Position numbers and translations under genes: made by a program. A stretch of 64,000 nt of DNA, taken from the NCBI GenBank assembly GCA_029265355.1, contig JAJUJL010000010.1, positions 1 through 64,000 of the forward strand, given 5' to 3'. The stretch comes from Chloroflexota bacterium. GTDB taxonomy: Bacteria; Chloroflexota; Anaerolineae; Anaerolineales; UBA4823. The notes below the pieces were generated by a model, which ran no database searches, had not been told where the DNA came from, and saw nothing but the letters and a program-made list of their open reading frames with translations. Positions within the stretch are counted from its first letter, which is position 1. Each line of letters begins with the position of its first letter. Positions 1 to 64,000 of this stretch are shown here, piece after piece.

Positions 1-29
1 CAAGCCGCACCCCACTGTGTTTAAAACAC

Positions 30-410
30 CTAGCCCTGCGACTTCTTGAACTCGTCGACCTTCTTGCTCAGGTGGGCGATCTTCTCGCCAAGGGCTTCGA
101 TGTCGGCCTTGGTGGGGACGTTCATGCGATCGAGCACTTCCTCGACGCGCTTGCTGATCTCGTCCTCGGCCTTCTCGGCGTCTTTCTTGCGGCGGTCGAC
201 CACCTCGCGCAGCAGCTTGCGCCCGTCCTTCTCGGCGATCTCGCCGCGCTCGACCAGGCGGTTGACGAAGTCTTCGATCTCTTCCTGGGCCAGGGCGACT
301 GCGCCGATGCCAGCCAGCAGCACCTTGCGGGCGGCCTCCAGCAGCGGGTTGCGCTCTTCGGCGCCGTTGGTGGGTTCAGGGGCTTTTTGTACTTTTTCTT
401 TGGTAGCCAT
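30..410 (-). CDS. Phasin-like polyhydroxyalkanoate granule-associated protein
   Basis: The 126-residue product fits small phasins of the PhaI/PhaF type, which coat polyester storage granules. After a short polar N-terminus, residues 21-45 form a hydrophobic amphipathic stretch (NPLLEAARKVLLAG) typical of the family. Residues 45-126 are charged, helical and coiled-coil forming. The start is supported by an AAGGAG ribosome site just upstream. A near-consensus promoter lies at 480-508 on the same strand. No PHA synthase is visible in the window, so a granule role rests on family resemblance only; a general stress or lipid-body coat protein is possible. Confidence 0.75.
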   Translation of the reverse strand: MATKEKVQKAPEPTNGAEERNPLLEAARKVLLAGIGAVALAQEEIEDFVNRLVERGEIAEKDGRKLLREVVDRRKKDAEKAEDEISKRVEEVLDRMNVPTKADIEALGEKIAHLSKKVDEFKKSQG

Positions 411-479
411 CGGGATACTCCTTCTTGAGATTGTTTTATGAGTGTTGGCGAATGGTTATGACGCACTGCATCATAAAAC

Positions 480-508
480 ATTATAACACGGCGCGTCATG
501 AGAGTCAA
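480..508 (-). promoter_or_regulatory. Sigma70-type promoter of the phasin-like gene
   Basis: Read on the minus strand, TTGACT (508-503) and TATAAT (485-480) are separated by exactly 17 bases and face the phasin gene 70 bases downstream. A perfect 9-base inverted repeat (433-441 and 471-479, GTTTTATGA/TCATAAAAC) lies between the -10 box and the gene and could be an operator. Confidence 0.75.
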
Positions 509-697
509 GAAGGATTACGCCAGGCGCTCACCTGCCATTTAACGCCGTAGTCAGTGCGCTCGTCGGGTAAGTAGCGCTGTACCCTTCGCTCCCCTGGATG
601 ACTGCCAGCTCCTTCACGCAGAGAGTTTCACAGCGCCAGCCTTGCCCCATCCGACGACCAGCAGGCCGGCGTGCTGACCTGCGACTGCCTGCTTTGC

Positions 698-726
698 TTG
701 ACGCTGCCTCCCTTCTCTACTATACT
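698..726 (+). promoter_or_regulatory. Sigma70-type promoter of the SCP2 gene
   Basis: TTGACG (698-703) and TATACT (721-726) are separated by 17 bases. The -10 box is about 30 bases upstream of the ATG at 758, leaving a short leader that carries a GAAGGGAG ribosome site. Confidence 0.75.
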
Positions 727-757
727 AAGCTCACACCGGCTCGAAGGGAGTGCGCCT

Positions 758-1189
758 ATGCCTTACTTCAAGGATACGCAGGAGTTCTATGCCTGTGTCG
801 GCGAATTGATGGACCGCGCTAAGCGCGATCCCAACGTGGGGGGCAAGATCGCCAAATCGGGCATCATCATCCAGTTCCGCTACACCGACCCAGAAGCTGT
901 CACCACCATCAATGCCCGCGACAAGCCCACCCAGCCTGGCGCTTACGTGGATGTGATCCATGGGCCAACCGATTTGAAGCCGGACGTGACCATGAGCATG
1001 AAGGCGGACGTGTCGCACGAGTTCTGGCACGGCAAGGTGAACCTGGTGGCAGCGCTTTCGAAGAAGCAGATCGTGGCTGAAGGGCCGATTCCCAAGATCC
1101 TCAAGCTGCTGCCAGCGGTGCAGCCGCTCTACAAGGTCTACCCGGCGCTGCTGAAGGAAAAGGGCTTCGGCGATAAGGTGCTCAAATAA
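758..1189 (+). CDS. SCP2 sterol/lipid-binding domain protein
   Basis: The 143-residue protein is essentially one SCP2-like domain, a fold with a hydrophobic tunnel that binds fatty acyl chains or sterols. The ATG at 758 is preferred over an upstream in-frame start because of the GAAGGGAG site and the promoter at 698-726. The motif [13 protein letters not shown] near residues 71-83 is the strand segment characteristic of the family. The next gene, an acyl-ACP reductase-like protein, starts five bases after the stop, so the two are probably co-transcribed. The protein may carry an acyl substrate or product of that enzyme (inference). A second SCP2 protein is at 5061. Confidence 0.85.
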
Positions 1190-1194
1190 GCGCT

Positions 1195-2355
1195 TTGCCG
1201 CACGGGTCAGAAGAGACCACCGTAAACCGCTTTGCCTTCGTCGTCCACCCGCTCAGTGTGGACTTCATCCACCAGCACCCCCACTATCGCTGGTCGCGCT
1301 ACCTGCCGGATGGGTTGGTGGAGGCCATCGGCGCCTGGTTCCCGCCGCTCTACCTGGGGCGCATCCGCGGCGGGCACTCGCCGGCAACTGGGCAGCGCAT
1401 CGAGGGCTACCTGTACACGCTGGGCGCCACGCCGCGCCAGATGCTGCGCCACAGCCCGGCTTTCACCTATGCCCGCCTGCGGCTCGCCGCTCGCATGGCA
1501 GAGCAGCGCGGGGCGCGCATACTGGGATTGGGCGCTTTCACCAGCGTGATCGGCGACGGCGGCCTCACCCTGGCGCGCCAGGTGGGTATCGCCATTACCA
1601 GCGGCAACAGCCTGACCGCCGCGGTCACGCTGGAAACGGCCCGGCAGGCTGTCTTGCGGATGGCCGGCCTCCAGCTGGCGCAGGCGCGAGCGATGGTGAT
1701 CGGCGCCAGCGGTGCAATCGGCTCGGCTTGCGCCCGCCTGCTGGCGCGGGAAGCTGGCAGCCTTGCTTTGGTCTCGAAAGATGCGCACAAGCTTGAAGAA
1801 CTGCAGCGGCGCATCCTGGCAGAGACGCCCCAAGCGCGGGTGACCAGCGGCACGCGGGCTGAAGACCTGCTGGCTGGCTGCGACCTGGTGATCACGGCGA
1901 CCTCGGCCATTGGGCAGCGCGTCCTGGATATCACCCGCTGCAAACCAGGGGCGGTGATCTGCGACGTGGCCCGTCCACCAAACGTTAGCGCACCCGAGGC
2001 CGCTCTGCGCCCTGACGTACTGGTGATCGAATCCGGCGAGGTGCTGGTTCCTGGGGATGTCGACTTTGGCTACGACCTGGGCCTGCCGCCCAAGATAACC
2101 TATGCCTGCCTGGCCGAAACCATGCTGTTGGCGATGGAGGGCCGCTTCGAAGATTACACCCTGGGCAGGGATATCGCGCCCGAGCGGGTCAGTGAGATTT
2201 TTGCGCTGTTTCAGAAACACGGCTTCCAATTGGCGGTGCTGCGCTCGTTCGACAAACCTGTCAGTGAAGATGACCTTGCCCACAGACGCGCCCTGGCAGA
2301 CGAGCTGCGCACGAATGGATCTTTTCAAAAGGCGGATCCACCGCAAAGGCGCTAA
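1195..2355 (+). CDS. Acyl-ACP/acyl-CoA reductase-like dehydrogenase (cyanobacterial AAR relative)
   Basis: The 386-residue protein resembles long-chain acyl-ACP reductases, which make fatty aldehydes from acyl-ACP with NADPH. Family features seen are [13 protein letters not shown] (111-123), TSGNSLTA (135-142), a Rossmann turn GASGAIGS (170-177) and [10 protein letters not shown] (303-312). Cys305 in the last motif sits where the catalytic acyl-accepting cysteine of cyanobacterial AAR lies. Translation appears to begin at TTG 1195, five bases after the SCP2 gene. The stop codon falls inside the left arm of an intergenic repeat (2337-2465). No aldehyde-deformylating oxygenase is in the window, so an alcohol or wax precursor is more likely than an alkane. 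The generic label would be shikimate dehydrogenase-like oxidoreductase. Confidence 0.75.
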
Positions 2356-2465
2356 GCACATTAAGTGGCGACCAGGGAGTGCTAGAAGTCTGATAGTGGT
2401 ATAAAACGAACGAATTGCCACATTCTTGAGCAAGGGACTGCTTCGCGATCTTCGCGCCTTTGTGG
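2337..2465. repeat. Intergenic inverted-repeat element, CGCAAAGGCGC family (copy 1)
   Basis: The left arm ACCGCAAAGGCGCTAAG pairs with the right arm CTTCGCGCCTTTGTGGT at 15 of 17 positions across about 95 bases. Related elements occur at 48060-48205 and 51815-51990. The left arm supplies the end of the upstream reductase gene, including its TAA. Confidence 0.65.
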
Positions 2466-2494
2466 TAAATTATCATTCATTCTGGAGGAGGGGC

Positions 2495-3568
2495 ATGGGC
2501 ACAGACAAAGTGATCCTGGTGACCGGCGTGGCTGGATTTTGGGGGCGGCGCGTCGCGGCGAAGTTGCTGGAGGCGCCCGGTATGCAGGTGATTGGCCTGG
2601 ACCCAGGCGAGCCGGATGAGAAAATCCAAGGGTTGGACTTCATCCAGGCGGACATCCGCAACCCGCTGCTGTTGGACTTGTTGAAAGCTGAGCAGGTGGA
2701 CACGGTTTGTCACCTTTTTTTTATGGAGGGTATTCGTCCCAGCGAGGCAGCTTTCGACGCCAATGTGATGGGGACAATGAAACTGTTCGCCGCCTGCAGG
2801 GAGGCCGGCGTGCGCAAGATCGTGCTCAAGAGCAGCACATCGGTCTATGGGGCGCGCCCGGAGAACCCGGCTTTCTTGAAGGAAGACTCCCCGCTCAATG
2901 GCAGCCGCGCCTACGGCTACACTCGCGATCTGGTGGAGATCGAATCCTTCTGCAACAGCTTCCGCCGCCAGGCGACTGAAACCCTGCTGACCATCTTGCG
3001 TTTTGCCAGCATCGTCGGCCCAGAGGTGGATACGCCGATGAGCCGTTTTCTGAGCGAGCCGTGGGCGCCGGTGCTGCTCGGTTTTGAGCCGATGATGCAA
3101 GTGGTCCACGAACAAGATGTGGTGGGGGCGCTGGTGCACGCTGTACTGGAGGATTATCCTGGCGTCTTCAACGTGGCGGCCGAGGGCGTCTTGCCGCTCA
3201 GAAAACTGATGGCCCTGGCGGGCAAGCTGCCGTTGCCGGTGTTTCATCCGCTCGCCTACTGGAGTGCGGCAGCCGTGGGCGGCAGGTTGCCAGGCAGAGA
3301 TTATTGGCCTATCGAGCCGGATTACCTGCGCTATGCCTGGGTGGGCGACCTGGAGCGCATGCGCCAGGAGTTGCAATTTACACCCGCTTACACCGCCGAG
3401 GAAATCCTGCGTGAGTTTTCTCGCAGGCGGCGCCGGCGGCCTGTGCGCATTGAAAAAGCCACGCTGGCTTTCGATGAGCAACGCCTGCGGGATACCCTCG
3501 AACGCCGGTCCAGGCAGCGCCAGCAAGCAGCGAGCGATGTCGGTAAAGAGGAGGCAGGCAATGACTGA
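2495..3568 (+). CDS. NAD-dependent epimerase/dehydratase family protein (extended SDR)
   Basis: The 357-residue protein is an extended short-chain dehydrogenase. GVAGFWG near residues 9-15 is the Rossmann GxxGxxG, and KSSTSVYG is the conserved catalytic-Ser strand. The active-site tyrosine lies in AYGYTRD, where the usual YxxxK lysine is arginine. The ATG at 2495 follows GGAGGAGGGG immediately upstream, so the in-frame extension from 2426 is rejected. The C-terminus is basic. The stop overlaps the next start by eight bases, so it is translationally coupled to the acyltransferase gene. A sugar-nucleotide or lipid-linked substrate is plausible, but the substrate is not identifiable. Confidence 0.8.
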   Translation: MGTDKVILVTGVAGFWGRRVAAKLLEAPGMQVIGLDPGEPDEKIQGLDFIQADIRNPLLLDLLKAEQVDTVCHLFFMEGIRPSEAAFDANVMGTMKLFAACREAGVRKIVLKSSTSVYGARPENPAFLKEDSPLNGSRAYGYTRDLVEIESFCNSFRRQATETLLTILRFASIVGPEVDTPMSRFLSEPWAPVLLGFEPMMQVVHEQDVVGALVHAVLEDYPGVFNVAAEGVLPLRKLMALAGKLPLPVFHPLAYWSAAAVGGRLPGRDYWPIEPDYLRYAWVGDLERMRQELQFTPAYTAEEILREFSRRRRRRPVRIEKATLAFDEQRLRDTLERRSRQRQQAASDVGKEEAGND

Positions 3569-4814
3569 CGCAGAAAGGCCGCGCTGCGCGGCAACCACCC
3601 AGGCAGGCGCACCTTGCAAGAATTATGCCCTGGAAGGCCTGCCCTATTGCCGGGTGCACCGGGCTTCCGCCGCTGGCAACGGGCAGGAAGAAATTGCCGC
3701 CGCGCCCACAGTCGCCGATGACGCCGAACCCGCTGAAATCCCCAACGAAAGCCTGCGCCAGCAGTTGATGGCCGAGTTGGATAAGTTGATCGAGCGGGTG
3801 CGCGCCATGACGCCGGAATACACGCCGCCGCCGTTTTCTCCCACCCGGCTGCTGAAACTGATCGAGCAGAACCTGGGGGCGTTCTCGCCGGAGCTGCGCC
3901 TGGGCGTGCTGGAGAAGCTGCGCGCTGCAGTTGGCAGCGACCTGTTCGATCTCGATACCTGGAAGGGTGTCTGGTACATGGTCAATTACTCTCTGGAGTA
4001 CCAGGGCGATCTGCTGCGCCGGCGCATGCAAGGGGAGTATGAGACCGATGAGTGGGGACTGGACATGGAAGTTCTGGAGGCGGTCAAGCCGTTCTTCGAC
4101 TTTATGTACCGCAAATACTGGCGTGTCTCTACCACCGGTATGGAGCACATCCCCGAATCGGGACGCGCTTTGCTGGTCGCCAACCACTCCGGGCAGCTTC
4201 CTTGGGATGCTGCCATGCTGGGCACAGCGGTTTATAACGAGCATCCCGCCCAGCGCCTGGTGCGCAACCTGTACGCCACCTGGTTCAACACCCTGCCGTT
4301 CTTCTCCGCCCTCTTCACCAAGTTGGGGCAGGTGCTGGCGACCGAGGAGAACGGCCTGCGGCTGCTGGAGCAGGACGAGCTGGTGGCGGTCTTCCCGGAG
4401 GGGATCAAGGGGGTGGGCAAGCTGTTCAAAGAGCGCTATCACCTGGCGCGCTTCGGGCGCGGCGGTTTCGTGCGCATGGCGCTGCGCACCCAGGCGCCGA
4501 TCATCCCGGTTGCGGTGGTGGGGGCGGAAGAGACTTATATCTCGCTGTATAAATCCCCGACCATTGCAAAGATGATCGGTTTCCCCTTCTTCCCCATTTC
4601 GATCACCTGGCCCTGGTTGGGGCCGCTGGGCTTCGTGCCGCTGCCCACCAAGTGGTACATCGATATCGGCGAGCCGATTGCCATGGATGGATACGATCCT
4701 GGGGATGCCGATAACCTGCTGCTGGTTTCGCAGCTCAACGACCGGCTGCGCAATATCATCCAGGAGATGGTTTACAACCGCCTGGCGGAACGACGATCGG
4801 TGTTTCTGGGTTGA
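3561..4814 (+). CDS. PlsC-type lysophospholipid acyltransferase with N-terminal Cys/His motif
   Basis: This 417-residue protein has a glycerolipid acyltransferase domain in its C-terminal half. The NHSGQLPWD motif (N208-D216) is the extended HxxxxxxD catalytic box seen in one branch of the family, and FPEG (278-281) is the substrate-binding block. Such enzymes acylate lysophosphatidate or related lipids at the inner membrane face. An unusual N-terminus has C9, C19, C30 and H33 in the spacing C-x9-C-x10-C-x2-H, a likely small metal-binding knuckle, followed by an acidic helical linker. It overlaps the epimerase gene by eight bases. The acyl acceptor is unknown. Confidence 0.85.
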   Translation: MTDAERPRCAATTQAGAPCKNYALEGLPYCRVHRASAAGNGQEEIAAAPTVADDAEPAEIPNESLRQQLMAELDKLIERVRAMTPEYTPPPFSPTRLLKLIEQNLGAFSPELRLGVLEKLRAAVGSDLFDLDTWKGVWYMVNYSLEYQGDLLRRRMQGEYETDEWGLDMEVLEAVKPFFDFMYRKYWRVSTTGMEHIPESGRALLVANHSGQLPWDAAMLGTAVYNEHPAQRLVRNLYATWFNTLPFFSALFTKLGQVLATEENGLRLLEQDELVAVFPEGIKGVGKLFKERYHLARFGRGGFVRMALRTQAPIIPVAVVGAEETYISLYKSPTIAKMIGFPFFPISITWPWLGPLGFVPLPTKWYIDIGEPIAMDGYDPGDADNLLLVSQLNDRLRNIIQEMVYNRLAERRSVFLG

Positions 4815-4870
4815 TCATCTTCAAGAAGATCGCCAGTGCGATAATCCCGTTTTTCATTCTTCGTAAGGGG

Positions 4871-4926
4871 CAAGCATTTGCCATGCTATACTGCCTGAAA
4901 AGCGCGCTGCTCCTGGCAAATGCTTG
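4871..4926. repeat. GCATTTGCC palindromic intergenic element (copy 1)
   Basis: CAAGCATTTGCCA (4871-4883) and TGGCAAATGCTTG (4914-4926) form a perfect 13-base inverted repeat around a 30-base loop, flanked by GGGG and CCCG. Related palindromes are at 41529-41587 and, degenerate, at 38274-38340. It lies downstream of the acyltransferase gene and may act as a terminator or RNA-end stabiliser. Confidence 0.65.
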
Positions 4927-5060
4927 ACCCGACCCGGCAACATCGAATACGGTTTGGCTGAGTCACTCCATGATGATGTCATGGACCTATCCAGATCTTG
5001 TAATTGCGATCAGTGTGGCAGGATCGGACGAATTTAGAATATTCAAGGATGATCGAGGAC

Positions 5061-5462
5061 ATGTCGGTATATCCAAACAGCCAAGCCCTATACACCAACC
5101 TGGAGGTGCTCTTCTCCACCCTGCAGGCGCAGGAGCCGCAGGCGGTGGAGGCGCTGGCGCGCTCCCGGCTTGCTATTCGCATCCGCCTCTCGGAGCCGGC
5201 GGCGCTGGTGGCGATCAACGGGCGTGCTCACCCGGTGGAGATCAAATACGGCGTCGATGGCATGCGTCCAGACCTGGATATCGAGCTGTCCGCGGACAGC
5301 TTGCACGCCATCTTGATGGGCGAGCTGTCACTCAAGCGTGCCCTGGCGAGCGGCGCGATGCGTGTGCGCGGCCCGGTGTGGAAGACGACCGCGCTGGAAG
5401 GCATTTTCCAGCGCGGCAAGCTGCTCTATCCGCAAATATTCAATAGCAGATCATCCTTATAA
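5061..5462 (+). CDS. SCP2 sterol/lipid-binding domain protein (second copy)
   Basis: This 133-residue product is again one SCP2-like domain. The segment MRPDLDIELSADSLHAIL matches the SCP2 strand-helix unit, and the C-terminal GPVWKTTALEGIF is the usual hydrophobic closing helix. The ATG at 5061 is chosen over 5049 because AAGGA and GAGG lie upstream at workable spacing; the choice adds or removes four residues. It is only distantly similar to the copy at 758. It stands alone, separated from the acyltransferase gene by a palindromic repeat. It probably binds acyl chains or hopanoid-like lipids. Confidence 0.75.
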   Translation: MSVYPNSQALYTNLEVLFSTLQAQEPQAVEALARSRLAIRIRLSEPAALVAINGRAHPVEIKYGVDGMRPDLDIELSADSLHAILMGELSLKRALASGAMRVRGPVWKTTALEGIFQRGKLLYPQIFNSRSSL

Positions 5463-5595
5463 GCTGCTCGCACGATGTGGGCCACGCAAAATGATCTGAT
5501 AGGAGATTGCCACGACCAGCACAATCCGCTGGTCTCGCAATGACAGCTAAGATCAAAAAAGCGAAAGTCAACTGGAGCAACCCGAAGGGAGGGGG

Positions 5596-6855
5596 TCAGC
5601 CGGCGCTCATCTCATCCAGCGCCATCTCTAGCTCTGCCAGGGTGCGGGTGAGCTGGCAGATGGGTGTACCGCGGCGGCGATGTGTGCAGGCGCTGCTGCG
5701 CGCCTCCAGCACCCGGCGAATGACTTCCGGGTCGTTGTTAGAAGCGCGGATCTCGGCGATCTGTTCGATCACCAGGCGGCGGGTGATGGGAATACCGTGG
5801 CGCGCCAACACCTGTTTGTAGTGGTTGTATTCCTGCGCCAGGTCCAGGGTTGCCGATTCGAAGCCGTGCCGTGCGACGGTCAGCCGCGCGGAATAGCGCA
5901 TGATGTTGTAGAAGAACATCTTGTAATCTTCTGGACTGGGCTCGATCAGGATGATATCCACCTCCGGGTGGGAGCGGCGAAGTTGCTTGATGTGGTAATG
6001 CAGCCCCGCGTGGGTGGTGATGCGCAGCGTCTGGTTGGTGACAGATTGGATGCCTTTTTCGCTCAGGTAGCGGGTGAAGCTGCGCTGGCGCTCCGGCTCC
6101 TGCTGGCTGATGGCGTAGGGCACCAGCGGGTTGATGCACACCACCAGCGTGGCGCCGTGCTCGGTGGCGACGTCCAGGCTGGCGTTGCCGCGCAAACCGC
6201 CATCCACATATTCGTGATCGCCGATGCGCACCGGTTTGTACAGGATGGGTAAAGCCGAGGAGGCTGCGACTGCCAGTGAGATGGGCACAGGCTCATGGCA
6301 TTCGCGGCTAAACACGCTGCGCTCGCCATTGTCGAGCTGGGTGGCGATGATGAAGAGCTCGCGATCGAGGGTGGCAAACTCGTTGCTGCTGCCCAATTTT
6401 TCGAACACCCGCCGCAGGTAGCGTTCCAATGCCAGCCCGTTGTATAAGCCCGCCGGCAGCGCTCCGCTCAGCGACCATAAAAAGTCGAACACGGTCATAT
6501 CCTGCTGATTGCGCAGGTAATAGCTGCCTGTTTCGAGCAGGATGCGCGGCAGCTTCCAGCCGGCGCTGAGCAGATCTCCGTAATTCAGACCAAAAATATC
6601 CCTGCGCTCCAACGGCTGGATACCCAGGTGCGTGCCTTCGATGGCTTTGAGCATCTCTTCCGGGCTGATCTTGTTTGCGAGCAGCGAGCAGACCAGCGCG
6701 CCGGCGCTGGTGCCGACGTAGATGTCGAAATCGTTGACCGAGCGATCCACCAGCAGGTCGTCGATCGCCCGCAGCGCGCCAATCTCGTACACAGCGCCAG
6801 TCAACCCGCCACCCGCCAACACGAGCGCAGTCTTCCCTGTTCTTGAGCTTCTCAT
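5596..6855 (-). CDS. Patatin-like phospholipase family protein
   Basis: The 419-residue protein has all the signatures of a patatin hydrolase. The oxyanion loop is GGGLTG (15-20), the nucleophile elbow is GTSAG with Ser50, and the catalytic aspartate is in DGG (218-220). Patatin enzymes hydrolyse acyl esters of phospholipids using a Ser-Asp dyad. The C-terminal 180 residues are extra to the core and rich in charged helices. No signal peptide is seen, so it is cytoplasmic or membrane-peripheral. A GGGAG site precedes the ATG. The CBS gene at 6901 is divided from it by about 45 bases on the same strand and may share its transcript. Confidence 0.85.
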   Translation of the reverse strand: MRSSRTGKTALVLAGGGLTGAVYEIGALRAIDDLLVDRSVNDFDIYVGTSAGALVCSLLANKISPEEMLKAIEGTHLGIQPLERRDIFGLNYGDLLSAGWKLPRILLETGSYYLRNQQDMTVFDFLWSLSGALPAGLYNGLALERYLRRVFEKLGSSNEFATLDRELFIIATQLDNGERSVFSRECHEPVPISLAVAASSALPILYKPVRIGDHEYVDGGLRGNASLDVATEHGATLVVCINPLVPYAISQQEPERQRSFTRYLSEKGIQSVTNQTLRITTHAGLHYHIKQLRRSHPEVDIILIEPSPEDYKMFFYNIMRYSARLTVARHGFESATLDLAQEYNHYKQVLARHGIPITRRLVIEQIAEIRASNNDPEVIRRVLEARSSACTHRRRGTPICQLTRTLAELEMALDEMSAG

Positions 6856-6900
6856 AACCGGTAACTCCCGTAACGAAAACCGCTGATGTCCGCGGCGTGC

Positions 6901-7296
6901 TTAAGCCTTCGACATGTGGTACACCAGGTCGGCGTCAGAAATCACGCCCACCGGGCGCAGTTTGTGCGCTTCTTTTTGCACGATAACCAGGCGGTGGATT
7001 TGATGGTCGACCAGCAACTGGATCACACGGCTAATTGGCTCATGGGGCGTGACGGTGATCACCTCGCTCTTCATGTACTCAGACACTTTGCGATCTTTCC
7101 AATCCGGAGATTGCTGGTAGGCGCGCAGCAGATCGGTGCGCGTGATGATGCCTGCCAGGTAGCCCTCCTCATCGACAACCACCAGGCCGCTGATGTCTTC
7201 CTCCACCATGCGCTGGATTGCCATACCCAGGGTCGATTTGGCAGAGCAACTAATGATGCCAAATCGTTTAGCTTCCAACACCGTCAGGTCGTCCAT
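6901..7296 (-). CDS. CBS domain-pair protein
   Basis: This 131-residue protein consists of two CBS motifs (about 10-60 and 75-130) that should fold as a Bateman module, a sensor of adenosine ligands such as ATP or AMP. ISGLVVVDEEGYLAGIITRTDLL is split here as the strand-turn-helix core of the first repeat, and the second has HRLVIV and GVISDADLV. The ATG at 7296 follows GGAGG closely, so the upstream in-frame extension to 7440 is discarded. It is transcribed towards the patatin gene. No effector domain is attached, so any partner is in trans. Confidence 0.85.
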   Translation of the reverse strand: MDDLTVLEAKRFGIISCSAKSTLGMAIQRMVEEDISGLVVVDEEGYLAGIITRTDLLRAYQQSPDWKDRKVSEYMKSEVITVTPHEPISRVIQLLVDHQIHRLVIVQKEAHKLRPVGVISDADLVYHMSKA

Positions 7297-7657
7297 TGCA
7301 GGCCTCCATCCATCCGATGCTCGTGAACTTACTATAGCACTGCGCCGGACGAGTGTCAATGCAGGCCCTCTGACTTTCGGACGAGCGTTCGGACAACCGC
7401 CGCTGCAAGGGTCATTGCCAGCCCCGCAAGTGCGTGGCAATCCCCTGGATTAGTGGAGATCGCTTCGCTGTCGCTCGCGATGACGCGCCATATAACAGAA
7501 TGATTGTCTGGTAACGTTGATTAATGCCCTATGGATGCCGCTTTCTCTCCCAAGCAGGCAGTTTATGTCATTCTGCGGGAGGACCGGGGTTGGTTTGATA
7601 TTCCAATGCAAGATGGTATAAAATTAGCCAGAGCAGTGTGCTCGTGGAAGGTGTGAT
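7297..7657. other. Divergent intergenic region with GTCATTGC-type palindrome
   Basis: This 361-base gap lies between the divergent CBS and RssA-like genes. From 7411 to 7484 it carries a palindromic repeat of the widespread GTCATTGC...GCGATGAC kind, with arms GTCATTGCCAG and CTCGCGATGAC. A promoter for the downstream gene is at 7595-7622. I see no other gene. Confidence 0.6.
7595..7622 (+). promoter_or_regulatory. Promoter of the RssA-like/phosphoesterase/ParB-like operon
   Basis: TTGATA (7595-7600) and TATAAA (7617-7622) are separated by 16 bases. The TTG start codon at 7658 follows 36 bases later, with a GAAGG ribosome site. Confidence 0.6.
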
Positions 7658-8467
7658 TTGAGCGCAAAAGTCAAAGTTGGGCTGGCGTTGGGCGGCGGTG
7701 TGGTGCGCGGCATGGCACATCTCGGTGTGCTTTCGGTGCTGGAAGAATCCGGCATAACTATCGACTGTGTCGCCGGAACCAGTGCGGGTTCGCTGGTGGG
7801 AGCCATCTACTGCGCTGGTTACAGCGCCTCGATCATCAAAGAACACGCCATGCGCCTGCGCTGGTGGCACCTGCTCCGCCCGGTTTGGCCAAGCCAGGGT
7901 TTCTTTAGCTTCGCCTTGATGGAGCGCTGGCTGGTGCGCACCGTGGGAGACCTGACTTTCGACCAGCTCAAGAAACCGTTCGTCGCAGTGGCAACAGATT
8001 TGGAGCGCGGCGCGCCGGTCTGGCTGCAGCAGGGCAGGTTGGCGCCGGCTGTTTGCGCAAGCTGTTCGGTGCCTGGCATTTTCACGCCAGTGCACATCGA
8101 CGGCCGGGTGCTGGGTGATGGCAGCCTGGCGGACACCGTGCCGGTGGATGTGCTGCGCCAGATGGGTGCCGATTACGTTATCGGTGTGGATATCTTTGTC
8201 CCTTCTATTCGTCGTGGCTGGGGCGCGCTGGGCATGGGGGTGAATGCGCTGGAAATCCTGGTGGAGCGGGCCGGAGGCGGCATCGACCGGGCTGACTGCT
8301 TGATCGCCCCTGCGCTGCGCGGCGAGAGCTACGTGCGCTTTTCGCAGCGCGAACGCATCTTCCGCCTGGGAGAGCAGGCTGCCCGAGAAAAACTCCCCTC
8401 CATTTTGAGCGACCTGGAAAAGCTGCAGCGAAGAGAAACTCTGCAAATGGAGCGCGTGATCTCATGA
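7658..8467 (+). CDS. RssA-like patatin family phospholipase
   Basis: This 269-residue protein is a compact bacterial patatin of the RssA/YchK type. The oxyanion motif GGGVVRG (12-18), nucleophile GTSAG (Ser42) and catalytic DGS (154-156, in place of DGG) are intact. It begins with TTG, supported by GAAGG upstream and by good alignment of the N-terminus with the family. It overlaps the next gene by four bases (ATGA), so the two are translationally coupled. Physiological substrates of RssA proteins are poorly known. The contrast in size with the patatin at 5596 (269 versus 419) suggests separate roles. Confidence 0.87.
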   Translation: MSAKVKVGLALGGGVVRGMAHLGVLSVLEESGITIDCVAGTSAGSLVGAIYCAGYSASIIKEHAMRLRWWHLLRPVWPSQGFFSFALMERWLVRTVGDLTFDQLKKPFVAVATDLERGAPVWLQQGRLAPAVCASCSVPGIFTPVHIDGRVLGDGSLADTVPVDVLRQMGADYVIGVDIFVPSIRRGWGALGMGVNALEILVERAGGGIDRADCLIAPALRGESYVRFSQRERIFRLGEQAAREKLPSILSDLEKLQRRETLQMERVIS

Positions 8468-9138
8468 TCGTGCTCTCGCTCAGCGATATCGCCGTTCGAT
8501 TTGTCTACAGTCCAGCCGTGCGCCAGCGTTTCCCGCACGTGGACTTCGTACTGGGTTGCGGCGATTTGCCCTATTCTTACCAGGAATACGTGATCAGCAT
8601 GCTGGATAAACCTTTCTTCTTTGTGCGCGGCAACCATGATAAGCTGGTGGAATACACCGTTGCCGGGCCGCGCAGCTATCCCAATGGCGCAGTGGACCTG
8701 CATGGCAAGGTGATCATTCACGAGCACATCATCCTGGCGGGCATCGAGGGATGCCTGCGCTACCGTGAAGGACCCTTCCAGTACACCTCGCGGGAGATGT
8801 GGACGCATGTCTTCCGGCTGGTTCCCAGTTTCCTGGCAAACCGCGCCCTGTTTGGGCGCTTCGTGGATATTGTTGTTACTCATGCGCCGCCGAAAGGCAT
8901 CCATGATCAAAAAGATATTCCTCACCAGGGTGTGCCAGCTTTCCGCTGGTTGATCGACGTGTTCAAGCCCGCTTACCTGTTTCACGGGCATGTGCACGTT
9001 TATCGCCCGGATACAGTCACGCTCACCCAGGTGGGAAATACGCAAGTGATCAACACCTTTGGTTTCCGCGAGACCAGGCTGGATCGCTTGCATGCCAGAG
9101 CCATGTCTCGGCGGAAACCCATCGAGATGCAGGAGTGA
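8464..9138 (+). CDS. Calcineurin-like metallophosphoesterase
   Basis: The 224-residue protein carries the metallophosphoesterase blocks GD (D34), GNHD (56-59), a THAPP histidine (H140) and HGHVH (174-178), which bind two metal ions. The first block is atypical: SLSDIA has the aspartate D8 but lacks the histidine of the usual D-x-H, as in some YfcE-like branches. Coupling by a four-base overlap to the RssA-like gene and eight bases to the ParB-like gene points to one operon. Substrate could be a cyclic nucleotide, phosphodiester or phospholipid head group; nothing in the sequence decides. Confidence 0.85.
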   Translation: MIVLSLSDIAVRFVYSPAVRQRFPHVDFVLGCGDLPYSYQEYVISMLDKPFFFVRGNHDKLVEYTVAGPRSYPNGAVDLHGKVIIHEHIILAGIEGCLRYREGPFQYTSREMWTHVFRLVPSFLANRALFGRFVDIVVTHAPPKGIHDQKDIPHQGVPAFRWLIDVFKPAYLFHGHVHVYRPDTVTLTQVGNTQVINTFGFRETRLDRLHARAMSRRKPIEMQE

Positions 9139-9145
9139 ATGCACC

Positions 9146-10489
9146 ATGAGCGACGATCAACGCGCCATTCAGGATTTCGAATGGGCATTGGCGAAGGGCT
9201 TCTGGCGCCGGGTTCTGACCTGGGTGAGGGGCTCTTCCAACAAGCTGTTGCCGTTCGACGAGGTGCGCGCCCGCCTGGAGGTGCGCGGCCAGCATTATCT
9301 GGGCATGCGCCAGGTGCCGATCGACCAGATCGTGGGCAGCGCCGGGCGCTACCTGGACTTCGACCGCGCCTTTTTGCCCCTGCAAGGCCGCACCCGCGAC
9401 CGCTGGATCAGCATCGATAAAGCCCATTACCAGGATGTCATCCTGCCTCCGGTGGAGCTGTTCAAAGTGGGGGAGGTGTACTTTGTCAAGGATGGCAACC
9501 ACCGCGTCTCTGTTGCTCGCGAGCGGGGGCAAGCCTTCATTGACGCCTATGTCATCGAGGTGGATGTGCCGGTGCCGGTCACGCCCGATACCAGCCTGGA
9601 CGAGCTGGCCTTGCAGCAAGAGCGCTACAATTTCTTCAAAGAAACCCATCTGGATGAGCTTCGCCCGCAAGCCAGCTTCGAAACCAACGTCAACGGGCAA
9701 TACCAACGCCTGCTGGAGCACATCTCGGTGCACCGCTGGTACCTGGGCGAGCAGCGCCGGGCTGCCGTGGACCTGCCGGAGGCGGCTGCCTCCTGGTATG
9801 ACCTGGTGTATCTGCCGGTCGTCGAGATGATCCGCTCGCAGAATTTGCTGCGCAGTTTTCCGGGCTACACCGAAACAGACCTGTACCTGTGGGTGGTCAC
9901 CTACCAGGGCTACCTGCGCGATGCTTACCAGGATGGGGCCGGGCTGGAGCCAATGGCTGACCAAGCGACCGATCATGCCTTGAAAGACGCGGCAGGGAAG
10001 CATGTGCGGGAAGAATTCCCCCTGGGCGCAGTGGGCAAGCTGGTGAGTATGCTCAAGCGCTCGGCTTGGGTGAGCCAGGCGCTGCTGCAGCAGGAGCAGG
10101 CTGATTTCTTTCGGCGCACTCAGCTCAACGAGTTGTACCCCGAGGAGCGGTTCGAGGCCACCATCCCAGGCCAGTACGAGCGCCTGTTGGAGCACATCCG
10201 CGTCCATCGCTGGTACCTGGGAGAGCAGCGCAGGCAAGAAGTGCCCTTGCAGGAGGCTGTGCAATCCTGGTATAAAAACCTGTACCGGCCCCTGGTGGAG
10301 ATCGTGCGCTCCCAGGGCGTCTTGCAGGACTTTCCAGGGCGGACAGAAACCGATCTGTACCTGTGGATCATGAGCCACCGCTGGTTTTTGCAGAACAGCT
10401 ATGGCAGCGATGTCAGCGTGGAGCAGGCGGCTGAGCAATTCATGGATGAACACGCCCCTCGGCGCCGGAAAAAGAGGCGACCGGATTAG
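9146..10489 (+). CDS. ParB-like domain protein with duplicated DUF4032-type domain
   Basis: This 447-residue protein begins with a ParB/sulfiredoxin-like domain, recognised by KDGNHRVSVAR near residue 115. It is followed by two copies of about 95 residues (about 158-254 and 317-411). Each copy runs from a FF-T-L-EL segment through LLEHI-VHRWYLGEQRR to FPG-TETDLYLW. The copies resemble the DUF4032-type domain known from actinobacterial proteins; that name is from memory. The gene at 10486 on the other strand has the same architecture with one copy. Function is unknown; GNHR-type motifs in this fold can bind nucleotides or phosphorylated ligands. The C-terminus is strongly basic. It is the last gene of the RssA-like operon. 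Confidence 0.7.
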   Translation: MSDDQRAIQDFEWALAKGFWRRVLTWVRGSSNKLLPFDEVRARLEVRGQHYLGMRQVPIDQIVGSAGRYLDFDRAFLPLQGRTRDRWISIDKAHYQDVILPPVELFKVGEVYFVKDGNHRVSVARERGQAFIDAYVIEVDVPVPVTPDTSLDELALQQERYNFFKETHLDELRPQASFETNVNGQYQRLLEHISVHRWYLGEQRRAAVDLPEAAASWYDLVYLPVVEMIRSQNLLRSFPGYTETDLYLWVVTYQGYLRDAYQDGAGLEPMADQATDHALKDAAGKHVREEFPLGAVGKLVSMLKRSAWVSQALLQQEQADFFRRTQLNELYPEERFEATIPGQYERLLEHIRVHRWYLGEQRRQEVPLQEAVQSWYKNLYRPLVEIVRSQGVLQDFPGRTETDLYLWIMSHRWFLQNSYGSDVSVEQAAEQFMDEHAPRRRKKRRPD

Positions 10490-12222
10490 CGGCAGACCAG
10501 GACGGGCAGCCTGGCCTGGCGCAACACGTGATCGACGGTGCTGCCCAGGACGACCTCCAGCACCGGACTGTAACCGTAACCGCCCATGATCACCAGTTCA
10601 GCCTGGCTTTCGGCAATCAATCGCAGCAGCGTCTCGGAGACAGGGCCGTTCTCAGCGCGGTATTCGGCCTGGATACCCTTCTCATCCAGGTAGACCTGCG
10701 CTTCCAGGAGCGTTTCCTGCGGCAAGCGGTTATTTTCGAAGACGGTAAAAACGCTCAAACGGATCTTCCAATGGGCCGCCAGGTACGCTGCCACGAACAG
10801 CGCTTCTCTGGATTTGGGGCTTCCGTCAAAAGCCAGCGCCGCGTGATTGAGCTCGGTCGCAACCTGCGGCACTGCCAGCACAGGGCGCGAGCAGCGCTGG
10901 ATCAATTCGCGAAAGCCTGAGTCCAGGCGCTCGAAGATCTGCTCGCCCGGCGGGTAGAGCAAGGTGGTGATGATCAGGTCGGTCAGGCGCGAGCGGGCGC
11001 AAATTTCCTCGGCAATTTTTCCGCTGGCGATCACCAGGTTGCCGGCAACACCGGCTTCCTGGCAGCGGCGGTCGAACTCCGCCTGGACTGCCAGCGTTTC
11101 AGCTTTGGTCATTTTCTTCCTTGACTTCACCACGTGCAAACCGTGCAGGGTGGAGCCTTCGCGCCGGGCAAAGCGCAGCGCCTGCTCCAGCGCGAACCAG
11201 CCGCTTTCTTTGCCATCCACCGGCACCAGGACCTCTTGAAAGAGGCGCTCTTCGCCGCGGGTCGCCAGCGTGGACTTGCGCCACTGTCCAGGGGGCGGGC
11301 CATCATCGATCGAAACCGGCAGCAGCGTCCCCAACAGGCGCTCGCCCAGGCGCGCCAACCCGGCAGGTTGCTCCGCTTGCAGGCGCTCGGCCAGGGTTTG
11401 CACGGCGTACTCCGGGCGCACCTGCCAGCCAAGCTGCTCTTCCAATTCGGCGCGGTGCTTTGCCAGCCACAGGTACAGGTCGGTTTCGGTGCGTCCTGGA
11501 AAATAGCGCAGGATACCGCTCTCTCGCACCAGGCGGATGGTGGGCAGGTAAACCGAATCGAACCAGTGTGTGACGGCTTCCTCGTACGGAATCTCGCGCT
11601 TCTGCTCGATCCCGATAAAGTATCGGTGCACAGAGATATGTTCCAATAAGATGGGGTACTGCCCAGGAATGGTGACGCTCAGATCCGCCTCTGGGCGCAG
11701 TTCGTCCAGGTGGGTTTGCTCCAGGAAATTGGCGTATTCGGCTTTCAGTATCAGTTCGTCCGGCTGGATATCCGGGTTGATGGGGACGCGCGTGCGCACC
11801 TCGGTGACATAGGCTTGAATGTGCGTGGCGCCAAGCTGCCGCGCAACTGAAACGCGGTGGTTGCCATCTTTGACAAAATAGGCTTCTCCGATTTTGTACA
11901 CTTCGATTGGCGGCAGACCGACCTGGTCGCTCATCAACAGCTTGACGCGTGCCCAGCGCTCTTCATTCACCCGATCACGAGGCAAGAAGCTGCGTGTGAA
12001 GTCGGTGTAGCGCCCCACGCTGCCAATGATGGCATCCAGGGGGATATCGCGCAAGCCAGTTTCTGCGCTGCTGCTGGCGCGTAGCATCTGGCGCACTTCT
12101 TCGTAAGATAGCAGTTCAACCGACTCGCCGCGCACACGCCCCAGGAGCTCTTGCAAAACAGCCTTGCTGCGCGCCTCGCGAAAATCGCTGATTGCTTCGG
12201 ATAACCCGTAATCCTCTCGCAT
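10486..12222 (-). CDS. ParB-like/DUF4032-type protein fused to two universal stress protein domains
   Basis: The 578-residue protein has four parts: a ParB-like domain with KDGNHRVSVAR near residue 118, one DUF4032-type repeat (about 165-255), and two UspA-type nucleotide-binding folds (about 330-475 and 480-578). The last ends in VIMGGYGYSP and GSTVDHVLRQARLPVLV, the usual ATP-binding tail of UspA. The start at 12222 follows GAGGT. It is convergent with its paralogue, and the two stop codons overlap (10486-10489) with no terminator between. The fusion suggests a stress or energy-linked sensor. Biochemical activity is unknown. Confidence 0.75.
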   Translation of the reverse strand: MREDYGLSEAISDFREARSKAVLQELLGRVRGESVELLSYEEVRQMLRASSSAETGLRDIPLDAIIGSVGRYTDFTRSFLPRDRVNEERWARVKLLMSDQVGLPPIEVYKIGEAYFVKDGNHRVSVARQLGATHIQAYVTEVRTRVPINPDIQPDELILKAEYANFLEQTHLDELRPEADLSVTIPGQYPILLEHISVHRYFIGIEQKREIPYEEAVTHWFDSVYLPTIRLVRESGILRYFPGRTETDLYLWLAKHRAELEEQLGWQVRPEYAVQTLAERLQAEQPAGLARLGERLLGTLLPVSIDDGPPPGQWRKSTLATRGEERLFQEVLVPVDGKESGWFALEQALRFARREGSTLHGLHVVKSRKKMTKAETLAVQAEFDRRCQEAGVAGNLVIASGKIAEEICARSRLTDLIITTLLYPPGEQIFERLDSGFRELIQRCSRPVLAVPQVATELNHAALAFDGSPKSREALFVAAYLAAHWKIRLSVFTVFENNRLPQETLLEAQVYLDEKGIQAEYRAENGPVSETLLRLIAESQAELVIMGGYGYSPVLEVVLGSTVDHVLRQARLPVLVCR

Positions 12223-12322
12223 GGATTGACCTCGTTCACTTATTTTACCCCGCTTCTGGGTGTCAAGATGCCTCACTGACCCTCGGACAGCATCCATTTC
12301 AAGGCTCATTGCGAGAGAATAC

Positions 12323-12367
12323 ATTCGAGAGCGGCTGGCGCATACAGAACGCCAGCCGCTCTCGAAT
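12323..12367. terminator. Long perfect hairpin, likely terminator of the NapH-like operon
   Basis: An 18-base perfect inverted repeat (12323-12340 with 12350-12367, ATTCGAGAGCGGCTGGCG) has a 9-base loop. It lies just downstream of the minus-strand gene ending at 12390 and upstream of the one starting at 12222. The U-tract is poor, so it may be a weak terminator or an mRNA end stabiliser. Confidence 0.6.
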
Positions 12368-12389
12368 CATACCCCCTGAACACGCTGGC

Positions 12390-13043
12390 TCATGGATTGG
12401 TTTTTTGCTGCAGCTCGGTGACTGCCTGGCGGATGAGGGTCACTTCGACCCCCAGGTCTTTCACGGCGGTGTTCAAGTTGGTGTCTTCAGGCAAACCCAG
12501 CGCGGCCAGCAGCTCTGGCAACGGCACCTGGCACTGCTCGCCAATTTCTTGCAGGGTATGCCGGCCGCGGATGGCCTCGCCTGGGAGCACCTCGCCGGGT
12601 GGCAGCGGGGTCGGTCCGACGCCATCGCCAGAGGGGATGTGTGCGGCAGGGGCGGCAGGCGGCGTCGGTGTGGCCGCCGGTGTGGGGGTGATTGCAACCG
12701 CGGGCGGCAGCGCCGCCCCACTGCAGTACGCGTCGACCGCGCTGCGCACTGCGCTGACCTCGAAACCCTCGATGACCTGCTCCAAGTCTTTCAGGGCTGT
12801 GGTTGCTGGAAAATCGGCTGGAAGATTGAGCATGGCATAAAGCTCTTCGAGAGGGATCGCGTAGCCTTCCGAGATTTGCTCGAGCGTCATCCAGCCGCGG
12901 ATATCATCGCCGGTGTTCATGCCGCCGCTTTCGACCATGGCGCGCCCGCTGACCTGCCATAGCCCGGTGGCTTTTCCGACAAGATAGCTGCCGAACAGGG
13001 CGACCAGCACAAAGGCTGGAAGAAGAAAGCGATTGACGGTCAT
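12390..13043 (-). CDS. Membrane-anchored protein with two repeated helical domains, partner of the NapH-like ferredoxin
   Basis: The 217-residue protein has one N-terminal membrane helix (about 6-25). Two copies of a helical unit follow, each beginning IRG-TL-EI and containing a PL-EL-A-LGLP segment. A Pro/Ala/Thr-rich linker (about 115-145) joins them. The unit resembles a small domain found with 4Fe-4S membrane proteins in Chloroflexota and Clostridia; this is from recollection, not a named family. The start overlaps the stop of the ferredoxin gene by four bases, so the two proteins are made together. It may dock or stabilise a membrane redox complex. Function is not established. Confidence 0.6.
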   Translation of the reverse strand: MTVNRFLLPAFVLVALFGSYLVGKATGLWQVSGRAMVESGGMNTGDDIRGWMTLEQISEGYAIPLEELYAMLNLPADFPATTALKDLEQVIEGFEVSAVRSAVDAYCSGAALPPAVAITPTPAATPTPPAAPAAHIPSGDGVGPTPLPPGEVLPGEAIRGRHTLQEIGEQCQVPLPELLAALGLPEDTNLNTAVKDLGVEVTLIRQAVTELQQKTNP

Positions 13044-13945
13044 GAAAGCACCTCACCAGAACCAGTTTGGGCGCGGCGCATGCGCCGCGCCAGGCTGCGC
13101 AGCCCATCCCACCAGGAGGGAGACAGTCGCACTTGCAGTGAAGCGTGCCGCGGGCAGGCTTCCACGCATTCCAGGCAACCGATGCAGTTGGTATTGATGC
13201 GCGGCGCGGCGGCAGCCACGCGTATGCCCACCGGACATGGCGTCTCGCACAGGGCGCAGCCTTTGCAATCCGCAGCGTCGCGCTGGATGCGCAGCAGGCT
13301 CAGGTGTCCCACCAGGCTGAGCGCGCCGCCCAGCGGGCAGGCATACTTACACCAGGCGCGCGGCACCCAAAATGAGGCCAGCAAGACCACCAGCGCCACC
13401 AGGTAGGCAGGCCAATGCTCGGCAAAGTTGAATGCGAACAGCCACTCCAGGCTGAAGATCGTGCGGTAAGGATCATAACTGGAGAACCACAGCTTGACCG
13501 TCTCGATCGTTTTGAGCAAGATGAGGGCCAGCACCAGGTAGCGACCGTAACGCAGCCAGCGGTCAACGGCCTCTGGCACGCGCACCTCGGGCAGCTTGAA
13601 GCGCTTGCGCAGCCAGGTCAGGCCATCCATCAGGCTGCCGAACGGGCAAATCCAGCCGCAGAAAGCCGCCCCGCTGAGCAAGGCGCCGAGCAATACCCCC
13701 AAACCGAGCACGAGATTGGAAGGGTGGGTTTTGGGAATGTAGCGGCCCTCTACCAGCATGCGCCACAGGGTTTCCAACCCGCCGAATGGGCACAGGGCAT
13801 CGATCGACGCGCTGCTGCTTTCGGCTGCCAGGTTGTGGCGGATGGCAGCGGTGAGGATCAGGATCAAAAATCCCCATTGGAAAATGCGCCGGGTGATGTT
13901 GCTCCAATGGCGACGATGGCGAGGTTTGATATTCGGATTTCGCAT
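13040..13945 (-). CDS. NapH/NosR-like 4Fe-4S membrane ferredoxin
   Basis: This 301-residue membrane protein has four to five hydrophobic helices and ferredoxin motifs of the NapH/MauN/NosR C-terminal class. Cysteine motifs CPFGG, CGWICPFGS and CKYACPLGG occur on the membrane portion. Two classic [4Fe-4S] clusters follow, CKGCALCETPCPVG and CIGCLECVEACPRHAS. Such proteins pass electrons from the quinone pool to periplasmic or extracytoplasmic reductases. No nitrate or nitrous oxide reductase is nearby, so the terminal partner is unknown. It is first in a two-gene operon with the 217-residue protein. Confidence 0.85.
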   Translation of the reverse strand: MRNPNIKPRHRRHWSNITRRIFQWGFLILILTAAIRHNLAAESSSASIDALCPFGGLETLWRMLVEGRYIPKTHPSNLVLGLGVLLGALLSGAAFCGWICPFGSLMDGLTWLRKRFKLPEVRVPEAVDRWLRYGRYLVLALILLKTIETVKLWFSSYDPYRTIFSLEWLFAFNFAEHWPAYLVALVVLLASFWVPRAWCKYACPLGGALSLVGHLSLLRIQRDAADCKGCALCETPCPVGIRVAAAAPRINTNCIGCLECVEACPRHASLQVRLSPSWWDGLRSLARRMRRAQTGSGEVLS

Positions 13946-14180
13946 CGGGTGCAGGCCTCCACGGATAGGGTGTAGTTAGTTGTAGGATAATGTCGAGTTA
14001 TGAAGAATGTGTGAAGAATTTGTGATGTTCTTGTGGGTTTGTTCGCTTGATTGGGTGGTCATCCAGCGCGCACGGCGCTTAAAATTTTGGTACATTAACT
14101 GCAACGTTGATTGCGAAAAAGCGTATATAAAGAAGGATACACACAGCTAGTTTTTAGTGATTCCCGAGAGGAGCAATCGT

Positions 14181-14972
14181 ATGAGCAGAAATTCCGTATT
14201 CTGGGGCATTGTGCTGGTTCTGTTTGGCAGCGTCTTATTGCTAGACAACCTGGGGATTATCCGCAATGTGGATATTTGGCCGCTGGCGGGTTCATTGTTG
14301 TTGATCGCCCTGGGCGTCCGCTTGCTCTTCCGGCGGAGCTTTTCCAGCCAGGGAGGAAGCCGGCAGATCAGCATACCCCTGGATGGCGCCGAGCGGGCGC
14401 GCTTGCGGCTCAACCACGGTGCAGGGCGGCTGCGCCTGGCCTCCGGCGCTGCGCCAGGCGCGCTGTTGGAAGGCGATTTCAGCAAAGAGACTTCCCAACG
14501 GGTGGAACGACGGGGAAATGAAATCGATGTTCGTTTGAGCAGCGAGATCTTTATCTTCCCATTTTTCTGGGGACCAGACGATGCCATCAACTGGTCGGTG
14601 CGCCTGACCCGGGAAATCCCTGTCGCGCTCGACCTGGAGATCGGCGCCAACGAAGCCAGCCTGGACCTCAGCGATTTGCTGATCCCGGAAGTGTATTTGA
14701 AATCGGGCGCCAATGCGACGGATATTCGCCTTCCTGCAAACAGCCGCTTCACTCGCGTGCGCATCTCATCGGGGGCCGCTTCGGTAAATTTGCATGTTCC
14801 CCAGGGCGTTGCGGCGCAAATTAGCAGCCGTTCGGGCCTGTCCAGCATCAATGTGGACACGCAGCGCTTCCCAAGATCAGGCTCGAACTACCGCTCTGCT
14901 GATTACGACACCGCCGCCAATAAGGTTGACATCGATATCGAAATGGGTGTCGGCTCGGTGACGATTAATTAG
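14181..14972 (+). CDS. LiaF/DUF5668-type membrane protein with toast-rack adhesin-like C-domain
   Basis: The 263-residue protein begins with two short membrane helices containing LLLDNLGII and [12 protein letters not shown] (about 8-52), the DUF5668 pattern of LiaF-related proteins. The remainder is a beta-rich repeat domain (DUF4097/toast-rack), with [24 protein letters not shown] and MGVGSVTIN. The start at 14181 follows GAGAGGAG. It heads a run of genes that includes another of the same kind at 17697 and a PspC protein, suggesting an envelope-stress module like LiaF/VraT-type sensors. No kinase is adjacent. Confidence 0.75.
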
Positions 14973-14985
14973 GCTGGTGAACGAC

Positions 14986-16554
14986 ATGGACCGGCACAAG
15001 CGACAACTGGCAGAGGGTATCTTGTTCACCGATATGTACCAGTTGACCATGGCGCAGCTCTACTACCGCTATGGCCTGCATGAAAAGCTGGTGCAGTTCG
15101 ATCACTATTTTCGCGACTACCCGGACTACGGCACCCACAAAGCGGGTTTTTGCATCAATGCTGGGCTCGAAACGCTGTTGGATTGGATGCACGAAGCGCA
15201 TTTTGGGGATGAGGAGATCGAATATCTGCGCCGGCAAAAGAACAGCCGGGGCGCTGCCCTGTTCGCGCCGGATTTCCTGGCATGGCTGCGCAGCAACGGC
15301 AATTTCGAGGGTATCACCCTGCGCGCCATACCGGAGGGCCGTGTGGTGCATCCCAATATTCCCCTGACCGTGGTGCAGGGCCCGATCTTGATGGCGCAGA
15401 TCCTGGAAACGCCGCTGCTCAATCATTTGAATTTCCAGACGCTGATCGCCACCAAGGCGGCGCGCCTGCGTGAAATCGGCCGGGGCCAACTGATGTTGGA
15501 ATTCGGGCTGCGCCGAGCTCACGATCGGGGCGCCACTGCTGGAGCGCGGGCTGCTCTGATCGGGGGCGCTGATTTCAGCTCCAATGTGGGCGCCTCGGTT
15601 GTGCTGGGGCTGCCGCCCAAGGGTACGCATGCCCACAGCATGGTGCAGCTCTTCATGTCGATGGGTATGGAAGAGTTGGACGCCTTTCGCGCTTACGCCG
15701 AGGTGTATCCCGATGATTGCCTGCTGTTGGTAGATACGATCAACACCCTGGAGAGCGGCATTCCCAATGCCATCCGCGTGTTTGAAGAGTTGCGCCGCAA
15801 AGGCCACCGCCCGCTGGGCATCCGCCTGGATTCTGGCGACCTGGCTTACCTGAGCATCCGCGCTGCCCAGCTCCTGGACGCGGCTGGCTTTCCAGACACA
15901 TCGATCGTGCTCTCGAACAACCTGGACGAGCTGGTCATCTGGCAGATTCAAACCCAGATCGCCGATGAAGCGCCGCGCTACGGGGTCGATCCCGAGCGCC
16001 TCATTTCCCGGTTGGTGTATGGGGTGGGCACGCGCCTGATCACCTCCTGGGGAGAGCCAGCCCTGGGAGGCGTGTACAAGCTGGTGGCTGTCTGTCACCA
16101 GGAGAGCTGGTCGCCAGCCATCAAGATTTCCGAGTCGCTCTCCAAGACGCCCAATCCGGGTTACAAGCATGTCTGGCGATTGTACGACCAGCGCGCCAAG
16201 GCGACGGCTGACCTGGTCACCCTGGCGGGCGAAGAGCCCGACAAGATGGAAGCCATCACCCTGCGTCACCCGATCGATCACACCAAACAGCGCACGCTGA
16301 AGCGCTCCGACCTCAGCCTGGTCGAGCCGCTGCTCGTGGATGTGCTGGTGGAAGGGAAACGCGTCTACGAGCTGCCTTCCCTGGAGGAGATACGCAAGCT
16401 GCGCAAGCAGGATGTCGAGCGGTTGGACAGCGGTGTTCGCCGCATAGTGAACCCACATATCTATCATGTCTCGCTCAGTCAAAAATTGTGGGACTTAAAG
16501 CAAACCCTGATCACTTCGGCGGGAAAACCGCAACAACCCGCCGAAAGCGATTGA
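14986..16554 (+). CDS. pncB: Nicotinate phosphoribosyltransferase
   Basis: The 522-residue protein catalyses nicotinate + PRPP + ATP to nicotinate mononucleotide, the committing step of NAD salvage. The N-terminal [10 protein letters not shown] motif is diagnostic. [10 protein letters not shown] and the phosphate-binding [12 protein letters not shown] segment place nicotinate and PRPP contacts. The histidine phosphorylated in the family lies in KGTHAHS. The GGTGA before ATG 14986 makes it the preferred start, but a GTG at 14977 would add three residues. It sits, unexpectedly, inside a run of membrane-stress genes. Confidence 0.92.
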
Positions 16555-16572
16555 CACGCATCGGAGGAGTCT

Positions 16573-17211
16573 ATGTTCAAATGGATTGGTTCGCGCATCT
16601 TTTGGGGATTGATCTTAATCGCAGCAGGCGTGCTGTTTCTGCTGCAAACGTTGTTCAATTTCGAGTTCGGCGGCTTGTTCTGGGCGCTGGCCTTTGGCCT
16701 GGGAGGCGCTTTCTTTTTTAGCTGGTTCTTCCAGGACCGCCAGCAATGGTGGGCTCTGATACCCGGATTCACGCTGCTGAGCATCGGGTTGATCATCCTG
16801 TTGGATATCCTGCTGCCAGCCGCCTCGTCAACCCTGGCTGGATTCATCATCCTGGGTGGGATTGGCGCTAGCTTCCTGCTGATTTATTTGTTGCGGCGCG
16901 ACTTTTGGTGGGCTTTGATCCCGGCTGGAACGCTGCTGACCCTGGCTGTGGTGGCATTGCTCAGCGACTTAATCCCGGGTCTGGAGGTGGGGGCGATCTT
17001 TTTCCTGGGACTGGCGGCGACTTTTGCGTTGCTGACCCTGGTGCCCACTGGGGAAGGGCGTATGAAATGGCCCTGGATCCCAGCCGGCATCCTGGGCGGC
17101 CTGGGCTTGATTGTGCTCATGTCCGCGGGCAACCTGGCGGGCATCCTCGCCCCGATGGTGCTGATCCTGGCAGGACTTTTTCTGGTGGCGCGCAATTTAC
17201 TGGCGCGCTGA
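16573..17211 (+). CDS. Multi-pass integral membrane protein
   Basis: This 212-residue protein is almost entirely hydrophobic, with seven or eight predicted helices and Trp-rich turns such as FQDRQQWWALIPG and RRDFWWALIPAG. The repeated WWALIP signature suggests an internal duplication of about 80 residues. A GGAGGAG site precedes the ATG. Its position, between pncB and a PspC protein, puts it in the same operon. I do not recognise a named family with confidence; it resembles DUF5668-like membrane proteins. Confidence 0.65.
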   Translation: MFKWIGSRIFWGLILIAAGVLFLLQTLFNFEFGGLFWALAFGLGGAFFFSWFFQDRQQWWALIPGFTLLSIGLIILLDILLPAASSTLAGFIILGGIGASFLLIYLLRRDFWWALIPAGTLLTLAVVALLSDLIPGLEVGAIFFLGLAATFALLTLVPTGEGRMKWPWIPAGILGGLGLIVLMSAGNLAGILAPMVLILAGLFLVARNLLAR

Positions 17212-17223
17212 GGCAGGTGGGGT

Positions 17224-17697
17224 ATGGAGAGACGTCTGTACCGCAGTCGTAGTAACCGCATGATTGGCGGCGTGTGTGGTGGATTGGGCGAATACCTTGG
17301 CATCGATGCCACCATCGTGCGCCTGTTCTTTGTCCTGCTCGCTTTTGGCAATGGCATTGGCATGCCGATCTACCTGCTGCTGTGGATTGTGATGCCGCCT
17401 GAAGACCTGGAGCGGGATAGCAATTTCTCCACCACGGTGCGTTCCGGAGCGGAGGAAATTGCCGCCCAGGCGCGCGAGATGGGCGAAGAACTGCGCACCA
17501 TGGTACGCAATCCCAACCCTCAAGCCAGCCTGATCGTCGGCGCGGCGCTGGTGATCGTGGGCATGATCTTCCTGGCGCAGAGCTTGAGACTGCCCTGGCT
17601 AAACTGGTTGGATTTTGATATTGTGTTGGCAATCATGCTCATCATCGGCGGTATTGTGCTGCTGTGGAGAAATCGTACACCGGGAGGAAAACCGTGA
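17224..17697 (+). CDS. PspC domain membrane protein
   Basis: The 157-residue protein starts with the PspC signature RSRSNRMIGGVCGGLGEYLGID (about 6-27), with a following pair of helices and LLLWIVMPP. PspC-type proteins sense or respond to membrane damage. A second hydrophobic pair near the C-terminus is followed by a basic tail. The spacing to the preceding gene is 12 bases and the stop overlaps the next ATG by one, so it is co-transcribed with the LiaF-like gene at 17697. Confidence 0.87.
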   Translation: MERRLYRSRSNRMIGGVCGGLGEYLGIDATIVRLFFVLLAFGNGIGMPIYLLLWIVMPPEDLERDSNFSTTVRSGAEEIAAQAREMGEELRTMVRNPNPQASLIVGAALVIVGMIFLAQSLRLPWLNWLDFDIVLAIMLIIGGIVLLWRNRTPGGKP

Positions 17698-18764
17698 TGG
17701 AAGACAGACAAACCCGCAAACGCAGACCCAGCCTGTTCGGGCCGCTGTTCTTGATCGCACTGGGTGTGATCTTTCTGCTCGATAACCTGGGTGTGGTGCA
17801 AGGATCTTTCTGGAGCACGCTCATTCAGCTCTGGCCCCTGCTCCTGGTTTTGATCGGCCTGGACAGCCTCTACCGGGGCGAAGGTATGGTCGGAGCGGCG
17901 TTCATGATCGGCCTGGGGGTCGTCTTTTTGCTGGCAAACCTCGGCGTGCTGATCGTGGATGTGTGGCGCGTAGTGCTGCAACTGTGGCCCATCTTGCTGA
18001 TCGCCATCGGTTTTGACATCGTGGTTGGGCGAAAGTCGCGGCTGGGATCGCTGCTGGGTATTGTGGTCGTGCTGGCAGTGCTGGCAGCCGCTCTGTGGTG
18101 GATTGGCGTGGCGCCTAGCAGGGGACAGGCTCTTGTTGGAGAGACGATCGTGCAGCCTTTGGATGGCGCCACCCGGGCCCAAGTCAGCCTGGAGCCAGCG
18201 GCAGGTGTGCTGCGCCTGGGCGCAATGGACAGCCAGGATGAGCTGATTCGCGGGGAGATCAGTCAAGATCGCTTTGGCGGATCGTTGGTCAGCCAGAGCC
18301 GAGAGGGCGATTTGATCATTTACCGGCTCAGGAATCGCGGCTCCCAGGTCGTTTTTACCACCCATGAGGTAAACCCGTCCTGGTCCTGGGATTTGAAGCT
18401 CACCTCGGCGGTGCCGGTGGATCTGCGCACCAGCATGGGCGCAGGACAGATGCTGCTCGATCTTTCGCAGTTGCAGCTCGCCTCCCTGGAAAGCAACCTC
18501 GGCGCAGGAGATATCGAAGTGACCCTGCCTGAGGAAAGCGATTTCTCCGGCAAGGTGCAGGGCGCAGTCGGGCAGATCGTCATCAAGGTGCCGGAAGGCG
18601 TCGGTGTGCGCATCGATGCCAATACCCTGCTGGTCACGGTCAACACCCCACCTGGTTACAGCCGAGATGACCGGCGCTACACCTCCCCGGGCTATGAGAA
18701 TGCCGATGTGCAGGTGGAGCTGGAGATTGGGCTGGTGATTGGATCGGTTTCGATCCAGGAATAG
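17697..18764 (+). CDS. LiaF/DUF5668-type membrane protein with toast-rack C-domain (second copy)
   Basis: This 355-residue protein is a longer relative of the one at 14181. Its N-terminus repeats the membrane unit LLDNLGVV and a second helix pair (about 15-130), followed by a beta-rich domain containing TSMGAGQMLLDLS, SNLGAGDIEVTLP and VQGAVGQIVIKVP. A GTG three bases earlier could also start translation; the ATG overlaps the PspC stop. Together with PspC it probably senses envelope stress. The end is a beta-strand with VIGSVSIQE, like the first copy. Confidence 0.78.
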   Translation: MEDRQTRKRRPSLFGPLFLIALGVIFLLDNLGVVQGSFWSTLIQLWPLLLVLIGLDSLYRGEGMVGAAFMIGLGVVFLLANLGVLIVDVWRVVLQLWPILLIAIGFDIVVGRKSRLGSLLGIVVVLAVLAAALWWIGVAPSRGQALVGETIVQPLDGATRAQVSLEPAAGVLRLGAMDSQDELIRGEISQDRFGGSLVSQSREGDLIIYRLRNRGSQVVFTTHEVNPSWSWDLKLTSAVPVDLRTSMGAGQMLLDLSQLQLASLESNLGAGDIEVTLPEESDFSGKVQGAVGQIVIKVPEGVGVRIDANTLLVTVNTPPGYSRDDRRYTSPGYENADVQVELEIGLVIGSVSIQE

Positions 18765-18779
18765 GCGATGCAGCCAGCC

Positions 18780-18807
18780 AGGCGCATCCTGATGAGGGTA
18801 TGCGCCT
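18780..18807. terminator. Short hairpin between convergent genes
   Basis: AGGCGCAT (18780-18787) and ATGCGCCT (18800-18807) form an 8-base stem with a 12-base loop in the 52-base gap between convergent genes. It could end transcription in both directions, but no T-run follows. Confidence 0.45.
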
Positions 18808-18816
18808 CTGCTGCGC

Positions 18817-21348
18817 TCATGGCTTTGATTCGACCAGACGGATGATTTCCACGTTTTCCCCGCTTGCCTGTAATTGAAACAGATACAGGAGGGGAAGTTC
18901 TGGTGGAACGAGTCCCTCGGTGACCGTCTCGTCCACCACCAGGCCTGGTCTCACCAGTTGAATGCCCATCTGAAAGGTGCTCGTCACCGGGCTGGAAATT
19001 TCCACCGTCCACCAATGATCTCCGCTGGTGGGCGAATCGATGCTGATCACCTGGGAAGGCCCGTAACGGGCGGCGTGTGCACCGGCGGGCAGGTTGCTTC
19101 CGGACGCTATCCAATCGGCTGACCCCGAGCGCAGGCGCAATTGCGCCTGCGGAGAATCGAGGGCGACCAGGAGAATGAGCTGGTCCTGGCTGGCGGCAGT
19201 TCCACCAAGACTCTCGCCAAAGGAGGCGCGTGCGCTCCCGCCAGCAGTCCAGCGGGCATGCCCGACGCTGGATTGCTCGTGGAATGGCTGCCAGGCGAAC
19301 TCGATGGTTGCCCCGGAGGGGTTCTCCTGGATCACACCGGTGGTATCCACCAGTTTTGTGGGCCGGTTGCGCTCGTTGGTATCTGATACCAGCGCGACGT
19401 GGTCTACGCGCTCATCCTGTTCCCAATCGAAGAAAACGATATCACCGGGCAGGTAAGCCTGGGTGTGGTCCAGCAGCAGGCCGCGGTAGGCGAAAAAGCG
19501 CCACATATCTTGCGCGCTGCGCAGGTTGCGCCACCGGTAATACCAGCGTGGGTTGTTGAGCAGATCGTTTTCCAGGAGCGCCTGCAATTCGGTATTCAAC
19601 CCCAGGCGATAGGCGTCCAGCACCAGGTCGGTGCAATCGCCGCTGAAGAAACCGCTGTAGGGTCCGCCGCAGGGAATAAAGGGTGACGGGCAGCCGCGGT
19701 TGAGCGAGTACGGCATGCCGATGTTCGCCCGGGCTGCATCGACCACCCCCTTTGGCCAGGCGGTGAATGCCAGGCTGATATTTCCAGTCTCCGTGGCGCC
19801 GGCCAGGCCTGGGCCGACCTGGATCTCGTACTGGTCGGGTGAAAACTCATAACCGGGCAGGTCGGGTCGCACCCGGTTCGCACCTTGCGCCAGTCCCGTG
19901 AACCGAAAACCGCCGTTGGCGTCCGTCACGGCGCTCAGGCCATCGCGGGTGGTGACGGCGACGCCGGGGAGCGGGTTGCCGGCGCCATCGCTGACCCAGC
20001 CAGCGACCATGGTGCGCTCTGCGGACTGCCTGCCAGTCTCGACGGCCCAGGCTGGTCCGGGCGCAGTGGGGCGGATCTGCCCAGGCCGCCCCAGGATGAA
20101 GACCGCTGAACCGGCGTCCGCTCCGAGAGCCGCCTGGCTGAAGGCCACGCTGCCAGCGCCAACCGGGATAGTTGCCAGCGTACCCTGGCGCCCGTCTGCC
20201 AGGTTGACAAAAGCCAACCGACCGCTGGAGCCAGTATCCCAGGCAGGATATGCCAGCCACCGCCCATCCGACGAGACGCCCACCTGCAGCTCGGACAGGC
20301 TGGCGCCGCTCTGAAAGCTGACCGGGCCAACGCGCTGGGTCGTCCCCTGGCTGTGATCATAAGCATACAGAACGATGCCTTGTGAGCCGCGCGTCGCAAA
20401 AACCACGGTATTGCCGTCGGCAGAGATAGCGGGGCGCATCGCAGTGAATAGGGTCTCAGCCCCGCTGGGCAGCGGCAGCCGGCGCGTCCGGCGGCTGACC
20501 AGGTCGTGCAAGTACACGCCAGGAGCGCCATTTTCGCCATCCAGGTTGCTGGCGTTGGAGAGAAAGGCGACGTAGCGCCCCGATGCAGAGAGCGCTGGGA
20601 GGAATGATGCGCCATTTCCGGGTTCGCCGCTGGATGATTGTGAAACCCGCTGCACCTGTCCAGAAAGCATCTGACGCACGTACACATCCATTTCGCCGTT
20701 GCTATCGCCAGGCAGCAAGTTCGTGGCGGTGGTGGTGAAAGCCACCAGGCTACCATCGGCGGAAATGGATGGTTGGGCGCTCCAACCATCCAGCTCGCCG
20801 GCGAGCGGCGTCAATGAGATGCGCTGAGTGGTGGCAAATTCCCGGTCGTGCACAAATACATCCGCCAGGCCGTTGGTGTCGGGAGGGCCGAATGCGGCAG
20901 ATAGATTGCTTGCCAGCGAGGCAAAAGCCACATAGCGTCCGCTGGCGGAGAGCGCCAGATCGAAGGACCAACCATTGGCGGCCGCGCCCTGGGAAGATTT
21001 GGACGCCAGGCTGAGCCTTCCCTGCAGGCGGTCGATGACGAAGATATCCGCCAGACCCTTGGCGTCCCCGGATACCAGGTTACTGGCTGGGGAGGCGAAT
21101 GCTGCGTAGCGCCCATCCGCCGAGACGGATAACCCGTGCAGCCAACCATTGGGCAGCTCGGAGAGCAGCAGCTCGCCGACCGACTCCTGCGCGGAAGCGG
21201 GCTGGCTGGCCTTGGGAGAAAGACCGGATAGCAGGAGAACGAGGCACAAGACGATCCAAAGGTGCTGGAAAATTGAGTGCAGGGAATGTCTTGCCGCCCG
21301 TCTCAGGTGGATCGGTTTATCACGGGCATCGCTTTGAACAGATTTCAT
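18817..21348 (-). CDS. Secreted WD40/TolB-like beta-propeller protein with DUF1287-like cysteine-type domain
   Basis: The 843-residue protein has a signal peptide (about 25-55 with a hydrophobic core and Ala-rich cleavage site). Five to seven TolB-like repeats follow, each with SADG or SASG-RYVAFAS. A carboxypeptidase-regulatory-like beta-sandwich follows near residue 490, with GNPLPGVAVTTRDG. A C-terminal catalytic domain contains VVDAARANIGMPYSLN, GDCTDLVLDAYRLG and GDIVFFDW, a pattern like DUF1287 or NlpC/P60-related amidases. GDCTD supplies the cysteine and DHVALVSD the histidine. It is extracytoplasmic and may bind or cut cell-wall or polysaccharide material. Confidence 0.65.
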   Translation of the reverse strand: MKSVQSDARDKPIHLRRAARHSLHSIFQHLWIVLCLVLLLSGLSPKASQPASAQESVGELLLSELPNGWLHGLSVSADGRYAAFASPASNLVSGDAKGLADIFVIDRLQGRLSLASKSSQGAAANGWSFDLALSASGRYVAFASLASNLSAAFGPPDTNGLADVFVHDREFATTQRISLTPLAGELDGWSAQPSISADGSLVAFTTTATNLLPGDSNGEMDVYVRQMLSGQVQRVSQSSSGEPGNGASFLPALSASGRYVAFLSNASNLDGENGAPGVYLHDLVSRRTRRLPLPSGAETLFTAMRPAISADGNTVVFATRGSQGIVLYAYDHSQGTTQRVGPVSFQSGASLSELQVGVSSDGRWLAYPAWDTGSSGRLAFVNLADGRQGTLATIPVGAGSVAFSQAALGADAGSAVFILGRPGQIRPTAPGPAWAVETGRQSAERTMVAGWVSDGAGNPLPGVAVTTRDGLSAVTDANGGFRFTGLAQGANRVRPDLPGYEFSPDQYEIQVGPGLAGATETGNISLAFTAWPKGVVDAARANIGMPYSLNRGCPSPFIPCGGPYSGFFSGDCTDLVLDAYRLGLNTELQALLENDLLNNPRWYYRWRNLRSAQDMWRFFAYRGLLLDHTQAYLPGDIVFFDWEQDERVDHVALVSDTNERNRPTKLVDTTGVIQENPSGATIEFAWQPFHEQSSVGHARWTAGGSARASFGESLGGTAASQDQLILLVALDSPQAQLRLRSGSADWIASGSNLPAGAHAARYGPSQVISIDSPTSGDHWWTVEISSPVTSTFQMGIQLVRPGLVVDETVTEGLVPPELPLLYLFQLQASGENVEIIRLVESKP

Positions 21349-21415
21349 CGCGCCTCGTCTGTTACACGAACTTTTTAGTTTGGGGGAGGTCTGCGAGAGA
21401 TACCCGGCCCCCTGC

Positions 21416-24217
21416 CTAAAGGTTGAGCCACTGAGCTGCCAGCTTGGGAAGCCCGGAAAGCGGTCCGGTGCGCGCCGTGCAGGTGGGCAGCGATTCCAGG
21501 AAAGACCGTCCGTAGCTTTTGGTGAGCACACGGCGGTCGAGTATGGCGACCACGCCGCGATCGTACTGGGTGCGGATCAACCGTCCGAAGCCCTGGCGGA
21601 AGCGCAAGATGGCTTCGGGCAATGAATACTGGTTGAATGGGTCTTCGAAGGTTTCGGAGCGCGCTGCGATGATCGGGTCGGAGGGCACATCGAAGGGCAG
21701 CTTGGCGATCACCAGCACGGAAAGAGCCTCGCCGGGCACATCCACGCCTTCCCAGAAGGCGCGTGTGCCCAACAGCACGGCGCGCCCGTTGGCGCGAAAT
21801 GTCTCCAAAAGGCTATGGGCTGAAGCGCCTTCCCCTTGCTCGTAAACGGTGATGTCATCCTGCGCCAGGATAGGCGCAATGGCATGCGATGTGCGTCGTA
21901 GCTGATCGTAGGAGGTGAACAGTACCAGCGTTCTTCCACCGGTCGCCCGGGCCAGGTTGATCACGCCGCTCTCGATGGCGCGCTGGTGACCATGCCGGTC
22001 GGTTGGCTCAGCGATATCGTTGGCGATGTACAGCAGCGTGGAGGATTCGTAATCAAAAGGCGATCCCAGCGCCAGCTCGTAAGCCTCTTCTGCCATCAAG
22101 CGGTGGCGCAGATAATCGAATTCACCCGCGGCGGTCAGCGTGGCAGAGGTCAAAATCACGGCCGATTTTTCGTACCAGAAGTGTTTCTGCATCAACTGGC
22201 CAATTTCCAGCGGCGCAGCGTTGACTGCCACGCGCCCGCTATTGGGCTGCATCTCAGCCCAGTAGATGCGCTCTGGGCTGGGTTTGAACACGAAGGCTTC
22301 CAGGTTTTCACGCAGCTCGAGAAAGCGCCGCAGTAAGCTGCTCATGCTGCCATGAACTTCCTGTTCTTCTGGTTCCAGGAAATCCAGGAATTTCGCCAGG
22401 CTCATCACCAACTGGCTGAGTTGCTCCACCAATGGGGTAAGGGTTTCATTGGCTTCATCCCAGGCGGTTTCCACCTGCATCCAGGCAGGCTGCGAGCGGG
22501 TGGCGGGCAAAATGCGTTCTTGCTGGGTGTACGTGCTGGCCGGGCGACCTTCGCGCTGCTCTACCAGGAATTGCTCCAGGGTGGAGAAGAACGTCCTGGA
22601 GAGGCTGGTGAAGCGAAAAGCCAGGTCAGTGATGCGATCCACCAGGCTGTGCATGGCGGCGAAGTCGCTCGGCGAGAGGGCGCCTTTGATGGCTTCCAGG
22701 AGCCATCCCAGGGCGCCTGCTTCTGGTCCGCCCAGTTCGCGCAACATGCGCTCGATCTCTCCCTGGGTGAGGCGAAAGCTGAGGGCGTTGGTGGCGGCTT
22801 CTTCCAGGTGGTGAGCTTCATCAACGATCAGCGTGTCGTAGGGCGGCAAGACTCGATTGCCGGTGGCGACATCGGCGAGCAGCAAGGCGTGATTGACGAC
22901 CAGCAGGTGGGCGCTTTCGGCAGCCTGGCGCGAGCGGTAAAACGGGCAGACAGCGCCTGTGGTTTGCTTCAAGCAGGCCTCCGCGGTGCAGTTCTCGTCC
23001 TCGGCGGAGATGCGCGCCCAGATTTCTCGCTCCACCGGGCCGTTGAGGTTGATCTCTGAACGGTCGCCACTCTCGGTGCTGTGCAGCCAGACCATGATCT
23101 TTGCCAGGACGCGCATTTCTTCTGCGGATTGCGGGCCTCGCCGGCGCAGCGCTTCCAGGCGGCGCGGGCACAGGTAGTTCGAACGCCCTTTGAGCACCGC
23201 AGCGCGCAGATCGATGCCCAGCGTCTGGCGCAGATCGGGTATGTCTTTATTGATCAACTGGTCTTGCAGGTTGATTGTGTTGGTGGAAATGACCACGCGG
23301 CTGTTGTTCTTTATCGCCCACAAGGCAGCCGGGACCAGGTAAGCCATGCTCTTGCCTGTGCCTGTACCGGCTTCGACCAGCAGGTGGCGACCCAGGGAGA
23401 GCGATTCGGCCACGGCGCGCAGCATGGCGACCTGTTGCGGGCGGTACTCGAAGTGGGGAAAGCTGCGCGAGAATACGCCTCCGTGCTCCAGGATGGCGGA
23501 AGCTTCTTCGATATCGATGCCGACCGGGTTTTCCGGAAGCTCGAGCGGTGCGGCAGCGCGGCTGTAGGTGGTGTTAAACAAGGGTCCTTGATAGCGATGG
23601 GCGAGTTGATCGGCGGAAACGATTTCACGTGTGCGCGTGCGCAGGGCGCGTCGAAAGACCCAGTATGCTTTCCAATCCAGGTTTTCGCTCAAGCGCACGA
23701 TCTCCGCCAACATGTACAGCGGAAGCTGGCGCGCTTCTTCAAACAGCGTCAGGTAGACAGCGCGTGTCAGGCGGGCGTCATCCAGGGCGCGATGTGTGGC
23801 TGGCAGCGCAATGCCCAGTTCCTGCCCGAGCGCGCCCAGGTTATAGCGCCCGGCGGTTGGCAGCAGCACGGAGGCCAGCTCATAGGTGTCCAGCACCTCA
23901 TTCTCCATCAGGATTTTGTATTTCTGAAGGAAAGCCAGGTCGAAGGCGATATTGTGCCCCAGGATGGCGGCGCCATCCACGAAGCGCACCAGGTCTGGCA
24001 GCACTTCGCGGATCGAGGGGGCATGGGCGACCATCTCGCTGGTAATGCCGGTGAGCTGGGTGATGGGGGGCGGAATCGGGCGCCCGGGGTTGACCAGCGT
24101 TTGCCATTCTCCTTCCACCCGGCGCCCATCGAAACGCACCGCACCGATTTCGATGATGGCATCCCGCTGCGCATCCAGCCCGGTGGTTTCAATATCCAAT
24201 GCGACGATTGAATCCAT
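21416..24217 (-). CDS. dinG: DnaQ-type exonuclease fused to DinG-family helicase
   Basis: This 933-residue protein joins a 3'-5' exonuclease domain to an XPD-like helicase. The exonuclease starts ALDIETTG (D8, E10), with the HRALDDA motif later. The helicase has Walker A GTGTGKS (about 282-289) and DEAH in VDEAHHLEEA. Cysteines for an iron-sulfur cluster are in NYLCPRR, NCTAEAC and VCPFYRS. Fusions of this type are common in Firmicutes (B. subtilis DinG-like). It unwinds DNA in repair and R-loop removal. A TATAAT at 24230-24225 ends seven bases before the ATG, so its mRNA looks leaderless. Confidence 0.88.
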   Translation of the reverse strand: MDSIVALDIETTGLDAQRDAIIEIGAVRFDGRRVEGEWQTLVNPGRPIPPPITQLTGITSEMVAHAPSIREVLPDLVRFVDGAAILGHNIAFDLAFLQKYKILMENEVLDTYELASVLLPTAGRYNLGALGQELGIALPATHRALDDARLTRAVYLTLFEEARQLPLYMLAEIVRLSENLDWKAYWVFRRALRTRTREIVSADQLAHRYQGPLFNTTYSRAAAPLELPENPVGIDIEEASAILEHGGVFSRSFPHFEYRPQQVAMLRAVAESLSLGRHLLVEAGTGTGKSMAYLVPAALWAIKNNSRVVISTNTINLQDQLINKDIPDLRQTLGIDLRAAVLKGRSNYLCPRRLEALRRRGPQSAEEMRVLAKIMVWLHSTESGDRSEINLNGPVEREIWARISAEDENCTAEACLKQTTGAVCPFYRSRQAAESAHLLVVNHALLLADVATGNRVLPPYDTLIVDEAHHLEEAATNALSFRLTQGEIERMLRELGGPEAGALGWLLEAIKGALSPSDFAAMHSLVDRITDLAFRFTSLSRTFFSTLEQFLVEQREGRPASTYTQQERILPATRSQPAWMQVETAWDEANETLTPLVEQLSQLVMSLAKFLDFLEPEEQEVHGSMSSLLRRFLELRENLEAFVFKPSPERIYWAEMQPNSGRVAVNAAPLEIGQLMQKHFWYEKSAVILTSATLTAAGEFDYLRHRLMAEEAYELALGSPFDYESSTLLYIANDIAEPTDRHGHQRAIESGVINLARATGGRTLVLFTSYDQLRRTSHAIAPILAQDDITVYEQGEGASAHSLLETFRANGRAVLLGTRAFWEGVDVPGEALSVLVIAKLPFDVPSDPIIAARSETFEDPFNQYSLPEAILRFRQGFGRLIRTQYDRGVVAILDRRVLTKSYGRSFLESLPTCTARTGPLSGLPKLAAQWLNL

Positions 24218-24224
24218 GCTGAGG

Positions 24225-24230
24225 ATTATA
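24225..24230 (-). promoter_or_regulatory. -10 box of a probable leaderless promoter for dinG
   Basis: TATAAT on the minus strand is separated from the ATG at 24217 by seven bases, placing the transcript start at or next to the start codon. No ribosome site exists. The -35 is weak, with TTGTTA at 19-base spacing. Confidence 0.5.
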
Positions 24231-24351
24231 CCTTAGCGTGAGTTCGGGATAACAAGGAAAGTGGTTTATTGGGGTTTGTTTTGGATCGCTTCGCCGCCCA
24301 GAACAAACCTCAATCCCCTTATGGTGTGCTCACCAGATGTTGCAAACAAAA

Positions 24352-24383
24352 GCGGCAGCCGCAGGAATTTGCGGCTGCCGCTG
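24352..24383 (-). terminator. Rho-independent terminator of the CBS-ACT gene
   Basis: A perfect 13-base stem (24352-24364 with 24371-24383) and a 6-base loop are followed, on the minus strand, by TTTGTTTG. It lies 32 bases beyond the stop of the CBS-ACT gene. Confidence 0.85.
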
Positions 24384-24414
24384 GAGTAGATCGGGCAATA
24401 GACCCGGGATCGAT

Positions 24415-25062
24415 TCAGGAGCAGCAGAAGCGAATATCGACCAGTTTTTCGACCAGCGGCTCGACCATCGCTTTCAGAGTATCTTGGTCGAGTCCCTCAA
24501 CCTTAAAGGTGACCAGGCGGTTGGAGGGATTCTCGCCGGAAAAAGTGCCGAAGGCGACAAAGTTGCCGCCGGCTTCCGAGATCGCCCGGGTGAGCCGGGC
24601 AAGCTGGCCGCGCTCTTCGTGCAGCAAGGCGGTGACGCGCACCCCCATCTCGCGAGCCCCCATCATCTCCAGGAAGATCTTGAACAGGTCGGTCTCGGTG
24701 ATGATGCCAACGATTTGCTCGCCGCGCACCACTGGCAAGCCGCCGATTTTGTTGTCTGCCATGATGCGCGCCGCCTGTTCGATCGGCGTGTCCTCGGTCA
24801 CCGTCAGGACATTCTTGGTCATCACATCTTTGACGGTGATCTTGCTGAGCAGGTAGTTCATCTCCCAGACGCTCAGGGAGGTAGCCGGTGAAGGGGATGC
24901 ATTCAGCAGATCCTTGTCCGATACAATGCCTACCAGTTTGCCGTCTTTGACGACCGGTGTGCGGCGTATGCGCTCACGCTTCATCAGGTTGAGGGCATCG
25001 ACGATCGGCATATCGGGCCGAATAGTGATTACCGGATGGGTCATTCTCTCGCCAACTAACAT
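24415..25062 (-). CDS. CBS domain-pair plus ACT domain protein
   Basis: The 215-residue protein has two CBS repeats (about 1-60 and 75-130) and a C-terminal ACT-like domain (about 138-210), a layout known in acetoin-utilisation AcuB-type and related metabolic regulators. The repeats read VSDKDLLNA and ITETDLF in their ligand loops. ALLHEERGQLARLTRAI is the ACT helix. The ATG at 25062 follows GGAGGTTCACG. It ends at a strong terminator at 24352-24383. A TATAAT-like box at 25117-25122 overlaps the end of the neighbouring livF. It should bind a nucleotide and an amino acid. Confidence 0.8.
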   Translation of the reverse strand: MLVGERMTHPVITIRPDMPIVDALNLMKRERIRRTPVVKDGKLVGIVSDKDLLNASPSPATSLSVWEMNYLLSKITVKDVMTKNVLTVTEDTPIEQAARIMADNKIGGLPVVRGEQIVGIITETDLFKIFLEMMGAREMGVRVTALLHEERGQLARLTRAISEAGGNFVAFGTFSGENPSNRLVTFKVEGLDQDTLKAMVEPLVEKLVDIRFCCS

Positions 25063-25117
25063 CGTGAACCTCCCATGTCAGATAACCGGGCGGAATCCTC
25101 GCACCGGATGATTGGTA

Positions 25118-25814
25118 TTATAAACCGAGATAGGCCTGGCGGACATGCTCGTTTTTGGCAAGTTCGCGGCTGGGTCCTTGCAGCTCGATCTTGCCCTGGG
25201 AAATGACGTAGGCATAATCGCTCACTGCCAGGGCCATCTGCACATTTTGCTCGACGAGCAGCAAGGTGATGCCCAGCGATTTCAGTTGCAGCAGGGTTTC
25301 AAAGAGACCCAAGACCAGCACCGGAGCCAGGCCCAGGGAGAGCTCGTCGATCATCAGCACCTTTGGCTCCGCCATGATGCCGCGCGCCACGGCCAGCATT
25401 TGTTGTTCGCCGCCGCTCAGCGTGCCGGCTTTTTGATCCTTGCGCTCTTTGAGGCGCGGGAGCATCTCGTAGACACGCTCCAGGTTGCGGCGAAAATGCG
25501 GCCTGGCGCGCTTAGGCGTGGCGCCCATTTCCAGGTTCTCTGCCACCGACATGTCGGTAAACAACTGGCGACCTTCGGGCACCAACACCAGTCCCATCTC
25601 GGCTTTGGTGTGCGCTGGCGTGTGGCTGATGTCTCTGCCCTCGAACCAGATGCTGCCGTTCCAGGGTTTGCTGAGCCCCATCACCGTGCGCAGCAGGGTG
25701 GTCTTTCCAACGCCGTTTCCGCCAACCAGGGAAGTGAGCCGGTTTTCTTCCAATGCCAGCGTGGCGCCCCATAAGACCTGCACCTCGCCGTAGCCTGAGG
25801 TGATCTCGCGGATT

Positions 25815-25828
<14 letters not shown>
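25118..25828 (-). CDS. livF: Branched-chain amino acid-type ABC transporter ATP-binding protein LivF
   Basis: The 236-residue protein is an ATPase with Walker A GGNGVGKTT, signature LSGGEQQMLAVARG and Walker B VLMIDELSLGLAP. These are typical of LivF, including the serine-leucine after the Walker B glutamate. The ATG at 25828 overlaps livG by 14 bases; a longer in-frame extension to 25951 is rejected as it would run into livG. It ends the transporter operon livH-livM-livG-livF. The substrate is set by the binding protein at 28485. Confidence 0.9.
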
Positions 25829-26569
<741 letters not shown>

Positions 26570-26573
<4 letters not shown>

Positions 26574-27538
26574 GGCAGCACCTTTCGCAGAGCTGGGAAA
26601 CGATGGCGCAGCCAGCCCACTGCCCCGGCAGGGATAAACAGGATAATGACCAGCAGCAGCACGCCAGCAACCGAAAGCTGGATGTCTTTGAACAAGGGGC
26701 TGGTCAGTAAGAAGCCGCGCAGGCGCTGGTAGCCCACTGCGCCGATGACTGGACCGAGCACCGTGCCAAAGCCGCCCAGCATCACCATGACCAGCAGTTC
26801 GATTGAAAAATGCAACCGGAAAGCATCTGCTGGTTCGATGTTGCCGTTTTTGAAATAGTATAGAACGCCCACCATGCCGGGAATGATGGCGGAGAGCACA
26901 TAAGCCCAGGTCTTGGCGTCCGGTGTGACGACGCCCATCACCTCCGCTGCGTCCTCGTTTTCTCGTATGGCCATTAATCCCAGGCCAAATTTGCTGTTCT
27001 TGACCGCATGGCTGAGGAGGATGCTGCCCAGCGCCAGGGCGACCAGCAGGTAGTAGGTCAGCCACAGCGCCTGGGTCGCGCCGCCGTAGTCGCGGTAGAT
27101 GTTGAAGTTCAATGATATTCCGACGGCGCCGCCGAATGGCTGAAAGTTGTTGATAAAAGCGCGCATGGCTTCGTTTACGCCGATGGTTGCCAGCGCAAAG
27201 TAAGCGCCGCGCAAGCGCAAGATCGCTTTTCCCAGGGCAAATGCCAGCAGGCCGGCGACCAGGCCGCCAGCAGGCAAGGCCAGCCACAGGGAAGCGCCCA
27301 GGCTGTTCATCAAGTACAGGCCGAAATAGCCGCCCAGGCCAAAATACACGATGTGCCCAAAGCTCACATAGCCGGTGTAACCCAGTATGATGTTCAAGCT
27401 GGAGGCCAGGGCGACCGATCGCAATACAGTGAAAATCACCTCCCGCAGGGCAGCTTTTTGGTCAAATATCGGCCAAAGTCCAACGCCCAGGAGCACCGCC
27501 AGGGTCAGCCATAAACCAGGATTGCGCCAGGCTTTCAT
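26570..27538 (-). CDS. livM: Branched-chain amino acid-type ABC transporter permease LivM
   Basis: The 322-residue permease has 8-10 hydrophobic helices. LNIILGYTGYVSFGH is the classic LivM loop and LMAIRENEDAAEVMGV the cytoplasmic ATPase-contact loop (EAA-like), with LGGFGTVLGPVIGA near the C-terminus. It overlaps livG and livH by four bases on either side, so translation is coupled. It forms the membrane channel with LivH. Confidence 0.9.
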
Positions 27539-28389
27539 TTCTTTGCTCCAAACAACCCGGTGGGCCGTACCAGCAATATGACGATGAAGAATATAAATTC
27601 GAGCACCGGCACCCAGGTGGTGGGCAGGAATTTGGGAATGATGCCTTCCAATGTGCCCAGCACCAACCCACCCGCTAAGGCGCCCAGCGGATTGCCCAAT
27701 CCTCCCAGCACGCCGATGACGAAGCTCTTCAGTTCATACACGCCGCCGGAAAGGATGGTGAAGGGGAAGAACGTGGCAATCAGGCTGCCCGCAATGGCAG
27801 CCAGCATGGTGCCCAGGCCGAAGCTCAATGCCAGGATGCGGGAAGAAGGGATGCCCATCAACTCGGCAGCGGCGCGATTGTTCGCCACCGCGCGCACAAA
27901 CTTTCCCGGTGTGGTGCGGTACAGGAAAAAGTACAGCGCGCCGGTCACCAGCACTGCGGCCAGTGCAGCGGTGAGACGCGTGCCGAGCACCGTGATCGGA
28001 CCTGCGCTGATGCTGCCCAGCGAAAAATCCACCGTGCGGGGTGTGGTGGTGAAAATGGTGGTGCCGATGCCGATGATAATCATATTGACTGAGAAGGTCG
28101 CCAACAGCGTGGACAGGTGTGGCGCATCGATCACGCGGTGGATGGCGATAACATAGATCAACATACCCAGCAGCAGCCCGACCACCGCCATGACCAACAA
28201 CGCCAGGTAGGGATTCATGCCAAATTGGGTGAAGAGGATATAGACGCCAAAACTACCCAGGGCGATGATTGGGCCATGCGAAAGATTGATCACGTTCATC
28301 ACGCCCCAGATCAAGGTCAGCCCCATTGCGGCAATGCCATAGACAAAACCGATCAATAACCCATCCACCAGAAAAGCAAAAATGTCCAT
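27535..28389 (-). CDS. livH: Branched-chain amino acid-type ABC transporter permease LivH
   Basis: This 284-residue permease is the LivH partner. MGLTLIWGVMNVINLSHG is the family N-terminal motif. The cytoplasmic loop VRAVANNRAAAELMGI is the ATPase contact and GVLGGLGNPLGA the C-terminal signature. It lies 95 bases downstream of the binding-protein gene and couples to livM by a four-base overlap. Confidence 0.9.
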   Translation of the reverse strand: MDIFAFLVDGLLIGFVYGIAAMGLTLIWGVMNVINLSHGPIIALGSFGVYILFTQFGMNPYLALLVMAVVGLLLGMLIYVIAIHRVIDAPHLSTLLATFSVNMIIIGIGTTIFTTTPRTVDFSLGSISAGPITVLGTRLTAALAAVLVTGALYFFLYRTTPGKFVRAVANNRAAAELMGIPSSRILALSFGLGTMLAAIAGSLIATFFPFTILSGGVYELKSFVIGVLGGLGNPLGALAGGLVLGTLEGIIPKFLPTTWVPVLEFIFFIVILLVRPTGLFGAKK

Positions 28390-28484
28390 GCAGTTCTCCT
28401 CAGCAGGTATGGGATCATGATTGGCTGCGAGATTTGCTCGCAGCCAACCATGACTATCTGATCGAGAAGCTCAAAGGTCGGATT

Positions 28485-29804
28485 TCACCGGATTGGGTAA
28501 ATCGTCTCTGCGGTGCGCCCTTCGGCTGGCCAGACGACTTGCTTGACCAGGCTGCCAGCGCTGTCCTTCTGCCATTGGATATAAACCATGGAGTGACCCA
28601 TCTGCAGCCCGTGGGCTTCGGCGCTGGTGTCGAACTTCAGATACCCGAACATGGTCAGCGTATCGGTTGCATCCAGGGCCGCTTTCACTGCCTCCGTCTC
28701 CAGCGAACCGGCTTTTTCGATGGCGTGCTGCAGCAGCATGCCGGCAATGTAACCGCCAGCCGCGTGGTAGGAGGGATCTTCATTGTACTTTGCCTTGTAA
28801 GCCGCGACAAAGTCGGCGCTGGAGGGGCCGTACCAGGCAAGCCCGGCGGCTTTGGCGTTCTCTTCCGTGAAGGCAGCCAGCGGCTCCCATTGGCTGGGGC
28901 CAATCACACCCAAGGCAGCGTCCCCCAACTCGGCAAAACTGGGTTCAGGCGGGGCGACCAGCAGGGCGATGAACTTGGCGGTGACGTTCTTTTCGAACAA
29001 CTGCTTGGCGAAGGTGCTCCCATCCTGGAAGTGTCCGCCACCCAGGATGGCATCCGGGGCGGCTTCCTGGATCTTGTTGATGAAGGGGTTGAAATCGGTG
29101 GTGCCCGAGTCATAGCCTTCGAAGATCACCACCTCGTAGCCCTGCGCCAGGGCATAATCGTTCAAAGCGTTGGAGACATCGGTGGAGAACTTGTCATTTT
29201 CATGCACGATGGCCAGTTTTTTGGCGTTGGGGTCGGTGGCTTTGAGCAGGTCGATGGCGCCGGTCAGGTATTTCGAAGCCGGGGTGTAAGCCTGGTAAAC
29301 CAGCGTGTACCCCTTTTTGTAGGTGCTGTCAGACGCTGCGCCGGTGGTGATCATGATCTTTCCGTACTGCTCAGCAATGACCGCAGAGGCATCCGCCAGG
29401 CCTGATGAATACGGGCTAATCATGAAGGTGGCATTGTCTTCTGTCGCCAGCCGCGTGTACAGCTCCTGGACACGCTCAGTATTGGACTCGTCATCGTAGA
29501 ACTTGGCTTCAAACTTGACCACTGTGCCATCCGCCAGCCTGACGCCGCCGGCGGAGTTTACCTGTTCCATCCACAGGTTCAATCCGTTGATCTGGCGAGT
29601 AGACTCCACATTGAGTTTGCCAGTTTGGGAGGCGGTGAAACCGATCAGGGCGGTGACTTCTTTCCCGGTGGGCTCTTCGGATGCGCCCTGTTGGCTCTCT
29701 CCTGCCTGGGGCTCCTGCGGGGTGGCTGGTTGCTGGGCGCACGCCGAGAGGAGCAGGCTGGCTGAGACCAACATTACGAATAGAATAGTGAGCAGGCGTT
29801 TCAT
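28485..29804 (-). CDS. Liv-type amino acid ABC transporter substrate-binding lipoprotein
   Basis: The 439-residue protein is a type I periplasmic-binding fold with a lipoprotein signal (LLLSAC, Cys22) and a Gln/Glu-rich linker. VTALIGFTASQTGKLNVES starts the mature fold; NSAGGVRLADG and SPYSSGLADASAVIAE are the hinge-proximal ligand motifs. It is anchored on the outer face of the membrane and delivers ligand to LivHM. A promoter (29917-29945) and a GGAGAG ribosome site precede it. Ligand is not certain; branched-chain or another neutral amino acid, or an amide, are possible. Confidence 0.85.
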   Translation of the reverse strand: MKRLLTILFVMLVSASLLLSACAQQPATPQEPQAGESQQGASEEPTGKEVTALIGFTASQTGKLNVESTRQINGLNLWMEQVNSAGGVRLADGTVVKFEAKFYDDESNTERVQELYTRLATEDNATFMISPYSSGLADASAVIAEQYGKIMITTGAASDSTYKKGYTLVYQAYTPASKYLTGAIDLLKATDPNAKKLAIVHENDKFSTDVSNALNDYALAQGYEVVIFEGYDSGTTDFNPFINKIQEAAPDAILGGGHFQDGSTFAKQLFEKNVTAKFIALLVAPPEPSFAELGDAALGVIGPSQWEPLAAFTEENAKAAGLAWYGPSSADFVAAYKAKYNEDPSYHAAGGYIAGMLLQHAIEKAGSLETEAVKAALDATDTLTMFGYLKFDTSAEAHGLQMGHSMVYIQWQKDSAGSLVKQVVWPAEGRTAETIYPIR

Positions 29805-29916
29805 AGATTTTTTCTCTCCTTTGGATAAAATGTGGCTCGACCGAGGAATGCGATCTTCCCTGGCGATTTTTATTGTACAGAGAGAAGCGAAATAAAGCCT
29901 AAATGCGCAGAAGGGT

Positions 29917-29945
29917 AGTATAAAAATGGCGTAAAAGCAGGCCAA
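29917..29945 (-). promoter_or_regulatory. Sigma70-type promoter of the Liv operon
   Basis: Read on the minus strand, TTGGCC (29945-29940) and TATACT (29922-29917) have a 17-base spacer and lie about 110 bases before the binding-protein gene, directly after the response-regulator stop. Confidence 0.6.
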
Positions 29946-29951
29946 GCTTAA

Positions 29952-30641
29952 TCAAACTTCAAAGCTGTAACCCACACCGCGTTGAGTGATCAGATGCTTC
30001 GGATTAGCGGGGTCCTGTTCGATTTTTTGGCGCAGCCGCCCGATGTAGACGCGCAGATACTCATGCTCTGGACCATACTCTGGCCCCCATACATGCTGCA
30101 GGATGTTTTGATGAGGCAGCACCTTGCCGGCATGTTCCATCAGGTAAACCAACAGGTTGAACTCAGTGGGCGTCAGCTCGATCACCTGGTCGCGCACAGT
30201 GACTTCGTGGCGCTCCAAATCGGCGACAATGTCACCGCGCATGATTTGGCCATGCCGGGTGGGCGGCTCTGCCCAACGCGCCCGGCGCAAAACCGCCTGA
30301 ACCCTGGCGAGCAGCTCACCGACGCCGAAAGGCTTGGTCAGGTAATCATCAGCGCCTAAATTCAAGGCGCGAATTTTATCGCTCTCCTCACCCAGGGCAG
30401 ACAAGATGATCACAGGCACAAGCGAAGTCTGGCGGATGCGGCGGATCGTCTCCAGCCCATCCATGCGCGGCATCATCACATCCAGGATTACCAGGTCGAT
30501 GTTTTGGGTATTGAACACCGCCAGGGCTTCGAGGCCATTTGAGGCGGTGATGGTATTGAAGCCGCGCACTTCCAGGTTGCGGCGCACAAAATCGCGCAAA
30601 GGTTTCTCATCATCCACAACCAATACATTCAAGGCATTCAT
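29952..30641 (-). CDS. OmpR/KdpE-family response regulator
   Basis: This 229-residue protein has a receiver domain with acidic pair D10-D11, phosphoacceptor D54 (LDVMMPRMDG) and K103 (LTKPFG), then a winged-helix output domain with ELTPTEFNLLVYL and VYIGRLRQKIE. The ATG at 30641 follows GAGGA, so the 13-residue upstream extension is dropped. The kinase gene ends ten bases before it. The Liv operon is transcribed from just behind it, so the transporter is a natural target (inference). Confidence 0.92.
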   Translation of the reverse strand: MNALNVLVVDDEKPLRDFVRRNLEVRGFNTITASNGLEALAVFNTQNIDLVILDVMMPRMDGLETIRRIRQTSLVPVIILSALGEESDKIRALNLGADDYLTKPFGVGELLARVQAVLRRARWAEPPTRHGQIMRGDIVADLERHEVTVRDQVIELTPTEFNLLVYLMEHAGKVLPHQNILQHVWGPEYGPEHEYLRVYIGRLRQKIEQDPANPKHLITQRGVGYSFEV

Positions 30642-30651
30642 CCATAAATCC

Positions 30652-33411
30652 TCAAGCGGCCTGTGGGTTTGATTCAGCAATGCGGCTCAACGGTAGCGAA
30701 AAGGCAAAACATGCTCCCTGGACCTGCGGTTCCAGCCAAATTCTGCCACCGTGAGCGCTGATAAAACCCTGGCAGATTGCCAGCCCTAGCCCTGCGCCGG
30801 GAACTGGGCGGGTCAGGTCATCGCCAACGCGGTAGAAACTTTCAAAGATTTTCGTGCTGTGCTCGATGGGTATTCCCGGCCCGAGGTCCTTTACCCGAAC
30901 AACCAATTCATTGGATTGAACAACGGCGCTCAGTGTGATGGGGGAGGCATTACCGGCGTATTTGACTGAATTCTCAAGCAGATTGCGCAGCACGGCTTCG
31001 ATGCGCTCAGGGTCGACGAATATGGTTGGCAGATCAGGCGGCAACTCGAGGCGCAGATGCTTTTCGGGAGAGGGATGGGTGCGCTTCACGGCGCGCTCTA
31101 TCAAGTCCTCCAGGCGGCACTCGGTGCGCGATACGGTCAGGTTGCCGGCTTCGATGCGCGACATATCCAGCAGGTCGTTTACCAGGCGGCTGAGCCGGTC
31201 GGTTTCATTGGAGATAATCTCGAGAAATTCGCGCTGCGTTGCCAGATCCCATTGCACATCCTCTGCCAAAAGCGTGGAGGCATAGCCTTTGATCGCCGCC
31301 AGGGGTGTTCTCAGTTCATGCGAGACCGTCGAGATCAGGCTGGTTTTCATCCGGTCAACTTCTTTGATTTGAGTAATATCTCTTAAGATCTGGCCTCGCC
31401 CCAGGGTAGATCCCTGGGGATCGGTGACATCAAAGGCCAGCAAGCGCAGATAATGCCGTTGGTGGTTGATGACCACTTCTATCTCCACCTCGCGGGGGCC
31501 TTGCCCATCCAGCGCAGCTTGCAAATGCTTGCGCAAAAGCGCCAGGTTTTCTACCGACGGGTCTGCGCAATTGGCAAGCAGCCGCTCGATCAAGCGCTCA
31601 ACTGGGGCTTCGGTGATATCCTGAATGGGCAAATCGACCAATTCGCTGATACGGCGGTTTGCATATAAGACCCGCCCATTCAAGTCCTCCAGGATTAGGC
31701 CATCTTGCAGCGACTGCACCAGCGCCTCCAGGCGACGGGTCTGCTCCCGCAGGCGCATATCGCTGCGCGCGTACAATTCGGCGTTCTCGATCGCCATGGC
31801 GGCATGGTTGGCGAAGTTTTTCAGCAGGCTGATTTCGCGCGGGCTGAATGTGTGCGGGTCGGGGCGATAGACCAGCAGCACCGACGGAGGGGCATGTTTT
31901 GTGTTGAGCGGCAGAGCCAGGATCGAGCGGTATCCTTCCGAGCGGGCGCGCGGGCGCATGGGCGCAAAGCTGGGATCGGTTTCCGTATCGCTGACCTGGA
32001 TCGGCTCTCCAGTTCGGATGGCGCGCATCGTGGTGGAAAGCGGTTCGGTAGGTGAAATGACGATGTGTTCCACGTAGCGTTTCGAGAGTCCCCGGCTGGC
32101 GCGCGCCCGAAAGACGCCGCGCTGCGTATCCTGGGCGACGATGGCGCACATGTGGATGTCCATCAGCTTCTCAAGCTGCTCGAGGATGTTATCCAGCACG
32201 GTGCGTGGGTCCAGCGACGAGACCACTGCCGCGCTGGTCTGCAGCAGCGTGGACAGCTCTGTCAGGCGCGCCTCGATCGATTCTTCCATGCGCTGCATGC
32301 TGCGAATCAGATGCCCGATCTGGTCGCCGCGCTTGCTCAACGCGTTTACTGCCTGCCGGTCGGCCTTGGCTGAATTGGTTTCCAAACCGATGTCCTGGCT
32401 GATGACTGCCAGGCGTTCCAGCGGGCGGATCACATGCCGAGAGAGCCCCAACCAGAAGAAAAAACCGAAGAACAAAAAGGTCGCCACGGCAATCAGCACC
32501 AGGCGGTGGATCGCCCTCTGCGTGGCGAAGGCTGCTGCGGCGAGCCGGCTGACGATCACTCCCCAGCCGGCGCTAGGGATCGGCACATAGCTGTACAGCC
32601 TGGCAACGCCCTGGGTATTTTCCTGCAGGGTATCTCCCGATGCACCTGTGAGCACCGATTGCACTTCCTGGGGCAGGTCGTTGGCGCTGTCTTGCAGCAG
32701 CCGCGCCGAGTCCGGGTGAGCGATGATGCGCCCAGACGAGTCAAGGATCGCAATTTCCAGCCCTTCATGGGGTGGGTATTCAGCGACGATGCTGCGCAGC
32801 GTTTGGCTGAGCGACTCCAGCCGAATATTGGTGGCGACCAGGCCGCGAAATACGCCGCTTTCATCGATGATGGGCATAACGGCTGTGGTAACGGCCTGCC
32901 CGGTGGTGGGGGAAACGCGCCCTTCGGAAAGCAGCGGCTGGTTAGAGCGCCGAGCTCGCTGGAAGTACTCTCGGAATGAAAAATCATCACCGACGGTGGA
33001 GCCTGGCCCAGTCGGATAATGAAACTGCATGATGCCCTTCTCATCCAGCCGGTACACCAGGTTGATGTCAGGACGGGCATTGATGATCGTGCGGAATAAG
33101 GGCAGCATTCCGGAGCGGTCTCCGGCGATCACTTCCGGATACTTGGACAGCCCCTCCACCGACTGCAAAGCCTGCGCCAGGGTGGTATTGGTTTCTTGGG
33201 CGATAGCGCGCGCCAGCGCCAGGTCGGCGGCGCGCACATCGCTTTCCAGGCGGCGAGAAACTAGGTGGTCGAAGATCAGCGTTGCCAGCACCACGGGTCC
33301 GACAAAGAGCAGATACAGCGCCAGGAGCTGTAAACCCAGGTCGCCGCGCAGCGAGAAGCGGGAGAGCCAGCCTGGCTTTCGTTGTGAGGTGGTGTGGGTA
33401 TTCTCGTTCAT
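30652..33411 (-). CDS. Membrane sensor histidine kinase with Cache, HAMP, GAF and PAS domains
   Basis: The 919-residue kinase has a membrane helix near 25-50, a large extracytoplasmic dCache sensor (about 55-300), a second helix (about 305-325), a HAMP linker, a GAF domain (about 390-560), a PAS domain (about 575-680), and HisKA plus HATPase domains. VSHELRTPLAA contains phospho-acceptor H698. The ATPase has NLLENSVKYA and GAGLGLAI. dCache sensors often bind amino acids or carboxylates. The order kinase-regulator-transporter supports the view that it senses the Liv substrate. Confidence 0.88.
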   Translation of the reverse strand: MNENTHTTSQRKPGWLSRFSLRGDLGLQLLALYLLFVGPVVLATLIFDHLVSRRLESDVRAADLALARAIAQETNTTLAQALQSVEGLSKYPEVIAGDRSGMLPLFRTIINARPDINLVYRLDEKGIMQFHYPTGPGSTVGDDFSFREYFQRARRSNQPLLSEGRVSPTTGQAVTTAVMPIIDESGVFRGLVATNIRLESLSQTLRSIVAEYPPHEGLEIAILDSSGRIIAHPDSARLLQDSANDLPQEVQSVLTGASGDTLQENTQGVARLYSYVPIPSAGWGVIVSRLAAAAFATQRAIHRLVLIAVATFLFFGFFFWLGLSRHVIRPLERLAVISQDIGLETNSAKADRQAVNALSKRGDQIGHLIRSMQRMEESIEARLTELSTLLQTSAAVVSSLDPRTVLDNILEQLEKLMDIHMCAIVAQDTQRGVFRARASRGLSKRYVEHIVISPTEPLSTTMRAIRTGEPIQVSDTETDPSFAPMRPRARSEGYRSILALPLNTKHAPPSVLLVYRPDPHTFSPREISLLKNFANHAAMAIENAELYARSDMRLREQTRRLEALVQSLQDGLILEDLNGRVLYANRRISELVDLPIQDITEAPVERLIERLLANCADPSVENLALLRKHLQAALDGQGPREVEIEVVINHQRHYLRLLAFDVTDPQGSTLGRGQILRDITQIKEVDRMKTSLISTVSHELRTPLAAIKGYASTLLAEDVQWDLATQREFLEIISNETDRLSRLVNDLLDMSRIEAGNLTVSRTECRLEDLIERAVKRTHPSPEKHLRLELPPDLPTIFVDPERIEAVLRNLLENSVKYAGNASPITLSAVVQSNELVVRVKDLGPGIPIEHSTKIFESFYRVGDDLTRPVPGAGLGLAICQGFISAHGGRIWLEPQVQGACFAFSLPLSRIAESNPQAA

Positions 33412-33454
33412 CGGGTAACGTTAAGTATCATGGCTTTCCAGGCGCTAAGAGGTT

Positions 33455-33485
33455 GGGATGCAGGCATGCGCATTGCCTGCATCCC
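33455..33485. terminator. Hairpin between M20 peptidase and histidine kinase genes
   Basis: GGGATGCAGGCA (33455-33466) and TGCCTGCATCCC (33474-33485) form a perfect 12-base stem with a 7-base loop, 27 bases past the stop of the minus-strand peptidase gene. No T-run follows, so termination is uncertain. Confidence 0.5.
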
Positions 33486-33511
33486 GGGTTTCAAGCTGTG
33501 GCTCAGGCAGC

Positions 33512-34876
33512 TCAACTGGCCTCGGCAAAAGCGGACAGGATGCGGGCAATGTGGCGAGCGCCTTTCAGATACAGGTCGATGCGCAAATTTTCGTTGGGGG
33601 CGTGCGCCTGCGAACCCGGGTAGCCGACCCCGGCGGTGACGATGGGAATACCCAGGGTCTCGGTGAAGACATGGTTCGGGCCAGAGCCGCCAATCATGGG
33701 CACGATTTGCATGGGAACCCCGTAAACTGGCTGCGCCGTGCGCACGACGAGTTCCACGAAGGGGTCATCGGGGTCGGTGCGCGCTGGGGCCTCGCCGCCC
33801 AGGTAATCCACGCGCACATCGGCAAAGCCCTGGGCGTCCAGGTGTGCACGCAGCGCCTTGAGCACCTTTTCGGGGGTCTGGTTGGGCACCAGGCGGAAGT
33901 CCACCTTGGCGCTGGCGCGCGCTGGCAACACGGTCTTCGAGCCTTTGCCCTGATAACCGGAGGTCAGTCCACAGATGGTGCAGGTTGGCTGGAAGGCCTC
34001 CGCAATGCGCAGCTCCACACCGCCGTCTAAACCGTGCAGAAATTGTTGCACGCCGTAGCGCGTGCGGTATTCCTCGGAAACCTCCGGCAGAGCCGCCATC
34101 AGCGCTTTATCGCGCTCAGAAGGCGGCAGAACATCGTCATAATAGCCGGGGATACGAATACGCTCATCTGGGCCTTTCAGGCTATTCAGCGCCCACACCA
34201 GTCGCCAGGCGGCGTTGGGAAATATGGAGCCGCCGATGCCAGAGTGGACATCAATGGAGGCGGTTTCCACAGAGAGTTCCACATAACAAATGCCGCGCAG
34301 CCCCAGATACTGCATGGGCACATCCCGGTGATCGACGCTGCCGAATTCCCACACACAGGCGTCAGCAGCCAGCAGCTCTTTGTGGGAATGAACAAATTGC
34401 GGCAAATGCACGCTGCTGATTTCCTCTTCTCCCTCGATGACGAACTTCACATTGCAGGGCAGCTCGCCATCTTCTGCCAGCAGGGCATCAATCGCAAACA
34501 GGCGGCTGGTGATGTGGGATTTGTCATCGCTGATGCCCCGCCCGTACATTTTACCGTCGCGGATTTCGGGTTGGAAAGGCGGGCTTTCCCACAGCTCGAG
34601 TGGTTCAGCGGGCTGCACATCGTAGTGATTGTAGAACAGCAAGGTTTTATCGCTGCGCCCTTTGCGCTCGGCAAACACCACCGGCGCGCCACCGGTGGGC
34701 AGGATCTGTACGCTGAAACCTCGCTTGTGCAACATTTCGGCGACCAGCTCGGCGCACGCTTGCAAGCCCAGGTTTTGGGCAGCCACGCTGGGCTGGGCTA
34801 CCAGCCGGCGCAGCTCCTCCAGGCTCTGGTTGAGATTTGCTTCCAGATAGGTGTCGATCTGTGCAAAGTCTGTCAT
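33512..34876 (-). CDS. M20 family dipeptidase
   Basis: The 454-residue metallopeptidase has the M20 ligands: H in YNHYDVQP, D in GRGISDDK, the catalytic glutamate pair in EGEEEISS, a further acidic residue in the following strand, and H in QAHAPNE. It is of the CNDP/DapE-related dipeptidase branch, length about normal. It acts in the cytoplasm to hydrolyse small peptides or acylated amino acids. GGAGA precedes the ATG. It is transcribed alone, with a hairpin downstream. Confidence 0.87.
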   Translation of the reverse strand: MTDFAQIDTYLEANLNQSLEELRRLVAQPSVAAQNLGLQACAELVAEMLHKRGFSVQILPTGGAPVVFAERKGRSDKTLLFYNHYDVQPAEPLELWESPPFQPEIRDGKMYGRGISDDKSHITSRLFAIDALLAEDGELPCNVKFVIEGEEEISSVHLPQFVHSHKELLAADACVWEFGSVDHRDVPMQYLGLRGICYVELSVETASIDVHSGIGGSIFPNAAWRLVWALNSLKGPDERIRIPGYYDDVLPPSERDKALMAALPEVSEEYRTRYGVQQFLHGLDGGVELRIAEAFQPTCTICGLTSGYQGKGSKTVLPARASAKVDFRLVPNQTPEKVLKALRAHLDAQGFADVRVDYLGGEAPARTDPDDPFVELVVRTAQPVYGVPMQIVPMIGGSGPNHVFTETLGIPIVTAGVGYPGSQAHAPNENLRIDLYLKGARHIARILSAFAEAS

Positions 34877-34964
34877 ATTTTCTCCGTAATCGAGGCTCTT
34901 TCAGGGTTGAAATTGGGGATCTTGATCGCGAGCATCCATCGCAAGGAATACTCCTAAAAATGGG

Positions 34965-35549
34965 TCATTCGAAAAGACCCAAAAGTCCTTCACCAGCATA
35001 GGCAAAGATCAACATCTTGATGGTTTCACCGATCCAACACCAAAGCAGAAACTTCCGCACCGGCATCTTGAGTGCGCCAGCCGCAAGGCCTGCCAGGTCG
35101 AAAGCCGGGTTGGGTATGGCTGAGAGCACCAGGATGGTCAAGGCTCCGTTGTGCCCCATCCAGCGGGTGACGCGTTGGTAGAAGGCGGCGCGTTCCACCA
35201 CCGCCTGCGAGCTGTAGCCAACCAGGTAGCCAGAAACTTCGCCCAAGGCTGCGCCAGCGCCGGCAACCAGGCCAACGATGATCGGATTGAACACCGCGCC
35301 CATGGTGAAGATCACCGCCACGCCAGGAGCAGGCAGGAGCACAGTGGCGTAGGCGAGGAATGCCAGCAGGAAGATGCCCGGGTAGCCGTAGATGGCGAAT
35401 TGTTCGGCCTGGTCGCGGATACTGTAGATGTATAAGCTCAATCCGATGACCAGAGCCAGGGCCAGGATGCGCAGGGCGGTGTTGCGCGACCGGTTGCGTG
35501 CGGGGGTCGTTGCGCCTGGGAGCGGCTCTGGAGGCTGGTCGGTGCTCAT
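34965..35549 (-). CDS. VTT/DedA-family membrane protein
   Basis: This 194-residue membrane protein matches the VTT (SNARE-associated, TVP38/DedA) domain. After a Pro-rich N-tail and a first helix, [28 protein letters not shown] is the signature re-entrant segment, given here only as its family region (about 85-115), and [15 protein letters not shown] is the second conserved block. DedA proteins act in lipid-carrier (undecaprenyl phosphate) or phospholipid scrambling. Its start overlaps the cyclophilin stop by four bases. Confidence 0.8.
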
Positions 35550-36064
35550 TCTTCCTGGATGGTAATCGAGAGCAGTTTTACGCCCGGGTATTCCGGGCGT
35601 CCGGGATCGCGCGGCGGAATCGACATCAGCACGTCCATGCCGGCTGTGACCTGCCCAAAGACACTGTGGCGATTATCCAACCAGGGGGTGGGCACATGGG
35701 TGATAAAAAACTGAGATCCGTTGGTGTTGGGCCCGGCATTTGCCATGGAAAGCACGCCGGGTTTGTCGTGGCGCAGGCTGGGGTGGAATTCGTCGGCAAA
35801 CTTGTAGCCCGGCCCGCCGCGCCCGGTGCCGGTGGGATCGCCGCCTTGCGCCATGAAATCGGCGATGACGCGGTGGAAAATGGTGTTGTTGTAAAAGTTT
35901 TCACGCGCCAGAAAGACGAAGTTGTTGACGGTGCGCGGAGCTTTGTCGGCGTGCAGGGCGATGGTGATGTCGCCCTTGTCGGTGTGCAGGATGGCGGTGT
36001 ATTTTTTCTTGGGGTCGATGATGGTTGCGGGAGGACTGGACCACTGCTTGGTTGTAGAGGACAT
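35546..36064 (-). CDS. Cyclophilin-type peptidyl-prolyl isomerase
   Basis: The 172-residue protein is a single-domain cyclophilin catalysing cis-trans proline isomerisation. [21 protein letters not shown] and [10 protein letters not shown] are the active-site blocks. There is no signal peptide, so it is cytoplasmic. It is first in a pair with the VTT gene (four-base overlap) and follows the uridine kinase gene by 30 bases on the same strand, so all three may be one transcript. Confidence 0.93.
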
Positions 36065-36094
36065 GTGGATACCTTTCTTGTAACATGTGGGAGA

Positions 36095-36739
36095 TTATGC
36101 GTCGCTCTGCGGCTCGTTCAGCAGGGCAAGCAAACGGGAGACCACCATATCCATGGCGACGGTGTTCAAACCGCCCTCTGGTATGATGACATCGGCATAG
36201 CGTTTGGAGGGCTCGACAAATTCCAGGTGCATCGGGCGCACTGTGGCCAGGTACTGCTGGATGACAGAGGCGGTGGTACGGCCGCGTTCAGCGATGTCCC
36301 GTTCCAGGCGGCGGATGAAGCGGATGTCGGCATCGGTATCGACAAATATCTTGACATCGCACAGCTCGCGCAGGGCAGGTTCGACAAAGATGAGGATGCC
36401 TTCTACCAGGATCAGCGGCTGGGGCTCGATGTGGCGGGTCTGCGCGGTGCGTTTGTGCGTTTTGAAATCGTAAATCGGCAGCTCGATGGGCTGCCAGGAC
36501 TTCAGCCGGCGGATGTGCTCGACCAGCAGCGGCGTATCCAGCGAATCGGGATGATCGAAGTTGATGCCGATGCGTTGATCGTGGTTGAGACTGCTCAGGT
36601 CGCGGTAGTAAGCGTCGTGCGGCAAGTAGGCAATATGCTTCTGACCAACGCGATCCAGGATAACGTGGGCAATGGTGGTCTTGCCAGAACCGGTTCCGCC
36701 GGCAATGCCTAGAACGATTGGGGTTGCACGTTTTGTCAT
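36095..36739 (-). CDS. udk: Uridine kinase
   Basis: This 214-residue enzyme phosphorylates uridine and cytidine with ATP or GTP in pyrimidine salvage. Walker A GGTGSGKT (14-21), HDAYYRDL, NFDHPDSLD and the IPEGG segment are family marks. ATG 36739 is preferred over the upstream frame from 36832, which would run into the tRNA gene. A TATAAT at 36751-36746 leaves only six bases before the ATG, so the transcript looks leaderless. Confidence 0.93.
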   Translation of the reverse strand: MTKRATPIVLGIAGGTGSGKTTIAHVILDRVGQKHIAYLPHDAYYRDLSSLNHDQRIGINFDHPDSLDTPLLVEHIRRLKSWQPIELPIYDFKTHKRTAQTRHIEPQPLILVEGILIFVEPALRELCDVKIFVDTDADIRFIRRLERDIAERGRTTASVIQQYLATVRPMHLEFVEPSKRYADVIIPEGGLNTVAMDMVVSRLLALLNEPQSDA

Positions 36740-36745
36740 AGACGC

Positions 36746-36751
36746 ATTATA
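36746..36751 (-). promoter_or_regulatory. -10 box of a probable leaderless promoter for udk
   Basis: TATAAT on the minus strand lies six bases ahead of the ATG at 36739. With the usual distance to the transcript start, the mRNA begins at the start codon. The -35 is unconvincing. Read-through from the tRNA promoter is also possible. Confidence 0.45.
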
Positions 36752-36826
36752 CTGGATGGTGGTAATCACTGGGAGAATAAGGGCAACGATTAAAAAAAGC
36801 AGCACCAGGGTCGATGCTGCCATGTG

Positions 36827-36899
36827 AGCCACCGAAGGGATTTGAACCCTTGACCTGACGTTTACGAAACGCCTGCTCTGCCGACTGAGCTACGGTGGC
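36827..36899 (-). tRNA. tRNA-Thr (anticodon CGU)
   Basis: The 73-base gene folds as a cloverleaf. The acceptor stem is GCCACCG with CGGTGGC, the D-arm GCTC...GAGC, the anticodon stem GGCGT with ACGTC and the T-arm AAGGG...CCCTT. The loop TTCGTAA gives anticodon CGU for ACG codons. The discriminator is U, and CCA is not encoded. A strong promoter lies at 36915-36943. Confidence 0.96.
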
Positions 36900-36914
36900 G
36901 TTGAAAGCGGCTAG

Positions 36915-36943
36915 ATTATACAGGTTTGTGCCCGGAAACGCAA
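36915..36943 (-). promoter_or_regulatory. Sigma70-type promoter of tRNA-Thr
   Basis: TTGCGT (36943-36938) and TATAAT (36920-36915) on the minus strand have a 17-base spacer. The tRNA starts 16 bases after the -10 box. Confidence 0.8.
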
Positions 36944-36987
36944 GGCAAACACTGGCTGGGTTGGCGTTATTCTTGTGAGGTGTATTT

Positions 36988-38244
36988 TTGCGCGTAGCAA
37001 TGTTATCCTACCATACCTGTCCGCTGGCGACCTTGGGGGGTAAAGACACTGGGGGCATGAACGTGTACGTGCGTGAGCTGACCCGCCAGCTAGGGCAGAT
37101 GGGTGTGCAGGTGGATGTGTTCACCCGCTCCCAGGACGAGCATGTGCCGCATGTGCTGCATGACCTGGGCTTCGGCAACCGGGTTGTGCATGTGCCGGCT
37201 GGACCGGAAGTGCCCTTGCCCAAGCAAGAGTTGAGCTCCTATTTACCGGATTTTGTGCAGGGTGTGTTGGATTTTGCTGCCTCGAAAGGCCTGCATTACG
37301 ACCTGATCCATAGCCATTATTGGATGTCGGGTCTGGCTGCCCGTGATCTGAAAGCCGCCTGGAATGCTCCGGTGGTGCACATGTTTCACACGCTGGGGTT
37401 AATGAAACGGCGCGTGGCGCGCAGCATTGAGGAAGTGGAGGGTGAATACCGGTTGAATGGCGAGCGCCTGGTGCTGCGCATGGCGGATACGATCATAGCG
37501 GCCACGCCGGCAGAGCTGGCGCAACTTCAATGGCTGTACCAGGCTGACACGCGCAAGATTGTCGTTATCCCGCCCGGCGTGGACCTGGGGCGTTTCTACC
37601 CCATTCCTACCGACGAAGCCAAAGAATTTATCGGTATTCCGCTCTGCGAACGCATGCTGTTGTTTGTTGGACGCATCGAACCCCTGAAAGGTATTGACAC
37701 TTTGTTGGAGGCGATTGCCATCCTGCGCGCCAGGCAGGTGTACATGTGCCTGGCAGTGGTTGGGGGCGAGCCAACCGAAAATCCGGAAGTGATCAGCGCT
37801 GAGATGGCGCGGCTGCAGGATATTCGACAGCAGCACGGGCTGAACGACCTGGTGGCTTTCCTGGGGAAGCGCGCTCAGGATACCCTGCCATATTACTACT
37901 CGGCTGCGGAGGCAGTTGTCGTGCCATCTCATTACGAATCGTTTGGCATGGTGGCGCTGGAGGCGATGGCTTGCGGCACACCCGTCGTGGCTTCTGAAGT
38001 GGGAGGACTGGCATTCCTGGTGCAGAATGGGGTCACCGGCTATACTTTTCCCGTGGATGACGCCCAGGCGCTGGCGGATCGCCTGCAAGCGCTGCTGCAG
38101 GATCAGGAGTTACGCCAGCGCCTGGGAGCGCAAGCCGCCACCTTCGCCCGTCAGTACAGTTGGGTGGAGATCGCGGCACGCATGATCAAAGTCTATCAAG
38201 ACTTGCTGCCGGAAAAAGACGAAGCCTTTGAAATCGTTTCCTAG
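36988..38244 (+). CDS. GT4-family glycosyltransferase (MshA/sucrose-phosphate synthase-like)
   Basis: This 418-residue retaining glycosyltransferase has the GT-B fold. The N-terminal GGKDTGGMNVYVREL contains the donor/acceptor glycine loop found in MshA and sucrose synthases. GRIEPLKG supplies the donor-phosphate Arg and Lys, and ESFGMVALEAMACGTPV the EX7E motif. TTG 36988 follows GAGG. The donor is a nucleotide sugar; the acceptor could be a sugar phosphate, inositol phosphate or lipid. No partner phosphatase is next to it. Confidence 0.85.
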   Translation: MRVAMLSYHTCPLATLGGKDTGGMNVYVRELTRQLGQMGVQVDVFTRSQDEHVPHVLHDLGFGNRVVHVPAGPEVPLPKQELSSYLPDFVQGVLDFAASKGLHYDLIHSHYWMSGLAARDLKAAWNAPVVHMFHTLGLMKRRVARSIEEVEGEYRLNGERLVLRMADTIIAATPAELAQLQWLYQADTRKIVVIPPGVDLGRFYPIPTDEAKEFIGIPLCERMLLFVGRIEPLKGIDTLLEAIAILRARQVYMCLAVVGGEPTENPEVISAEMARLQDIRQQHGLNDLVAFLGKRAQDTLPYYYSAAEAVVVPSHYESFGMVALEAMACGTPVVASEVGGLAFLVQNGVTGYTFPVDDAQALADRLQALLQDQELRQRLGAQAATFARQYSWVEIAARMIKVYQDLLPEKDEAFEIVS

Positions 38245-38273
38245 CTGCGAGTCCTTCGGATGGCGGTGATGGC

Positions 38274-38340
38274 GGGTCAAGCGTTTGCCTGGGGCGAGAT
38301 GCCTCTCAGCCGGAGGGACTGTGGCAAATGCTTCTGCCCT
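38274..38340. repeat. GCATTTGCC palindromic intergenic element (degenerate copy)
   Basis: GGGTCAAGCGTTTGCC and GGCAAATGCTTCTGCCC form an imperfect inverted repeat in the gap between convergent genes. It resembles the perfect palindromes at 4871-4926 and 41529-41587. Confidence 0.5.
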
Positions 38341-38402
38341 GCAGATCCTGCAGGGGTGCACCACCGGTAGGGGTGCTCGTGGACGGATCAGTGCACAGGC
38401 TC

Positions 38403-40082
38403 TCAGGCGTGCGGGGTTTGTTCCGACAGGTATTTGTCCCGGTTGGCGCGACGAGCGACCTTGCCGCTGCTGGTCTTCAGCAACCAACCGTAAGGGACAA
38501 TGTGCACGCGCCGCAAGGCGATGTCTGAGCTGCGCGTGATCACGCTGCGCAACTCGTCTGCCAGCGTGGGCCAGGATTGTGGATCGGGCAGGTCGGTTTC
38601 CGCGACCAGCACAACTTCTTCCGTGCCGGTGGTCTCGTTGGGCAATCCGAAGACCGCCACTCTCCCCGGATGCACCCCGGGCACCTCACCGGCCAGGTAT
38701 TCCAGGTCCTGTGGGTAAATGTTTTTGCCACCCACAATGATCAGGTCTTTCTTGCGACCGGTAATGAAAACCTCGCCATCCGCCAGGTAACCCAGGTCGC
38801 CCGTCAGGTACCAGCCATCTCGAAAGGATTGCGAGGTCAGCTCCGGGCGATTGTAATAACTGCTCAGCAGGCAGTTGCTCTGCAGGGCAATCTCTCCCAC
38901 GCGCCGTTCAGGCAGCGGCGCACCATGATCATCGAGGATGCGCACCGAGGTATTGTGGATCGGCCTGCCGGCGGAGAGCATCTTGATCGCCCCATTGCCC
39001 TGCGCGGGGGTGGCCCGACGCTGTTCTTGCAGCGCGCGGCGGTCGATTTCATCCACGCGCACCGGCTGGTCGATGCCGCCCTGGGTGACGGCGAAGACGT
39101 TTTCTGCCATAGCGTAGCAGGTGGCCAGGGCTTGCGGACGTAGCCCGTATGGCTGGAAGCGCTGCAGGAACTGAGCATGGCTCGACCAGTACATCGGTTC
39201 CGAGCAGTTGATCACCGCCCGCCAGGAGCTTAAGTCAACATTTTCCAGGTCGCGAGGGCGGATCTTCTGAGCGCAGAAATTGTAAGCGAAGTTGGGCAGC
39301 CAGCTCAACGTGCCTTTGTAACGAGAGACCGCCTGCAGTAATCGGTATGGCGCTCGCACCCAGTCGAAGGGCGACATCAGCACCAGGTGCGTGCCAGTCA
39401 GCAGCGGCATGAGAAAGCCGGCGATCAGCCCCATGTCGTGGTAGAGCGGCAGCCAGCTCACCACCACATCCTGCGGGCTGAGCTGTATGGCTGGGGCGTA
39501 CGCCTCGACCTGGTTGAACACCGCCCGGTTGGAAAGCGCCACGCCCTTCTGCAGGCCAGTGGTTCCGGAGGAATGTTGCAGTAAAACCAGGTCGCTGGGC
39601 TGGCGCTGCAGCCCGGGCAGCGGCGCGCCATCTGCGACTGCCTGGTAGGCGATTTGGCCTGCGTCCAGCACCAGACGCACGCTCGAGTCCGTTCCCATTG
39701 CCCGCTGCACTTCGGACAGGAAATCGCTGGAGGTGATCACGGCTGCCGGGCGGGTGACGGCAAACAGGGCTTTCAGCGAGCGGTGATATTGCTCGGGGGA
39801 GAGCTTCTCGGTGAGAAATGGCATGATGGCTGGCACAGCGCCCGCAAGCACAGCGCCAAAGAAGGCGTACACCAGCGCTTCACCGTGCGGCAGGATCAGG
39901 ATGATCACCTCGCCCGGCTGAACCCGCTGCTCAACCAAAGCCCTGGTATAGCTCAAGGATGCACGGAAGAGCAGGTCATAGGTGATCGGCTTGTCTGGCT
40001 GGCGTGTTTCCAGCAGCGTCAGGCAAACCTTGCCGGGTGTGTCCTGGTAATGGCGGAAGATCGTCTGAGCGACAGTGAGCAT
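38403..40082 (-). CDS. Fatty acyl-AMP ligase (FAAL-like) of a Dlt-like acylation cluster
   Basis: The 559-residue enzyme belongs to the ANL family. QHSSGTTGLQKGV is the P-loop (A3), YHDMGLIAG is typical of FAALs, and SWLPNFAYNFC matches the FAAL segment rather than acyl-CoA ligases. The hinge GRKKDLIIVGGKNIYPQDLE and the catalytic lysine in KTSSGKVARR are intact. FAALs make acyl-adenylates and pass the acyl group to a carrier protein, not to CoA. The start is ATG 40082; TTG 40088 is possible. The ACP gene ends 27 bases upstream. This enzyme would play the part of DltA, with a fatty or other carboxylic acid (inference). Confidence 0.82.
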   Translation of the reverse strand: MLTVAQTIFRHYQDTPGKVCLTLLETRQPDKPITYDLLFRASLSYTRALVEQRVQPGEVIILILPHGEALVYAFFGAVLAGAVPAIMPFLTEKLSPEQYHRSLKALFAVTRPAAVITSSDFLSEVQRAMGTDSSVRLVLDAGQIAYQAVADGAPLPGLQRQPSDLVLLQHSSGTTGLQKGVALSNRAVFNQVEAYAPAIQLSPQDVVVSWLPLYHDMGLIAGFLMPLLTGTHLVLMSPFDWVRAPYRLLQAVSRYKGTLSWLPNFAYNFCAQKIRPRDLENVDLSSWRAVINCSEPMYWSSHAQFLQRFQPYGLRPQALATCYAMAENVFAVTQGGIDQPVRVDEIDRRALQEQRRATPAQGNGAIKMLSAGRPIHNTSVRILDDHGAPLPERRVGEIALQSNCLLSSYYNRPELTSQSFRDGWYLTGDLGYLADGEVFITGRKKDLIIVGGKNIYPQDLEYLAGEVPGVHPGRVAVFGLPNETTGTEEVVLVAETDLPDPQSWPTLADELRSVITRSSDIALRRVHIVPYGWLLKTSSGKVARRANRDKYLSEQTPHA

Positions 40083-40109
40083 AAGCAATGCGTTTTGCCA
40101 ACCTGGGGG

Positions 40110-40352
40110 CTAGCGCCGGTCAGCGATGAGCGTCGCCAGGCTGCGCAGCGAGTCGAACGTGTCAGCGGTCAGCTCGGTGTCGTCGATGCGCACGCCGAAC
40201 TGCTCTTCGACAAAGACGGCCAGGTCCACCAGGTGAAAGGAGTCCACCAGCCCGGAGGAGATCAGGGCTTCATCGGGGTCGATGCGCCGGGTGGGCTGTT
40301 TGAGTATTTCACGGGCGATGTAGTCGGAAAGGGGTGAGATGATTTCTTCCAT
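40110..40352 (-). CDS. Acyl carrier protein of the Dlt-like cluster
   Basis: This 80-residue protein is a typical acidic carrier protein with four helices. Phosphopantetheine would attach to Ser38 in GLVDSFHLVDL, where DSF replaces the common DSL. The start at 40352 gives a normal-length ACP. An alternative ATG at 40382 overlaps the upstream SGNH gene by four bases (ATGA) and would add ten basic/hydrophobic residues. It lies between an SGNH lipoprotein and the FAAL, so it should accept the FAAL product and present it to the MBOAT protein, as DltC does. Confidence 0.88.
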   Translation of the reverse strand: MEEIISPLSDYIAREILKQPTRRIDPDEALISSGLVDSFHLVDLAVFVEEQFGVRIDDTELTADTFDSLRSLATLIADRR

Positions 40353-40378
40353 GAGCCTTATCAACCGGAGAGTGGTTA

Positions 40379-41401
40379 TCATGGCGCGGCCTGGATGGCG
40401 CTCCAAATGGCATCCAACATCTGCAGGGTGGTCAGGTTGCGCCAGGGCCAGGCTTTCTGCATCGCCTGGGGGTCGTCGAAGCGGTTGCCGGCCCAGGTCA
40501 GGTGCACACCGTCCTCTTGTAAGCCCCGTCCGGGCAATGGCTGGACGACCGCCCAATAATTGATCAGCGGAATCTCGTATGCTTGCGCCAGGCGCGCGAT
40601 GGCAGCGTTGATGCTGCCGTCGCCTTCCAGGTCATCGGCTTTGGTGGAAAGCACCGGCAGCACGCCATTCTCGATGGAGTATTCGATGGCGCGGCGCATC
40701 TGGCTCTCGAAAGAGTCCTGGTGCCAGACGTCATTGGAGCCGATCAAGATAAAGGCGATCGAAGGCCGGTTCAGGCGATACTCGCACGCCAGCGGACCTT
40801 CATCTGGCTGGCAGAGCTGGCGGTTGGCCCACAGCGGGGAGAAAAGCGAGGCGGCGTTGAAGCCGGCCTTGGCTGCCAGGCTGGCGCGGGCGTACGATCC
40901 CTGGAAAGCCTCGATGACTGGCTGCAACTCGTCGTATTCTCCCAGGCGATAGAAATTTGGGCCGCGGTCGAAGTCCGTGAGAAACCAGGCGGTAGTGCCG
41001 CCGCAATCGCCCACTTTCGAGAAGCCGGTGGGGTTATTCCCCATGGCCACGCCCTGGCGGTAGATCTCCACGGCGCGCGCCGAGATCGGCGAGATGATCG
41101 GCAAGGTTTTCCAGTCGTCCGGACCCAGGGTAAGGGCGGGCGGGGGTTGGGTGGCACCAGTTTGGGTCTGGGTGAGGGTGGGCGGTTGCCCCGTTGGCGG
41201 CGTCGGGGCGACGGGTGCGGTCGAGGCGCTGGTCGAGCTGGTTTGGGCTACCGCTGGCGTGGGCGGCAAAACTGCATCTTCCAGCATGGCAGCGGTGGTT
41301 CCCACGGCTGGCTGTGCAACCGGAGCAGATGTCGGGTATGTGCAGCCTGCCAACGCCAGGCAGGCGAGAAGGGTCAGAAATAACAGGTTATGGCGCTTCA
41401 T
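40379..41401 (-). CDS. SGNH/GDSL-hydrolase-like lipoprotein with Cys in place of the nucleophile Ser
   Basis: The 340-residue lipoprotein has a lipobox LALAGC (Cys20) and a long Pro/Thr/Gln linker (about 25-95). An SGNH fold follows. The block I position reads KVGDCGGTT, so the nucleophile is Cys133 instead of Ser. Block III is IGSND (N223) and the DxxH is DGVH (D297, H300). It is anchored outside the cell. A TATAAT nine bases before the ATG suggests a leaderless mRNA. The gene couples to the ACP, so a role in the extracytoplasmic acyl transfer is likely. The Cys could alter its chemistry or leave a binding role. Confidence 0.75.
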   Translation of the reverse strand: MKRHNLLFLTLLACLALAGCTYPTSAPVAQPAVGTTAAMLEDAVLPPTPAVAQTSSTSASTAPVAPTPPTGQPPTLTQTQTGATQPPPALTLGPDDWKTLPIISPISARAVEIYRQGVAMGNNPTGFSKVGDCGGTTAWFLTDFDRGPNFYRLGEYDELQPVIEAFQGSYARASLAAKAGFNAASLFSPLWANRQLCQPDEGPLACEYRLNRPSIAFILIGSNDVWHQDSFESQMRRAIEYSIENGVLPVLSTKADDLEGDGSINAAIARLAQAYEIPLINYWAVVQPLPGRGLQEDGVHLTWAGNRFDDPQAMQKAWPWRNLTTLQMLDAIWSAIQAAP

Positions 41402-41409
41402 CGGGGCTG

Positions 41410-41415
41410 ATTATA
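41410..41415 (-). promoter_or_regulatory. -10 box of a probable leaderless promoter for the SGNH lipoprotein/ACP/FAAL genes
   Basis: TATAAT on the minus strand is eight bases before the ATG at 41401, with no ribosome site between. It would start a transcript for the lipoprotein, ACP and FAAL genes apart from the MBOAT/SGNH pair. Confidence 0.45.
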
Positions 41416-41528
41416 TCCTACTCGCCAGGCCGCGAACGGGTACGCCCGCCTTCTGAGCCCGGTTAGCAGCCATGATGAACCATGCAATTCGGTGTAGAGC
41501 GCGGGTCTGTCCAGGTGAGGCTGGCGAA

Positions 41529-41587
41529 TAAAGCATTTGCCACAGTCGCTCCAATGGGGAGAATGTCTGGTGTGAGCAAATGCTTTA
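41529..41587. repeat. GCATTTGCC palindromic intergenic element (copy 2)
   Basis: TAAAGCATTTGC (41529-41540) and GCAAATGCTTTA (41576-41587) form a perfect 12-base inverted repeat with a 35-base loop, followed by CCCCTACG. It lies between the two SGNH genes and could end the MBOAT-SGNH transcript. Confidence 0.65.
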
Positions 41588-41623
41588 CCCCTACGTCTGT
41601 TTTTTTGGGGGACAGGTTTTGGC

Positions 41624-42781
41624 TCATTTCCCCTGCTCCGCGATTTCGATAATCTCCGGCGCCAGGCGCTCAGCCAGACGGCGCGAGCCTGTTGGATTCA
41701 GGTGCACCGCCGAATTGGTGAATTCCTGCGGCGGCGCCAGGTCCCACAAATCCAGGTAACGCCAGCCGTTCTGCTGGCTGGCGGATCGCATCAGGCTGCG
41801 GTAATCATCGTACGCCCAGCGGGGATAGTAAAAGTTGTACCGTATCTGGCTGTTTTTTCCCTGGCTGATGAACATCGGCTCGTTCACCAGCAGCACGGGA
41901 ACACCCTGAGCCATCTGCACGCCAGCGGCGATCACCTCGATGGCCAGGTCGGAGGGCTGCAGATGGGGCGGCTGCAGGCCGTGGAAGGAATCGTCAGCCT
42001 CCAGGTCGGACATCACCGGCGTGTAACTGGCGGGAATGTCCTGGTCAATGCCGGTGGCGCTCCACAGCACACCGTAGGCCTGCAGGCGGAATAGATCGGC
42101 CAGGTTGCGCCGGTCGCCGATCAGCGTGCGCTGCCAGAAGGTGGGCTTAGCGAGCGCGCCGGCTTCGGCCTCCAGCGGCAGGTTGTAGCGTTGGATCAGC
42201 TCGCGCACCGGCTGCGGGTTTTGCTGCAAGAGCGGCGGGAAGAGCTGCTTATCTCTGGGCAATGACTCCAGCGTGTGCAGCCAGACCACCAGATCTGGAT
42301 CGTAGTGCATGCCGTAAGAGAGGAGCAGCAGGTCTTTGGTCAGCGACATGACCGGGTAGCCGAGGTTGTAGGCGCGCACCCGGCGACCATCCGGCAGTGA
42401 CAAACCCAGGCGGTTGATCTGCGCTGAGAGGGTTTCTTCCGGCGGCAGCAGAAAGCCCCAGGTGGAGGAATCGCCAATCAGCAGCACGCGGTATTCAGCC
42501 GGGGATTTTGGGGCAGCGGAGATCTCGTGCGAGGCCAGCATGGCTTCCAGGTTGAACAGGCTCAGGTTGTAAGCGCGCTCGGGCACGTCGCCGTAGGGCA
42601 GGCGCACCCTGCCGGGGAACAGGCGGTTGTAGAGCGAGATGCGCCCCAGCGCCGGCTGGGGCTGGAGCAGCGCATACAGCAGGTTGAGCAGGAAGAACAG
42701 GAGCAGCGCTTTCGCCAGCACCCGGGCGAACGAGACCTGCCCATCCTGGGTTTCGGGATGTGGATTGCGTATAGCAGTCAT
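41624..42781 (-). CDS. Membrane-anchored SGNH-like protein, DltD/AlgJ-type partner of MBOAT
   Basis: The 385-residue protein has one N-terminal membrane helix (about 18-40) and an extracytoplasmic SGNH domain. Block I is LIGDSSTWG, with nucleophile Ser105. The C-terminal histidine is in SAVHLNPTG, but the Asp three residues before it is Ser. Membrane-anchored SGNH proteins encoded next to an MBOAT acyltransferase (DltD, AlgJ/AlgX, PatB types) finish acyl transfer to a surface polymer. The start overlaps the MBOAT stop by four bases, so they are made together. Downstream is a palindrome at 41529. Confidence 0.82.
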   Translation of the reverse strand: MTAIRNPHPETQDGQVSFARVLAKALLLFFLLNLLYALLQPQPALGRISLYNRLFPGRVRLPYGDVPERAYNLSLFNLEAMLASHEISAAPKSPAEYRVLLIGDSSTWGFLLPPEETLSAQINRLGLSLPDGRRVRAYNLGYPVMSLTKDLLLLSYGMHYDPDLVVWLHTLESLPRDKQLFPPLLQQNPQPVRELIQRYNLPLEAEAGALAKPTFWQRTLIGDRRNLADLFRLQAYGVLWSATGIDQDIPASYTPVMSDLEADDSFHGLQPPHLQPSDLAIEVIAAGVQMAQGVPVLLVNEPMFISQGKNSQIRYNFYYPRWAYDDYRSLMRSASQQNGWRYLDLWDLAPPQEFTNSAVHLNPTGSRRLAERLAPEIIEIAEQGK

Positions 42782-44205
42782 GGCTTCATCCCCAGCAGCG
42801 CCTGGAGAACGTGCAGCGAGCTCTGCAGGTCGGGCAGCGCGAACCAGACCCAGCCCAGGCTGACGAAGTTGAAGGTCAGCAGCCAGCCGCCGGCGGCGAG
42901 CACCCGCTGCTGCCAGGGCCTGGCCGGCGCAGTCCAGCCGCGGGCGCGCTGCCATTCGCTCCAGCGGTTGTGGACGAAAAGCCCGGCGGCGTGCCATAGC
43001 CCCCATAAAGCAAAATTCCAGGTGAGCCCGTGCCACAGCCCGATCAAGAGCATCACACCCGTTTGCCCCACCAGGATGATCGCCCAGATGGGCGGCTTTG
43101 CCGGGTGGGTGCGCAGCCAGCGGGTGAGCGGGTTGAAAAAATACGCCCGGAACCACTGCGCCAGCGTGATGTGCCAGGCGTTCCAGAAGCCGGTCAGGTT
43201 GGTTTTCAGGTAGGGAGCGTTGAAGTTTTCCGGCAGGCGGATGCCCAGCAAGCGTCCCAGTCCGATGGCGATGTCGGTGTAGCCGGAGAAATCCAGATAC
43301 AGGCGCAGGGCGTAGGCGTAGAGCAGCAACCACATCCACATCGGGCTATTCACCTGCAAGGCATTGGCGGGGTCCAGGGAAAAGATCGCCAGCGTGTCGG
43401 CGAGCACGTATTTTTTGAGCGCGCCTTGCAGCAGGCGCAGTCCCCCAGCCCGCACATCCTGGCGGCGGTCGCGCTGCTCCTGGCGCAGGTCTGTTAGGAA
43501 GCGCGGCAGGCGGTCGATGGGGCCGGAGGTGTACGCCGGGAAGAAGAGGGCATAGGCTAAAAATTCGGGCAGGCTGGCGGGGTAATGCTTCTTCTCCTGG
43601 GCGTCGCGCAGCACGTGCAGCAGGCGGAAGGCCAGGTAGGAATAGCCCAGCCAGCGCAGGTCGAGCGCAGATGCCAGCGAGGCGTCTTGCCCGCTCGCTG
43701 AGCGCAGGGCGGCGCTGGCCAGGCGGGCCAATGGCTCGCTCTTGAGGACGAGAAAGGCGCTCACCAGCAGCAGGATAGCCAGCAGGGGCGTGAGCGGGCG
43801 AGCGCGCAGCCGCCAGCCGACCAGCGCCAGCGCTGAAATGAGGGCCAATCCGGTGATCACCGCAGTCGCCTGGGGAGGGCGTCCAGGCGTCAGGCAGCAG
43901 AGCGCCGGCAGGTAGCGATTGAGCGCCACCAGCAGCACCAGCAGCAGCACGACGGACAGGGCAATGCCGTCCGAGCGGGTGAGTGTTTGTGGCGAAGGCC
44001 GGCTTACCGCCCAGGTGAGCAGCGCCAAGCCCAGGGCGGCGGTCGGCAGCCAGAAATCCAGCCCGCGCACCGCAATCGCCGGCTGCAGCCAGAAGATCGC
44101 CAGCAGGCTGAGCAGCGCCAGCGCCCAGGCGCGCCGGTTTGGCGGCAGCAGCCAGCCGCCTGCCAGCGCGATCGCGATGAGCACCGCAAGTTGGGTGAGG
44201 GTCAT
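42778..44205 (-). CDS. MBOAT-family O-acyltransferase, DltB-like
   Basis: This 475-residue integral membrane protein has about eleven helices and the MBOAT signature. The catalytic His lies in IGLWHGLTWN, with a second in GLWHAAG. KYVLADTL, YLDFSGYTDIAIG and LPENFNAPY are characteristic of DltB/AlgI/PatA relatives. It should move an acyl group across the membrane from the ACP to an external acceptor. The start is ATG 44205; a frame open to 44289 runs into a palindrome and is discarded. The SGNH gene is coupled by a four-base overlap. Confidence 0.9.
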   Translation of the reverse strand: MTLTQLAVLIAIALAGGWLLPPNRRAWALALLSLLAIFWLQPAIAVRGLDFWLPTAALGLALLTWAVSRPSPQTLTRSDGIALSVVLLLVLLVALNRYLPALCCLTPGRPPQATAVITGLALISALALVGWRLRARPLTPLLAILLLVSAFLVLKSEPLARLASAALRSASGQDASLASALDLRWLGYSYLAFRLLHVLRDAQEKKHYPASLPEFLAYALFFPAYTSGPIDRLPRFLTDLRQEQRDRRQDVRAGGLRLLQGALKKYVLADTLAIFSLDPANALQVNSPMWMWLLLYAYALRLYLDFSGYTDIAIGLGRLLGIRLPENFNAPYLKTNLTGFWNAWHITLAQWFRAYFFNPLTRWLRTHPAKPPIWAIILVGQTGVMLLIGLWHGLTWNFALWGLWHAAGLFVHNRWSEWQRARGWTAPARPWQQRVLAAGGWLLTFNFVSLGWVWFALPDLQSSLHVLQALLGMKP

Positions 44206-44211
44206 GCGAGC

Positions 44212-44277
44212 AACCCCCTCCCAGCCTCCCCCATTTTGCGCAGCAAAATGGGGGAGGTGCCGGTGGCGGAGGGGGTT
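44212..44277. repeat. Nested palindrome upstream of the MBOAT gene
   Basis: A perfect 14-base inverted repeat (CCTCCCCCATTTTG, 44225-44238 with 44244-44257) with a 5-base loop lies inside an outer 10-base pair of arms (44212-44221 with 44268-44277). It may form a cruciform or an mRNA structure in the MBOAT leader. Confidence 0.65.
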
Positions 44278-44506
44278 TTCCTCCCGCATAAGCTACAGTG
44301 GTGTTTGCCTGGGGCACGACACGGATTTTGACACGGATACACGGATTGGATGCGGGTAGGGGCGACCCACGCGAGTGGACAGGCGCGCAGGCGGGCGCGG
44401 TGTGTTGGTAGTGATGGATGCAAGGTGGGGGAGAACGGGTCGCCCGTAGCGGCAGGCGTCCGACTCGGATATACGGAAGACAGGCATTCCCTCGCCGAGA
44501 GGTATT

Positions 44507-44545
44507 CCCTCCCCCAAAATCCAAAGACGGGATTTTGGGGGAGGG
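44507..44545. repeat. Palindrome downstream of the DltX-like gene
   Basis: A perfect 16-base stem (CCCTCCCCCAAAATCC, 44507-44522 with 44530-44545) and a 7-base loop lie 22 bases past the stop of the 39-residue gene. It is related in sequence to the palindrome at 44225-44257. It could attenuate or process the transcript. Confidence 0.65.
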
Positions 44546-44566
44546 CAGGGAGGGGGTCGGCGCGCC

Positions 44567-44686
44567 TCAAAACCCCTGGTAGATCCACTGCGGAGCATCT
44601 CCGGCGGTGAAGATCAGCAGCGCGACCAGCGCCAGGCACAGCAAAACAGCGTATAAATTTTCTCGGGTCAGGATGCGGCGCAGCAT
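44567..44686 (-). CDS. DltX-like single-TM micropeptide (39 residues)
   Basis: This small ORF (ATG 44686, TGA 44569-44567) encodes 39 residues: MLRRILTREN, then a hydrophobic helix from about L11 to F26, then a polar turn and the C-terminus APQWIYQGF. DltX of Gram-positive dlt operons is a similar small single-TM protein that ends in an aromatic-I-Y-x-x-F motif (FIYNEF-like); its Tyr is reported as the acyl carrier in D-alanine export. The aromatic-Ile-Tyr-x-x-Phe ending matches. It lies eight bases after the lipoprotein gene and 361 bases upstream of the MBOAT gene on the same strand. Its ribosome site is weak (GGTAG). The call rests on size, topology, ending and neighbours. Confidence 0.72.
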   Translation of the reverse strand: MLRRILTRENLYAVLLCLALVALLIFTAGDAPQWIYQGF

Positions 44687-44693
44687 GCAGAAT

Positions 44694-45083
44694 CTACCGG
44701 TAGCCGCACATCAGCCAGTCGCCGCCCTGCTGCACCACCTGGTAGGTGCGCTCGGCGAGGTCGAGCTCCAGCACTTCGTTGCCGTAATTGGCGACGATCT
44801 TTCCGGTGCAGGATACCAGCGTGGTCTCGCCATCCGCGCCGCTTTCCTGGCAGGAGGCCTCTTCCAGGGTGACGGTGACCGCGGCGAAGGACTCCAGCTC
44901 GAGCTGGGCGGCGGCCTCCCAATCCGGGCAGGAGAGCGCCGCCAGGCGGGCGCCGTCGCGGTCGACCAGCGCCTGAAGGTAGGAGAGCACCGCGCCGGTG
45001 GGGCTATTTTGCGCGCCGTTGCTGCAGGCGGCGGTGAGGATCAGCATCGATATCAACAAACAACGATAGAACCAGGTTCGCAT
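44694..45083 (-). CDS. Small secreted lipoprotein, NTF2-like fold possible
   Basis: This 129-residue product has a lipoprotein signal (LILTAAC, Cys20), leaving about 109 residues on the outer face. SPTGAVLSYLQALVDRDGARLAALSC is a helical N-part; the remainder is beta-rich with EVLELDLAERTYQVVQQGGDWLMCGYR. Three further cysteines (about 52, 78 and 91) and one near the end could pair. GGAGA precedes the ATG. The 39-residue peptide follows eight bases later, so it belongs to the same unit. No family assigned. Confidence 0.6.
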   Translation of the reverse strand: MRTWFYRCLLISMLILTAACSNGAQNSPTGAVLSYLQALVDRDGARLAALSCPDWEAAAQLELESFAAVTVTLEEASCQESGADGETTLVSCTGKIVANYGNEVLELDLAERTYQVVQQGGDWLMCGYR

Positions 45084-45212
45084 GGGGCTATCTCCGTCTG
45101 CCGAGGGTGAATTGGCGCGCTAATTTTACCAGCATGCACATCGAAACAGGGGTTGCCGGCTGAGGGGACGGTTAGGGCGCTGCCGCGCGGATGATCTCAA
45201 TCTGCTCACTCA

Positions 45213-45359
45213 ATGGCCTGGACGGAAATTTCTGTCGAGAAGCATCCCGCGCTCATTGGCAGTCAGGTGTATGCTCTGTTTGATCCTGGAGAAGGATACC
45301 TTGAGCGATTATGTTCCCCAATATGCGATTTCTATGAACTCATCCCCCGTTCTTTGTGA
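45213..45359 (+). CDS. Possible small ORF of 48 codons, unconfirmed
   Basis: ATG 45213 to TGA 45357-45359 would encode 48 residues with a mixed, protein-like composition, including [14 protein letters not shown]. There is no Shine-Dalgarno site and no recognised homologue. It may be a gene remnant or chance. Confidence 0.2.
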
Positions 45360-45369
45360 CATATGTCAA

Positions 45370-45398
45370 TTGCCAAGCCGGGAAAATTCGGCGATAAT
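45370..45398 (+). promoter_or_regulatory. Sigma70-type promoter of folD
   Basis: TTGCCA (45370-45375) and GATAAT (45393-45398) have a 17-base spacer. The folD ATG lies 110 bases downstream. Confidence 0.65.
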
Positions 45399-45507
45399 TA
45401 TGCTGGCGACTGGAATGCAAACGAAATATTGCCGGCAGGCCGCCGTCACCATCGTATGGCTCGGGCTGCTGGTCGATCTGAAAAAAACAAACCTGAAGGA
45501 GAAGCAA

Positions 45508-46398
45508 ATGACGGCACAGATCATCGATGGAAAAGCAATTGCAGACGAGTTGCGCAAAGAGGTGGCAGAAGAGGTCGCCAGGATGACCGCGGCTGGTTTG
45601 CCCAAACCTGGGCTGGCGACGGTGCTGGTCGGCGAGAATCCGGCTTCGCAGGTGTACGTCAGCATGAAGCAGAAGGCCTGCGACCAGCTCGGTATGGAGT
45701 CGTTCGGTTTCAAGCTGCCCGCCGACGCCAGCCAATCGCAGGTGGAGGGACTGGTCAAGGAGTTGAACGCTGACCCGCGGGTCAACGGTATCCTGGTGCA
45801 GCTCCCCTTGCCCAGCGGGCTGGATGAGGAAGCGGTGCTCAACTCGATCAGCCTGGAAAAGGACGTGGACGGCTTCCACCCGATCAACATCGGGCGCCTG
45901 GCGCAGAAGGGGCGCGAGCCACTGTTCGTGCCCTGCACGCCAGACGGCTGTATCTACCTGCTGGACAAGACGGGCGTGCAGCTCAAAGGCGCCAACGCGG
46001 TGGTGTTGGGGCGCTCGAACATCGTTGGTATGCCAGTGGCGCTGCTGCTGGTCAAGCGCGACGCCACAGTCACTATCTGCCACTCACGCAGCAAGGACCT
46101 GCCCGGCATTGTGCGCTCCGCTGACGTGCTGATCGCTGCCGTGGGGCGCCCCGAGATGGTGCGCGGCGATTGGATCAAGCCGGGCGCGGTGGTGATCGAC
46201 GTGGGCGTCAACCGCATCGACGACCCCAGCCATCCCAAGGGCTCGCGCCTGGTCGGCGACGTGGCCTTCGACGAAGCCAAGGAAGTCGCCGGCGCTATCA
46301 CGCCCGTGCCGGGCGGCGTTGGACCGATGACCATCGCCATGCTGATGCGCAACACCATGCGCGCAGCGAAGATTGCGGCTGGTAAAGTGCCTGCCTGA
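45508..46398 (+). CDS. folD: Methylene-THF dehydrogenase/methenyl-THF cyclohydrolase
   Basis: The 296-residue bifunctional enzyme interconverts 5,10-methylene-THF and 10-formyl-THF with [22 protein letters not shown] includes the catalytic Tyr/Lys region, QLPLP is a conserved block, and [11 protein letters not shown] is the NADP site. [14 protein letters not shown] closes the fold. ATG 45508 follows GAAGGAG; the upstream in-frame frame from 45256 is rejected. Terminated strongly at 46444-46490, so it is a single-gene unit. It supplies one-carbon units, possibly linked to formyl groups from purine breakdown. Confidence 0.95.
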
Positions 46399-46443
46399 TA
46401 GAATGAGTGAGTGAGAACGCCCCTGCGGGCTGTTCGCTTGATC

Positions 46444-46490
46444 AAACCCTGACCGGCTGCGGCTCCCCCGCAGCCGGTCAGGGTTTCTTT
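46444..46490 (+). terminator. Strong Rho-independent terminator of folD
   Basis: A perfect 16-base stem (46447-46462 with 46468-46483) with loop CTCCC is followed by TTTCTTT. Flanking AAA/TTT can extend the stem to 19 pairs. Confidence 0.93.
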
Positions 46491-46523
46491 CCATGCCGCG
46501 TGATAGCAAAGTTATAGATTTGT

Positions 46524-46585
46524 AACTTGTCAGACAATTGACTTTGTACCATTTATTTGATACACTTCAATTTGTCTGACAAGTT
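46524..46585 (+). promoter_or_regulatory. Operator-flanked promoter of the purine operon (GntR-type sites)
   Basis: Two copies of an 11-base palindrome, TTGTCAGACAA (46527-46537) and TTGTCTGACAA (46572-46582), are 45 bases apart centre to centre; with flanks they form a perfect 14-base inverted repeat. Between them are a -35 TTGACT (46538-46543) and a -10 TACACT (46561-46566) with 17 bases between. The cores fit the GntR-family pattern T-N-GT-N3-AC-N-A. The GntR/HutC gene at 50036 is the obvious regulator. Confidence 0.8.
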
Positions 46586-46653
46586 GTTGAAAGCCTGGAG
46601 CAGTTGCGGTTGTTCTGGATTCTCAGCGCCAGTTATTCTTGCAGGAGATCAGC

Positions 46654-48039
46654 GTGACCACGCTACTTGTCAAGAACGTCCAAATCCTCGTCACTATGGA
46701 TGACCACCGCCGGGAGATCGCCGGAGGTGGTCTTTTCATTCGAGATGGTTTCATCGAGCAGGTGGGGGTCAGCGCTGAGTTGCCTGCCGAGGCAGACCAG
46801 GTGCTGGACTTGCGCGATCACATCGTTTTTCCTGGGCTGATCAACACTCACCACCACTTCTACCAGACGCTGACCCGCGCTGTGCCCGCTGCCCAGGATG
46901 CCAACCTGTTTAACTGGCTGAAGACGCTCTATCCCATTTGGGCGCGGCTCACGCCCGATGACGTGCGCATCTCCACCCAGACTGCCCTGGCGGAGCTGGC
47001 GCTCTCTGGCTGCACGGCAGCCTCCGACCACCTGTACCTGTTTCCCAATGGTTCGAAGCTGGACGATGAAATCCATGCTGCCCGCGAAGTCGGCGTGCGC
47101 CTGCATGCCTCGCGCGGGTCGATGAGCCTGGGGGAGAGCAAGGGCGGTTTGCCGCCCGACAGCGTGGTCGAGGACGAAGATGCCATCCTGAAGGATTCGC
47201 AGCGCCTGATCGAGCGCTATCACGACCCGCGACCCGGCGCGCACACTCGCATTGTGCTGGCGCCGTGTTCGCCCTTCAGCGTGACCGCTGACCTGATGCG
47301 CCAGAGCGCCTCACTGGCGCGCCAGTATGGGGTGCATCTGCACACTCACCTGGCGGAGACGCAGGACGAAGAGGCTTTCTGCCTGCAGAAATTCGGTCAC
47401 CGCCCGGTGGCCTATATGGAAAGCCTGGGCTGGGTGGGAGCGGATGTGTGGTTCGCCCACTCGGTGCATGTCGATGAGTCTGAGATCGGTGTCTATGCCC
47501 ATACGGGCTGCGGCGTGGCGCACTGTCCCACATCGAACATGCGCCTGGCATCTGGCATCGCTCCGATCATGAAAATGCTGCAAGCCGGCGTGCGCGTCGG
47601 GTTGGGTGTGGATGGCTCCGCCAGCAACGACGGCTCCAGCCTGCTGGAAGAAGTGCGCCAGGCCATGCTGGCGGCGCGCGTTCTGGCAGGCTTGCGCGGC
47701 GCTTCGCTCTCCGGCGAGGCTGCCCCGCCGTTGATGACCGCCCGCCAGGCGCTGGAGATTGCCACGCGTGGCAGCGCCGCGGTGTTAGGGCGCAGCGACC
47801 TGGGCTCGTTGGAAGTGGGCAAATGCGGCGATTTCTTTGCCATCAACCTGAATCGGCTGGAGTACGCCGGCGCGCTGCATGATCCGGTGGCGGCAGCCGT
47901 CTTCTGCGCGCCGGTGCGCGTCGATTACACCGTAGTGGGTGGGCGGGTGATCGTGCGCGAAGGCAACCTGGAGTCTCTCGATCTGCACGCGCTGATTTCA
48001 AGGCATAACCATGCCGCTTACCGGCTGTTGAATGCATAG
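46654..48039 (+). CDS. 8-oxoguanine deaminase / SsnA-like amidohydrolase
   Basis: The 461-residue amidohydrolase has the metal-binding HxH pattern in INTHHHFYQTL, further metal ligands in HLHTHLAETQDEEAF and AHSVHV, and the aspartate in GLGVDGSASND. The ANLFNWLKTLYPIW segment is typical of the 8-oxoguanine deaminase/SsnA/guanine deaminase-related branch. It would hydrolyse an exocyclic amine from an oxidised purine or guanine. GTG 46654 is preceded by AGGAG at six bases and so is preferred over TTG 46639. It is the first gene behind the operator-flanked promoter. Confidence 0.78.
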   Translation: MTTLLVKNVQILVTMDDHRREIAGGGLFIRDGFIEQVGVSAELPAEADQVLDLRDHIVFPGLINTHHHFYQTLTRAVPAAQDANLFNWLKTLYPIWARLTPDDVRISTQTALAELALSGCTAASDHLYLFPNGSKLDDEIHAAREVGVRLHASRGSMSLGESKGGLPPDSVVEDEDAILKDSQRLIERYHDPRPGAHTRIVLAPCSPFSVTADLMRQSASLARQYGVHLHTHLAETQDEEAFCLQKFGHRPVAYMESLGWVGADVWFAHSVHVDESEIGVYAHTGCGVAHCPTSNMRLASGIAPIMKMLQAGVRVGLGVDGSASNDGSSLLEEVRQAMLAARVLAGLRGASLSGEAAPPLMTARQALEIATRGSAAVLGRSDLGSLEVGKCGDFFAINLNRLEYAGALHDPVAAAVFCAPVRVDYTVVGGRVIVREGNLESLDLHALISRHNHAAYRLLNA

Positions 48040-48059
48040 GTCATACCATATGAGTAATC

Positions 48060-48205
48060 GCGTTGTCAAAGTGCGAAGAAAAAAGAGCAACACAGAGGGC
48101 ACAGAGCAGGCAAGTCCACAAAGGTTATTAGTTATAAATCTTTGTGGTCATCCTTTCTTTGTGATCTCTGTGTTTCAGCTTTTTGCCTTTGCGTCGCGGT
48201 TCATT
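48060..48205. repeat. Intergenic inverted-repeat element, CACAGAG/CACAAAG family (copy 2)
   Basis: AACACAGAG near 48090 mirrors CTCTGTGTTT near 48170, and CCACAAAGG mirrors CTTTGTGG within. The element lies between the deaminase and adenine deaminase genes and matches the style of those at 2337 and 51815. Confidence 0.55.
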
Positions 48206-48221
48206 TCAGGGAGGAGAATTT

Positions 48222-50039
48222 ATGCCTGAACGCGAAGAAGCAGCAATTTCCCGGAGGCTGGTCGATGTTGCCATGGGGCGCCACCCGGCAGACCTGGTGA
48301 TTCGCAACGGGCGTTGGGTATCCGTGCAGTCGGGCGAGATCATCCCCGCCACAGATATCGCCGTGGTGGGTGGGCGCATTGCTTACGTTGGGCCGGATGC
48401 CAGCCACACGATCGGAGCGGAGACGAAGATTATCGACGCTGCTGACCGCTACCTGGTGCCCGGCTTGCTTGACGCTCACATGCACGTCGAATCTGGCATG
48501 CTGACAGTCACCGAATTCGTGCGCGCCGTGGCCCCGCACGGTACGACCGGCATGTTCATCGATCCGCATGAGATTGGCAACGTCTTCGGCTTGCAAGGCG
48601 TGCGCCTGATGGTGGACGAGGCAGCCGTGCAACCCATCCATGTCTGGGTGCAGATGCCATCCTGTGTGCCGTCGGCGCCCGGGCTGGAGACGCCGGGAGC
48701 GTCCATCGGCCCGCAGGAAGTGGCAGAGGCCATGACCTGGCCTGGCGTGATCGGACTGGGAGAGGTGATGAATTTCCCCGGTGTTTACCTGGGGGACGAA
48801 AAGATGCACGCCGAGATGGCGGCAACACGTCGCGCTGGCAAGGTGATCGGCGGGCACTATGCCTCCCCCGACCTGGGTTTGCCTTTCCATGGATACGCCG
48901 CGGGCGGTCCGCAAGACGATCATGAGGGCACGCGCCTGGAAGATGCCGTGGCGCGCGTGCGCCAGGGCATGAAAGCCATGCTGCGATTCGGCTCCGCCTG
49001 GCACGACGTGGATGCCCAGATCAGAGCCGTCACCGAGCTTGGACTGGATCCCCGCCATTTCATTTTATGTACCGACGATAGCCACTCGGCAACGCTGGTG
49101 CACGAGGGGCATGTCAACCGGGCCGTGCGCCGGGCGATTGCCAATGGACTGCGCCCACTGACCGCCATTCAAATGGCGACGCTCAACACCGCTGAGCATT
49201 TTGGCGTCAGCCAGGAGGTGGGTATGATCGCCCCTGGGCGCTTTGCCGACATCCTGGTCGTCAGCGACCTGCCGGGCTTGCAGATCGACCTGGTGATTGC
49301 CCAGGGCAGGCTGATCGCTGAGCAAGGCAAAATGCTGGTCGATTTGCCGGTCTTCCCTTACCCGGAATGGGCGACAAATTCCGTGCATCTCCAACGGGAA
49401 CTGGCGCCAACCGATTTTCGCCTGGCAACTGAGGCGCCTGATGGAGAATGGATTGCCAATGTGATCGGCGTGATCGAAAACCAGGCGCCCACCCGCCATT
49501 TGCGCCTGCCCGTACATGTCAAGCAGGGTGAGATCGTTGTCGCTCCCGGGCAGGACCTGGCAAAGATCGCTCTGGTGGAACGTCACCAAGGCAGCGGTCG
49601 CATCCAGTTGGGATTGGTGCAGGGTTTTGGCTTCGATACGGGTTGCGCAGTCGCTTCGACCGTGGCGCATGACAGCCACCACTTGATCGTGGTCGGCACC
49701 AGCGAGGCTGACATGGCCACAGCAGCCAATGAGCTGGCGCGTTGCGGCGGCGGGCAGGTGGTGGTGCGCAACGGACAGGTGATCGGCCAGGTCGAGCTGC
49801 GCATCGCCGGCTTGATGTCCACCGAACGCGCCGCTCAAGTCGCCCGCAAAGCGGATACGGTGCTGGAAGGCTTTCGAGCCTGCGGCTGCAGGCTCAACAA
49901 CCCCAATATGCAGCTCAGCCTGTTGGGGCTGGTGGTCATCCCCGAGCTGCGCATCTCTGATCTTGGGCTGGTGGACGTGACCCGTTTTGCTTTCATTTCG
50001 CTGTTAGAGGGTTCGCAGGATAGGATGAGTGCCGTATGA
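48222..50039 (+). CDS. ade: Adenine deaminase
   Basis: This 605-residue enzyme converts adenine to hypoxanthine. DAHMHVESGM holds the metal HxH, with the conserved DPHEIGNV, the KVIGGHYASP region and DDSHSATLVHEGH containing the aspartate and histidine ligands. Length is normal for bacterial AdeC (570-600). ATG 48222 follows GGGAGGAG closely. The stop overlaps the GntR gene start by four bases, so the regulator is co-translated with it. It belongs to the purine operon. Confidence 0.93.
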   Translation: MPEREEAAISRRLVDVAMGRHPADLVIRNGRWVSVQSGEIIPATDIAVVGGRIAYVGPDASHTIGAETKIIDAADRYLVPGLLDAHMHVESGMLTVTEFVRAVAPHGTTGMFIDPHEIGNVFGLQGVRLMVDEAAVQPIHVWVQMPSCVPSAPGLETPGASIGPQEVAEAMTWPGVIGLGEVMNFPGVYLGDEKMHAEMAATRRAGKVIGGHYASPDLGLPFHGYAAGGPQDDHEGTRLEDAVARVRQGMKAMLRFGSAWHDVDAQIRAVTELGLDPRHFILCTDDSHSATLVHEGHVNRAVRRAIANGLRPLTAIQMATLNTAEHFGVSQEVGMIAPGRFADILVVSDLPGLQIDLVIAQGRLIAEQGKMLVDLPVFPYPEWATNSVHLQRELAPTDFRLATEAPDGEWIANVIGVIENQAPTRHLRLPVHVKQGEIVVAPGQDLAKIALVERHQGSGRIQLGLVQGFGFDTGCAVASTVAHDSHHLIVVGTSEADMATAANELARCGGGQVVVRNGQVIGQVELRIAGLMSTERAAQVARKADTVLEGFRACGCRLNNPNMQLSLLGLVVIPELRISDLGLVDVTRFAFISLLEGSQDRMSAV

Positions 50040-50758
50040 GCCAGGCAAACCCGGTCTCTCAACGCCTCCACGAAGATTTGTGGAGCCTGATCAAGAACGC
50101 TGATCCGGGTGTGCGATTGCCTTCCGAACCGAAGCTGGCGCGCACGCTGGGCGTCTCGCGCGCCACGCTGCGCGAGGCGATGCGCACCTTTGAAACTCAG
50201 GGCTTGATTCGGCGCCGGCAGGGATCAGGCACTTACATCACCCCCCAATCGCAGGTCATCGAAACCGGCCTGGAGGTTTTGGAATCGATCGAACGCATGG
50301 CGCAGCGCATTGGACTGGCTGTGACCATGGGGGAAATGAAATGTGAAAAGAGACTCGCCACACAGGAGGAAGCAAGCGCATTACGGATTGATGAAAAAAG
50401 CACCATTGTTTCGATTTCCCGCGTAATTCTCGCCAAAGACAGAGCGGTGGCTTACCTGGTGGACATCCTGCCTGAGGATATCCTCACGCCGGAAGAGATT
50501 TGCGCAGGATTTACCGGGTCGGTCCTGGACTTGCTGATCCGGCGCGGAAATCCACCCCTGGAGGCTTCGCGCACCGAGATCAGCGCCGTGCCTGCGCCGG
50601 GACACGTGGCGCGGGCGATGGGGTTACAGCGCGGTGATGTGCTGCTGCTGTTTACCGCCGAATTGTTTTCCACCACAAATCAGGTCATCGATTACTCCTT
50701 CAGCTATTTCCTACCGGGTGGTTTCCGCTTTCATCTTATGCGCCGCATTGGCTTATGA
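50036..50758 (+). CDS. GntR-family transcriptional regulator (HutC/UTRA type)
   Basis: The 240-residue regulator has an N-terminal winged helix-turn-helix (about 8-75) with RLPSEPKLARTLGVSRATLREAMRTFETQGLIRRRQGSGTY in family form (given only as the region). A C-terminal UTRA-like ligand domain follows (about 90-240). It is coupled to ade by a four-base overlap. The two TTGTCNGACAA sites at 46527 and 46572 are the likely operators. The inducer is probably a purine or degradation product (inference). Confidence 0.87.
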   Translation: MSQANPVSQRLHEDLWSLIKNADPGVRLPSEPKLARTLGVSRATLREAMRTFETQGLIRRRQGSGTYITPQSQVIETGLEVLESIERMAQRIGLAVTMGEMKCEKRLATQEEASALRIDEKSTIVSISRVILAKDRAVAYLVDILPEDILTPEEICAGFTGSVLDLLIRRGNPPLEASRTEISAVPAPGHVARAMGLQRGDVLLLFTAELFSTTNQVIDYSFSYFLPGGFRFHLMRRIGL

Positions 50759-50839
50759 GCGGCAAGCTAACCCCACGGTTGATCGCTGGAGCAGTGAAAC
50801 AACTACACCAACAACATTTATATTCACAGGAGGCATAAA

Positions 50840-51793
50840 ATGCGTAGCTTTGCAGGTCGAGACATTCTTTCTCTGAAGGATTTCGAACGAAACGAGTTCT
50901 TCCATGTCTTTGAGGTTGCCCGGCAAATGGAGAAAATTGCCCGTGGTCGACGCAACGTCGATATGCTCAAGGAAAAAACCCTGGTAACCGCCTTTTACCA
51001 ACCTTCCACGCGCACCCGCCTGGCGCACGAGGCTGCCATGCACCGCCTGGGTGGGCATGTGACCGGTTTCTCGGATGCCAAGATGACCCGCGCCGGCGAC
51101 TTTTACCAGGAGTCGATCAAAGACACGGTCAAAATGTTGGAGTTCTACGGCGATGTGATCGTCATGCGTCACTTCCAGCAGGGCGCGCCACACGAAGCCG
51201 CCAAATGGGCTTCGGTGCCGATTATCAACGGCGGCGATGGCTGGGGCGAGCACCCCACCCAAATCCTGACCGACCTGTACACCGTGCTGGTCGAGAAAGG
51301 GCGCATCGACGGGCTCAAGTGGCTGGCGGTGGGCGATATGCGCATGCGCACCATGCACTCGCTGGGCTATGGCCTGACCCAATTCGACTGCCCGATCACC
51401 TTCGTCTCCCCCCCCGATATGTCGCTGACGGAGGAGTTCAAGGCTGAACTGCGCCAGTACAACCTGAACTTCAAAGAGGCTGAGCATGTCGAGCAGGCCA
51501 TCGCCGACGCCGATGTCATCCTGGTCGAGCCGGTGGTGCAGCCGGACTACACCAAGTCGCGCGACGAGCGCTCCGGGGATGTGGGCCTGACGCCAGCGAA
51601 TTACAAGATCACCCGCGAACTGCTGGCGACCAAAGCCAAGCCAGATGCTATCCTGCTGCACTCGCTGCCGCGCATGGATGAGATCCCCACCGATGTGGAT
51701 ATCACCCGCTGGTCGCGCTACTGGCAAGAGGCCTTCAACGGCGTGGTCATGCGCATGACCCTGCTGGCTTTAGTGCTCGGCGCCATGGAATAG
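50840..51793 (+). CDS. Aspartate/ornithine carbamoyltransferase family protein (ATCase-like)
   Basis: The 317-residue protein has the carbamoyl-phosphate motif STRTR (56-60), MRHFQQG (the second phosphate-site Arg/His), GDGWGEHPTQ (about 132-141) and HSLPRMDEI near the C-terminus, as in aspartate carbamoyltransferases. The 80s loop is altered: KMTRAGDFYQES instead of the usual SSxxKGES. The setting in a purine catabolic operon with a carbamate kinase suggests a catabolic role, with carbamoyl transfer running towards carbamoyl phosphate. The amino partner may be oxamate, a ureide or a diamino acid. AGGAGG precedes the ATG. Confidence 0.75.
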   Translation: MRSFAGRDILSLKDFERNEFFHVFEVARQMEKIARGRRNVDMLKEKTLVTAFYQPSTRTRLAHEAAMHRLGGHVTGFSDAKMTRAGDFYQESIKDTVKMLEFYGDVIVMRHFQQGAPHEAAKWASVPIINGGDGWGEHPTQILTDLYTVLVEKGRIDGLKWLAVGDMRMRTMHSLGYGLTQFDCPITFVSPPDMSLTEEFKAELRQYNLNFKEAEHVEQAIADADVILVEPVVQPDYTKSRDERSGDVGLTPANYKITRELLATKAKPDAILLHSLPRMDEIPTDVDITRWSRYWQEAFNGVVMRMTLLALVLGAME

Positions 51794-51814
51794 GCCTGGG
51801 GCACTGCCGCGAAA

Positions 51815-51990
51815 AGAGTTAACCGCGAAGGCGCAATGACGCGGAGAATAATGACCGACACAGAGGACACAAAGGAGGCGCAAAGATCACAAAGGCAATT
51901 ATCCCAAAATCTTTGTGAACTTTGTGTTCATCCTTGGTGATCCTTGTGTTTCAATCTTTTTCTTAGTGTCTTGGCGTCTTCGCGGTAAAG
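51815..51990. repeat. Intergenic inverted-repeat element, CACAGAG/CACAAAG family (copy 3)
   Basis: Left arm TTAACCGCGAAGGCGCAATG and right arm GTCTTGGCGTCTTCGCGGT form an imperfect inverted repeat of about 20 bases. Between them are CACAGAGG, CACAAAGG, and mirrored CTTTGTG stretches. It lies between two carbamoyltransferase genes inside the operon. Confidence 0.65.
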
Positions 51991-52011
51991 ATGAATTGAG
52001 GAGAATTACTC

Positions 52012-52992
52012 ATGCAAACCGATTTACGCAATCGCGATTTGATAGGCGACCTGGATTTCAGCAAGGAAGAGGTGGAAACCGTACTGGATGTGGCGTTCGA
52101 CCTGAAGCGCAAGCGCGCCCTGGGCGAACCGCATGCCTACCTGCGGGATAAGGTGCTGGCGATGCTGTTCTTCTTCTCCAGCACGCGCACGCGCGGTTCC
52201 TTCGAGGCTGGCATGGCGCAGCTCGGCGGGCACGCGGCTTTCATCGAGAGCCGCACCACCCAGATTTCGCACGGCGATACCGAGAAGGAAATGGGCGAGA
52301 TCTTCGGTCGTTACTTTGACGGCATCGCCATCCGCCACGTGGAATGGGGAGTGGGCAACCGCTACTTGAACTTCGTGGCGGAGGCTTCGCGCGTGCCGGT
52401 GCTCAATATGCAGTGCGACATTTACCACCCCTTCCAGTGCCTGGCGGACTTGATGACCATCATCGAGAAGAAGGGACGCGACCTGCGCCGCCGCAAGATC
52501 GTGGTTTCCTGGGCCTATGCTGCTTCGTATCTTAAGCCAATCTCGGTGCCGCAGTCGCTGATCCTGCAGATGCCGCGCTTTGGCATGGATGTGGTGCTCT
52601 CGCATCCACCGGAGTTCAAGCTGATGCCGGAGATTATGGACCAGGCTCGCGAACAGGCGCGCAAATACAAGACCAGCTTCGAGGTGGTTCACGATATGGA
52701 AGAGGGCTTCAAGGATGCCGATGTGGTCTATGCCAAGTCCTGGGGGCCCCTGCTGACCACCACGGATGCCACCGAAGGCAAGCGCATCCAGGACCAGTAC
52801 AAGGATTGGATCACCGATGCTCGCAAGATGGCGCTGGCGAAGGATGACGCGATCTACATGCACCCGCTGCCAGCCGACCGAGATATTGAAGTGACCAGTG
52901 AAGTGATGGACGGTCCCAACTCGGTGGTGTTCGATCAGGCCGAGAATCGTCTGCATGCCCAGAAAGCCGTTATGGCTTTGACAATGAGGTAG
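52012..52992 (+). CDS. YgeW-like carbamoyltransferase
   Basis: The 326-residue protein has FSSTRTR (56-61), HPFQCLADLMTI and HPLPAD. The segment WAYAASYLKPISVPQ followed by RFGMDVVLSHP closely matches YgeW of Escherichia coli (known from memory as WAYSPSYGKPLSVPQ). YgeW lies in a purine/ureide catabolic cluster whose carbamoyl acceptor is not settled. This copy is shorter than YgeW. It differs in class from the gene at 50840, so the two probably use different acceptors. A GAGGAG site precedes ATG 52012. Carbamate kinase follows at once. Confidence 0.78.
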   Translation: MQTDLRNRDLIGDLDFSKEEVETVLDVAFDLKRKRALGEPHAYLRDKVLAMLFFFSSTRTRGSFEAGMAQLGGHAAFIESRTTQISHGDTEKEMGEIFGRYFDGIAIRHVEWGVGNRYLNFVAEASRVPVLNMQCDIYHPFQCLADLMTIIEKKGRDLRRRKIVVSWAYAASYLKPISVPQSLILQMPRFGMDVVLSHPPEFKLMPEIMDQAREQARKYKTSFEVVHDMEEGFKDADVVYAKSWGPLLTTTDATEGKRIQDQYKDWITDARKMALAKDDAIYMHPLPADRDIEVTSEVMDGPNSVVFDQAENRLHAQKAVMALTMR

Positions 52993-52995
52993 GTG

Positions 52996-53955
52996 ATGAG
53001 CGAACGCAAAGTAGCTGTCGTTGCAATTGGCGGTAACTCGCTGATCAAAGATAAGAACCACCAGACGGTCGAAGACCAATACCAGGCCGCCAAAGAGACC
53101 ACTTACCATATCGCCGATATGATCGAAGCCGGTTGGGATGTGGCCATCGGTCACGGCAACGGGCCGCAGGTGGGTTTCATCCTGCGGCGCTCAGAAATCG
53201 CCCATCGCGTGGAAGGCATGCACGAGATCCCGCTGGAGGTCTGTGGAGCGGATAGCCAGGGCGCGATCGGCTATGCTTTGCAGCAGAATTTGCAGAACGA
53301 GCTCTATCGACGCGGCATCAAAAAACCGGTGGCGACGGTCATCACCCAGGTGTTGGTGGACAAGAATGATCCAGCCTTCAAAAATCCCACCAAGCCGATT
53401 GGCGGCTTTATGGATGAGGCCGAGGCCAGGAAGCGGGCACAGGAGCAGGGCTGGAACGTGGTGGAAGATGCCGGTCGCGGCTGGCGGCGCGTGGTGGCCT
53501 CGCCATTGCCTAAGGAAGTGGTCGAACTGGAGGCGGTGCGCCTGCTGCTCGATGCTGGCGTGGTGGTTGTCACGGTTGGCGGCGGCGGTATCCCGGTCAT
53601 CGATGCGGGCAATCACAATTATGTCGGCGTGGCGGCGGTGATCGATAAGGATTACGCCAGCAGCTTGCTGGCGCGCCTGATCAAAGCTGACTTGCTGCTG
53701 ATCTCCACGGCGGTGGAGAAGGTTGCCCTGAACTTCGGCAAACCTGATCAACGCTGGATCGACCGCATGACTCTTTCGGAAGCCAAGCGTTACCTGGCCG
53801 AAGGTGTGCATTTTGCCAAGGGTTCCATGGCGCCCAAGATCCAGGCGATCATCTGGTTCCTGGAAGGCGGCGGCAAACAGGCGCTGATCACCGATCCCCA
53901 AAATATCGGCCGCGCTTTGAAAGGCGAAACCGGCACCTGGATCGTGCCTGATTGA
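52996..53955 (+). CDS. arcC: Carbamate kinase
   Basis: This 319-residue enzyme transfers phosphate from carbamoyl phosphate to ADP. AIGGNSL near the N-terminus, GHGNGPQVG and the GGGGIPV loop are family marks. ATG 52996 lies three bases after the YgeW-like stop; GTG 52993 is an alternative. With the two carbamoyltransferases it yields ATP from the carbamoyl group of ureide intermediates. Such a set is shared with the E. coli ygeW-yqeA region. Confidence 0.95.
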   Translation: MSERKVAVVAIGGNSLIKDKNHQTVEDQYQAAKETTYHIADMIEAGWDVAIGHGNGPQVGFILRRSEIAHRVEGMHEIPLEVCGADSQGAIGYALQQNLQNELYRRGIKKPVATVITQVLVDKNDPAFKNPTKPIGGFMDEAEARKRAQEQGWNVVEDAGRGWRRVVASPLPKEVVELEAVRLLLDAGVVVVTVGGGGIPVIDAGNHNYVGVAAVIDKDYASSLLARLIKADLLLISTAVEKVALNFGKPDQRWIDRMTLSEAKRYLAEGVHFAKGSMAPKIQAIIWFLEGGGKQALITDPQNIGRALKGETGTWIVPD

Positions 53956-53970
53956 TATTGCGTCGTTTGG

Positions 53971-54036
53971 TGTCACCCTGAGCGGAGTCAAGGGTCTATC
54001 ATCGAGATAAGCTGCTTCGCTTCGCTCAGGATGGCA
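53971..54036. repeat. Palindromic intergenic repeat CCTGAGCG...CGCTCAGG
   Basis: CCTGAGCG (53977-53984) and CGCTCAGG (54023-54030) flank a 38-base middle. It is a commonly dispersed bacterial REP-type palindrome and lies between carbamate kinase and the nucleoside permease genes. Confidence 0.6.
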
Positions 54037-54108
54037 ATCTTGTTATAGTGACAGACATCCAGATAGCAAGGTTGTATCGACCAGCCACACGTGGTTCAGG
54101 AGTTCTGG

Positions 54109-55239
54109 ATGGAACCTAAAAAGCGAATCAGGCCAATCAACTGGCTGGGGCCTTCGATACCGTTCCTGGCGGCGCTGGCGGCGTTTGTGCTGGGTGCATT
54201 CATGCTGCTGCTGCTGGGCGCCAATCCAATCGAAGCCTACGCCGCTTTGATCGATGGCGCTTTCGGCAGCATGAATTCCATCGCCGATACCGTGGTCAAA
54301 GCCACGCCGCTGCTGTTCGTTGGGGCGGGCATTTGCGTGGCTTTCCGCGGGGGTGTGATCAACATTGGTGGTGAAGGTCAGCTTGTGGTGGGAGCGCTGG
54401 CAGCAACGCTGGCTGCGTTGACCTTCACCACCTGGCCGGCCTGGGCTTTGATCCCCGTGTGCCTGTTGCTGGGATTCCTGGCAGGGGCGGTGTGGGGGGC
54501 GATCGCTGGTTTTCTCAAGGCTTACTACAATGTGAATGAGATCCTGACCACGATTATGATGAACCAGATCGCGGTGCAGTTGATGAACTACCTGCTCAGT
54601 GGCCCGATCATGGATCCGGTACAGATCGAAAACGGCTCATTCATCCCGCAGACAGCGCGTTTCCCAGCGGCGGCGGACTTGCCGCGCCTGGTGCCCACCC
54701 GCCTGCACCTGGGTGTATTGCTGGCCGTAGTGGTGGCAATACTGGTCTGGGTGCTGCTGTGGCGCACAACGCTGGGATATCGCATCCGGGCTGTGGGGTT
54801 AAGCCCAGCCGCGGCGCGCCGGGCGGGTATCCGGGTGGAGCAGTATGCCATGCTGGCGCTGTTGATCAGCGGCGCGCTGGCAGGGCTGGGCGGCGCGGTG
54901 CAGGTGCTGGGCGTCAACCACCGCATGTTCACCGATGGCTCCGCCACCGGTTTCACCAGCAGCGCCGGCTTCAACGGCATCGTCGCCGCGCTGTTCGGGC
55001 AGCTTCACCCCCTCGGCGCTATCCCTGCTTCTGGCTTGTTTGGCGCTATGCTGGTCGGCGCCAATAAAATGCAGCGCGTGGTGCAGGTGCCTTCGGCGTT
55101 GATCACTGCCCTGAACGGCCTGGTGGTGATATTTGTGGTCAGCAGCGAGATCTGGCGGCGGCAGTTGGCTCGCCGCCAGGAAATGGGAGCCATGCGCGAA
55201 GCTGCCCTGGCGACAGCGCCGGCGGGAGAGATGACATGA
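54109..55239 (+). CDS. BMP-type nucleoside ABC transporter permease 1
   Basis: The 376-residue permease has about ten helices and the NupP/YufP-like pattern NIGGEGQLVVGAL and YNVNEILTTIMMN. TLGYRIRAVGLSPAAARRAGI is the cytoplasmic coupling loop. AGGAG lies six bases before ATG 54109, so the earlier GTG at 54091 is rejected. It pairs with the permease at 55236 (four-base overlap). The substrate of such systems is usually a nucleoside; the setting favours a purine nucleoside or base. Confidence 0.87.
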   Translation: MEPKKRIRPINWLGPSIPFLAALAAFVLGAFMLLLLGANPIEAYAALIDGAFGSMNSIADTVVKATPLLFVGAGICVAFRGGVINIGGEGQLVVGALAATLAALTFTTWPAWALIPVCLLLGFLAGAVWGAIAGFLKAYYNVNEILTTIMMNQIAVQLMNYLLSGPIMDPVQIENGSFIPQTARFPAAADLPRLVPTRLHLGVLLAVVVAILVWVLLWRTTLGYRIRAVGLSPAAARRAGIRVEQYAMLALLISGALAGLGGAVQVLGVNHRMFTDGSATGFTSSAGFNGIVAALFGQLHPLGAIPASGLFGAMLVGANKMQRVVQVPSALITALNGLVVIFVVSSEIWRRQLARRQEMGAMREAALATAPAGEMT

Positions 55240-56171
55240 TCGCTGACCTGTTCGCTGCCAATGTGATCATCGGCATCCTCACCTCGGGCATTCGCCTGGC
55301 GACGCCCTACCTGTACGCCAGCATCGGTGAAACCTTTGGCCAGCTCAGCGGAGTGCTCAACCTGGGTGTGGACGGTATGATGCTGATGGGCGCCTACGCT
55401 GGTTTTTACGTGACTTTTCACACCGGAAACCCCTGGCTGGGTCTGCTGGTTGCCATACTGGTCGGCGCGCTGATGGGACTGGCAATGGCTTTTATCAGTG
55501 TGACGCTCAAAGCGGAGCAGGGCATCAGCGGCATCGGTGTGTACTTGTTTGGGCTGGGAATGAGCGACCTGCTCTTCCAGAAGACCCTGGGCACCGTGGA
55601 GACGGTCTCCGGGTTTGCCCCGCTGAACATCCCGCTCCTGAGCGATATCCCGGTCTTGGGAACCGTTTTCTTCAGCCACAACATCCTGGTCTACGGAGCT
55701 TTTCTCCTGGTGCCGGTGGCGTGGTTCATCTTGAATAAAACCACCTTGGGATTGAAGATCAAAGCTGTTGGACAAAATCCCGCCGCCGCGGATGCGCTGG
55801 GCGTCAGCGTTGCCAGGGTGCGCTATGCCACGGTGACCCTGGGAGGGGCGCTTGCTGGGTTAGCAGGAGCCTCGCTCTCCATCGCCTTATTGAATGTGTT
55901 CCAGCAAAACCTGACCTCGGGCATGGGTTTCATCGCCGTCGCCCTGGTGTACTTCGGCGGTTGGACGCCCACCGGCGTGCTGCTTGGCTCGCTGCTGTTC
56001 AGCAGCGTGAATGCCTTGCAGTTGTGGGTGCAGATCTTGGGCATACCCATCCCATCGGATTTTGCGGTGATGATGCCCTATGTGCTCACCATCCTGGCGT
56101 TGATCTTCGCCGTTCGCAAGGTGAACCAACCGGCGTCATTGAGCAAGGTGTTTGAGCGCGGCGAGGGCTGA
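55236..56171 (+). CDS. BMP-type nucleoside ABC transporter permease 2
   Basis: This 311-residue permease is the NupQ-like partner. ATPYLYASIGETFGQLSGVLNLGVDG and GLKIKAVGQNPAAADALGV are its N-terminal and coupling-loop signatures (described by region). It has about nine helices. Its start overlaps the stop of permease 1 by four bases. The binding-protein gene follows after 155 bases. Confidence 0.88.
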   Translation: MIADLFAANVIIGILTSGIRLATPYLYASIGETFGQLSGVLNLGVDGMMLMGAYAGFYVTFHTGNPWLGLLVAILVGALMGLAMAFISVTLKAEQGISGIGVYLFGLGMSDLLFQKTLGTVETVSGFAPLNIPLLSDIPVLGTVFFSHNILVYGAFLLVPVAWFILNKTTLGLKIKAVGQNPAAADALGVSVARVRYATVTLGGALAGLAGASLSIALLNVFQQNLTSGMGFIAVALVYFGGWTPTGVLLGSLLFSSVNALQLWVQILGIPIPSDFAVMMPYVLTILALIFAVRKVNQPASLSKVFERGEG

Positions 56172-56326
56172 CGCCTGCGCCGCGCTTTAGGGCAGCTATT
56201 TCTCAAGCTGCAGCTTATTGGAGGAGGTGCCAGGCAGCAATAACCAATGATTGCCAATGCACGGAGACAGACATGCCAGGAGTGCATGCCAATGTGGCCT
56301 GTTAATCAACTTAGAGGAGAAAAGTC

Positions 56327-57337
56327 ATGAGAAAGACAACCCATTTGATCCTGTGGCTGCTGATTGCGGTACTGACATTGACCGCCTGCCAGCCAGCCGC
56401 TGCCCCCGAAGCCACCCCAGAACCGGTGAAGCAGTTCCGCGTCGCGGTGGTGATGCCCAGCCAGATCAACGACCTGGCTTTCAGCCAGAGCATGTATGAT
56501 GCGCTGAACGTCATCAAGAGCGAGATGGGGGCAGAGAACTTTGATTTCGTGTACTCTGAGAACATGTTCGTTGTCGACGAAGCGGCAGCGGCGATACGTG
56601 ACTATGCTTCGCAGGGCTACAACCTGGTGATTGCCCACGGCTCGCAGTACGGCAGCTCGCTGGTCGAGATTGCGCCCGATTTCCCCAACACCAGCTTTGC
56701 CTGGGGCACCACCGTGGATACCTTCACGGATAAAGGCATTACCAATGTGTTTGCTTACGAGGCGCGCTCCGAGCAGGGCGGCTATGTCAACGGCGTCATT
56801 GCCGCCATGATGACGCAAAGCAATGTGATCGGCGTGGTTGGCCCGATTGAAACCGGCGACGCCAAGCTGTACGTGGACGGTTTCAAAGCCGGCGTGGCAG
56901 CGACCAAACCGGAAGTGGTGGTGAATGTCAACTGGATTGGTTCGTTCAGCGATGTCGCTCTCGCCTCCGAAGCCGCTCAGACGCACATCAACGCCGGTGC
57001 CGATATGTTGACCGGAACAGCCCAGATGGTGGTCGGCGCGGTGGGAGTCGCCAAAGAGAAAGGCGTCTTGTGGTTCGGCACGCAATCCAACCAGACCTCC
57101 CTGGCGCCGGAGATCGTCGTCGCCAGCCAGGTGTACAAGTGGGATGTGGTTCTGCGCCAGATCATCGACCTGGTGAAAGCCGGCACGTTGGGCGGCACCG
57201 CCTTCCAGATCGACCTTGCCAACAAAGGCGAGGTGATCGAATACAATCCGGCGTTCACTCTGCCGGCCGAGGTTGGGCAGGCCGCCGGAGCAGCCATCGA
57301 AGGCATTTCAAACGGCAGTATCAAGGCTCTGCCGTAA
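56327..57337 (+). CDS. BMP/Med-family substrate-binding lipoprotein
   Basis: The 336-residue lipoprotein has a lipobox LTLTAC (Cys21) and a BMP fold with VVMPSQINDLAFSQS, IAHGSQYG and GGYVNGVIAAMM. BMP proteins bind purine nucleosides (PnrA, TmpC) through a pattern of Asp/Asn/Phe contacts; FGTQSNQTSLAP is the hinge. A GAGGAG site precedes the ATG. It feeds the two permeases and the double ATPase at 57411. Confidence 0.9.
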   Translation: MRKTTHLILWLLIAVLTLTACQPAAAPEATPEPVKQFRVAVVMPSQINDLAFSQSMYDALNVIKSEMGAENFDFVYSENMFVVDEAAAAIRDYASQGYNLVIAHGSQYGSSLVEIAPDFPNTSFAWGTTVDTFTDKGITNVFAYEARSEQGGYVNGVIAAMMTQSNVIGVVGPIETGDAKLYVDGFKAGVAATKPEVVVNVNWIGSFSDVALASEAAQTHINAGADMLTGTAQMVVGAVGVAKEKGVLWFGTQSNQTSLAPEIVVASQVYKWDVVLRQIIDLVKAGTLGGTAFQIDLANKGEVIEYNPAFTLPAEVGQAAGAAIEGISNGSIKALP

Positions 57338-57410
57338 TCGATCGTCTTTGGACTGGGGGAGCTGCTCCGCGGGGCGGCTCCCTCGGACGTTATCTGCCAG
57401 GAGAGGCGCC

Positions 57411-58958
57411 GTGAGCCTACCCGTCACGCATAAGATCGACAGCGTTGCCCTCCGCAATATCGTCAAACGCTTTCCCGGTGTGATTGCCAGCGATCACGTC
57501 AATTTTGATGTGAAAGCTGGTGAAATCCATGCTCTCTTGGGCGAAAATGGCGCCGGGAAAACCACGCTGATGCGCATCCTGTACGGTTTGTATCAACCGG
57601 ATGAGGGCGAAATCCTGATCAACGGTAAGCCGGTCGCCATTCGCTCACCCGCCGACTCGATCCAGCTCGGCCTGGGTATGATCCACCAGCACTTCATGCT
57701 GGTGCCGACCCTGTCGGTGGCAGCCAACGTTGCCTTGGGACTGAAATCCAGCCGGGGGCTGCTGCTGGACCTGGAGGTGGTCTCGCAAAGGCTGCGCGCC
57801 CTCTCCGAGACATACGGCTTGCGCGTCGACCCCGACGCCATGGTCTGGCAGTTGGCGGTTGGCGAGCAACAGCGCGTGGAGATCCTCAAGGCGCTGTATC
57901 GCGGCGCGGCGCTGCTCATCCTGGATGAGCCAACTGCAGTGCTCACCCCGCAGGAAGTGGACGAGCTGTTTGTCACGCTGCGGCGCATGGCCGCCGAAGG
58001 TCATTCCTTGATCTTTATCAGCCACAAGCTGCACGAGGTGCTGGCGATCAGTCACCGCGTCACTGTGCTGCGCAATGGGCGCGTGGTGCAGACGCTGAAT
58101 ACCGCGGAGACCTCCCGGAAGGAGCTGGCGCGGCTGATGGTCGGGAGAGAAGTGATGCTGCGCGTCGAGCGCCCGGAAGTGCAATTTGGCGCGCCGCGCC
58201 TGGTGATTAAGGACCTGTGGGTCACAGGCGACAAAGGTCTGCCAGCGGTGCGCGGCACTTCTCTACAAATACGCAGCGGTGAAATCCTCGGCATTGCTGG
58301 CGTCTCTGGAAACGGGCAGCGCGAGCTGGCGGAAGCCATTGCGGGTCTGCGCAAGCCGACCCAGGGGCAGATCCTGATCGATGGGATGGATGTGACCGGC
58401 TGGCGCCCTGAGAAATTGATCCTGAATGGGCTGGCGTATATCTCCGAGGAGCGTTTCAGGGACGGCGTCGTCAAAGACCTGACGGTGGAAGAAAACCTGA
58501 TGCTCGAGCAGCACGGGCATGCGCCTTTTGCCCGCGGCATCTTTTTGGATTTCGGACGCATTGCCAGTCACACCCAGGAAATGATTCGCGATTTCGAGAT
58601 CAAAACCCCCTCCAGGCAAACACCGCTGCGCAACCTGTCTGGAGGCAACATCCAAAAGCTGATCTTGGCGCGTGAGTTGACGCGAAAACCGCGTGTGCTG
58701 ATCGCCTCTCAGCCGACGCGCGGCGTGGATATCGGCAGCACCGAGTACATTCATTCGCGGCTGGTGGCGCAGCGCGCCGAGCAAACCGCCACCCTATTGA
58801 TCTCCGAAGACCTGGACGAGATCCGCAACCTGTCCGACCGCATCGCGGTGATGTACGAGGGGCGCATCATGGGCGTGCTGGAGCGGGAGGATGCCAGCAT
58901 TGAAAAACTGGGACTGATGATGGCAGGTGTTTCTGTCGAATCCCAGGAATCCGGCTGA
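57411..58958 (+). CDS. Two-domain ATP-binding protein of the BMP-type nucleoside transporter
   Basis: This 515-residue double ABC protein is the NupO/YufO type. Domain 1 has Walker A GENGAGKTT, signature LAVGEQQRVEI and Walker B ILDEPTAVLTP. Domain 2 has a degenerate Walker A, GVSGNGQREL with no lysine, signature LSGGNIQKLILAREL and ASQPTRGVDIG, as usual for the family. GTG 57411 is preceded by AGGAG and gives an MSLPVTHKID start; the frame upstream to 57273 is rejected. Confidence 0.9.
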   Translation: MSLPVTHKIDSVALRNIVKRFPGVIASDHVNFDVKAGEIHALLGENGAGKTTLMRILYGLYQPDEGEILINGKPVAIRSPADSIQLGLGMIHQHFMLVPTLSVAANVALGLKSSRGLLLDLEVVSQRLRALSETYGLRVDPDAMVWQLAVGEQQRVEILKALYRGAALLILDEPTAVLTPQEVDELFVTLRRMAAEGHSLIFISHKLHEVLAISHRVTVLRNGRVVQTLNTAETSRKELARLMVGREVMLRVERPEVQFGAPRLVIKDLWVTGDKGLPAVRGTSLQIRSGEILGIAGVSGNGQRELAEAIAGLRKPTQGQILIDGMDVTGWRPEKLILNGLAYISEERFRDGVVKDLTVEENLMLEQHGHAPFARGIFLDFGRIASHTQEMIRDFEIKTPSRQTPLRNLSGGNIQKLILARELTRKPRVLIASQPTRGVDIGSTEYIHSRLVAQRAEQTATLLISEDLDEIRNLSDRIAVMYEGRIMGVLEREDASIEKLGLMMAGVSVESQESG

Positions 58959-58963
58959 GAGCG

Positions 58964-58985
58964 CCTGGAGCGAACCCGCTCCAGG
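58964..58985. terminator. Hairpin after the nucleoside transporter ATPase gene
   Basis: CCTGGAGCG (58964-58972) and CGCTCCAGG (58977-58985) form a perfect 9-base stem with a 4-base loop, six bases past the stop. AAAAGCG follows instead of a T-run, so it is a weak terminator or a stabiliser. Confidence 0.5.
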
Positions 58986-59083
58986 AAAAGCGACCCATGT
59001 GGGCGCTTTGTAGAATTCTATGTTTTTATCGTGTGCGATGTAGTTGAGCGCTATCAACACAATTTTCTAGAGGAGATATTCGT

Positions 59084-60544
59084 ATGATCGACCTGACCAT
59101 TGATCGAGATCGCCGCCAGCGCGCCATCGCGCGTGCCCGCGAGCGCAATATCATCATTCCCACTTTTGCCCAGATGAAAAATCCGGCCTTGATCCCCGAC
59201 CGGATCAAGAAGGAGCTCTCAACCATCGGACTGTGGGATGTGCATCCGCGCAACCTGTTCCGCATCACCTGGCACAATCAGCCAGTGCCGTATGGCGGCG
59301 GGTTCGGCAATGTCAACTGGATCGAGTTTCCCTCCAGTCTGACAGGTGTGCCGGCGCGCATCATTGCCCTGGTGGGCAAATGGTTCCCCACCGGCGCGCA
59401 CAAAGTTGGCGCTGCTTTTGGTTGCCTGGTGCCGCGACTGGTGACCGGTCAGTTTGACCCCACCACTCAGAAGGCGGTCTGGCCCTCCACGGGGAATTTC
59501 TGCCGCGGCGGCGCGTACGACTCGGCGCTGCTCGCCACCACCTCCATCGCCATTCTGCCCGAAGGCATGAGCCGCGAACGCTTCGAGTGGCTTTCCAAGA
59601 TCGCTGGCGAGGTGATCGCCACGCCAGGCAGCGAATCCAATGTCAAAGAAATCTTCGACAAGTGCTGGGAGTTGCGCCGTTCGGGCGAAGACCTGATGAT
59701 CTTCAACCAGTTCGAAGAATTCGGCAATTACCTGTGGCACTATGAGGTCACTGGCCACGCCATGGAAGAGGTGCTCAAGCAGGTCATGGGGCCGAAGGAT
59801 GAGTACCGCGGCATGACTTCTGCAACCGGCTCGGCTGGCACGATCGCCTTTGGCGACTACATGAAGCAGCTCTTCCCAGCCAGCAAGATTGCCGCCAGCG
59901 AGGCGCTGCAATGCCCCACGCTGCTGGAGAACGGTTTTGGTTCGCACCGCATCGAGGGCATCGGCGATAAGCACGTGCCCTGGATTCACAATGTCAAAAA
60001 TACCGACCTGGTGGTGGCGATCGATGACCAGGCGGTCGTCAACATTGCTCGCCTGTTCAACGAGCCGGTGGGGCGCGCTTACCTGGTGCGCCAGGGCGTA
60101 CCGGAAGAGCTGGTCTCCAGGCTGGATTTGCTCGGTTTCTCCGGCATCTCCAACGTGCTGACCGCCATCAAAATGGCGCGCTATTATGAGATGGATGAGC
60201 ATGATATTGTGCTCACCGTGCTGACCGACTCGATGGAGCTGTACGCCAGCCGCCTGGTGGAGATGCACAACGAATTTGGCGAATATACCACCACCGACGC
60301 CGCCGCCGATTTCGCACGCTACCTGCACGGGCAGAGCACCGACAACATGCTGGAATTGAGTTACACTGACCGCCGCCGGGTGCACAACTTGAAGTACTTC
60401 ACCTGGGTGGAGCAGCAAGGGCGCACCTACGAAGAGATCATGGCGCAATGGTACGACCGAGATTACTGGACGTCGTTCCAAAAACAGACCGAGACGATCG
60501 ATGAACTGATCGAGAGCTTCAACCGCGAGGTGGGGCTGCTGTAA
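59084..60544 (+). CDS. PLP-dependent fold-type II enzyme of unknown specificity
   Basis: The 486-residue protein is a cysteine synthase/threonine synthase-like enzyme. The PLP lysine is in TGAHKVGAAFG and the phosphate loop is STGNFCRGGAYD. TSATGSAGTIAFGDYM may bind substrate. Fold-type II enzymes act by beta-elimination or replacement on amino acids. Sequence is unlike diaminopropionate ammonia-lyase (YgeX) at the motif level, though the position next to carbamoyltransferase genes is like ygeX. AGAGGAG precedes ATG 59084. Substrate unknown; possibly a diamino or ureido acid from the purine path. Confidence 0.72.
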   Translation: MIDLTIDRDRRQRAIARARERNIIIPTFAQMKNPALIPDRIKKELSTIGLWDVHPRNLFRITWHNQPVPYGGGFGNVNWIEFPSSLTGVPARIIALVGKWFPTGAHKVGAAFGCLVPRLVTGQFDPTTQKAVWPSTGNFCRGGAYDSALLATTSIAILPEGMSRERFEWLSKIAGEVIATPGSESNVKEIFDKCWELRRSGEDLMIFNQFEEFGNYLWHYEVTGHAMEEVLKQVMGPKDEYRGMTSATGSAGTIAFGDYMKQLFPASKIAASEALQCPTLLENGFGSHRIEGIGDKHVPWIHNVKNTDLVVAIDDQAVVNIARLFNEPVGRAYLVRQGVPEELVSRLDLLGFSGISNVLTAIKMARYYEMDEHDIVLTVLTDSMELYASRLVEMHNEFGEYTTTDAAADFARYLHGQSTDNMLELSYTDRRRVHNLKYFTWVEQQGRTYEEIMAQWYDRDYWTSFQKQTETIDELIESFNREVGLL

Positions 60545-60787
60545 GGTACACACCCCTGCCACGGGCGAATCATTTATAAAGGATGCGTGTTGTATATGAA
60601 AAGTATCTGGCGTAAGGCCCACCCGCTACCGTTTGGTGCGCTCGTGAAGCCCGTGTTTATTGTATGGCAGGGGCTCGCCCGATACCCAGAAAGGAGGCGC
60701 TTATAAGACGATAACGTATCAAATGAACACCCCACACTAGAACCCATATCGACAACACCTTCGACATTGAATGAGGAGAACATTGCT
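60545..60787 (+). ncRNA. Candidate structured leader RNA upstream of the ECF genes
   Basis: In this 243-base leader, CCCCTGCCA (60553-60561) pairs with TGGCAGGGG (60665-60673), and the adjoining CGGGCGA (60562-60568) pairs with TCGCCCG (60675-60681). The pairs cross, so they form a pseudoknot or exclude each other. Between them an interrupted hairpin runs from GGCCCAC (about 60616) round a GTTT loop (60631-60634) to GTG-AA-GCC. An isolated AAAGGAGG follows at 60690-60697. No known riboswitch consensus is recognised. Confidence 0.5.
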
Positions 60788-61402
60788 ATGTCTACTGCTG
60801 CATCTGAAAATGTATGGGCACTGGAGGAGGGGGAAGTTCGCAAGCCAGGCATTGCGCACATTGTTGCGCTGGCGCTGTTCACCGGTATTGGCATCGTGGT
60901 AGGCACCTTCGGTAGCCTGGCGATCCCGATCGGGTTCGTGTCCGCTTTCTGGCCAGGACAGGCCATCCAGGCCGTTGGGTCCATCTGGTACGGCATGTGG
61001 GGCGGTATCGCCGCGTTCGTCTTCCCCCTGATCTCGAATGCGATGAGCGGTTCCGCGCCTTTGCCGGTGTCGATGGCCTACATCCCTGCCAACTTTGTTC
61101 AGGGCATGGCTGCCGGCTGGGTCTTCCGGCAGTACAAGCTGCACCCCGCGCTGACCTCTGCCCGGGACTGGTGGGGTTTCACCCTGGTTGGAATCATCGC
61201 AGCCAATGCCTTCGGCGCGCTGTGGGGCACCAGCGTGCTGCGCGCTTTCGGATTGATCACGCCAGCCGCTCACCTGGTCGCCTGGGCTGGTTGGTTCATT
61301 GGCAACTCGGTCGCCTCGTGGGTGCTGGGCGTTCTGCTGCTCAAGTTCATCTCGCCCCTGGTGATCAAGACCAAAGCTTTCTGCAAGGGCTACTGGGCCT
61401 GA
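60788..61402 (+). CDS. ECF transporter S component
   Basis: This 204-residue membrane protein with five or six helices is followed by EcfT and two EcfA genes, the order of an ECF vitamin-type importer. IPIGFVSAFWPGQAIQAVGS and PVSMAYIPANFVQGMAAGW are Gly/Pro-rich helical turns typical of S components. The family is not one I recognise (not BioY, ThiT or RibU by motif), so the ligand is unknown. Its presence in the purine catabolic region suggests a base, ureide or cofactor. GAGGAG is nine bases before ATG 60788. A 13-base-stem hairpin follows at 61415-61450. Confidence 0.72.
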   Translation: MSTAASENVWALEEGEVRKPGIAHIVALALFTGIGIVVGTFGSLAIPIGFVSAFWPGQAIQAVGSIWYGMWGGIAAFVFPLISNAMSGSAPLPVSMAYIPANFVQGMAAGWVFRQYKLHPALTSARDWWGFTLVGIIAANAFGALWGTSVLRAFGLITPAAHLVAWAGWFIGNSVASWVLGVLLLKFISPLVIKTKAFCKGYWA

Positions 61403-61414
61403 TTCTATTCATTG

Positions 61415-61450
61415 CTATCAGGGGCTGGGGATTTCCTCAGCCCCTGATAG
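61415..61450 (+). promoter_or_regulatory. Intercistronic hairpin between S component and EcfT genes
   Basis: CTATCAGGGGCTG (61415-61427) and CAGCCCCTGATAG (61438-61450) form a perfect 13-base stem with a 10-base loop. No strong T-run follows, so it may stabilise the upstream mRNA or reduce EcfT expression rather than end transcription. Confidence 0.65.
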
Positions 61451-61481
61451 ATTGTAAATTCCTGCTGTTTGGAGGTCATTC

Positions 61482-62387
61482 ATGGCACAGACCATGGAAC
61501 TTTCCGCCGCTAAACCTCCGCTTCGGAAGATGCGGCGGACACTGCTGGGAACTGTACCGGTGCAATCACCGATTTACGAGCTGCATCCGGCGACCAGATT
61601 GTTCACCCTGCTCTTTCTCGGGGTCGTCTCTCTGTTCATCGATCTGCCTGAGATCAACATCTTGCTCATCATCGCCATCTTTATCTACCTGCGCTGGGCC
61701 AAGGTAGATATTTCGGGCTTGAAAATCTACCTGCCTCTGACGGTCACGGTGGCAATTTTCATGTTCACGGTGTCGATTGCTTTCCCAGGCGCTGATCCAA
61801 ACTTTCACTCTTTCCGTTTCCTGGGGATCACTTTTTATCTGGAGCCGCTCTATTGGACCTTTGCCAGCTATTGGCGCTTGATGGCCATGCTTTTCGGCAC
61901 TATCCAGTACTTTTCAACCAATCGCGAGCGGGAGACGCTGGTTGCTGTGCGCTCGCTAAAAGTACCGTTCGTGATCACCTACTTTTTAAGCCTGGCGCTG
62001 CGCTCTGCAGGTATGTTTTTGGAAGATATGCGCACCATCCGCGAAGCCGAAAGAGCGCGCGGGTTGGATGAGACATCGATGTCTTTGCGTGACCGGGCGA
62101 AGTTGTACGCTATGTACATGATCCCGCTGTTTACCCTGGCAATTCGCCGCACGGATGAAATCAGCAATGCGCTCTATGCACGCGGTTACACTCCATCTGG
62201 GAAATTGGAAAATGAGAAGCAGCGCAGCGATTACATCCTGACGCAGTACCAGTTCCGTAGGATTGATACCATTCTGATCGCTGCGATGGTGATCACCTTC
62301 GTGCTGGTAGGTGTGCTCCGCATTGGTTTTGGAGTGTTCGCTGTCACGCAGTCGCCGTTGCGGATCTTCTTGTTGAGCCTGTTTTAA
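61482..62387 (+). CDS. ecfT: ECF transporter T component (EcfT)
   Basis: The 301-residue protein has about six helices and the EcfT cytoplasmic coupling segments AERARGLDE and ALYARGYTP, each with the Ala-Arg-Gly motif that docks the ATPases. N-terminus SPIYELHPATRLF is the family start. A GGAGG site precedes ATG 61482. It links the S component at 60788 to EcfA subunits at 62400 and 63270. Confidence 0.9.
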   Translation: MAQTMELSAAKPPLRKMRRTLLGTVPVQSPIYELHPATRLFTLLFLGVVSLFIDLPEINILLIIAIFIYLRWAKVDISGLKIYLPLTVTVAIFMFTVSIAFPGADPNFHSFRFLGITFYLEPLYWTFASYWRLMAMLFGTIQYFSTNRERETLVAVRSLKVPFVITYFLSLALRSAGMFLEDMRTIREAERARGLDETSMSLRDRAKLYAMYMIPLFTLAIRRTDEISNALYARGYTPSGKLENEKQRSDYILTQYQFRRIDTILIAAMVITFVLVGVLRIGFGVFAVTQSPLRIFLLSLF

Positions 62388-62399
62388 GAGGATATTGCT

Positions 62400-63266
62400 A
62401 TGAAAGCTGTGGTCACGAAAGATTTGGGTTGGAAGTACTCTGGCAGGAAGCGCTTTGCGATCGAGCATGTCGATCTTGAGATCGAAGAAAACACCTTTGT
62501 CAGCATCGTTGGTCCGAACGAGCATGGCAAAACCACGCTGGTTTCCTGCATCAAGGGCTTGATCCCGAGCAGTTTTCATGGGGTGTGGCGAGGGAGCGTC
62601 GAGATCTTTGGGCAAGATGTGCGCAAGCTCTCTGCGCAGCGCCTGGCGCAGGAAATTGGTTTTGTGTTCGCCGATCCCGAAGCGCAGTTCACCTCCATGA
62701 CTGTGGAGGAGGAGCTGGTGTTTGGCCTGGAAAATATCGGTCTGCCGCTGGGAGAAGTCAAAGAGCGATTGGATTGGGTCAGTCAGATCACTATGATCGG
62801 CGACTTGCTGGACAAATCCCCTTACGAAATATCCGGTGGGCAAAAGCAGCGCGTGGCGATCGCCAGCGTGCTGGCAATGCGCCCGCGCATCATCATCCTT
62901 GACGAACCTACCTCGATGCTCGACCCATTGGGAAAGGACTTCATCTTTGAGATCCTGACCAATATCAAAAAAGAAACCGAAATGACCGTGATTGTCGTCG
63001 AGCATAACATCGAACAAATCGCGCCGCTGTCGGATGTGATGATTTTGATGTACGAAGGGAGCATCGCCAAATCTGGTCCACCTGAAGTTTTCTTCGAGAA
63101 CAGCGATTTCCTGATCGAACATGGCATTCAACCTCCCCAGGCAACCGCTTTTATCGACAACGTGAGGAAATTGGGAGATTACAACGGTCCTCTCCCCATC
63201 AGCCTGGAAGCATCGATACCGGTGCTGGCAAATATCCTGGATCACCGGCTTGGCGGAAAAGGGTAG
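62400..63266 (+). CDS. ecfA1: ECF transporter ATPase (EcfA1)
   Basis: This 288-residue ATPase has Walker A GPNEHGKTT, with an acidic E-H pair, a Q-loop region DPEAQFTSMTVEEEL characteristic of EcfA proteins, signature ISGGQKQRVAIAS and Walker B IILDEPTSMLDP, with the switch His in VEHNIEQ. The C-terminal 40 residues carry an EcfA-like extension. GAGG precedes the ATG. Confidence 0.9.
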   Translation: MKAVVTKDLGWKYSGRKRFAIEHVDLEIEENTFVSIVGPNEHGKTTLVSCIKGLIPSSFHGVWRGSVEIFGQDVRKLSAQRLAQEIGFVFADPEAQFTSMTVEEELVFGLENIGLPLGEVKERLDWVSQITMIGDLLDKSPYEISGGQKQRVAIASVLAMRPRIIILDEPTSMLDPLGKDFIFEILTNIKKETEMTVIVVEHNIEQIAPLSDVMILMYEGSIAKSGPPEVFFENSDFLIEHGIQPPQATAFIDNVRKLGDYNGPLPISLEASIPVLANILDHRLGGKG

Positions 63267-63269
63267 CTT

Positions 63270-64000
63270 ATGACTGCAGAAAGATTGATCGAAGTCTCGA
63301 ACCTGGTATTTGAATATCCAGATGGTACACCGGCTCTGCGCGGCGTTAACCTGGAGATATTCTCCAATGAATTCATTGCTTTGATCGGGCAGAATGGCTC
63401 GGGCAAGACCACCCTGGCAAAATGCCTGAATGGGCTGCTCAAACCCACCCAGGGCTACGTCAAAATTGACGATCTGGACACTCGGGAAAAAGGAACCACC
63501 AAAAAAATTGTCACCAAAGTGGGCTATGTCTTCCAGAACCCCGATCACCAGCTTTTCAACAACACTATCTACAAAGAGATTGCCTATGGGCCACGCAATC
63601 TCGGATTGGATGAAAAGCAGGTGAACGAGCGTGTGCACGAAGCGGCTCGGGTTTGTGGGGTCGAGGAAGTTCTGTTTAACGAGCATCCCTTCTTCCTCAC
63701 CAAAGGCTTGCGGCAGCGTGTGGCAATCGCCTCGATCCTGGCGATGCGCCCGCGCACGATCATCGTGGATGAGCCGACCACCGGTCAAGATTTGCGCCAG
63801 TCACTGGAGGTGATGAACTTCCTGCGCGACCTGTGGCAGAACGAGGGTCACACGATCATCATCATCACCCACGAAATGCCAATCGTGGCGCAGTACGCCC
63901 AACGTTCGATTGTCTTGGGACAGGGAAAAGTGCTGATGGATGGCGTTACGCGCGAAGTATTCGCTCAGCCGGAGCTGTTGGCGCAGACATTCGTCAAGCC
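63270..64000 (+). CDS. ecfA2: ECF transporter ATPase (EcfA2), cut by the right edge
   Basis: The 243 codons in the window encode most of an EcfA ATPase. Walker A is GQNGSGKTT, the Q-loop segment FQNPDHQLFNNT is typical of EcfA, and Walker B is IIVDEPTTGQD. The signature motif LTKGLRQRVAIAS is divergent from LSGGQ and retains only Gly and Arg-Gln-Arg. The switch region ITHEMPIVAQYA is intact. The gene starts three bases after the ecfA1 stop and runs off the window, so its end is not seen. Confidence 0.88.
   Translation, partial: MTAERLIEVSNLVFEYPDGTPALRGVNLEIFSNEFIALIGQNGSGKTTLAKCLNGLLKPTQGYVKIDDLDTREKGTTKKIVTKVGYVFQNPDHQLFNNTIYKEIAYGPRNLGLDEKQVNERVHEAARVCGVEEVLFNEHPFFLTKGLRQRVAIASILAMRPRTIIVDEPTTGQDLRQSLEVMNFLRDLWQNEGHTIIIITHEMPIVAQYAQRSIVLGQGKVLMDGVTREVFAQPELLAQTFVK

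Follow-up and report, generated by a model that had tools for sequence, protein, structure and literature searches.

Seven genes on the minus strand of a contig from a bacterium of the order Anaerolineales (JAJUJL010000010.1, whose positions 1 to 64,000 are the window analysed here) follow one another in the order LIPO-peptide-MBOAT-SGNH1-SGNH2-ACP-FAAL. The first of them, LIPO (44694-45083, minus strand), encodes an NTF2/DUF4440-like lipoprotein with a lipobox Cys and four further conserved Cys, and its stop is followed after 7 nt by the start of a 39-codon ORF (44567-44686, minus) that specifies a peptide, MLRRILTRENLYAVLLCLALVALLIFTAGDAPQWIYQGF, with a single transmembrane helix (hydropathy peak at residues 11-29) and the C-terminal sequence WIYQGF, in which Tyr36 is presumed to carry an acyl group. 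A palindrome-rich spacer of 361 bp (44206-44566) lies between this ORF and the gene for a DltB-like MBOAT acyltransferase (42778 to about 44205, minus), the stop of which overlaps the start of SG1, a gene for a membrane-anchored SGNH protein (41624-42781, minus), as ATGA. SG2 (40379-41401, minus), which encodes an SGNH-fold lipoprotein, shares a second ATGA with the gene for an acyl carrier protein (ACP; 40110 to about 40382, minus) that has a conserved GL.DSF phosphopantetheine site. The operon ends with the gene for a fatty acyl-AMP ligase, FAAL (38403-40088, minus). Matches to the AMP-binding/FAAL, PP-binding, GDSL and MBOAT families identify the corresponding products. The sequence-only reading of this DNA had put the FAAL, the ACP, two SGNH proteins, the MBOAT and the peptide on one strand, and our coordinates for those six genes agree with it; it left LIPO, which lies upstream of the peptide and is a member of the same operon, out of account. 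The MBOAT probably starts at the ATG at 44205, rather than at 44289. The long spacer is peculiar to this genome: in relatives the peptide and MBOAT genes overlap or are separated by at most about 140 bp. The genes that flank the operon differ from genome to genome, the operon being conserved amid changing surroundings, and these neighbours give no hint of the acceptor.

An ORF of only 39 codons, set off from its neighbour by 361 bp, might be a chance ORF or an artefact of annotation, but that explanation is refuted by conservation. Among 80 loci in named records (titled Chloroflexi or Anaerolineae, including Anaerolineales, Anaerolineaceae and Thermoflexales, and among them the isolates Leptolinea tardivitalis YMTK-2, Leptolinea sp. 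HRD-7 and Anaerolineaceae BD1) every one has a one-helix peptide ahead of its MBOAT; this includes two, L126 and L158, in which the conserved N-terminal half is present and the C-terminus is hidden by a run of N. The other 78 peptides end in WIYQGF or a close variant, 71 of them in WIYQGF exactly; WIYLGF, WIYQAF, WIYQSF, WLYQGF, WIYQNF and WIYQGY occur once or twice each, and in G531 the peptide is divergent, with FIYQGF at its end. The peptide profile returned E-values of 1e-8 to 1e-24 in whole-genome searches. Of the 30 best whole-genome loci, 29 have a small ORF ending WIYQGF directly before the MBOAT; in the remaining one (L019, which shares its genome with L126) the N-terminal half is present and then runs into a stretch of N. 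The overlooked 120-base ORF is thus a real gene, and the anticipated Y-x-x-F peptide beside homologous MBOATs of related Chloroflexota is there in essentially every case. At most loci its stop overlaps the MBOAT start or lies within a few bases of it, which suggests translational coupling. The matches that Pfam returns for the peptide, EVI2A and HEATR5A, score weakly and were judged spurious. In the one annotated record examined, the Leptolinea HRD-7 plasmid, both peptide and MBOAT are labelled 'hypothetical protein'.

In 24 aligned peptides the residues W-I-Y-Q-G-F, N10, A13 and P32 are invariant. Helices split off from membrane proteins can be structural, and the peptide might accordingly be nothing other than a missing helix of the MBOAT, a subunit that never bears an acyl group. 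What varies, however, is the helix, while the invariant residues are mostly in the last eight positions around the Tyr, and the same motif forms acyl-Tyr in PatA and DltX (PMC12148441). We regard a purely structural role as highly improbable.

The MBOAT scores 211 bits against the DltB model TIGR04091, under the cut-off of 375, and aligns at 4.9e-57 to DltB, its sole solved relative, with both catalytic His regions in register. His344 and His391 (P0001 numbering) are invariant; among the named loci the motif WHG is found in 80 of 80 and FWN.WH in 78 of 80. The protein ends about 20 residues past GWVWFALP, without the C-terminal motif. In this it differs from its paralogues in the same genomes, whose fused ends read FIYFQF, FIYGQF or VLYAKF, and from the reference non-Dlt MBOATs, all of which end F[IL]Y..[FY]. 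A maximum-likelihood tree separates three groups, the operon MBOATs (support 100/99), four DltB proteins (100/100) and 14 fused MBOATs (100/99). The operon MBOATs thus appear as a clade of their own beside DltB; since the tree is unrooted and the DltB branch long, the two may or may not share an origin. The motif GGNR was considered as a marker of CoA-type MBOATs and dropped, since it is missing from the fused paralogues as well.

SG1 has an N-terminal transmembrane helix and, in a predicted structure (pLDDT 90), the SGNH fold, although Pfam gives only a weak GDSL match. The best fold matches of the model are SGNH hydrolases, TesA among them with Z 17.0 and an rmsd of 2.5 over 170 residues; DltD (3bma) provides the longest alignment (288 residues, Z 14.5, rmsd 5.4), but simpler SGNH enzymes score higher. 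Ser105 of the GDS motif, the predicted nucleophile, and His360 are invariant among members; in block V the usual Asp of DxxH is replaced by Ser or Thr in every one of them. SG2 is likewise predicted to have the SGNH fold (pLDDT 85), with TesA, PatB and OatA matching at Z 15. PatB and OatA are absent among the matches listed for SG1, an absence to which we attach no weight. At the position of the GDS serine SG2 has an invariant Cys133 (GDC), and C197, E201, C206, E207, K254 and D256 are conserved, whereas blocks III and V are not. With a Cys at the nucleophile position and these two blocks not conserved, SG2 is not a standard Ser hydrolase; it might serve as an acyl-Cys relay or in binding.

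All 34 of the 400 Chloroflexota genomes of a phylum-wide sample that have the operon belong to the class Anaerolineae, and none was found in that sample outside the class. In a sample of the class itself, 71 of 298 genomes carry it, spread over a dozen or more families. Outside Chloroflexota, a plasmid collection was searched, and a close MBOAT turned up only in Leptolinea. An MBOAT match occurs in 61 of 101 related whole genomes, and in about 50 of these it is an orthologue. Independent searches of these 101 relatives for four genes (MBOAT orthologue, SG1, peptide, FAAL orthologue) found SG1 in 50 of 50 genomes with the MBOAT and in 1 of 51 others, the peptide in 48 of 50 and 1 of 51 (the two misses, G042 and G060, having their MBOATs at contig ends), and the FAAL in 46 of 50 and 7 of 51. 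Fisher p values run from 1e-16 to 1e-28 in a test that ignores phylogeny. Linkage is not the sole source of this co-occurrence, since in G073 and G085 SG1 lies on a different contig or at a distance of 30 kb. Seven of eight genomes whose MBOAT locus is without a FAAL have an orthologue (54-65% identical) elsewhere; a ninth genome searched, G688, has it next to the peptide. SG1 was found in all nine genomes whose MBOAT locus apparently lacked it; some of these SG1 genes adjoin the MBOAT and had been missed by ORF labelling.

These distributions bear on whether the ligase and carrier belong to the machine at all. Other MBOAT/SGNH systems run on acetyl-CoA (PMC12148441), so that MBOAT, peptide and SGNH1 could carry out an ordinary acetyl-CoA-fed O-acetylation while FAAL and ACP serve another lipid pathway. 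The 7 of 51 genomes that have a FAAL orthologue and no MBOAT fit such a division of labour, as do a few genomes with the machine from which the FAAL is absent, either nearby (G750) or at a strict cut-off (G005, G017, G075, G095), despite the presence of the other parts. We nevertheless consider it rather unlikely. The overall association of FAAL with MBOAT is strong, and even where the locus has been rearranged FAAL and ACP keep their linkage with the peptide: in G688 the peptide comes directly behind the FAAL, with the MBOAT away on contig 7, and in G575 and G679 FAAL-ACP stands back to back with peptide-MBOAT-SG1. (A 661-aa open frame in G688 was rejected as a peptide fusion; it is an overlapping frame, and the peptide behind the FAAL is read in a different one.) A dedicated ACP would, moreover, be superfluous for acetyl-CoA, and a DltB-like, motif-less MBOAT with a split-off peptide is otherwise known only together with a carrier protein. 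In the reading favoured here, FAAL and ACP form the donor side of the shuttle.

The best NCBIfam match of the FAAL is PRK09192 (fatty acyl-AMP ligase), at 366 bits and under its strict cut-off. Its best PDB matches are all FAALs and cover its whole length, those of E. coli (3pbk, 3.4e-74) and Legionella (3kxw, 1.3e-72) being the closest solved relatives. The best-matching stretches of CoA ligases, in contrast, stop or start around residues 344-369, at the FAAL-specific insertion (about 345-368 in this protein), a feature described in PMC11837247. Against the DltA model TIGR01734 the FAAL reaches 27 bits, the cut-off being 560, and no gene of the whole genome passes it. The ACP, too, falls far under the cut-offs of the DltC models TIGR01688 (17.9 bits, cut-off 52) and PRK05087 (22.5 bits, cut-off 68). 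The DltX model PF12459 finds no match in 61 relatives, including the genome studied here, although it is positive in B. subtilis and L. lactis, and none of 24 operon peptides gives a DltX match. The list of parts and their topology equal those of dltXABCD, and DltB is the closest solved relative of the MBOAT, which together invite the notion of a divergent D-alanylation system, in which D-Ala or some other amino acid would still be the substrate of the ligase and a polymer would end up aminoacylated. Against that notion stand a ligase that is FAAL-like by its solved relatives and its DltA score, a genome in which no gene passes the DltA cut-off, the low DltC scores of the ACP and the failure of the DltX model with both Dlt controls positive; we think it decidedly unlikely. 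With a ligase that resembles FAALs and not DltA, the suggestion already made from the open reading frames, that the acyl group is something other than D-alanine, appears well founded. Fatty acids are what FAALs activate (PMC11837247), so that a fatty acid is most likely the group transferred; its chain length cannot be read from sequence.

In several respects the likeness to Dlt is nonetheless close. Both systems have a ligase, a carrier protein, an MBOAT without C-terminal motif, a membrane-anchored SGNH protein and a one-helix microprotein ending aromatic-x-Tyr-x-x-Phe (the annotated DltX of L. crispatus ends SVHFIYNEF), and the matching of roles in the sequence-only reading (ligase, carrier, MBOAT, SGNH protein, micropeptide) is supported. 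The differences are that a FAAL takes the place of DltA, that the ACP is not DltC and the peptide not PF12459, that the motif of the peptide opens with Trp instead of Phe and the MBOAT forms a separate clade, and that the operon adds the Cys-type SGNH lipoprotein and the NTF2-like lipoprotein and resides in a Chloroflexota host. When the peptide is compared with L. crispatus DltX only the last 12 columns align, with a probability of 1.3%; what is shared is C-terminal motif and topology only, and common descent of the two is therefore not supported. By its sequences the operon would work like Dlt, yet it is no Dlt system. The proposed 'new branch of polymer acylation' agrees with the separate MBOAT clade and with the poor scores against the Dlt family models, a polymer being the putative acceptor.

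By every sequence feature tested the operon would belong to the broader class of MBOAT/SGNH acyl shuttles: it has a separate hexapeptide, the catalytic His of the MBOAT and, in SG1, a Ser nucleophile predicted to lie outside the membrane. PatA/PatB and AlgI-type systems share with it the MBOAT and the SGNH protein, and the Tyr of their C-terminal hexapeptide is the acyl carrier (PMC12148441). In those systems, by contrast, the MBOAT has extra helices that carry the motif within the same protein, the donor is acyl-CoA, and there is neither carrier protein nor microprotein, whereas the operon has both. With the FAALs 3PBK, 3KXW and FadD32 the operon enzyme has in common a full-length match, insertion region included, and pairing with an ACP; it departs from them in its proposed partner, a membrane acyl shuttle. 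Known FAALs mostly feed polyketide and peptide synthesis, MBOATs are absent from the review of these enzymes (PMC11837247), and a literature search found no paper joining DltX with FAAL.

The shuttle mechanism is experimentally established for Dlt and for PatAB (PMC12148441). In Dlt the tail of DltX receives the carrier-bound acyl group on its Tyr and yields it to the Ser of DltD; PatA has the Tyr in its fused tail, where acyl-Tyr has been shown, and an acetyl-Tyr hexapeptide is the donor for PatB (PMC12148441). The parts of the operon map one to one on this scheme, and by that analogy we think it probable that they constitute a carrier-protein-fed MBOAT/SGNH acyl shuttle with a separate microprotein, parallel to Dlt. 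Gene set and order, conservation, co-occurrence, family assignment, motif and fold are what the sequences themselves provide. The FAAL would adenylate a carboxylic acid in its free form (a fatty acid most likely) and load it on to the phosphopantetheine of the dedicated ACP. Acyl-ACP would dock with the MBOAT on its cytoplasmic side, and the MBOAT would pass the acyl group through the membrane to the WIYQGF tail outside, where Tyr36 would take it up. The tail of the microprotein may then swing to SG1, where Ser105 would receive the acyl group, and SG1 would hand it to an acceptor in the envelope, probably a glycan or other polymer. SG2 and LIPO may be accessory parts on the envelope side, for a second relay, acceptor binding or editing. 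Every chemical step of this scheme, and with it direction, acyl group and acceptor, we infer.

Chloroflexota are considered monoderm, with extra layers of protein or polysaccharide and without LPS and BAM genes (PMC13319060), which makes a surface glycan the obvious candidate for the acceptor. A more specific version of the shuttle can be framed on this basis, in which acyl chains loaded by FAAL and ACP would cross the membrane as a Tyr ester and be relayed by the Ser-SGNH and possibly the Cys-SGNH protein to a glycan, and the operon would serve the fatty-acylation of a cell-surface polymer in monoderm-like Chloroflexota. We put this forward tentatively, as a possibility that we lean slightly against.

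According to the source against which novelty relative to the shuttle literature is judged here (PMC12148441, 2025), no MBOAT/SGNH pathway other than Dlt has both a carrier protein and a microprotein. Since the other MBOATs in these genomes have the motif fused, the operon would be a second peptide-split, carrier-fed MBOAT-Tyr-SGNH shuttle; it looks independent of the first, belongs to a different phylum and draws on another donor enzyme. It would allow a test of whether shuttle chemistry accepts fatty acyl groups, and it bears on how evolution separates a Tyr shuttle from its MBOAT or joins the two, as well as on the decoration of the outermost layers of Chloroflexota, which are poorly understood (PMC13319060). 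If the operon does encode a fatty-acylation machine, these bacteria would have a lipid-decorated envelope, made by the first carrier-fed microprotein shuttle outside Dlt.

The operon is headed in most relatives by the gene for LIPO, an NTF2/DUF4440-like lipoprotein (44694-45083, minus strand in the window) with four conserved Cys in addition to that of the lipobox. Only in the window genome, as compared with its relatives, is the shuttle-peptide gene parted from the MBOAT gene by a 361-bp palindrome-rich spacer (44206-44566), which looks like inserted repeat elements.

SG2, the SGNH-fold lipoprotein (40379-41401, minus strand), has an unusual active site in the window protein and its orthologues: an invariant Cys (GDC) stands at the position of the nucleophile Ser, K254, D256 and E207 are likewise invariant, and there is no conservation of the DxxH and GxND blocks.

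A LIPO-peptide-MBOAT set, every member annotated as hypothetical, lies on a 212-kb plasmid of Leptolinea sp. HRD-7 (L182, 8380-10359), directly downstream of a prolyl-tRNA editing protein gene; SG1, the membrane-anchored SGNH protein, is encoded elsewhere on the same contig (G748:C2). Five genomes (G420, G425, G666, G675 and G706) hold at least two copies of the shuttle peptide, possibly as duplicated systems; one copy in G706 is broken by a stop. In G021 the peptide and FAAL are present and MBOAT and SG1 have no match, which is probably a gap, since this genome is 85% complete.

NRPS-type clusters are also present in the window's own genome: on contigs C17, C22 and C33, very large frames of 1900-3154 aa combine multiple domains, among them several for amino-acid adenylation.

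At least one additional MBOAT with a fused C-terminal FIYFQF-type motif is found in each of the genomes of loci L047, L049, L153, L158, L164 and L179. These fused proteins are ordinary shuttle MBOATs, which coexist with the split one in five of the six; in the L049 genome no split MBOAT was seen.

Follow-up and report, generated by a model that had tools for sequence, protein, structure and literature searches.

A 39-residue membrane microprotein, here called X, is very probably a DltX-type acyl-shuttle microprotein of an envelope-acylation pathway in the class Anaerolineae. The observations that carry this reading are the reality of the gene, selection on its C-terminal motif, a partner MBOAT without such a motif, obligate co-occurrence of the two, their linkage, and the model folds of the MBOAT and SGNH proteins. 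The window, which is the whole 64,000-nucleotide stretch of Chloroflexota DNA that was analyzed, contains a cassette of seven genes. All lie on the minus strand in the order lipoprotein, X, MBOAT, SGNH1, SGNH2, acyl carrier protein (ACP), and fatty-acyl-AMP-ligase-type enzyme (FAAL), an arrangement that many relatives repeat. The features are as follows.

44694 to 45083, minus strand: small lipoprotein of 129 residues with an LTAAC lipobox and a weak DUF4440-like match, upstream of X and often adjoining it in relatives.
44567 to 44686, minus strand: X, a predicted single-pass membrane microprotein with the putative C-terminal acyl-shuttle motif WIYQGF (from the ORF list, class-wide conservation, alignment, and pN/pS).
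44570 to 44587, minus strand: WIYQGF codons of X, with the codon of the presumed acyl-accepting Tyr36 at 44579-44581.
44206 to 44566, no strand: X-MBOAT spacer of 361 nt with dispersed hairpin repeats; the gap is short in most relatives.
42778 to 44205, minus strand: DltB-like MBOAT of 475 residues (PF03062) with an invariant His392 (GLWHG) and no C-terminal shuttle motif.
41624 to 42781, minus strand: SGNH1, candidate membrane-anchored SGNH acyltransferase (DltD analogue), in which the Ser of GDSSxWG and the His of SAxHLxP are invariant.
40379 to 41401, minus strand: SGNH2, a second SGNH protein and a lipoprotein (LAGC), whose nucleophile position reads GDC, not GDS, in 47 of 57.
40110 to 40352, minus strand: acyl carrier protein (PF00550) with an invariant DSF phosphopantetheine site (Ser in 51 of 51).
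38403 to 40088, minus strand: adenylating enzyme of the FAAL type; closest solved structures 3pbk and 3kxw.

The ORF of X consists of 39 codons with an ATG start and a TGA stop, and its translation is MLRRILTRENLYAVLLCLALVALLIFTAGDAPQWIYQGF. A preliminary description had placed a peptide with a start and a natural stop here, just downstream of a lipoprotein gene and without naming a strand; the peptide is borne out on the minus strand, and its start lies 7 nt past the lipoprotein gene's stop. The hydrophobic helix claimed for it is found at residues 11-29, the sole hydrophobic stretch (mean Kyte-Doolittle 2.6). Three K/R residues lie N-terminal of the helix and none after it, so that hydropathy and charge distribution, the only basis used, predict an N-in/C-out protein with the topology of DltX, a single helix with the motif outside the cytoplasm. 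The weak ribosome site noted earlier proves usual for the family, whose members are 36-44 residues long and have a simple SD match upstream in 36 of 153 cases. Among the 1142 stop-to-stop frames of at least 30 residues in the window, X alone ends in [FW]xYxxF. The label "unannotated" does not apply everywhere: in Leptolinea sp. HRD-7 the product already has an entry as a hypothetical protein (BCY19582.1). No family was assigned when the peptide and 30 relatives were scanned against Pfam and NCBIfam, and neither the peptide nor the X profile matched any solved structure.

By its pattern of conservation, X is a true protein-coding gene. The preliminary description had tied its claim to a maintained frame and to retention of the last six residues in relatives. 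The frame is kept, synonymous change is free, and in 74 of 75 distinct X sequences the residues just before the stop are [WF]-x-Y-x-x-F, with the Tyr and the last Phe invariant in these 74. The endings comprise 68 WIYQGF, three FIYQGF, one each of WVYGGF, WMYQGF, and WIYQNF, and one truncated form; the first position of the DltX hexapeptide F-x-Y-x-x-F is thus mostly Trp, and Phe in three. This count draws on loci from profile or whole-peptide searches only, in which the motif was not required, and omits a pattern scan of GTDB genomes that demanded [AS]PxWIYQGF. Every synonymous form of the Ile, Tyr, Gln, Gly, and Phe codons of the motif is in use across X copies. Pooled pN/pS is 0.043 for the last six codons vs 0.510 for the preceding 26, of which the contrast alone is readable because synonymous sites are close to saturated. 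In an alignment of thirty copies, N10, A13, P32, and the entire WIYQGF are common to all.

In the same alignment, an N-terminal E-N and A and C residues in the middle of the helix are conserved, in line with helix packing, and these, together with the single-pass helix, would also suit a structural scaffold that joins the MBOAT and SGNH proteins without acylation of its Tyr. DltX, too, binds both its MBOAT and its SGNH partner (PMC12148441). A purely structural role is nevertheless unlikely: the strongest constraint falls on the predicted extracytoplasmic Tyr-x-x-Phe end and not on the helix, and the same motif is found fused to MBOATs that have no microprotein.

The acyl-shuttle reading of X draws further on the nature of the partner MBOAT. 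Its best solved relative is DltB, and it scores 211 bits against TIGR04091, below the cut-off of 375. Its structural model (pLDDT 92) superposes on DltB with Z 29.7 and rmsd 3.0 over 376 aligned residues, and on PORCN with Z about 24. None of 104 tails of window-type MBOATs carries a C-terminal motif, the lone regex match, FHYVAF, being internal and 30 residues short of the terminus. The MBOATs retrieved from other bacteria, DltBs excepted, nearly all end in one (FIYGGF, FLYFNF, FIYFQF); the exception, from Novosphingobium, lacks a terminal motif in a sequence that lies at the end of its record. Second MBOATs in Anaerolineae carry a motif of their own, and the DltX proteins beside DltB end in YIYNDF in Niallia and FIYNEF in Listeria. 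In the MBOAT tree, the fused, DltB, and Anaerolineae clans are separate; the tree is unrooted, and a sister pair is not readable from it.

In a sample of 298 genomes drawn evenly from the class, all 70 genomes with a motif-less MBOAT hold X, although these genomes are related and do not represent 70 independent events. Of the 228 genomes without an intact motif-less MBOAT, 227 have neither and one has X. The lone case, G082, has a fragmented MBOAT, and its X (L167, contig C633) stops inside the motif, after FIY; joint decay or assembly errors would both produce this picture. In six sampled genomes whose only MBOAT is of the other kind, each such MBOAT bears its own motif and X is absent. Despite the relatedness of the genomes, the negative controls agree with this pattern, as do five cases in which the two genes lie on different contigs. 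The preliminary description had named the DltX-type Tyr-x-x-Phe end as the functional part of X. This proposal is supported by analogy, through selection on the last six residues, predicted topology, and adjacency to MBOAT and SGNH genes, and is backed further by the missing motif in the partner and by near-perfect co-occurrence with motif-less MBOATs only.

When 60 relatives were searched with the whole peptide, about half had a strong copy of X (E < 1e-9). The survey of the 298 class genomes returned 76 matches, and with five at E about 0.001-0.009 discounted, X is present in 71. All strong matches in a phylum-wide draw fall in Anaerolineae; candidates outside the class, at E about 0.005, were treated as noise. 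The pattern scan of GTDB species genomes confirmed 297 places. Nearly all of the best 80 of these 297 are in Chloroflexota-named genomes, mostly Anaerolineae/Anaerolineales, with a few labelled 'uncultured bacterium', and the carriers listed include an isolate, Levilinea saccharolytica. Judged from these searches, X is a gene of about 300 species of Anaerolineae (Chloroflexota) and is confined to the class as far as sampled. The relatives that carry it place the window's host, too, in Anaerolineae. A candidate second copy in the window's own genome, the weak match G000:C19:10733, was rejected, as it falls within a long chain-length-determinant/kinase-like protein. At another locus (L165, G310:C41:13264-14051), a second, partial X-like copy lies ∼600 nt past the first.

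Of 96 X loci with sufficient flank, 90 have an MBOAT gene close by, and X directly precedes it in most loci; carrier and ligase are each found in only 25 of 45 X loci with full flanks, which counts against the acyl-shuttle reading. At six loci (L116, L119, L124, L131 (= L183), L133, and L135), X instead follows the FAAL gene with no MBOAT nearby. One such genome, G290 (98% complete), has a single MBOAT, which is motif-less and lies beside SGNH1 on another contig. Depending on the lineage, X is therefore linked to one or the other end of the pathway, as predicted for a shuttle between them. An apparent fusion of X to a 661-residue frame (L183/L131) was discarded as a chance open frame overlying the FAAL gene. 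The window's X-MBOAT spacer holds two perfect hairpins, of the CCCTCCCCCAAAATCC and CCTCCCCCATTTTGC types, and the rest of the genome contains more than 50 partial matches to them; from its sequence, the spacer is an insertion of dispersed hairpin repeats into the operon.

The MBOAT and SGNH1 genes share 4 nt (ATGA) at the MBOAT stop. The SGNH1 model has the SGNH fold; DltD is among its structural matches (Z 13.6, 256 residues), but many SGNH proteins match it equally well. Among relatives of SGNH2, the nucleophile position is Cys in 47 of 57 and Ser in 10, the His is mostly kept, and several copies occur in tandem in some. SGNH2 and the lipoprotein may, speculatively, act on the acceptor side.

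The composition of the cassette raises the question of whether it is an ordinary Dlt pathway with D-alanine as cargo in a Chloroflexota host, with a diverged DltA as ligase. The gene set is like dltXABCD, the MBOAT is nearest DltB by sequence and fold and is, as in dlt operons, a DltB-type protein without its own motif, and the ACP gives a weak match to the DltC model (20 bits, below the 52-bit cut-off). The ligase, however, points elsewhere. Its best families are the fatty-acyl-AMP ligases: it scores 366 bits against PRK09192, under the curated subfamily cut-off of 600; 3pbk, 3kxw, and other FAALs rank above CoA ligases among its solved relatives; and its alignment with FAALs is near-gapless through the stretch after AENVFAV, so that the FAAL-specific insertion is present. 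DltA is absent from the best 60 solved relatives listed, and the DltA model finds no gene over its cut-off in the whole genome, with the cassette ligase not among the matches listed. The Pfam DltX model (PF12459) is over its cut-off in none of 38 X-family genomes, and a Pfam DltD scan of SGNH1 gave no match. A D-alanine pathway is thus very unlikely. By its gene content, the cassette falls outside the dlt operons, since a different ligase stands in place of the one for D-Ala; with a FAAL-type ligase and no DltA over the cut-off in the genome, the cargo is probably not D-Ala but a fatty or other hydrophobic acid, the fatty acid being suggested by the enzyme family only. The ligase is found in 64 of 71 X genomes vs 6 of 227 others, in favor of the acyl-shuttle reading of X; its absence, at the threshold used, from seven X genomes counts against it.

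That the ORF is a chance frame or a regulatory leader making no protein, as its shortness and lack of a good ribosome site might suggest, has a negligible probability, because frame and sequence are kept class-wide with synonymous variation, a codon pattern that refutes it.

For X as an acyl shuttle, the middle steps borrow their chemistry from work on DltX and PatA, for which the shuttle mechanism is established; whether it belongs to DltX or to a fused MBOAT, a C-terminal F-x-Y-x-x-F accepts the acyl group on its Tyr (PMC12148441). By this analogy, the FAAL would activate a carboxylic acid and load it on the ACP in the cytoplasm. The DltB-like MBOAT would then transfer the acyl group across the membrane to Tyr36 of X, with WIYQGF outside, and X would pass it to the active-site Ser of SGNH1, which would esterify an acceptor on the cell surface (envelope). 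The acyl-Tyr chemistry, the formation of a complex, and the order of transfer are what we infer from these precedents. The broader proposal, a class-wide Anaerolineae pathway of FAAL, carrier, DltB-like MBOAT, and separate-microprotein Tyr that serves fatty-acyl-type surface lipidation or acylation outside D-alanylation, stands at about even chances.

A 2025 paper describes non-Dlt MBOAT-SGNH pathways as having neither a DltX-like microprotein nor a carrier (PMC12148441); contrary to that statement, the present cassette holds both. Carrier genes also adjoin fused-motif MBOATs (FIYGGF, FVYQGF) at a Metabacillus plasmid locus (L188, 1760-6088), where an AMP-ligase gene lies beside them too, and at two Anaerolineae loci (L204, L206), and carrier use may be wider than stated (PMC12148441). 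In the literature reachable here, a separate acyl-shuttle microprotein is described for D-alanylation only. Searches for papers that link Anaerolineae or Chloroflexi to MBOAT, DltB, or DltX gave no relevant result, though an earlier mention for Chloroflexota may exist. The split between MBOAT and microprotein would accordingly be a broader solution, probably with different cargo. A family absent from Pfam and NCBIfam gains a proposed role by analogy, and a predicted surface acylation in Anaerolineae becomes testable.

Among known systems, the DltX of Bacillota dlt operons (PF12459) is the closest in design. Like X, it is a single-pass, N-in/C-out protein with a C-terminal [F/Y/W]-x-Y-x-x-F, and its partners are likewise a motif-less DltB-type MBOAT, an SGNH protein, and a carrier protein. 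In contrast with DltX, X has no profile similarity outside the motif: one of 30 members matches PF12459, at E 0.14, and hhalign of the family with two DltX proteins gives a probability of 1.2, with no homology beyond the motif. X is also distinct in its length of 36-44 residues, its usual motif WIYQGF, a gene placed before that of the MBOAT and not before dltA, a FAAL-type ligase, and its Anaerolineae hosts. X is best described as a DltX analogue, or a very distant homologue working like DltX, and by profile is no member of the DltX family.

The PatA/AlgI-type MBOATs share with the X system an extracytoplasmic acyl-shuttle motif and an SGNH partner, but their motif is carried by additional helices at the C-terminus of the MBOAT, and their donor is acyl-CoA (PMC12148441). 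The X system encodes the motif in a gene of its own and includes a carrier and a ligase. The ligase aligns over its full length with the solved FAALs (3pbk, 3kxw) and is encoded beside the carrier, as in FAAL and ACP modules. Known FAAL modules feed polyketide, peptide, or mycolate synthesis; unlike these, the module of the cassette is linked to an MBOAT-SGNH transfer system.
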